Part shown: piece after piece, positions 1 through 22,442 of the stretch
Layout: the number at the start of each line of letters is the position of its first letter
Numbering within the stretch: the first letter of the stretch is position 1
IMG/VR virus record: IMGVR_UViG_3300027796_000117
Coordinates: 1 to 22,442 of that record
From: a virus
Length of the DNA stretch: 22,442 nucleotides
Strand: one strand, 5' to 3'
Made by a program: the position numbers and the translations under genes
The notes under the pieces: model-generated
What the model saw: the letters and a program-made list of their open reading frames with translations, nothing else
Told to the model about the DNA's origin: nothing
The model's database searches: none

Positions 1-2
1 GT

Positions 3-332
3 GACCCGCGCATAAACCGCAAGGGACGCCCGAAGTCCCTGCCGAAACTGCGGGAGTTATTCCAATCCATAGGCAATGAGGTGGCGTGCGACAAGGACGG
101 GCAACCTATCATCATTGACGGGCATGTGGCGACGGTGATTGAGATGATCGGCAGGTCATGGACTAAAGACCCGAAACATCAGCGCGACTTCGTGGAGAAC
201 GGTTGGGGCAAGGTGCCGAACCCGGTAGAGTTATCAGGCAAGGACGGCGAGAAATTAGAGGTGGTGGTAAGGTATGTCACAAGTGATGCTGGATCTCCCG
301 GCATATCACCAGAGCCAACAGAGCGTCCATGA
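3..332 (+). CDS. Terminase small-subunit-like protein (DUF5681-like), 5' partial
   Basis: The reading frame is open from the first complete codon at position 3 to the TGA at 330-332, giving 109 visible residues, so the start lies upstream of the window. The visible N-terminal part, INRKGRPKSLPKLRELF, matches the short basic GRPK motif that opens DUF5681-type phage proteins. These usually sit directly before the large terminase and are taken to be small terminase subunits or terminase accessories. Further on, YGKVP-like WGKVPNPVEL fits the end of that domain. The small subunit recognises the packaging site on phage DNA and regulates the large subunit. The gene overlaps the large terminase start by 59 nt. 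A GTG at 81 could be a start, but the frame upstream carries the conserved motif, so it is rejected. Confidence 0.7.
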   Translation, partial: DPRINRKGRPKSLPKLRELFQSIGNEVACDKDGQPIIIDGHVATVIEMIGRSWTKDPKHQRDFVENGWGKVPNPVELSGKDGEKLEVVVRYVTSDAGSPGISPEPTERP

Positions 333-1482
333 TAACCTGGCGCGGTTCAATGTGCTGTGTAACGGGCGCAGGTGGGGCAAGGATGTGCTGCAGCGCAATT
401 ATGCCGTTGAGGGCATGCTATCTGGCTATCCAGTCGGATGGTACGAACCTACCTACAAAGTGCTGGTTGAAAATTGGGATTGGCTGGTGAATATATTAGC
501 ACCAATAACCACCGACAAGAGCGAACAGGAAAAGCGCCTATCTATTGCAACCGGGGGCGCGGTTACGATGTGGAGCCTGGAAGACAGGGACGCGTCAAGA
601 GGTAAGCATTATCAGCGCGTGATCATCAATGAGGCGGCGAAGGTTCCCCACCTCCAATACTCCTGGGAAAACGTGATCCGCATAACGCTTATGGACTTGA
701 CCGGGGGTGCGATGATATGCAGCACACCCAGGGGATTTGATTATTTTCAGCAACTATATGCGCGGGGAATTGACCCGCTAAATAAACAATGGCGTTCATG
801 GAAAATACCATCATGGGAGAATCCTTATATCCCGCGTGAAGAGTTGGAAGAGGCGAAGGCGACATTACCTGAATTGACATACCGTCAAGAGATTATGGCG
901 GAGTTCATATCCAGCGATGGCATGGTCTTCCGGCGGGTCCATGAGGCGGCGGTACTGGATGACCTTGACGCGCCGATAGCAGGGCATCAATACGTGATGG
1001 GCGTGGATGTGGCTTCAGCGGTGGATTACACGGTTGTCACGATAATGGACGCGAACACAAGAGAGGCGGTTCACATTGACCGCTTCAACCGGGTGGATTA
1101 CCCGGTATTGGAAGACCGCATCGCTGGCGCTTACCAGCGTTGGCACGCAACCGGGGCGGTGATAGAAGCGAACAGTATCGGGCAAGGGGTGATTGATCAC
1201 CTGGCAGGACGCGGGATGGTGATAGTGCCATTCACCACGACCAACGTGACGAAACATGCAATTATTACAGACCTGCAGAGCGCGTTCGAACATGACCGGG
1301 TAAAGATAGTCAATGACCCGGTATTGATAGGGGAATTATTGTCATTTGAGAGCAGGAAGACAACCAGCGGAAACATTACTTATTCAGCGCCGGACGGGCA
1401 GCACGATGATTGTGTCATGTCCCTGGCGTTTGCCTGGCACGCGGTGCAGGCCGCGCAGCCTGTAATTATATTCGGAGCGTGA
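274..1482 (+). CDS. terL: Phage terminase large subunit (packaging ATPase/nuclease)
   Basis: This is the motor that pumps phage DNA into the prohead and cuts concatemers; 402 residues is normal for the shorter large terminases. The N-terminal ATPase has a Walker A-like CNGRRWGKD at residues 29-37, a Walker B-like VIINEA at 116-121 and the coupling motif ICSTPRG at 148-154. The C-terminal RNase H-like nuclease shows its acidic residues at D245 (MGVDVASAVDYTV), E299 (VIEAN) and D378/D379 (GQHDDCVMSLAFA). Two ATPase residues depart from consensus: GKD instead of GKT/S, and NE instead of DE. The ATG at 274 has a TAAGG just upstream and gives the full domain; ATG 286 is a possible shorter start. 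It overlaps the upstream gene by 59 nt and is followed 1 nt later by the portal start. Confidence 0.93.
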   Translation: MSQVMLDLPAYHQSQQSVHDNLARFNVLCNGRRWGKDVLQRNYAVEGMLSGYPVGWYEPTYKVLVENWDWLVNILAPITTDKSEQEKRLSIATGGAVTMWSLEDRDASRGKHYQRVIINEAAKVPHLQYSWENVIRITLMDLTGGAMICSTPRGFDYFQQLYARGIDPLNKQWRSWKIPSWENPYIPREELEEAKATLPELTYRQEIMAEFISSDGMVFRRVHEAAVLDDLDAPIAGHQYVMGVDVASAVDYTVVTIMDANTREAVHIDRFNRVDYPVLEDRIAGAYQRWHATGAVIEANSIGQGVIDHLAGRGMVIVPFTTTNVTKHAIITDLQSAFEHDRVKIVNDPVLIGELLSFESRKTTSGNITYSAPDGQHDDCVMSLAFAWHAVQAAQPVIIFGA

Positions 1483-1483
1483 C

Positions 1484-2902
1484 ATGCGACTTACAACGAT
1501 GAACAAGGCGATAAAAGGGACGGTACATATTCCCGCCTGGCAGCAAAAACTAATTGACGGTGGGGCAGGCGGTGACCATGTAGAGAACGCGCAACAGGCT
1601 TATGAGCATGTTCCGCTGATATACAGGGCGGTAAAACTACGCTGCGATTCCCTCACCTCAGTACCGGTGTACACGCGCAACAAAGCTGGGGATATAGTGA
1701 ACTGGCCATTTGTCACGCCGCTGAATGACCTGATATGGAAGACAGAGGCAGCATTACTTGGGGCGGGCAAGGCAATCATCATAAAATTGAGCAACCGTGT
1801 GAGGACGCTTGACCTGCAATGGGTCAACCCGTTCACGGTAGAGATAAACTATGTAAACAACGCGCTCACCTTCAAACAAGGTTCGCAGGTTTGGACGGCG
1901 GAACAGGTTGTTTATATCAAGGAATTCTCATACGCCGATGACCTCACAAGCGGGGTATCAGCCATTGACGCGGCGATGGAAGACGCGGCGCTGTTGCGCT
2001 TTCAGACGCGGTTTGCCAGTTACTTCTTTGAGCATGGTGCAATGCCTATAATCCTGATCAACGCGGACGGGATTATTGACGACGACGAAAAGGGGCGGAT
2101 ACAAAGTTATTTCACGCGCCTTGCGTCTGGAGTTGGGAACGCCTTCAGGACACTTGTAACCAGGACGAAACTGAATACCAACGTGGTAAGCCAGGACATT
2201 GACAAGATGGCGATGCCGCAACTCTACGAACAGGCGGTCCAGAATATCAGTCACGCCTTCGGACTGCCAGTCAATACACTAAAGGGTGATGATAATTTCG
2301 CTTCGAGTGAATCACACAATATGCAGTATTGGGAGCAGACCGTCAAACCGCGCGCAATGATGATAGCTGACGCCTTCAATAATCAGTTACTCAAACCGAT
2401 GAAACTTGAATTAGAGTTTGCGTTTGATGAAATGAGTTTGTACCAGGAAGACGAAGAACAGCGCGCCGGGGCATATTCGACCTATATAAGCGCCGGAATG
2501 AAACCGAGCATCGCCGCGCAAATGATGGGGCTGGACCTGCCGGAAGGTATCACGCCTGAAATGTTAGACCCCGAACCAGAGCCGGACAAGGAACCTGAAA
2601 TTGTACAGCAGGTCGAACCAGAGCGCACACCGTTCCAAGAGGATATGGAAAAGTACATGCGCAAGGCGCTGAAGCGGGTGAAAGACGGTAAGTCAATCGA
2701 TTGCACATTTGAGAGTGAGCATATCCCCGCGTCAATGATGGATGAGATACGCGCCGGGCTGAAGTTGTGCCGCGATGCCGATGAAGTGAGAGCGATATTT
2801 GAGGGCAACGATACGCCTGATTACACACGGGATCTGCTGATGGAGTTGAAGCGGGCGAACGAATTACTGGCAATCGAACAGGTGGCGAAGGTTACTGAAT
2901 GA
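1484..2902 (+). CDS. Phage portal protein
   Basis: The portal is a dodecameric ring at one head vertex through which DNA enters and leaves and to which the tail attaches. The 472-residue length, the position directly after the large terminase, and segments such as YEHVPLIYRAVKLRCDSL near the N-terminus and GLPVNTLKGDDNF around residue 260 fit the HK97/SPP1-type portal fold. The C-terminal hundred residues begin with a Pro/Glu-rich linker (PEPEPDKEPE) followed by a charged helical region, which resembles the variable portal C-terminal extension. The ATG at 1484 is preceded by GGAG in the end of the terminase gene; an in-frame ATG at 1499 is an alternative start. The last four bases overlap the next gene as ATGA. 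Assignment rests on position, length and general sequence character rather than a catalytic motif. Confidence 0.85.
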   Translation: MRLTTMNKAIKGTVHIPAWQQKLIDGGAGGDHVENAQQAYEHVPLIYRAVKLRCDSLTSVPVYTRNKAGDIVNWPFVTPLNDLIWKTEAALLGAGKAIIIKLSNRVRTLDLQWVNPFTVEINYVNNALTFKQGSQVWTAEQVVYIKEFSYADDLTSGVSAIDAAMEDAALLRFQTRFASYFFEHGAMPIILINADGIIDDDEKGRIQSYFTRLASGVGNAFRTLVTRTKLNTNVVSQDIDKMAMPQLYEQAVQNISHAFGLPVNTLKGDDNFASSESHNMQYWEQTVKPRAMMIADAFNNQLLKPMKLELEFAFDEMSLYQEDEEQRAGAYSTYISAGMKPSIAAQMMGLDLPEGITPEMLDPEPEPDKEPEIVQQVEPERTPFQEDMEKYMRKALKRVKDGKSIDCTFESEHIPASMMDEIRAGLKLCRDADEVRAIFEGNDTPDYTRDLLMELKRANELLAIEQVAKVTE

Positions 2903-3612
2903 CAGCGACTGACAACCTGAAAGCGGTACTCGAAAAGGTAAAAGGCGCGGTCAATGACCGTGACAAATTCGAGCAGCTGCTACAGAAGCGGTTAGGCTCA
3001 GCCTTCACGGAACAGCGCAAGGAACTCATACGGTTACTTGGCGACCCTCCGAGCATGGGCAACGTTCCTGAATCCTACTGGAACAACGGTGGCAAGGCGA
3101 TACGCAAGGCGGTCACGGCTGTATTCGAGAGTATTTACATCGCGCAGGCGGTGCAGTTCTTAGAGAAAACGCGCGTGGCAGTGGATTGGGCGTTATTGAA
3201 CCGCCGCGCCGTTGAATGGGCGAGCCAACACGCGGGCTATCTCATGGGTCAATTAGAGGACACTACCCGCAGGACGCTTGCGGATTACATAAGCAGATAT
3301 TACACCGATTCATGGACGCTGGATGACCTGGCTGACAGGTTGGCACCGTTATTCGGGGAACAACGCGCGATGACCATAGCTATAACGGAAACGACACTGG
3401 CAGCGACACAATCCGAAATGGCGATGGTGAACTGGCTGGAGTCGGAGTTTCCAAGTATGAGTTTTGAAGGGATATGGATGACCGCCAACGATGACAGGGT
3501 TTGCGACATATGCGGTCCGAAACAAGGCAAGCCGATAACAGACGGGGAATACCCGCCTGCTCACATAAACTGCCGCTGCGAGGTTGAATGGAAGGCGAAG
3601 TTCAATGAGTGA
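2899..3612 (+). CDS. Minor head protein, SPP1 gp7 / Mu F-like
   Basis: Proteins of this family sit inside the phage head close to the portal and are needed for making infectious heads; some are injected with the DNA. The 237-residue product ends with the signature of the family: CDIC at residues 202-205, then PITDGEYPPAHINCRC, placing H222, C225 and C227 next to the CxxC, which probably forms a small metal-binding knuckle. The first 150 residues are mainly helical and charged. The start overlaps the portal stop by 4 nt (ATGA), and the gene's stop overlaps the next start, so translation is probably coupled across three genes. The pairing of portal with this family is very common. Confidence 0.9.
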   Translation: MTATDNLKAVLEKVKGAVNDRDKFEQLLQKRLGSAFTEQRKELIRLLGDPPSMGNVPESYWNNGGKAIRKAVTAVFESIYIAQAVQFLEKTRVAVDWALLNRRAVEWASQHAGYLMGQLEDTTRRTLADYISRYYTDSWTLDDLADRLAPLFGEQRAMTIAITETTLAATQSEMAMVNWLESEFPSMSFEGIWMTANDDRVCDICGPKQGKPITDGEYPPAHINCRCEVEWKAKFNE

Positions 3613-4009
3613 TTACAGCGTCACCATCCAGGGCGTAGAGGACTTACTGGCAAAGATAGACCCGATACGAGACGCACGGTATTTACAGGGCGCGATGAAT
3701 ACCATCGGTGTAGAGCTATCGAGCAAAGCGAAGGCATACCAGCCCGCTCCGGCTGAATCAACCTACCAGCGCACCATGAAGCTGCGCAATAGTTGGACGT
3801 TTGAAGTAAGCAAGGATAACGACGCGGTGCAAATAGGGTCAAGCACGGACGCAGTACCTTACAACCGTTATGTTATGGATAGGGAATTTCAAACTCATGT
3901 GCACGCATGGCACGGCTGGAAAACGATACAGGGAATACTCCAGATGAACCAGTCGAGGATTACAGAGATAATGCGCGGCTTTTTGAAAATGGCGCTGAAT
4001 GGAAAGTAA
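3605..4009 (+). CDS. HK97 gp10-like head-tail/neck protein
   Basis: The product is 134 residues from the ATG at 3605 (MSDYSVTIQG). Its short size, the beta-rich start VTIQGVEDLLAKID, the central KLRNSWTFEV and the VPYNRYVMDREFQ segment resemble the HK97 gp10-like proteins that act at the head-tail junction. The usual place of that family is after the connectors, so finding it directly behind the minor head protein is somewhat unusual but seen in many phages. A longer frame from 3584 exists, but the ATG at 3605 has a GGAAGG-like SD site just upstream and an 8-nt overlap with the preceding stop, so it is preferred. Confidence 0.65.
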   Translation: MSDYSVTIQGVEDLLAKIDPIRDARYLQGAMNTIGVELSSKAKAYQPAPAESTYQRTMKLRNSWTFEVSKDNDAVQIGSSTDAVPYNRYVMDREFQTHVHAWHGWKTIQGILQMNQSRITEIMRGFLKMALNGK

Positions 4010-4133
4010 AGAGTTTTGGCTGGCGATACGGCAGGCGCTGCTTATGGCGCTGGACGCGATAGAGAAATTTATTCCGGTGAAGCCCACCACCGCAGATATT
4101 CGCAGGATTTACAAGGGCAAGGAGCAGGCATGA
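3999..4133 (+). CDS. Small conserved-looking phage protein, 44 aa
   Basis: A short frame opens at ATG 3999 and closes at the TGA 4131-4133. It encodes 44 residues beginning MESKEFWLAIRQALLMAL and continuing with DAIEKFIPVKPTTADIR, a helical, amphipathic N-terminal half and a basic tail ending KGKEQA. It overlaps the preceding gene by 11 nt. Its stop overlaps the protease-capsid ATG at 4130 by 4 nt, the same ATGA junction seen elsewhere in this operon, which argues strongly that it is real and sets the downstream start. From memory, similar very short ORFs with a KxFWxAxRQALLM start occur in other phage head modules, but no function is known to me; a role in portal or prohead assembly would be speculation. 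Confidence 0.7.
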   Translation: MESKEFWLAIRQALLMALDAIEKFIPVKPTTADIRRIYKGKEQA

Positions 4134-5821
4134 CTGACACACTGAAAATCAAGGCGCTGAATGTAGGGGAAGTGACACGCACGACAACCGGGGAAGTGAA
4201 GGCATTGAAGACGTTCGATGAATACACAGCCGAACCGCTGCACATCCTGGGTGTGCCTTACGGCGGGCCTGTTTCCGGGCGTGATACCGACGGGGAGGCT
4301 TTTCACACGGGTACTGATACCTGGCTGAAGGCTGGCGACACAATCCCTGTTACCTATTATCACGGGTACGGACCCGATGACCCGCATGACTGGCAGGATA
4401 GGCCTGTTGTTATCGGGCGGGCAAAGTACACACATCAGGACGAGCGCGGGCATTGGTTCGAGGCGCGGCTTGACGCGGATGAACCGCTGGCAAAGCGGAT
4501 ACTGGACAACCCGCAAGGAGCGAAGGCATCCAGCGGCGCAATCTCTCACCTGGTACGCACGGGCGAGGACGGACTGATAAACGTATGGCCGTTGGGGGAA
4601 CTGGCTGTATTTGACACAAACGAATGGCGAAAACCGGCGAACGAATACGCCGTTATCGAGGGCGTGAAATCTCTCACAGAGGATTCAGCAAAGGCGGAAA
4701 CGCAGCCTGAATCAGTTGACGAGGTGGACGAACCTAAAACCGAGACAACTAATAAGGAGAACGAAATGGAAGACGAAATCAAAGAAGTAAAACAGCCTGA
4801 TTATTCAGAGCTGATGGAAGAGATCAAATCTCTCAAAACTATGTGGAACGAAGCACCGGTTACAGTGAAAGCCGCGGCAGTCGTGCATGCTGAAAACCTG
4901 GGCGACCCTGACCCGAACCGCGCGTTTGCTCACTACCTGCGCACCGGAGAACGCGTCAAGGGTTTGAAAGCCGCAATGGGTGAGGATACGGCCGGAGTTG
5001 GTGGGTACTTAGTGCCTGATGACTTCTACGCCGGAATCGTTGAAAAACGTAACGAACTCTCAATCCCGCGCCGCGCTGGCGCAATGATCCTGCAGACCAG
5101 CCGCGATGTTTTGAACATCCCGATTGAGGCTACCAGCATGGCTTACTTCGCTCAGTCCACGCACGACATGGCAGCCGTGAACGAGAACGAGCCGACTGTT
5201 GGACAGGCTACCGCTACCGTCTTTGACTTCACCAAGTTGGTGAAGGTATCAGAGAACCTTCTGGAAGACAGCGGCGCGAACCTCAACCAGTTCTTGACAA
5301 ACTCGTTTGGGCGCTGGATGGCGATGACCGAAAACCGCAACGCGTTGATCGGGGCAGGCACAACCTATCCGCAAGGTGTGACCGTTGGTGGAACCGCCGC
5401 TCTCACATTTGACGACACGAACACCATCGCTGCAGCCGAGATCCCGGAACTGTATCACAAACTGGCGCAACAGTACCGCGACAATGCCGTGTGGACTATG
5501 AACGACACCACGCTGGGCTACCTGCGCGGGCTTACTTCGTCCAGCGTCTTCACCTTTGGCGGGCATGAGATCAATGACGAATCCATCATGGGTAAAAGGG
5601 TCTTCACTTCCACCTACATGCCGTTATACACGACAACTGCTTACAAGTCCGTTGTCTTTGGTGACTGGAGCATGTATGCCCTGGTAGAACGCAAGGGGTT
5701 GAGCGTCAAGCGTTTGAATGAACTTTACGCCGGTAATCGCCAGGTCGGACTTTTGGCAGTGTTCCGGCATGGCGGCGTAGTGCTGCAATCAGAGGCGTTT
5801 GCGATAGGCACTCAAGCCTAA
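4130..5821 (+). CDS. Prohead protease-major capsid protein fusion
   Basis: The 563-residue product joins two proteins normally encoded separately. Residues 1 to about 180 look like a caudoviral prohead (S78-type) protease: H78 in VTYYHGYGPDD, S134/S135 in AKASSGAISH and E157 in PLGELAVFD are my candidate catalytic residues. About 190-280 is an acidic, helical linker that could act as the scaffolding delta domain (MEDEIKEVKQ, then YSELMEEIKSLKTMW). From about 280 to the end is an HK97-fold capsid protein, with GGYLVPDDFYAGIVEK opening the N-arm and core and VVFGDWSMYALVERKGLSV near the end. The ATG at 4130 overlaps the 44-residue ORF stop by 4 nt; a longer frame from 4016 lacks a sensible start. 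An internal SD and ATG at 4754-4768 probably also yield capsid alone. Confidence 0.88.
   Translation: MTDTLKIKALNVGEVTRTTTGEVKALKTFDEYTAEPLHILGVPYGGPVSGRDTDGEAFHTGTDTWLKAGDTIPVTYYHGYGPDDPHDWQDRPVVIGRAKYTHQDERGHWFEARLDADEPLAKRILDNPQGAKASSGAISHLVRTGEDGLINVWPLGELAVFDTNEWRKPANEYAVIEGVKSLTEDSAKAETQPESVDEVDEPKTETTNKENEMEDEIKEVKQPDYSELMEEIKSLKTMWNEAPVTVKAAAVVHAENLGDPDPNRAFAHYLRTGERVKGLKAAMGEDTAGVGGYLVPDDFYAGIVEKRNELSIPRRAGAMILQTSRDVLNIPIEATSMAYFAQSTHDMAAVNENEPTVGQATATVFDFTKLVKVSENLLEDSGANLNQFLTNSFGRWMAMTENRNALIGAGTTYPQGVTVGGTAALTFDDTNTIAAAEIPELYHKLAQQYRDNAVWTMNDTTLGYLRGLTSSSVFTFGGHEINDESIMGKRVFTSTYMPLYTTTAYKSVVFGDWSMYALVERKGLSVKRLNELYAGNRQVGLLAVFRHGGVVLQSEAFAIGTQA
4754..4768 (+). promoter_or_regulatory. 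Internal ribosome binding site and start inside the fusion gene
   Basis: AAGGAG at 4754-4759 lies 6 nt before an in-frame ATG at 4766-4768, an almost ideal SD and spacing. It sits between the protease part and the helical delta-like segment of the protease-capsid gene, exactly where separate capsid genes normally begin. It would allow many capsid chains per fused protease chain. Confidence 0.65.
4766..5821 (+). CDS. Major capsid protein with delta domain, nested in-frame product
   Basis: Starting at the internal ATG 4766 (codon 213 of the fusion) gives a 351-residue protein, the normal size for an HK97-type capsid precursor with a short scaffolding segment. Its first 60-70 residues (MEDEIKEVKQPDYSEL onward) are acidic and helical, and the capsid core follows from about GEDTAGVGGYLVPDD. 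Structurally a T=7 head needs over 400 capsid copies but far fewer protease copies, so nested production would solve the ratio problem that the fusion creates. Existence of the nested product is inferred from the SD only; it has not been shown. Confidence 0.6.
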   Translation: MEDEIKEVKQPDYSELMEEIKSLKTMWNEAPVTVKAAAVVHAENLGDPDPNRAFAHYLRTGERVKGLKAAMGEDTAGVGGYLVPDDFYAGIVEKRNELSIPRRAGAMILQTSRDVLNIPIEATSMAYFAQSTHDMAAVNENEPTVGQATATVFDFTKLVKVSENLLEDSGANLNQFLTNSFGRWMAMTENRNALIGAGTTYPQGVTVGGTAALTFDDTNTIAAAEIPELYHKLAQQYRDNAVWTMNDTTLGYLRGLTSSSVFTFGGHEINDESIMGKRVFTSTYMPLYTTTAYKSVVFGDWSMYALVERKGLSVKRLNELYAGNRQVGLLAVFRHGGVVLQSEAFAIGTQA

Positions 5822-5833
5822 CCGGAGGTAGTT

Positions 5834-6247
5834 ATGGAAGAACTGATGGGTTATATCAAAGCGGTGCCCGCTATCGTTCCAGTAAGTAAGAGCGCAGCGG
5901 CTATCGTTCCCGTCGAGGTGGACGCGCGAAACTTTGAACGCGCCTGTTTCCTCATCTCCACTGGCGCGTTTGGTGCAGGTGCAACTTTTGCTTGCAAGGC
6001 ACAAGAGGCCGCGACCAGCGGGGGAACACTGGCAGACATTACCAGCGCCGCGCTGACGAACCTCACTACTTCCGGGGCAAGTAAACTCTATTGCCTGGAA
6101 ATGAAGGTCAATGCCGATAAACCTTATATCAAATTATCGGGTACGGCTGGAACCGCAGCGGTATTGCATAGCGCGGTGTGCCTGCTTTACGGCGGGTCAC
6201 GCACTTACCCGGTTACTTCCGGGCTGACGCAATACGTAAGGCGATAA
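5834..6247 (+). CDS. Small virion protein, possible head decoration protein
   Basis: The 137-residue product is rich in Ala, Thr, Gly and Val with no obvious catalytic residues, as expected for a beta-rich structural protein. Two copies of AIVPV occur near the N-terminus and are matched at DNA level by CTATCGTTCC at 5871 and 5901, 30 nt apart. The middle (NFERACFLISTGAFGAG and TLADITSAALTNLTTSGAS) and the end (TYPVTSGLTQYVRR) look like a compact beta domain. It follows the capsid by 12 nt with a strong CGGAGG site 5 nt before the ATG, which suggests high expression. Position right after the capsid is typical of decoration or head-stabilising proteins, so that is the inferred role; I do not recognise the family. 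Confidence 0.65.
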   Translation: MEELMGYIKAVPAIVPVSKSAAAIVPVEVDARNFERACFLISTGAFGAGATFACKAQEAATSGGTLADITSAALTNLTTSGASKLYCLEMKVNADKPYIKLSGTAGTAAVLHSAVCLLYGGSRTYPVTSGLTQYVRR

Positions 6248-6257
6248 CCACCAATAA

Positions 6258-6281
6258 GGGGAGGGGGGAAACCTCCTCCCC
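6258..6281 (+). promoter_or_regulatory. Strong RNA hairpin with GAAA tetraloop
   Basis: Bases 6258-6267 (GGGGAGGGGG) pair with 6272-6281 (CCTCCTCCCC) over all ten positions with one G-U pair, closing a GAAA loop of the GNRA class at 6268-6271. It fills the longest intergenic gap of the structural block, between the putative decoration gene and the next small ORF. No U-run follows, only AGAGGATAAACATG holding the next SD and start, so it is not a normal intrinsic terminator. Likely roles are protection of the abundant capsid message from 3' decay, partial attenuation, or damping of downstream translation. Confidence 0.7.
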
Positions 6282-6292
6282 AGAGGATAAAC

Positions 6293-6493
6293 ATGAAAAT
6301 AAGAATGTTACAGAATTTTAACGGGCTTGTAGATGGGCGGTCTATCCCCTTCAGAATGGGGCAGGAGGTTGACATTACGGACCCGGCGGCGCTGGATAAT
6401 TTTATACGCGGGCATTACGCAGAAATCGTGACGCCTGCCGTGAAGATAGAGAATAAACCGGTAACAAAGAACGCGGTGAAAGTAAAGAGGTAA
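6293..6493 (+). CDS. Small phage protein of unknown function, 66 aa
   Basis: This 66-residue protein begins MKIRMLQNFNGLVDGRSIPF and has a Lys/Val-rich C-terminal tail (KNAVKVKR). A beta-strand start, a central DITDPAALDNFIRGHYAEIV that looks helical, and a disordered basic end can be read. Similar small proteins are common between capsid and connector genes of HK97-like phages, but I know no assigned role. AGAGG lies 6 nt before the ATG and follows directly on the GAAA hairpin, so its translation may be affected by that structure. The next gene starts 4 nt after the stop. Confidence 0.7.
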   Translation: MKIRMLQNFNGLVDGRSIPFRMGQEVDITDPAALDNFIRGHYAEIVTPAVKIENKPVTKNAVKVKR

Positions 6494-6496
6494 CGC

Positions 6497-7102
6497 ATGT
6501 CAATCACACACGGCTATACCACCCTGGGAACGGTACGGAACGCGCTTGGCATCCCTTCAGATGACCAAAGTAATGACCTATACCTGGAGGCGACCATAGA
6601 GGCGGTAAGCCGCATGATAGACAACTACACCGGGCGGCGCTTCTACGTCAACGAATCCACCGAGGCGCGCTATTACTCACCGGTATCAACAGGTCTTTGC
6701 TGGACGGATGATATTACCACCGTCACGACATTGAAATCAGACGATGACCGGGACGGCGTATTTGAGACCACCTGGACGACATCGGATTACAAGCTGCTGC
6801 CGTATAACGCCGCGCTGAATGGCAAGCCTTACACGAGCGTTGAGACAAGCGGTTATGGCAGTTACGAATTCAGCACCAACCAGCGCTCACTTCAAGTTGT
6901 AGGTTACTTCGGCTATTGCACGGTTGCGAACCAACCGAAGATCATCGGGGAAGCGGCAAAGATACAAAGCGTGAGGTTATTCAAGCGCAAGGACGCACCG
7001 TTCGGAGTTGTGGGTGGTAATGAATTCGCTCAGGTGGTAGGTATTCCAGACATGGACCCTGATGTAAAGATGCTGCTATCAATGTACGTCAAGAGGGTGT
7101 AA
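6497..7102 (+). CDS. Head-tail connector protein, HK97 gp6-like
   Basis: The 201-residue protein opens TTLGTVRNALGIPSDDQSND followed by a helical YLEATIEAVSRMIDNYTGRRF, the typical start of the gp6-like (Phage_connect) adaptors that form the ring below the portal and gate DNA release. The C-terminal third (AAKIQSVRLFKRKDAPFG and a final DPDVKMLLSMYVKRV) is again helical. An extended middle part (residues about 60-140) is rich in Thr, Ser and Tyr and makes the protein longer than the roughly 100-residue HK97 protein. AGAGG precedes the ATG. The stop overlaps the next start as TAATG. Confidence 0.8.
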   Translation: MSITHGYTTLGTVRNALGIPSDDQSNDLYLEATIEAVSRMIDNYTGRRFYVNESTEARYYSPVSTGLCWTDDITTVTTLKSDDDRDGVFETTWTTSDYKLLPYNAALNGKPYTSVETSGYGSYEFSTNQRSLQVVGYFGYCTVANQPKIIGEAAKIQSVRLFKRKDAPFGVVGGNEFAQVVGIPDMDPDVKMLLSMYVKRV

Positions 7103-7527
7103 TGGGATTACAGAGCGCAATCACGAACATCAAAACACAAATAGCCGCTATCACGGGTATCAAGGGCGCTTCAGATTACCTCCCTGATAGTTTACCTGCT
7201 ACCGATAATTGGGTGGTTTTGTACCCAGGGCAATCGACCTTTGAGATAAACGCCGGAATGATGAAGGAACTGGCAGGCATCACCATTGAACTGCACACGC
7301 CGCGCCGGGGCGACCTATCGGGCGCAATCAAGCGGGTCATGCCTTATTGGGAGGCTATCCCGAATTGTATTTACGATGAAGTAATGGATACGCAGCTCAC
7401 GGCAGCGGTAAGCACGGTTGGGATGATCACCTGCTCAGGGCTGATAGCGATGAAATATAACGACATTGATACGGTTGGATTCCGGTACACAGTGACCGGT
7501 GTAAAAATTGAGAGTTCAATAACCTAA
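7102..7527 (+). CDS. Putative tail completion/terminator protein
   Basis: A 141-residue protein with an N-terminal helix (LQSAITNIKTQIAAITGIKG) and beta strands such as WVVLYPGQSTFEI, ITIELHTPRR and GFRYTVTGVKIESS. Small alpha/beta proteins of this size right after the gp6-like connector usually close the head or cap the tail tube (tail terminator or completion proteins). The role is inferred from order and fold-like pattern; there is no diagnostic motif. Its TAATG start junction couples it to the connector. In a standard phage the tail tube gene would follow, but here a sugar-gene cassette intervenes. Confidence 0.6.
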   Translation: MGLQSAITNIKTQIAAITGIKGASDYLPDSLPATDNWVVLYPGQSTFEINAGMMKELAGITIELHTPRRGDLSGAIKRVMPYWEAIPNCIYDEVMDTQLTAAVSTVGMITCSGLIAMKYNDIDTVGFRYTVTGVKIESSIT

Positions 7528-7535
7528 AGGAGCGA

Positions 7536-8273
7536 ATGGATAAAAAGAAGTTCGATGTACTCGACACTCTACCGATAATTGGATGGGCATGGCCAAAGAT
7601 AATGGTTTGCTATCCCCTGGAGCGGACCGTATCATACGCGGATCTTGTCATCCCCTCAATGATGCAGATAGCCGCGCAAGGGCCGCTGATGCTGCACATG
7701 CCGTACCAGCGCACAGACGTAGCGCGCAACAAGGCGGCGATTGAACTATTGAAGTCAGACTTTACGCATTTGCTGATGCTCGACCTTGACCACACGCACC
7801 CTTATAACATCGTACAGCGATTAGCACGCTGGGTCATCATGGACAAAAGTATTCAAGTAGTGGGCGGGCTGAATTACAGGCGCAGCGAACCGCACGACCC
7901 CTGTGCTTACCGCATGGACGAAAACGGAGCGATGTACGCCATTGAGTTCGACAAGGATAGTCAGCTCGTAGAGGTTGACCGGCTTGGAACAGGGTCAATC
8001 CTCATAGCACGTGAAGTATTTGAGCAACTGGAACTCCCCTGGTTCTATAACATTTACGACAAGGTTTGGGATGACGTTTGGCCGGGTGAGGACATTGGAT
8101 TTAGCAGGAAATGTAAAGCCGCTGGGATAAGAATGTGGTGTGATACCACAACAACCAGTCCGCATATCAATACAAGGCTGATAGACGATAGCACCTGGCG
8201 CGCCTGGCTGAATGCGAACCCTGAAAAGTTAGCAAAGGGGAACATTGAGCTGAACGAAATGATGGGCAAATGA
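7536..8273 (+). CDS. GT-A glycosyltransferase, family 2-like
   Basis: First gene of the sugar cassette, 245 residues, with an AAGGAG site 4 nt before the ATG. The GT-A nucleotide-sugar/metal motif is MLDLDHTHP with D83 and D85. RLGTGSILIAREVFE around 149-163 is the acceptor-side glycine motif. WPGEDIGFSRKCKAAG (G184, E185, D186) is the catalytic ED motif of inverting GT2 enzymes, and SPHI at H210 is a likely metal ligand. It should transfer a sugar from a nucleotide sugar to an unknown acceptor in the cytoplasm; no membrane segment is visible. Phage-borne relatives with the same GTG...R.VFE and GEDI.F motifs are known in general. Its stop overlaps the next gene as ATGA. Confidence 0.85.
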   Translation: MDKKKFDVLDTLPIIGWAWPKIMVCYPLERTVSYADLVIPSMMQIAAQGPLMLHMPYQRTDVARNKAAIELLKSDFTHLLMLDLDHTHPYNIVQRLARWVIMDKSIQVVGGLNYRRSEPHDPCAYRMDENGAMYAIEFDKDSQLVEVDRLGTGSILIAREVFEQLELPWFYNIYDKVWDDVWPGEDIGFSRKCKAAGIRMWCDTTTTSPHINTRLIDDSTWRAWLNANPEKLAKGNIELNEMMGK

Positions 8274-8890
8274 GTGTATCAGTCGTTATCGTTGGCATCA
8301 ATGGCTGGGAAGAATACACCCGTGAACTCATTGGCGATATATGGACGCACGAACCGGACGCTGAAATCATCACGGTAGACAATGCCAGTGACACACCCTA
8401 TCCGCAGGCAGACCATATTTACAGGGTGGAGGAGCGGTTATCCTACGCCGCCGCGCTGAACTTCGGAGTGAAAAGAGCAACCGGTGACTGGTTACTCACC
8501 TTGAATAACGACATACGCTGCAATGGCGCGTTCGTGGAAAAGGTACAAGCGCAGGCAAGGGGCGCGATTTACGGACGTCAGATAATCCAGGAGGCGGGGC
8601 ATACATGGCTTGGCAACTGGCTGGCGCTTATGGAAAAGACAACCTACTGGAAGGTAGGAGAATGGGATCCGAATTACAAGGCGTGTGGATTTGAAGACGC
8701 GGATTACTGCGTGAGAGCGGCTGAATTGGGGATACCTACCCAACCCATTGACCTGCCATTTACTCACCTTTGGGGTAAGACGCGCTGGGCAATACCAGGC
8801 TATGAGGGAACGCGATTAGAGAATATCGCTTACTTTGAGCGCAAACACGGTTGGCGGCCAGGGAATAACATGATGGTGACGCATGACTAA
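8270..8890 (+). CDS. GT2 family glycosyltransferase
   Basis: A 206-residue enzyme with the classical GT2 start VSVVIVGINGWEEYTRELI, the nucleotide-binding IITVDNAS (D37), the SYAAALNFGVKRATGDWLLTLNND run ending at the DxD-equivalent NND (D81), and the ED motif in CGFEDADYCVRAAELG (E142, D143). THLWG with H166 near the end is a probable metal or substrate ligand. The size is small, a single GT-A domain without accessory or membrane parts. It overlaps both neighbours (4 nt before, 8 nt after) and so belongs to the cassette. Donor sugar and acceptor cannot be read from the sequence. Confidence 0.87.
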   Translation: MSVSVVIVGINGWEEYTRELIGDIWTHEPDAEIITVDNASDTPYPQADHIYRVEERLSYAAALNFGVKRATGDWLLTLNNDIRCNGAFVEKVQAQARGAIYGRQIIQEAGHTWLGNWLALMEKTTYWKVGEWDPNYKACGFEDADYCVRAAELGIPTQPIDLPFTHLWGKTRWAIPGYEGTRLENIAYFERKHGWRPGNNMMVTHD

Positions 8891-9518
8891 ACTCGGAATC
8901 ATCCCGGCGGCTGGTAAAGCGGTAAGGTTCGGCGGCTTATTCAAGGAACTCATGCCGATTGGTGATGGTGAAACATTACTATCACACGCGGTTGAAACAC
9001 TGGCTGCGGTCCCGGTTGACATGACACTGGTCATTACCAACCATTACAAGATAGGGGCGCACAGCATGGCGCTGGCAAATCATCAAGTGAAGTTTGCACT
9101 ACAGCGCGATTTTGAGAGGGACGCATGGGGAGCGATACAGGCATCATTTGACATGGCGGCTGATTATAACTACTACCTCATGCCGGACACAATGATAAAA
9201 GCGGACATACCGCCGATAACAAGTGACTTCACGCTGGGAGTGTTTGAAACGTATAAGCCTGAGAGATTCGGAGTAATAGACAACGGGCATATCGTAGACA
9301 AAAACACCACGTTTGCAGGATTGCACCAGGCATGGGGCATGCTGATATGGAGCTGGACGGTGGTTGACTTCTGGAAGGATGGCGATTACAAGACGCACAC
9401 CGACGCGTTCAACGCCGCGATAAACGAATTCGGATATGGCACATTCAAAATTGACAAATACCATGATATTGCCTCATTCGAGGATTACAGGGGGCTGCTA
9501 TGTTCGAGCCATATATAA
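8883..9518 (+). CDS. Sugar nucleotidyltransferase-like protein
   Basis: The N-terminus LGIIPAAGKAVRFGGLFKEL with MPIGDGETLL after it is the signature of sugar-1-phosphate nucleotidyltransferases (the AAGxxxR loop binding the NTP, then KEL.PI). These enzymes make the activated NDP-sugar used by glycosyltransferases. A YLMPDTMIKADIP stretch around residues 92-104 matches the metal-binding aspartate region. At 211 residues it has the catalytic domain only; no left-handed beta-helix or acyltransferase tail is present. It overlaps the preceding glycosyltransferase by 8 nt and the methyltransferase by 19 nt, which supports supply of donor to the same pathway. The nucleotide and sugar are unknown. 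Confidence 0.78.
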   Translation: MTKLGIIPAAGKAVRFGGLFKELMPIGDGETLLSHAVETLAAVPVDMTLVITNHYKIGAHSMALANHQVKFALQRDFERDAWGAIQASFDMAADYNYYLMPDTMIKADIPPITSDFTLGVFETYKPERFGVIDNGHIVDKNTTFAGLHQAWGMLIWSWTVVDFWKDGDYKTHTDAFNAAINEFGYGTFKIDKYHDIASFEDYRGLLCSSHI

Positions 9519-10174
9519 TCCCGATGGGGCTGAAGGGGCGCTACTTCAGGGTAGAAAACGAACAGGGGAAATCCTGGTACGACCCGATGAAATGGTACAC
9601 CCTGCTTGAGTATCAATGGGTCATTGACAACGTGGCATTGGACGGCGAGCGCGTGATTGACGCGGGCGGGCATCACGGGCATTATAGCCTGGTACTGGCT
9701 GATAAAAACACGCTGAATATTGTGGAGCCTCACCCTGCAAACGTGACAATCATTCGGGCAAACCTTGCAGAGAATGGATTGTATTCAAACGTGATTCAAG
9801 GCGCGGTTGCTGGCAAGGCTGGTATCCGTTCATTCAGCGGAGAGACCAACGGACGGCTGGTAAACAGTGGCGCGTTCGATGTGGACTGCTGGACGCTTGA
9901 CATGATAGACCCGGACGCCGGAATCATCAAGATAGACATTGAAGGTGGAGAATACGACCTGTTCCCGGCGGCGATTGAAATGATGACCAAAGCGCACACC
10001 TGGATAATCGAACTACACCCGCAGTTTGGCAACCCGAACCTGATATGCGCCGCGTTCCTGAAGGCTGGTTACGACGCACTGAAGGTTTGCCGGGTGCATG
10101 GACAGGTGGAACCATACGACATTGAGGAACCCTGGGAATCTCATGCGACGGTGATATTCAGGCGGACGCTATGA
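9500..10174 (+). CDS. FkbM family methyltransferase
   Basis: The 224-residue protein carries the SAM-binding loop VIDAGGHHGHYSLVL, the acidic post-loop NIVEPHPANVTIIRANL, and the FkbM signature GIIKIDIEGGEYDLFPAA (D and E of DIEGGE). FkbM enzymes methylate hydroxyl groups, very often on sugars, using S-adenosylmethionine. In this context a sugar or a glycan end is the likely target, which would cap the chain or mask it from recognition. The ATG at 9500 lies inside the end of the nucleotidyltransferase gene with GGGG upstream; the stop overlaps the next start as ATGA. Confidence 0.87.
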   Translation: MFEPYIIPMGLKGRYFRVENEQGKSWYDPMKWYTLLEYQWVIDNVALDGERVIDAGGHHGHYSLVLADKNTLNIVEPHPANVTIIRANLAENGLYSNVIQGAVAGKAGIRSFSGETNGRLVNSGAFDVDCWTLDMIDPDAGIIKIDIEGGEYDLFPAAIEMMTKAHTWIIELHPQFGNPNLICAAFLKAGYDALKVCRVHGQVEPYDIEEPWESHATVIFRRTL

Positions 10175-10812
10175 ACTGGGATGCCTTCAAGGGATTGCAC
10201 AACGGCGAGACGGGGCTGGTAATCGGCAACGGGCCATCGCTAAAGAATGTACCGCTGGACTTCCTGAATAACTACCCGTCCTTCGGCACAAATGGGATAT
10301 ACAGACTGCAGGGATTCACACCAACCTATTATGTGGCGGTAAACCCATTGGTGATACAGCAATTCGAGGGAATAAAAGACGTGAAGTGTCAGAAGTTTTT
10401 GGCGGAGCGGTACGCCTGGGAATTGGGGGCGCTCCCCTTGCATAGCGCGGGCATCCCCGTATTCAGCAAAATACCGAATGAATGGATATACGAGGGGCAT
10501 ACCGTAACATTCGTGGCGCTTCAAATCGCTTACTTCATGGGATTTTCTACCATCCTGCTTGTGGGAGTTGACCATAAATTTACATTCGAGGGAAGACCGA
10601 ATCAACAGCTTCACATGGAAGGGGATGACCCGAACCATTTTGATAAGGATTATTTCAAGGGCAAGGACTGGAACGCGCCTGATTTGGAACGGAGCGCACA
10701 GGCTTACCGGCTGGCGCGGGCGGTGTATGAAGCGGACGGACGGCGGGTGATCAACTTGACTGAGCCAACAGAGGAGCCGGTATTTGAGCGAGGGAACATC
10801 AATGACTGGTAG
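10171..10812 (+). CDS. DUF115/GT42-like protein, putative glycosyltransferase
   Basis: The 213-residue protein starts with TGLVIGNGPSLKNVPLDFL, the GNGPSL loop shared by DUF115 (MptE-like) proteins and by GT42 sialyltransferases of the Cst type. Later parts fit the same plan: a VNPLVIQQF segment, VTFVALQIAYFMGFSTILLV leading into GVDHKF, then a NHFDKDYFKGKDW motif and AYRLARAVYEADGRRVINLT at the C-terminus. In Cst enzymes this layout binds a CMP-sugar. Whether this one uses a nucleotide sugar is unproven, since DUF115 also includes pterin pyrophosphokinase-like enzymes. Placement between a sugar methyltransferase and a GT2 favours glycan work. ATGA overlap with the previous gene. Confidence 0.7.
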   Translation: MNWDAFKGLHNGETGLVIGNGPSLKNVPLDFLNNYPSFGTNGIYRLQGFTPTYYVAVNPLVIQQFEGIKDVKCQKFLAERYAWELGALPLHSAGIPVFSKIPNEWIYEGHTVTFVALQIAYFMGFSTILLVGVDHKFTFEGRPNQQLHMEGDDPNHFDKDYFKGKDWNAPDLERSAQAYRLARAVYEADGRRVINLTEPTEEPVFERGNINDW

Positions 10813-11485
10813 AGTCACCGCGATTGTGAGTGCTTATTACTGCCAGGAATGGCTTGACAGACGGCTTACCAACCTGGAAGAGCAGGATGAACAGCCAGAA
10901 ATCATTGTTATCTGCGGCAACAACTCGAAGGAACACAGGATTGCAGAACAGCACGACTGCCGAATCATTGTGACTGAGGACGTGCCTACTATTTACGCCG
11001 CGTGGAATATGGGGACGCGGGCGGCGCAGGGGAAGTATCTCACCAACGCCAACGCCGACGACCTGCTGAAACCCGGTGCACTGAAACGCATGGCGGACAT
11101 ACTCGACAAGAACGCAACCTACGCGGTTTGCTACTCCAACGTGGATATTGTGGATTACAAAGGCGACCCGGCGGGCGTGTATGAATGGGCTGAAGGTGGA
11201 TTGCAGAAGCTACTCGAAGGCTGCTTTATTGGTCCTATGCCGATGTGGCGGGCATCATTACACAAACAGCACGGATATTTTGACGCGGAGTACCACGTTG
11301 CAGGGGATTATGAATTCTGGTTACGACTGGCAGCGGCTGGCGCGAAGTTTTATCACGTCAGAGAATCGCTGGGAGTGTATATGGCGCGGGGGGATAGCGC
11401 GGAACACAGAGAAAGTTTGCGTACCCTTTGGGAAACAAAACGGGCGCGCGGAAAGTACAGGGAACATGCTAATTTACGTGGGTGA
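10802..11485 (+). CDS. GT2 family glycosyltransferase
   Basis: Last enzyme of the cassette, 227 residues from ATG 10802, which has AGGGA upstream and overlaps the previous stop; the TTG at 10784 is less likely. GT2 features are VTAIVSAYYCQEWLDRRLTN, the second strand IIVICGNNS, GTRAAQGKYLTNANADDLL with the DxD-like D86/D87, and HVAGDYEFWLRLAAAG (D169, E171) as the catalytic ED. The sequence is clearly different from the two other glycosyltransferases in the cassette, so it probably makes a different linkage. It is followed directly, with a 20-nt overlap, by the small ORF before the tail tube gene, so the cassette is fully embedded in the operon. Confidence 0.87.
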   Translation: MTGRVTAIVSAYYCQEWLDRRLTNLEEQDEQPEIIVICGNNSKEHRIAEQHDCRIIVTEDVPTIYAAWNMGTRAAQGKYLTNANADDLLKPGALKRMADILDKNATYAVCYSNVDIVDYKGDPAGVYEWAEGGLQKLLEGCFIGPMPMWRASLHKQHGYFDAEYHVAGDYEFWLRLAAAGAKFYHVRESLGVYMARGDSAEHRESLRTLWETKRARGKYREHANLRG

Positions 11486-11654
11486 TGGGTTTTTGAATGG
11501 ACTGCCAACGCGGGATATTGAAGACGATGAAATAGACGCGCTGGGCGGTGAAAAGGTGTTACTGGCAACCGGGCTGTACCAAAGACCGGCAAAGAAAATT
11601 CATTCGGAAGATGAAGAGGTGAAACATGGGCATCAAAGCATTAAGAAGCATTAG
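11466..11654 (+). CDS. Small phage protein before tail tube, 62 aa
   Basis: An ATG at 11466, with AGGGA six bases upstream, opens a 62-residue frame: MLIYVGDGFLNGLPTRDIE followed by DEIDALGGEKVLLATGLYQRP and a charged tail. The compact first 45 residues with a Gly-rich beta turn and helix look folded. The last 10 codons overlap the tail tube start at 11626 by 29 nt. I have the impression that short proteins with a G.PTRD...LLATGLY pattern recur in tail regions of related phages, but no function is established to my knowledge. Longer upstream frame is covered by the glycosyltransferase gene and is not used. Confidence 0.65.
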   Translation: MLIYVGDGFLNGLPTRDIEDDEIDALGGEKVLLATGLYQRPAKKIHSEDEEVKHGHQSIKKH

Positions 11655-12615
11655 GTTAGGAAAGGAAACGACAGCCGGTACAGCCGTTGCAGCGACGACC
11701 TACTGGCGCGGTGAGGGGACCATCGAAGACCAGCGCGAGGTCGTGTTCCCGAATGAGGACGTTGGCTATCTCTCAGGCGTTGACCGCAGTTACATTCCAA
11801 AGAAGCTGGCGGCGATTGCGTTTGATTCTACACCGGCGACATTTGAGCAACTGCCTATCATCCTTCAGGCGGGCGTAAAGACCGTTGCGGCTGCAACCGA
11901 CACAGGCGGCAGCGGCAAGGTTTACGCCTTCACATTCCCGACAACCGCCGCAAACTTATTCAGCAAGTACACCATCGAAGGCGGGGATGACAGCGGTGGG
12001 GAAGAAATGCAATACTCATTTGTAGAATCATTTGAGCTTGCAGGAACCGGAGGCGAGGCCTGGATGGTGAGCGCGAACTGGGTAGGGCGCGAAGTAAGCA
12101 CCTCCACCCTCACGGTTGCGGCGACCATCCCGACGGTGTATGAGATCCTATTCAGCAAGTCCAAGCTGTACATTGACGCAATCGGCGGGACCATCGGCAC
12201 GACTGAAAAGAGTTGCACCCTCATGGGGGCGTCTCTCAAAGTGACAACCGGAATCAAACCGCGCTTTGCCGCCAACGGAGATACCTACTTCTGCCAGGCG
12301 GTCATGACCAAACCGGAAGTCCTGCTTGACGTGACCTTTGAGCATAACGCAACGGCTGTAGCAGAGAAATTGAACTGGCGCAACCAGACGGCGCGCCTGC
12401 TCCGTATCATCACTGAAGGCAACGCGCTAACCACCGCTGGCACATACGATTACAAGACCATGATCATTGACCTTGCCGGTAAGTGGGAAAAGTTTGAAAA
12501 GATTGGCGAGAGTGACGGGAATGACATTGTCAGCGGTACATTCCGTGCCGGTTACGATTCCACCGCCGCGAAGTTTGCAGAAATAAAGATTGTCAATGAG
12601 ACTGCGAGTTATTAA
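11626..12615 (+). CDS. Major tail tube protein
   Basis: A 329-residue protein rich in Thr, Ala, Gly and Ser, with long alternating beta segments and the opening GIKALRSIRLGKETTAGTAV typical of phage tail tube subunits (an early GxET.GTAV motif). FPNEDVGYLSGVDRSYIPKK and the YSFVESFELAGTGGEAWMVSANW region fit the tube fold, followed by a second beta-rich part that may form an outer domain. It precedes two small chaperone ORFs and the tape measure, the fixed position of tail tube genes. GAAGAGG lies 7 nt before the ATG. Its TAA overlaps the next ATG as TAATG. At 329 residues it is on the long side, consistent with an added surface domain, which could be a glycan acceptor. Confidence 0.85.
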   Translation: MGIKALRSIRLGKETTAGTAVAATTYWRGEGTIEDQREVVFPNEDVGYLSGVDRSYIPKKLAAIAFDSTPATFEQLPIILQAGVKTVAAATDTGGSGKVYAFTFPTTAANLFSKYTIEGGDDSGGEEMQYSFVESFELAGTGGEAWMVSANWVGREVSTSTLTVAATIPTVYEILFSKSKLYIDAIGGTIGTTEKSCTLMGASLKVTTGIKPRFAANGDTYFCQAVMTKPEVLLDVTFEHNATAVAEKLNWRNQTARLLRIITEGNALTTAGTYDYKTMIIDLAGKWEKFEKIGESDGNDIVSGTFRAGYDSTAAKFAEIKIVNETASY

Positions 12616-12860
12616 TGATCGACTTTGACAAGGTGACGCAAAGACAACTTGAAGACTATTTCAAAGCCTACCGCGAGCTGGGCGGCAAGGAAGAGGGAAT
12701 AGGTCTCGTGGAGTACGCCGGAGCGATGGCGCGGGCAGCCGTGAAAGTGGGCTGGTTCACAATGGACGTTGACAACGCCAACCCGCGTGAGGTGCAGAAG
12801 GTCCAACGAGAGATACAAGATTATGTCAAAAGCGTCCTGGAACCAGACACAAAAAACTAA
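12615..12860 (+). CDS. Tail assembly chaperone, short form (lambda gpG-like role)
   Basis: The 81-residue helical protein (FDKVTQRQLEDYFKAYRE and VQREIQDYVKSVLEP) lies between tail tube and tape measure, where lambda has gene G. Such proteins coat the tape measure and recruit tube subunits during tail assembly. Its TAATG start junction and the lack of a good SD imply coupling to the tube gene. The final codons are ACA AAA AAC TAA, which create the frameshift heptamer described separately, so a fraction of ribosomes should continue in the -1 frame to give a longer G-T type protein of 176 residues. Confidence 0.82.
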   Translation: MIDFDKVTQRQLEDYFKAYRELGGKEEGIGLVEYAGAMARAAVKVGWFTMDVDNANPREVQKVQREIQDYVKSVLEPDTKN

Positions 12861-12914
12861 TGCTTGCGGCGGCTGATTATGCAGAGGGGAAGAAGGATGC
12901 ACGACCGCCGCAGG
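12851..12914 (+). promoter_or_regulatory. Programmed -1 frameshift signal: A AAA AAC plus stem
   Basis: Heptamer A AAA AAC (12851-12857) is in the correct phase with the codons ACA AAA AAC. After a 5-nt spacer, 12863-12872 pairs with 12905-12914: eight perfect pairs (TGCGGCGG with CCGCCGCA) extended by one T-G wobble and one C-G, around a 32-nt loop. The zero frame stops at once (TAA 12858-12860), while the -1 frame continues to 13144. Loop bases GGAAG near 12888 could also pair with a downstream CTTCC, so a pseudoknot is possible. Confidence 0.85.
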
Positions 12915-13144
12915 AATTACGCCTCGCCTTCCGATGCGTTCAATGGAACGCGCTCCCCAACCCTGGCGGGCTTATGGATCAACCCGCCGGGCTGGTGGAA
13001 CAAATGACAATCGCGCTGAATACCTACAACGCGATGAAGTCATGGAAGGCAAGAGAACCAGGCAAAGAAGGTGAGTTTGCCAAACACTACCCCGACACCT
13101 GGGGAATTGTGCAAGAGGTGATCAGATTGAGGAAGCATGGCTGA
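12860..13144 (+). CDS. Tail assembly chaperone T-like frame, made by -1 frameshift
   Basis: The frame encodes 94 residues if read from its ATG 12860, but that ATG lacks an SD site and lies just behind the slippery heptamer, so the frame is more likely read as the C-terminal part of a fusion. Slippage at 12851-12857 adds Leu and then this frame to the 81 residues of the short chaperone, giving 176 residues (12615-13144). This is the arrangement of lambda gpG and gpG-T and many other long-tailed phages. The stop overlaps the tape measure start by 8 nt. The T-like part has a WNALPNPGGLMDQPA segment and a helix at the end; in lambda this part binds the tail tube protein. Confidence 0.8.
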   Translation: MLAAADYAEGKKDARPPQELRLAFRCVQWNALPNPGGLMDQPAGLVEQMTIALNTYNAMKSWKAREPGKEGEFAKHYPDTWGIVQEVIRLRKHG

Positions 13145-14657
13145 TGCTGAACTATCAATAATCATAAAGGCACGCAACGAAGCCAAAGCCGAATTTGACA
13201 AGCTGGATAAACAGGTCAAAGGACTGCAAGGCGGGACTGGCGGGCTGAATACCAAACTTGGTGAACTCAATGGAAAATTCCAGTCCATAACCGGAATGTC
13301 ATTAGGGTTTGCAACGGCAGCGGGCGCGGCAGGAATGGCGGTCAAAGGGCTATGGGAATTTCTAAAAAGCTCAGTAGAGGAAACCGTTGCCTACCAGTCA
13401 GAAGTGAGAGACCTCAGCCGCCTTTTGGGATTGAATACAGAGGAAACATCCAGGCTGGTACAAGCCTCGGATGACCTGTTTATATCGCAGGAATCACTTG
13501 TAACAGCGATGCAAGCGGCAACACGAAAAGGGGTTGACACTTCCATCGACGGATTGAAGCGATTATCAGCGCAGTACTTGACGCTAAACGGTGGCGTAGA
13601 GCGCGGCAAGTTCCTGATGGATAACTTCGGGCGTTCCGGCGCTGACATGGGTAAACTCATGGAGGTGGGGGCGGACGGCATAAGTAAAGCAATGGCGGCG
13701 ATAAACGATTCGCTGGTAGTAACAGAGCAATCATTACAGGCAACCGAGAATTACAAGCGGTCGGTGGATAACCTAACAGATGCCTGGGCGGGATTCAAGA
13801 TGCAGGTGGGGAATGAAATTATTCCTCAATTAGATTTACTCATTCGACAATTCACGAAGGGCAAAGACGAAATTGAATTACAGCAGGAAGCCATTGGGCG
13901 GTTGAATGAGCAACTTGTGCAACTGAAAAAATACGGCGGCATGTCAGGCTTGACCGCTGAAGAAGTCGCCATCCAGATGAAAGCGCTTACCGATGAAATC
14001 GCAAGGCTGAAGGCTGAGGCGTTAGGGGCGACAACCGGAACGGACGGGTTGACTGGTTCTGTAACAGCGCTCGGAACAGAGACCTCCACCGTCACGCAAT
14101 ACTTCAAACAACTCACCACCGAAATGCTATGGAACAAAATAGCCGCTGGCATGACTGAAGAAGCGGCGATGTCACTGGCATGGGAGTGGGGGCTGGTGGA
14201 CGCGCAAACATTCGGGGCGTACAAGGCGGTAGAGAGATTGAACCGAATTTACGACTTGAATAAAGACGGCGTTATTGACGCTAAAGAAGCCACAGAAGAT
14301 TACAGGTTAGAAGTCAAGGGGCTGAAAACACAAGTGGATCTGTTACACGACAAGACCATTGATGTAACGGTAAACATGCACAGCAACGGTAGTTTGGGCG
14401 GCGGGTATCTCCCTGTGTTTGAGGAAGAACAAGCGGCAGGTGGGCCGGTATCAGGGAACACGCCTTATTTGGTGGGTGAAGTTGGACCTGAAATATTTGT
14501 ACCATCGGGCAGCGGTACTATCATCCCGAACAACAGGCTTGGTGGCGGGGGCGCAAGCATCGTGATCAACTATTCATCCGCATTGTCATTATCGAATCAG
14601 ACTGAAGCTGAAACCGTGCTGGTTCCGCTGATCAAACAAGCGTTGGCGAGAGCATGA
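13137..14657 (+). CDS. Tail tape measure protein
   Basis: The 506-residue protein sets tail length and is ejected on infection. Early residues DAELSIIIKARNEAKAEFDK with LDKQVKGLQGG are the usual tape measure opening, followed by a hydrophobic region (MSLGFATAAGAAGMAV at about 53-68) that may insert in the host membrane. Long helical segments follow. Near the end, AAGGPVSGNTPYLVGEVGPE and FVPSGSGTIIPN are the standard C-terminal motif of this family. DLNKDGVIDAKE at 373-384 is a perfect EF-hand or dockerin-like calcium loop. At about 1.5 angstrom per residue it predicts a tail of only about 75 nm, short for this kind. The stop overlaps the next gene as ATGA. Confidence 0.9.
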   Translation: MADAELSIIIKARNEAKAEFDKLDKQVKGLQGGTGGLNTKLGELNGKFQSITGMSLGFATAAGAAGMAVKGLWEFLKSSVEETVAYQSEVRDLSRLLGLNTEETSRLVQASDDLFISQESLVTAMQAATRKGVDTSIDGLKRLSAQYLTLNGGVERGKFLMDNFGRSGADMGKLMEVGADGISKAMAAINDSLVVTEQSLQATENYKRSVDNLTDAWAGFKMQVGNEIIPQLDLLIRQFTKGKDEIELQQEAIGRLNEQLVQLKKYGGMSGLTAEEVAIQMKALTDEIARLKAEALGATTGTDGLTGSVTALGTETSTVTQYFKQLTTEMLWNKIAAGMTEEAAMSLAWEWGLVDAQTFGAYKAVERLNRIYDLNKDGVIDAKEATEDYRLEVKGLKTQVDLLHDKTIDVTVNMHSNGSLGGGYLPVFEEEQAAGGPVSGNTPYLVGEVGPEIFVPSGSGTIIPNNRLGGGGASIVINYSSALSLSNQTEAETVLVPLIKQALARA

Positions 14658-16138
14658 GCAGATACGGCGTAGCGGTTTACGGTGAGGATACCTACGGCGT
14701 AGAGGGCGCGGGTACGACCCTGCTATGGGGACTTGACGTTGCCTGGCAGACTGAAGGGACTTACACCGGAACGAATTACGCTGATTACATGACCGGCTGT
14801 ACCTGGGCGCGCGGACGGCGGCAGTATTTGAATACTGGCGGTGAGGGAATATCCATGCCGGAAGTAGGGCGCTGCACCATCCAACTGGATAACGATACCG
14901 GTATATTTGACGTGACCGATACAAGCGGGGCGTTGTACCCGTATGTCATCCCAGGGGCTTATGCCAGGTTACGGGTAAGGAACGGGGAAGCAGGCACAAC
15001 CTACAACGTATTCACGGGCATTATTACATCCATCGAACCAGTATGGGGTGGTAGCAATCCGAAGGTACAAGTAGTGATTGAGGACGGCTGGCGCGTGCTG
15101 AATGATACAGAAGTAAATTTGGAGTACGTAGCTGATTGCACCTCAAGCATGGCAGTGGCAAGTATTCTCACCGCAGCGAATTACCCGGCGATATGGGGAA
15201 CAACAATTCAGACTGGCGATTACCAGATAAAACACTTCACGGGCGTAAAGAATAAAAAGGCGTCCGACGTGATAAAGGACGTGATCAATTTTGAGTTCGG
15301 GAGCGTAGCTGTAGCGAATAATGGCAAGTTCATATTCAGAAAACAGAGTCAAACTTCCAGCCCGGCGTTCACAATCTCACAAGAGCACATGCTCAAGGAT
15401 ATTCAGGTAACACAAAGATACAACAGCATCAGGAACGTAGCGAAAATAATTGTATATCCAAAGAAATGGTTCGGCGGTGATTTTACGGGTTCAAGTCCTA
15501 AAGTGTTGTGGACGCTTGACGAAACGCCGCTTGTTGCAAGCCACGACACCTACACAGTTTGGGGAGATTACGAATATTTGGATTACCCCGCAATCGTAGA
15601 GATTCCAGACCCGTTGGTTGCGTCAACCGATTACACAATGAATGATGACGATGACGGGACAGGCACGGACAGAACGGGTCAGTTTGTGGTCAGCGTTACG
15701 CCGTATGCAGACCGGGCGCGGTTCGATGTTTATAACGCGGGCACACACGCCGCTTACATCACCCTGCTGCAAATACAAGGAGAGGGATATTACTCTCCAG
15801 ACCCAACATTCTTTGAAGCGGACACGAGCACCACCACCAAGCGGCTGGCAATAATCGACTCGATATACCAGCAAACGATTGACAGCGCGCACTCGCAGGC
15901 GATCTATTTGCTCAATGTCACCGATGAAGAGATACTGCCAAGATTCCAGATGGAGGCACGCCCCGAGCGTCAATTTGGTTACGACCTGCTGGATGAAGTG
16001 ACATTGACCATCCCGAAGTATAAGATAAACGGGAGTTACTTTATCAGCCATATTGAGGGGCAATGGCTATCGAATAACGGTCAATCGGTATTGAGTACAT
16101 TTACAGTTGAAACAGCCGCCGAAGGCGGAATCCTTTAG
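14654..16138 (+). CDS. Tail hub/distal tail protein
   Basis: The 494-residue protein lies right after the tape measure, where siphoviruses encode the distal tail and hub proteins. Residues about 50-110 contain WARGRRQYLN, then MPEVGRCTIQLDNDTGIFD and LYPYVIPGAYARLRVR, a pattern of the N-terminal domain of such tail proteins; FTGIITSIEPVW and YNSIRNVAKIIVYP follow. The C-terminal third includes PERQFGYDLLDEVTLTIP and SYFISHIEGQW, which look like a gp27-like hub domain. A single protein seems to combine the Dit-like and hub roles. No peptidase motif is seen. Starts at an ATGA overlap with the tape measure; AGGAG for the next gene lies at its end. Confidence 0.72.
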   Translation: MSRYGVAVYGEDTYGVEGAGTTLLWGLDVAWQTEGTYTGTNYADYMTGCTWARGRRQYLNTGGEGISMPEVGRCTIQLDNDTGIFDVTDTSGALYPYVIPGAYARLRVRNGEAGTTYNVFTGIITSIEPVWGGSNPKVQVVIEDGWRVLNDTEVNLEYVADCTSSMAVASILTAANYPAIWGTTIQTGDYQIKHFTGVKNKKASDVIKDVINFEFGSVAVANNGKFIFRKQSQTSSPAFTISQEHMLKDIQVTQRYNSIRNVAKIIVYPKKWFGGDFTGSSPKVLWTLDETPLVASHDTYTVWGDYEYLDYPAIVEIPDPLVASTDYTMNDDDDGTGTDRTGQFVVSVTPYADRARFDVYNAGTHAAYITLLQIQGEGYYSPDPTFFEADTSTTTKRLAIIDSIYQQTIDSAHSQAIYLLNVTDEEILPRFQMEARPERQFGYDLLDEVTLTIPKYKINGSYFISHIEGQWLSNNGQSVLSTFTVETAAEGGIL

Positions 16139-16147
16139 GAGCAGAAA

Positions 16148-16951
16148 ATGGCATATCCAGCAGCGGTTGAATCATTTACGACTAAAACGGACAACGTGGA
16201 CACCATCGAAGCGTCACACGTCAACGCTTTACAGACATCGATTGTGAACATCGAAACAGAGTTAGGGACAACCCCTTCAGGTGCATACACCGATGTATCT
16301 GACAGGTTAGACGCGATTGATACAGCGGTAGGTCAAGCGTGGGTAGCTGATACTGCCGCATGGACTTATGCCACCGCCACGACATTTACCGTCACTGGAA
16401 ACAGAGAATCTGAATTCCAACGGGGCATGAAACTGCGATATAAGCAGGGCGGGGCGTATGAATACGCCTATGTAATATCAGCGGCGTACTCAGCAGTCAC
16501 AACCGTAACAATTACAACCGGTGTGGATTATGGCGGCGGGCTGGCGGACGCGGCAATCACAGACACCTATTACAGCTATCAACTTATTGCGCCAGGCTTC
16601 CCTGTAAAAGGGTTGGATTGGTCAGGGGCAAGCGGGCTGAATATTCAAGGCTTCAGCGGCACACCGACGCAAACCTGTTACTTCAAATTTATAGGCTCAA
16701 CGGTTGTGATGTTCATAAACGTTACCGGAACGAATAACGCCGCAGGAATAACGGGCACTTTACCAATAGCACCTGCCGACACATTCCGCGCAGTGGTGAG
16801 GTCGAGGAATAACACGACTGACTATGATTGGGGAGAAGCGACGGCGACATCAGGAAACACAGCTATCACGTTCTACAAGAACGCGGCAGAGGCGGCGTGG
16901 GCTGGGGCGAACACCGCCGCGATTATGAACGCATATATCACATGGAGATAA
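16148..16951 (+). CDS. Tail fibre/appendage protein
   Basis: A 267-residue protein with a strong AGGAG. The first 60 residues (NVDTIEASHVNALQTSIVNI, then ETELG) form a short helical attachment motif repeatedly seen in phage fibre or baseplate-linked proteins. Residues 70-140 are beta-rich with FTVTGNRESEFQRGMKLRY, and 150-267 form another beta domain (FSGTPTQTCYFKFIGSTVVM) ending NAYITWR, resembling a trimeric fibre tip. Function as an adsorption or baseplate appendage is inferred from position and composition. Next gene starts within its stop region (TAATG). Confidence 0.7.
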   Translation: MAYPAAVESFTTKTDNVDTIEASHVNALQTSIVNIETELGTTPSGAYTDVSDRLDAIDTAVGQAWVADTAAWTYATATTFTVTGNRESEFQRGMKLRYKQGGAYEYAYVISAAYSAVTTVTITTGVDYGGGLADAAITDTYYSYQLIAPGFPVKGLDWSGASGLNIQGFSGTPTQTCYFKFIGSTVVMFINVTGTNNAAGITGTLPIAPADTFRAVVRSRNNTTDYDWGEATATSGNTAITFYKNAAEAAWAGANTAAIMNAYITWR

Positions 16952-16953
16952 TG

Positions 16954-17271
16954 ATGAAAAAAGCGATTGTACTGGCAATAGTGGCGATTGTGTTGGTCAT
17001 TAGCGCGGTATCGGCTGCGGTGCAGACCGTCAAAGTTACTGGAATTGTAACCAGCGTCAGACATCTTGACCCCGGAATATCCGCGTTGAAATTCACCCTG
17101 GCGGTTGGTGACCCTGCAAGCAGTGACTTCAGGACAGTAACCGTTTATGCCTATGGCGCGCTGGCGTTGAAATGGGACAGCCGAATATGGAAAGGGATAA
17201 CCTTGACCGTTGAAGGAACGCCGCGCGTTGAAGCCGTAAATGTCATTGACGCAACCGCAATATACAGGTAG
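16954..17271 (+). CDS. Exported small protein with possible OB-like fold
   Basis: The N-terminus MKKAIVLAIVAIVLVISAVS with AAVQ after it is a clean Sec signal or membrane anchor: two lysines, about 16 hydrophobic residues and a small-residue end where signal peptidase could cut. The remaining 80 residues are beta-rich (VKVTGIVTSVRHLDPGISAL, VTVYAYGALALKW, GITLTVEGTPRVE), a pattern like an OB-fold. The GGAG at 16944-16947 is 6 nt before ATG 16954, so this start is preferred to the adjacent ATG 16951. It sits between fibre and endolysin genes, so roles in lysis, superinfection exclusion or the virion tip are all possible. I do not recognise the family. Confidence 0.62.
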   Translation: MKKAIVLAIVAIVLVISAVSAAVQTVKVTGIVTSVRHLDPGISALKFTLAVGDPASSDFRTVTVYAYGALALKWDSRIWKGITLTVEGTPRVEAVNVIDATAIYR

Positions 17272-17281
17272 CAGGAGTGTA

Positions 17282-18652
17282 ATGGCTATATTGATAATCG
17301 ACTTATCAAGTCACCAACCACCGAGCGCGATAAACTATGACCTGTTAGCCGATGCGGTTGACGGCGTTATACTCCGCGCGGCTTACGGCGTGCAGATACA
17401 GGGTGTGCCTGGTCCAGATCCCGCGTTTGCCAAACACTACGAGGAATTTCACAAGCGCGGCGTGCCTGTCGGTGCATACCATTACATCTGCGAATGGTGT
17501 ACAGCAAAAGACCAGGCTGATTTGATGAAGAAAACCATCGCTGGCAAAGAGTTGAAACTTGGCATTTGGGCTGACGTTGAAAATGAGCCTGGTGAATTAC
17601 CGTTGACTGAAAAGACGGTCGTTGAATACATGATGCTGATGGGGAGCGCGGATATTTACACTGGATTCTACTACTGGCGAGATATTATGAAGTTGAACCC
17701 CGCACGGTACGCAGACCGGAAGTTGTGGCTATCTGCCTACACACCATCACCATTACCTTACATCCCTCCGGCGTGGAAAACACAAACCTTGTGGCAGTAC
17801 ACCTCACACGGAAGTCTACCTGGTTATAGCGGAGATTTGGACATTAGTAAATACAACGGAACCGATGCGCAGTTTGACGCGTGGATTGGAAAGGTTACTG
17901 TGGATTATCCCGAATTACCGCTTACCGCCTTCAGCCAAAAAGACCCGGCATGGAAGGACATAAAACTTGGTACGTCAAACGTGACCATTGGTGCTTATGG
18001 TTGCCTGATTTCAGACGTGGCGATGGTGCTGAAATATTACGGAAAAGACACTGACCCAAAGAGGCTAAACGAGGCTCTTATAAGCGTTGGTGGATACCTG
18101 AACAATAACCTGTTGATCTACTCGGCAGTCACAAAAATATACCCCGATGTTGTAATGACAGATTTCGTTACTTCTGGGGTTTCTGATAAAGTAGACGAAG
18201 TGCTGGCTTCTGGAAAACCCGCTATCGTTATGGTAGATTATGACCCGTCCGATACCGACATTGACCAACATTGGGTGACTATCATTGGAAAGACTGGCGG
18301 TGAGTACATCATTCTTGACCCCATAGACGGGGCGAGACGGACTATAACATCGAAGTACGGAAAGAGCATTTACAAGATGGTGGTGTATAGCAAGAAGGAG
18401 GCACAAGTGGTTCTATTTAGAGTTAGGGTATTGATTGATAATTTATTGATTCGTTCTGGTGCTGGAAAGACTTACCCATCCATCGGATACGCAAGTGGGG
18501 AGTACGATGTGTTCGAGGAAAAGAACGATTACTACAAAATTGGCGATGGAAAATGGATCAGCGCAAACCCACTGTATGTACAAAAGGTAGGGGATTTGAC
18601 GCTTGAAGAACGGGTAAAGAAACTTGAAGATTGGGTAATAGCACACGGATAA
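17282..18652 (+). CDS. Three-module endolysin: GH25 lysozyme, C39-like peptidase, SH3-like
   Basis: The 456-residue protein cuts the cell wall to release phage. Residues 1-205 are a GH25 lysozyme: IIDLSSHQ with D7, YHYICEW, the catalytic IWADVENEP (D98, E100) and TLWQYTS. Residues 215-370 are a papain-fold C39-type peptidase: FSQKDPAWKDIKLG, then GAYGCLISDVAMVL with C241, QHWVTIIGK with H330 and YIILDPIDG with D346. About 378-435 resembles an SH3b wall-binding module (LLIRSGAGKTYPSIGYASGE), and the end (LTLEERVKKLEDWVIAHG) is a short coiled coil. There is no signal peptide, so a holin is needed. ATG 17282 follows CAGGAG; a frame from 17240 starts without support. The last two modules have lower G+C. 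Confidence 0.92.
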   Translation: MAILIIDLSSHQPPSAINYDLLADAVDGVILRAAYGVQIQGVPGPDPAFAKHYEEFHKRGVPVGAYHYICEWCTAKDQADLMKKTIAGKELKLGIWADVENEPGELPLTEKTVVEYMMLMGSADIYTGFYYWRDIMKLNPARYADRKLWLSAYTPSPLPYIPPAWKTQTLWQYTSHGSLPGYSGDLDISKYNGTDAQFDAWIGKVTVDYPELPLTAFSQKDPAWKDIKLGTSNVTIGAYGCLISDVAMVLKYYGKDTDPKRLNEALISVGGYLNNNLLIYSAVTKIYPDVVMTDFVTSGVSDKVDEVLASGKPAIVMVDYDPSDTDIDQHWVTIIGKTGGEYIILDPIDGARRTITSKYGKSIYKMVVYSKKEAQVVLFRVRVLIDNLLIRSGAGKTYPSIGYASGEYDVFEEKNDYYKIGDGKWISANPLYVQKVGDLTLEERVKKLEDWVIAHG

Positions 18653-18663
18653 AGGAGTAAGAT

Positions 18664-19077
18664 ATGACAGCACAAGTTGTAACGATTACAGATGATAGTC
18701 AGAGTTATAAATACGCAGCGCCCTTATTGAAAATCAAGTGGGCGTGGGTAACTGATTCTGCCAACGGAGCGATTGTTGATTCAACCACAGCCGGAGAGGT
18801 AAATAAGACCTCTGTAAAATATTCGGGTGTTATTGAGCGCCTTATCACCAACCCCGCAGCTTCCACAGCCGATCCTACCGATAATTATGATGTGACTATC
18901 CTGGATGATGATGGTTATGATGTTCTCATGGGTGGCGGGCTTAACAGGGACACGGCGAACACCGAACAGGTGCTTGCGAGTTCTCTCGGCTGTTGCCTTA
19001 ATACATATTTGAGATTGAATGTTGGCACTGCCGGAAACTCAAAGGGCGGCGAAGTTATCCTGTATATCAGACCGTAA
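18664..19077 (+). CDS. Phage structural protein of unknown function
   Basis: A 137-residue protein with an AAAGGAG site. It starts TAQVVTITDDSQSYKYAAPL and continues with LKIKWAWVTDSANGAIVDST, NYDVTILDDDGYDVLMGGGL and a final GNSKGGEVILYIRP. The alternation of strands and acidic turns is like small beta-sandwich phage proteins. Proteins of this look often lie among tail appendage genes. It is placed between endolysin and a DUF1566 tip protein, and its role may be structural. No motif allows a firm function. Confidence 0.65.
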   Translation: MTAQVVTITDDSQSYKYAAPLLKIKWAWVTDSANGAIVDSTTAGEVNKTSVKYSGVIERLITNPAASTADPTDNYDVTILDDDGYDVLMGGGLNRDTANTEQVLASSLGCCLNTYLRLNVGTAGNSKGGEVILYIRP

Positions 19078-19079
19078 TT

Positions 19080-19148
19080 ATGGCTAATTGGTCTTTACTT
19101 CAGGAGCAACTGACAGGCTTACCCGTTGTCAAGCGGAGGGATGAATGA
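19080..19148 (+). CDS. Possible 22-residue leader or micro-ORF
   Basis: ATG 19080 to TGA 19146-19148 encodes MANWSLLQEQLTGLPVVKRR plus DE. Its stop overlaps the next gene's ATG at 19145 by 4 nt, as in genuine neighbours here. It carries the strong GGAGGG that serves the downstream gene. It lacks a clear SD of its own, so it may be a remnant, or a translational coupler. Confidence 0.3.
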   Translation: MANWSLLQEQLTGLPVVKRRDE

Positions 19149-19969
19149 CAGGACAATTATCACCATTGGCACAGGGAAAAGCGGCTGGGGAGGCTGGTTA
19201 TACAACGCTGCTGCTGAAGACCGGGCAGACAACGCAGTATGACAGCGAACTGGACGATGGTTACTACGAAAAGGGAGTAGCGAAGTCCTACACCGTCAAT
19301 ACGGCTGGCAGTCAGTCGGGGACAACTAATGTAAATTTGGCTCATTACGCAGGCGGGGCAGGTGCTATCGCCTTCAACAATACCACGCACAAGATAACTG
19401 ATTCTGGCAACGGACTGGCTTTGTTCAAGACGAATGATGTAATCCTCACTGATTCAGCGTCTAATCCGGGTCCGTTCACGGTCACGACTGGAAACAATGC
19501 AGCAGAGATTGTGTGTACTGGGGCTACATTCGTTAACGAAACACCAGCAGGGGCAGTGACAATCTCAAAACGGGAAGCAATCAGCAATAACACGGTACTG
19601 GACAACAACACCGGGCTTGTTTGGTTGAGATATTGCTGTGCGAAATTCGGAGTATCGAGCAACGGAAACTTGGATTGGAAGGGAAATTTATACGATGCAT
19701 TTGCTTATTGTGCTGCTGCAAACGCAGCTTCTCTTGGAGGATATACCGACTGGAGAGTGCCAAATGTTAATGAGTTTATGAGCATTCTTGATTTTGAGGC
19801 TACAACAAACCTCCCTGATAGCACTGCTTTCCCATCGTTTCCGTCAGAGGTTTGGACATCCACAACAAGAGTGAATGGAACAACATCTGCCTATCAATTC
19901 TATCAACCGATTACCGTGGCTGCAAAAGCTGGTGACCCAAAACGGGTAATTCTTGTGAGAGGTGGCTAA
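19145..19969 (+). CDS. DUF1566/Lcl-domain tail tip protein
   Basis: A 274-residue protein with GGAGGG 4 nt upstream of the ATG. Residues 1-150 are Gly/Thr/Asn-rich and beta-like. From about 150 on, NTVLDNNTGLVWLRYC, WKGNLYDAFAYCAAANAASL, GGYTDWRVPNVNEFMSILDF, SEVWTSTT and a final RVILVRGG form the DUF1566 (Lcl C-terminal) domain, which has a C-type-lectin-like fold and is used in adhesins and phage tips. It is a good receptor-binding candidate. The G+C content drops from about 57 % (19201-19260) to about 38 % (19741-19800), so the tip was probably acquired separately. No reverse transcriptase or template repeat for a diversity-generating element is in the window. Confidence 0.8.
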   Translation: MTGQLSPLAQGKAAGEAGYTTLLLKTGQTTQYDSELDDGYYEKGVAKSYTVNTAGSQSGTTNVNLAHYAGGAGAIAFNNTTHKITDSGNGLALFKTNDVILTDSASNPGPFTVTTGNNAAEIVCTGATFVNETPAGAVTISKREAISNNTVLDNNTGLVWLRYCCAKFGVSSNGNLDWKGNLYDAFAYCAAANAASLGGYTDWRVPNVNEFMSILDFEATTNLPDSTAFPSFPSEVWTSTTRVNGTTSAYQFYQPITVAAKAGDPKRVILVRGG

Positions 19970-20350
19970 ATGATAATTCCAGTGGATGTGACGCTCCAGC
20001 AGTTGCGCTCTCTTACAAAGACGCAGATTATTAGTAAACTGACCGCCTACCTGACCAATAACATGACCAAACGCCAGTTGATTTTATGGCTGATGGATAC
20101 GGATGTTATTAAAATTGACCCCGTGAGAACTTACCGGAAGGACGGGCAGATTGAAAGCGAAACAATTGTTGAAGTGGATACCGAAACCAATGCGCAAGTG
20201 AATAAGAGGGTTATTGCATGGTCTTACTACCCGACTGGCGAGGTGGACACTATCACAATCAAGCAGTTTGACGGTAGTAATAACCTGCTCAAAACAAAGA
20301 CAATCAGGCACTACAAAGACGGCAAACAGCCAACGGCTACGGAGGGCTAA
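19970..20350 (+). CDS. Phage protein of unknown function, 126 aa
   Basis: The start is directly after the previous stop with GAGAGG upstream. Residues 1-45 are helical (VTLQQLRSLTKTQIISKLTA and MTKRQLILWLMD), and the rest is an unusually regular set of beta strands: RTYRKDGQIESETIVEVD, KRVIAWSYYPTGEVDTITI, KQFDGSNNLLKTKTIRHYKD, which reads as three YxxDGxxxxxxxxx-like hairpins. Such repeats resemble RHS/YD- or WG-like hairpin units, but similarity is weak. The stop overlaps the next start as TAATG. Structural function in the tail appendage is possible. Confidence 0.6.
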   Translation: MIIPVDVTLQQLRSLTKTQIISKLTAYLTNNMTKRQLILWLMDTDVIKIDPVRTYRKDGQIESETIVEVDTETNAQVNKRVIAWSYYPTGEVDTITIKQFDGSNNLLKTKTIRHYKDGKQPTATEG

Positions 20351-20970
20351 TGACAACGGTATATAAATTCAAGGCTTATTTCACGGACGCTGGCGTGGGA
20401 ACAGTGCAAGACCCTGCTCCGACCTGCACGGTCATCAACATGGCAGATGACAGCAAACTGGCAAACGCGCAGGCGACAACCGCTTCAGCCAATATGCCGG
20501 GGCTGTATTCCTACGAATATTCGGGCGCTGACGGGCTGGATGTGGTTGCCTTTTTTGCAACGACTGACACGGGCTGTGACGTGAAGCAGCTTGCCAGTTA
20601 CGTGAGCGAGAAAATCACCACGAATTTGAACGCGGATGTGGCAGGGGTGGAAACGAAGATTGATACCATTGACGATTTCGTGGATGACCTGGAAACACGG
20701 CTGACGGCTGCGCGCGCGGGCTACCTGGATAATCTCAATACTGGAGTTGCGCTAACCGCTGCTGGAGTTGATGCTATTCTTGATGAAGTGGTTGTAGGAA
20801 CCTACACCATGCGGCAACTCTTGACGGTCATGTCATCTGCGCTGGCAGGCAAGCTATCAGGTGGCGGAACCACGACCCTCACATTCCGTGGGATCAATGA
20901 CGCCTCTAATGTCATCGTTGCAACCGTTGATACTTCTGGCAACCGCTCGGCGGTGACGGTGACGGTGTGA
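20350..20970 (+). CDS. Tail appendage protein with Ig-like domain and coiled coil
   Basis: A 206-residue protein with GGAGGG before the ATG. Residues 1-90 (YKFKAYFTDAGVGTVQDPAP to LDVVAFFATTDTG) look like an Ig-like or baseplate beta-sandwich domain. 95-150 is a helical stretch, ETKIDTIDDFVDDLETRLTA with ARAGYLDNLNTG, typical of trimeric fibre stems. The C-terminus (LTFRGINDASNVIVATVDTS) is beta-rich again. This head, stem, tip plan fits a baseplate-linked fibre or neck whisker. Its stop overlaps the GTG start of the next gene by 4 nt. Confidence 0.65.
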   Translation: MTTVYKFKAYFTDAGVGTVQDPAPTCTVINMADDSKLANAQATTASANMPGLYSYEYSGADGLDVVAFFATTDTGCDVKQLASYVSEKITTNLNADVAGVETKIDTIDDFVDDLETRLTAARAGYLDNLNTGVALTAAGVDAILDEVVVGTYTMRQLLTVMSSALAGKLSGGGTTTLTFRGINDASNVIVATVDTSGNRSAVTVTV

Positions 20971-21188
20971 CAGAGAAATATTGGGGCGCTTCGTATTGGG
21001 GAAACTCCTATTGGGGTGGTAGGTATTGGGGATTACCTGCCGCCTGGGGATTCGGTGAGATATACCCGCTGTATGCCGTGCTCACCCGCACGGTATCAAA
21101 CAGCACGGTATTGACTAAGCAGGTAAGCGAAACCGTGACCATGACCCGCACGGTAAACGGGACCTATTCAGAGATTGAGGAACTATGA
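20967..21188 (+). CDS. Small YWG-repeat protein
   Basis: Starts with GTG at 20967 (GTGA overlap with the previous stop) and has 73 residues. It opens with four tandem five-residue repeats, YWGAS, YWGNS, YWGGR and YWGLP, followed by a hydrophobic PAAWGFGEIYPLYAV, and then three imperfect copies of a LTRTVS-type unit (LTRTVSNST, LTKQVSETV, MTRTVNGT). The aromatic repeats could form a stacked or carbohydrate-contacting surface; the second repeat set looks like beta strands. I do not recognise the family. It precedes a BppU-like gene by ATGA overlap, so a role in the tail appendage is likely. Confidence 0.65.
   Translation: MTEKYWGASYWGNSYWGGRYWGLPAAWGFGEIYPLYAVLTRTVSNSTVLTKQVSETVTMTRTVNGTYSEIEEL
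20979..21038 (+). repeat. Four tandem 15-bp repeats encoding YWG units
   Basis: Four 15-bp units start at 20979, 20994, 21009 and 21024. Each begins with TATTGGGG, followed by seven variable bases. The constant part encodes Tyr-Trp-Gly; the variable part gives AS, NS, GR and LP. The constant bases are identical in all four copies, including silent positions, which points to recent duplication or slippage. Confidence 0.9.
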
Positions 21189-21505
21189 CAACGATAATTC
21201 ACGACGGCGATCTGGGTACGACCTTCCTGCTTACCATCACGGAAGCAGACGGTACAACGGCGGTGGACGTATCGACCGCCACGAAGCTGCAGATGATATT
21301 TCTGCAGCCGGACGGGGTAAGCATGACCAAGACAGCGGTGAATAATACAACGGGCGTTGACGGGAAAATAAAGTATGTCAGCGTCTCGGGGGATATTGAC
21401 GTGGTAGGCACATGGCAGGTGCAAGGCTACGTTGAGTTTGGAAGCGGGTCGAGCAAGTATTATTCCGGCGTGACCGAGTTTCTCGTTTATGACAATCTGA
21501 CATAG
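21185..21505 (+). CDS. BppU-like/Ig-fold phage protein
   Basis: A 106-residue beta protein with the pattern of baseplate upper protein N-terminal domains: GDLGTTFLLTITEADGTTAV, DVSTATKLQMIFLQPDG, KIKYVSVSGDIDVVGTWQVQ and a final YYSGVTEFLVYDNLT. It is short, just this one domain. In lactococcal phages BppU anchors receptor-binding proteins in the baseplate; here an anchoring or decoration role is inferred. Start by ATGA overlap with the YWG-repeat gene; 8 nt separate it from the holin candidate. Confidence 0.68.
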   Translation: MTTIIHDGDLGTTFLLTITEADGTTAVDVSTATKLQMIFLQPDGVSMTKTAVNNTTGVDGKIKYVSVSGDIDVVGTWQVQGYVEFGSGSSKYYSGVTEFLVYDNLT

Positions 21506-21513
21506 GAGCGCAC

Positions 21514-21831
21514 ATGGCAGCATTACCAGAAGACTTGACCAACATGAACCCGCAAACCAACCGGGAATGGTTTATGTTCCTGAATTCCAAGATCGACGCC
21601 ATTTTGGAATCACAGGCGGATGACCGCGAAACAATCGCGGATTGTATGCAAAAAACTGATGACTGGATAAAGAACCACGATGCCGCGCTTCAGGTGAACC
21701 TAAAAATCATGACCGTCACTGTGGAAAAAGTTGACCAACTGGAAAAAAAGGTAAACTTCTGGAATAGCACGAACTCAATAGCCGTGCTGATTGTCTCTAT
21801 CCTCACAGCATTGGGACTAAAAGGGTCTTGA
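21514..21831 (+). CDS. Holin-like protein, XhlA type
   Basis: A 105-residue protein with AGGAG upstream. It has a soluble helical part (WFMFLNSKIDAILESQADDR, then LKIMTVTVEKVDQLEKKVNF, a coiled coil) and one C-terminal membrane segment, STNSIAVLIVSILTALGL, ending KGS. This layout is typical of hemolysin XhlA-like proteins that assist lysis with endolysin. There is only one membrane helix, so it may act as holin or as holin partner. It lies 2.9 kb downstream of the endolysin. Confidence 0.65.
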   Translation: MAALPEDLTNMNPQTNREWFMFLNSKIDAILESQADDRETIADCMQKTDDWIKNHDAALQVNLKIMTVTVEKVDQLEKKVNFWNSTNSIAVLIVSILTALGLKGS

Positions 21832-21854
21832 CACGGGGTGTATAATAATAGTAT
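21828..21854 (+). promoter_or_regulatory. Possible promoter before methyltransferase (weak)
   Basis: TTGACA at 21828-21833 and TATAAT at 21841-21846 are both perfect hexamers but only 7 nt apart, so they cannot work as a pair. TTGACA with TAGTAT at 21849-21854 (spacer 15, four of six matches) is the best pair; TATAAT alone could serve with a poor -35. A promoter at this gene boundary would make the methyltransferase independent from the late operon. Confidence 0.3.
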
Positions 21855-21869
21855 GGAGATAGGATAAAC

Positions 21870-22442
21870 TTGACCGTTGAACTGATATTAGGTGACTGCC
21901 TCGAAGTGATGAAGTCCATCCCCGACAAGAGTATTGACGCGGTGATAACCGACCCGCCGTACGGGATGAAGTCACATAATATGAGATTAGCAGTTAGTAT
22001 GATGAATAACGACTGGGACGAAAATCCGGCATCAGATGAACAAATCAACACTATATTGGATATTGGGAAAACCACAGTTATTTGGGGCGGTAATTATTTC
22101 AAACTTCCTCCGTCAAGATGCTGGTTAGTTTGGGATAAAAAATCATTTGACAAAATGACATTTGCAGATTGTGAATTGGCGTGGACTAATGTTGACGCAA
22201 CCGTATCTATATTTAGAAAATCACCTCAAAACATGGATGGTGGGAAAGTCCACCCGACACAAAAACCAGAAAACCTTATGAGGTGGTGTATAGAAAAATT
22301 TACAAAAGAAGGTGATACCATCCTTGACCCGTTTATGGGCTCGGGAACTACTGGCGTGGCGTGTGTACAGACCGGGCGTAACTTTATCGGGATTGAGATT
22401 GACGAAGGGTATTTCAAGATAGCGGAGAAAAGAATACATGAC
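21870..22442 (+). CDS. DNA methyltransferase (N4/N6, beta class order), 3' partial
   Basis: A frame from TTG 21870 runs to the window end without a stop (191 residues visible). The start follows AGGAT; the upstream in-frame TAG at 21849 leaves no ATG. VITDPPYGMK with DPPY at 28-31 is catalytic motif IV, and VHPTQKPENLMRWCIEKF with ILDPFMGSGTTGVA (153-160) and NFIGIEIDEGYF is SAM-binding motif I, X and II. Motif IV comes first, with the target-recognition part between, as in beta-class enzymes. No restriction enzyme is visible, so this looks like an orphan phage methylase that protects phage DNA or marks it. The central part has clearly lower G+C than both ends. Confidence 0.9.
   Translation, partial: MTVELILGDCLEVMKSIPDKSIDAVITDPPYGMKSHNMRLAVSMMNNDWDENPASDEQINTILDIGKTTVIWGGNYFKLPPSRCWLVWDKKSFDKMTFADCELAWTNVDATVSIFRKSPQNMDGGKVHPTQKPENLMRWCIEKFTKEGDTILDPFMGSGTTGVACVQTGRNFIGIEIDEGYFKIAEKRIHD

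Follow-up and report, generated by a model that had tools for sequence, protein, structure and literature searches.

A six-gene cassette of glycan enzymes in the structural operon of an uncultured phage: candidate glycosylation of a virion protein

Introduction

Virion glycosylation by phage-encoded enzymes is already known from mycobacteriophages, and few such systems are on record. Freeman et al. are said to have placed, in 2023, the acceptor region at the C-terminus of the capsid or tail-tube subunit. In Che8, Corndog and their relatives, phage-encoded glycosyltransferases give rise to glycans on capsid and/or tail proteins, for which a role in antibody shielding has been proposed (as cited in PMC11652166 and PMC11256854). 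The archaeal virus STIV has a glycosylated capsid and encodes the GT-A enzyme A197, for which a role in glycosylating that capsid has been proposed; the A197 D151E mutant is delayed (PMC10551542). The system described here would be a variant on phage-encoded virion glycosylation, with several enzymes.

Results

Layout of the cassette

The window analysed comprises positions 1 to 22,442 of IMG/VR record IMGVR_UViG_3300027796_000117. Positions 7536-11485 contain six tightly packed ORFs for sugar-handling enzymes (G1 to G6), all on one strand and inside the particle-building (late) operon, between a gene in the tail-completion position and a putative tail-tube gene. The features are:

7102..7527, + strand: left flank, tail-completion-position gene, assigned from position and conservation in relatives
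7536..8273, + strand: G1, A197-like GT-A glycosyltransferase of PHROG 1574 and candidate for the first step of protein glycosylation
8270..8890, + strand: G2, GT2 glycosyltransferase (PF00535, 5.6e-10)
8883..9518, + strand: G3, MobA-like/sugar-1-phosphate nucleotidyltransferase-type protein (PF12804, 1.4e-11)
9500..10174, + strand: G4, FkbM-type methyltransferase (PF05050, 1.7e-7; TIGR01444, 8e-13)
10171..10812, + strand: G5, GT42/DUF115-like transferase, probable user of a CMP-nonulosonate-type donor (PF01973, 3.6e-10)
10802..11485, + strand: G6, GT2 glycosyltransferase (PF00535, 1.1e-13); the ORF opens at TTG 10784, with ATG 10802 the preferred start
11466..11654, + strand: conserved 62-aa ORF between G6 and the tail-tube gene, beginning MLIYVGDGFLNGLPTRDIEDDE; phage backbone, not cassette
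11626..12615, + strand: right flank, putative tail-tube gene, assigned from its position before chaperone-position ORFs and the tape measure; 44 viral relatives

G1 starts 8 nt past the end of the left flanking gene. Successive ORFs overlap by 4 nt (G1/G2), 8 nt (G2/G3), 19 nt (G3/G4) and 4 nt (G4/G5), and G5/G6 by 29 nt from the TTG start or 11 nt from the ATG. The first-pass annotation had described a six-gene glycan cassette within a head-tail morphogenesis operon; all six ORFs and their families were confirmed, and the flanking genes are indeed those of morphogenesis (terL, portal, MuF, MCP, connector, tape measure and hub). Its gene list was right about the six enzymes and overlooked the 62-aa ORF. 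Counterparts of this ORF, 60-81 aa long with a GFLxGxPxRDLxDEE motif, precede the tail-tube gene in relatives with and without the cassette, so that junctions without a cassette still contain it. The names 'tail-completion' and 'tail-tube' are positional, as neither protein gave a Pfam or PHROG match.

Relatives conserve the reading frames of the cassette with dN far below dS, indicating purifying selection, and the ORFs are therefore not chance. The GC content of the cassette was not distinct from that of its flanks, and there is thus no sign of recent foreign origin. Promoter-like sites within the cassette did not exceed expectation; the same scan returned an excess of terminator-like sites, mostly on the minus strand. 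No transmembrane segment was detected in G1 to G6 by hydropathy or in predicted models. The only borderline hydrophobic segment, in G5, forms a buried helix/strand in the model, and the two methods agree with the first-pass annotation that the cassette carries no membrane proteins.

Recurrence and placement in relatives

The complete six-gene set was found in 9 non-redundant loci, and a core of G1, G5 and G6, as separate or fused genes, in more. G1-G5 fusions occur in six loci, and single fusions join G5 to G6 (L096), G1 to a methyltransferase (L060) and G1 to a GT2 (L174). These fusions tie the core enzymes together.

The cassette does not always lie between the same two genes, a point raised by the first-pass annotation; four or more locations occur, and the neighbours are nearly always genes for the head, packaging or tail. 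The locations are between the tail-completion-position gene and the tail tube, between MCP and connector, directly 5′ of terS/terL (with terS identified), and, in contigs of a different portal/MCP lineage, between a neck-like gene and a gene for a 268-aa protein. In 34 of 35 non-redundant loci, the strong homologue of G1 or G5 shares its strand with virion or packaging genes and lies within or beside them; these loci do not represent 34 independent events, because independent placements are few (about four). Adjacency to virion genes could partly mean a tolerated insertion site.

At the junction between the tail-completion-position and tail-tube genes, 23 of 44 relatives are empty (≤251 bp) and 17 contain glycan-type genes, counting one that holds only an unassigned 'VGSHP' gene. 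Profile comparison of this gene family with G5 gave no significant link. On the tail-tube tree the state of the junction changes 8 times, at least 3 of these changes being forced by well-supported branches. A profile from a narrow tail-tube alignment matched nothing in genome contigs, and one from a wider alignment detected five MAG loci. Neither the window DNA nor the tail-tube and G5 proteins had relatives among phage isolates.

The placements bear on what the cassette modifies. That its acceptors are downstream tail fibres or receptor-binding proteins, with an effect on adsorption, rather than head or tail-tube proteins, would suit the presence downstream of several proteins of unassigned function, one of which (19145-19969) has an Lcl_C domain, and the variation of the glycan enzymes among relatives, which resembles that of host-range genes. 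We consider this quite unlikely, since the 34 loci lie among or 5′ of head, packaging, neck or tail-tube genes and none of them adjoins fibre genes.

Modification of phage DNA to give a glycosylated base, by late-expressed enzymes encoded near the packaging genes, is very improbable. Several relatives have the cassette immediately 5′ of terS/terL, and DNA methyltransferases are interleaved with or adjoin it in three loci (L005, L073 and L087); however, these are ordinary PF01555 enzymes, and no base hydroxylase, dNMP kinase or hydroxymethylase was present among the window proteins scanned. The first-pass annotation had thought DNA glucosylation less likely for want of a hydroxylation gene, and the scan bears this out. 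No GT42-like, A197-like or FkbM enzyme is known to modify DNA.

G1 resembles STIV A197

G1 matched PHROG 1574 (4e-15) and, more weakly, other phage glycosyltransferase PHROGs, and had no Pfam match. Among solved structures its profile had a single match, STIV A197 (2c0n, 6.5e-5). The AlphaFold model (pLDDT 88) has a GT-A fold, and A197 was also the top Foldseek match (8e-10, TM 0.71 by target). A DxDH motif and a GED-type aspartate, Asp186, are invariant in 16 homologues, and in a HMMER alignment Asp186 pairs with D151 of A197. Other fold matches included the protein glycosyltransferases LH3, COLGALT1, mimivirus R699 and GalNAc-Ts; GT-A fold matches are commonplace and do not identify an acceptor. 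Only 3 of 396 Anaerolineae-class genomes contained a G1 match, the best of which lies within a phage structural operon.

G2, G3, G4 and G6

G2 has an LNND motif that is invariant among relatives, and it was present in every locus seen with G3. The G6 profile matched the GT2 domains of chondroitin synthase (1.8e-10), and the G3 and G4 profiles found no informative relative of solved structure. G4 scored above the cut-off for TIGR01444. Many relatives lack it and instead have genes of the Methyltransf_24, sulfotransferase-like, radical-SAM or GT61 kind. The 'methyl-capped' oligosaccharide of the first-pass annotation is thus not general, as the FkbM enzyme lies outside the core, and the evidence agrees better with a terminal sialic-acid-like sugar transferred by G5.

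G5 and its host homologues

In addition to its match to PF01973 (MptE-like), G5 had a weak match to a 'sialyltransferase' PHROG (7e-4) and a profile match to the sialyltransferase Cst-I (2p2v, 1.3e-5). In Foldseek its AlphaFold model was closest to CstII (1e-5), followed by archaeal HPPK (9e-4). The protein has a GNGPS nucleotide-binding motif and a GT42-like fold; the alignment with solved GT42 enzymes ends before the C-terminal catalytic segment.

Homologues of G5 were found in 36 of 396 Anaerolineae-class genomes, at 35-47% identity to the phage protein. In nearly all of 20 loci inspected they are preceded by cytidylyltransferase, dehydrogenase and SDR genes; the cytidylyltransferase is NeuA-type, and NeuB is present in 9 of the 20. 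From these operons, the donor of G5 is probably a CMP-linked sialic-acid-like sugar. A role as a pterin kinase (MptE) was considered and rejected, since the host operons and Cst matches favour a sugar transferase, though the match to the archaeal HPPK fold makes it conceivable.

The first-pass annotation had counted homologues acting on host surface polysaccharide as evidence against a virion target. This holds in part: host loci for cell-surface glycans contain homologues of G5 and, distantly, of G6, and the G5 operons also have PMT-like, capsule-synthesis and Wzy_C genes, so that a cell-surface target is possible. The cassette might then remodel the host surface, for late superinfection exclusion or lysogenic conversion, with G5 and G6 acting on the same polysaccharide as their homologues. 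The phage relatives are prophages of Anaerolineae-type bacteria (one in a 3.99-Mb contig), which makes conversion imaginable. We nevertheless judge host remodelling unlikely. The cassette has no flippase, polymerase, lipid-carrier or membrane protein, and the membrane flippase or membrane glycosyltransferase of Gtr-type serotype conversion was not found among G1 to G6. Every placement seen is in a late structural operon and none in a lysogeny region, phage G5 proteins group in a clade apart from those of hosts (100/99 support), and host genomes almost entirely lack G1.

Search for an acceptor

The MCP and tail tube of cassette phages showed neither a C-terminal extension nor a Ser/Thr-rich tail relative to other phages, and the Ser/Thr content of their last 30 residues did not differ between phages that have the cassette and phages that lack it. 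Neither protein thus shows a C-terminal acceptor region of the mycobacteriophage type, and the acceptor may lie elsewhere. Taken over the whole protein, Ser/Thr was more abundant in the tail tube and connector of cassette phages (p=0.0014 each), a comparison confounded by relatedness. In this search, by Ser/Thr content and sequons, the tail-tube and connector difference dissolves into relatedness, with no more than 4 independent pairs supported and p values of 0.25-1.

Discussion

We think it reasonably likely that the cassette is a late-expressed, soluble, modular accessory system that glycosylates a phage virion protein and in which G5 contributes a host-made sialic-acid-like sugar from a CMP-linked donor. 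A virion target, as the first-pass annotation proposed, is favoured by the late operon, by the lack of membrane proteins and by the several placements of relatives' cassettes almost exclusively among head, packaging and tail genes; the capsid and tail tube showed no Ser/Thr-rich C-terminal tail. Since relatives carry the same set elsewhere in the particle-building operon, the virus probably sugar-coats its own particle.

The enzymes would act in the cytoplasm on a head, neck, tail-tube or decoration protein during its synthesis. G1 would link the initial sugar to the protein, the chain would be lengthened by G6 and G2, and G5 would add an acidic keto-sugar of the nonulosonate type from the host CMP-sugar pool. 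G3 may supply one activated sugar missing from the host, and G4 may methylate the product. The glycan could shield the particle or modulate its adsorption; it would differ among relatives as enzymes are swapped in and out.

The sugar chain possibly imitates the host surface. A broader reading, which we offer tentatively and regard as doubtful, is that a class of uncultured phages bears a host-type nonulosonate virion glycan in molecular mimicry of the host surface, made by a mobile module that captured a host GT42-like transferase once and then moved within the structural operon.

If virion glycosylation is correct, an exchangeable module of several enzymes is widespread among uncultured phages that infect environmental bacteria. 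As there is no animal immune system to evade in these hosts, its selective value must then have another source (host defences, adsorption, stability or mimicry). The junction occurs both empty and filled, which makes the function of the module directly testable in close relatives.

The cassette shares with the mycobacteriophage system phage-encoded glycosyltransferases of recognised fold. It differs in that its six enzymes, which represent five families and include a GT42-like protein and a nucleotidyltransferase, are embedded in a structural operon, and in belonging to an uncultured virus of a different host in which no C-terminal Ser/Thr acceptor tail was found. G1 resembles STIV A197 in profile, fold and the invariant aspartate at the tested D151, whereas STIV itself, an icosahedral virus of archaea, has just one enzyme of this kind and a glycosylated capsid protein, B345. 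G5 is like Campylobacter Cst-I and Cst-II (GT42) and the DUF115/MptE-like superfamily in its GNGPSL motif, profile match and fold, but structural alignment gives only about 12-16% identity, and G5 also matches archaeal HPPK (MptE). The Anaerolineae-class host operon, in the order cytidylyltransferase, dehydrogenase, SDR, G5 homologue and GT2/PMT, has in common with the phage cassette a G5 of 35-47% identity followed by a GT2 gene. Unlike the cassette, it lacks G1 and has genes for donor synthesis and for membrane glycosyltransferases, and its G5 belongs to a clade separate from that of the phages.

Organization of the cassette and its neighbourhood

The window, an IMG/VR virus record of 22,442 bases, carries on a single strand, in order, terL, portal, MuF, capsid protein, connector, tail completion, the cassette, tail tube, tape measure, hub, endolysin and several proteins without assignment. 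Neighbouring ORFs of the cassette share 4-19 nt; for G6 the overlap is 11 nt or 29 nt, according to which start codon is used. In gene order, the six enzymes (7536-11485, + strand) and the ORF that follows them are:

G1, A197-like GT-A
G2, GT2
G3, MobA-like nucleotidyltransferase
G4, FkbM
G5, GT42/DUF115-like
G6, GT2
11466-11654, backbone ORF of 62 aa, 5′ of the tail-tube gene

Family matches and relatives bear out the six-gene glycan cassette in the late operon described in the first-pass annotation as real and conserved; the 62-aa backbone ORF between cassette and tail tube had been overlooked. The capsid ORF (4016-5821, about 600 aa) matches a head maturation protease PHROG in its N-terminal part, so protease and capsid are apparently fused. 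The endolysin (17285-18652) has GH25 and C39-peptidase-like domains, and an Lcl_C (DUF1566-type) domain protein (19145-19969) lies close to the end of the structural region.

Distribution among relatives

Relatives were gathered by profile scans with the capsid protein (MCP), G1, G2, G5 and tail tube, giving 115 sequences that clustered to 86 non-redundant ones. Profile HMMs constructed for this analysis were used to map the order of their genes. All six enzymes occurred together in nine non-redundant loci, window included. The full set lies between tail completion and tail tube in the window, L052 and L022, and immediately 5′ of the terminase genes in L070, L084, L087, L088, L090 and L100, where G1-G5 is a single fused protein; in L070 the gene ahead of terL is the terminase small subunit. 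The trio G1-G5-G6, in some loci joined by a Methyltransf_24 gene, occupies the tail-completion/tail-tube junction in L013, L045, L053, L054, L081 and L085. In L059 and L061 it is found between MCP and connector, whereas in L056, L086 and L091 it follows a neck-like gene of a different phage lineage. The cassette is not always found between the same two genes, a point that the first-pass annotation had put up for checking.

Both junction genes were seen in 44 loci. The junction held only a short gap or small backbone ORF in 23 (spacing up to 251 bp), glycan-type genes in 17 (in one of them just an unassigned VGSHP gene) and something else in four. The tail-tube tree requires at least eight changes of junction state, and supported branches leave no alternative for three of these. 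Optional enzymes varying among relatives are DNA N4/N6 methyltransferases, Methyltransf_24, NKWYS, Sulfotransfer_3, extra GT2, B12-binding radical SAM, FkbM, GT61 and hexapeptide-GT2. When the window is compared with L052, conservation of the cassette proteins equals that of the structural proteins around them (e.g. 58-71% versus 52-74%, tape measure excepted), and dN is well below dS in cassette genes. These results indicate a module kept by selection beside the structural genes, with no recent pick-up by the window. The cassette is conserved and modular.

NKWYS-type and Sulfotransfer_3-like proteins within the relatives' glycan modules (L061:3377-4051; L059:5395-5817) suggest that sulfated glycan versions may exist. 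In L005 two PF01555 DNA methyltransferases (11889-12497 and 13132-13815) are interleaved with glycan genes. The window has an open-ended DNA N4/N6 methyltransferase with a DPPY motif (21870-22442, +), whose C-terminal end closely matches the second L005 enzyme, inside the cassette, suggesting that the gene moves within these phages. The VGSHP family (300-390 aa; 16 hits, including L016:6980-7936, L026:6423-7352, L033:8859-9992 and L076:6823-8001) occupies the same structural-region positions in relatives. It has no match in Pfam or PHROG, and none in the PDB that is convincing; its motif TSSxAYAxALAIYxGYxxIExYGxE resembles the GT42 core, as judged by eye.

Hosts of relatives, G1 and G5

Among MAGs, those labelled Anaerolinea, Anaerolineales and Armatimonadetes CSP1-3 contained tail-tube relatives. 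The putative host class was represented by 396 genomes, the class being that of a tail-tube-bearing Anaerolinea MAG and its name inferred from the MAG title; 12 members carried tail-tube relatives. One of these 12, with a full structural operon, lies within a 3.99-Mb contig, indicating that relatives of the window phage are temperate.

STIV A197, a viral GT-A enzyme with a proposed role in capsid glycosylation, is the sole solved sequence relative of G1 (profile, 6.5e-5). It was also the best fold match of the G1 model (8e-10); next came enzymes that glycosylate proteins, among them LH3, COLGALT1 and mimivirus R699. The invariant Asp186 of G1 aligns with A197 D151, conservative change of which delays the virus (PMC10551542). 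From these matches and this alignment we infer that G1 is the best candidate for linking sugar to protein; GT-A folds are widespread. Across the 396 genomes G1 had three hits; the best is a fusion with a GT2, encoded in a phage operon and flanked there by the capsid and connector genes.

G5 has profile and fold matches to GT42 sialyltransferases, and a weaker fold match to archaeal HPPK. Homologues occur in 36 of the 396 genomes. Among 20 of these loci read, the genes 5′ of the homologue included a 2-hydroxyacid dehydrogenase (20), a cytidylyltransferase (19) and an SDR gene (19), and NeuB was present in nine; the operon's gene families were confirmed in one of the 20. Judged from these genes, the G5 donor is likely to be a host-made, CMP-activated acidic sugar. 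Phage and host G5s split cleanly in the tree (support 100/99), consistent with one old exchange.

Target of the glycan

These host homologues make a host-surface glycan the strongest rival to a virion target (ALTERNATIVES). Against this rival, the cassette lacks membrane components, as the first-pass annotation had stated, it occupies a late-operon position in every placement, and G1 is restricted to phage. DNA modification by the cassette is unlikely, as hydroxylation genes are absent from the window. For a virion target, a search for an acceptor signal in virion proteins found none; glycosylation of tail fibre proteins is a possible, less likely alternative. Ser/Thr content of the tail-tube (11626-12615) and connector (6497-7102) proteins is higher where relatives carry the cassette (p=0.0014 for each, with no correction for relatedness).

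A C-terminal acceptor, a feature of the mycobacteriophage system, was looked for in the cassette phages and not seen. The cassette probably works like mycobacteriophage virion glycosylation, and possibly like that of STIV, being only a candidate member of either class.
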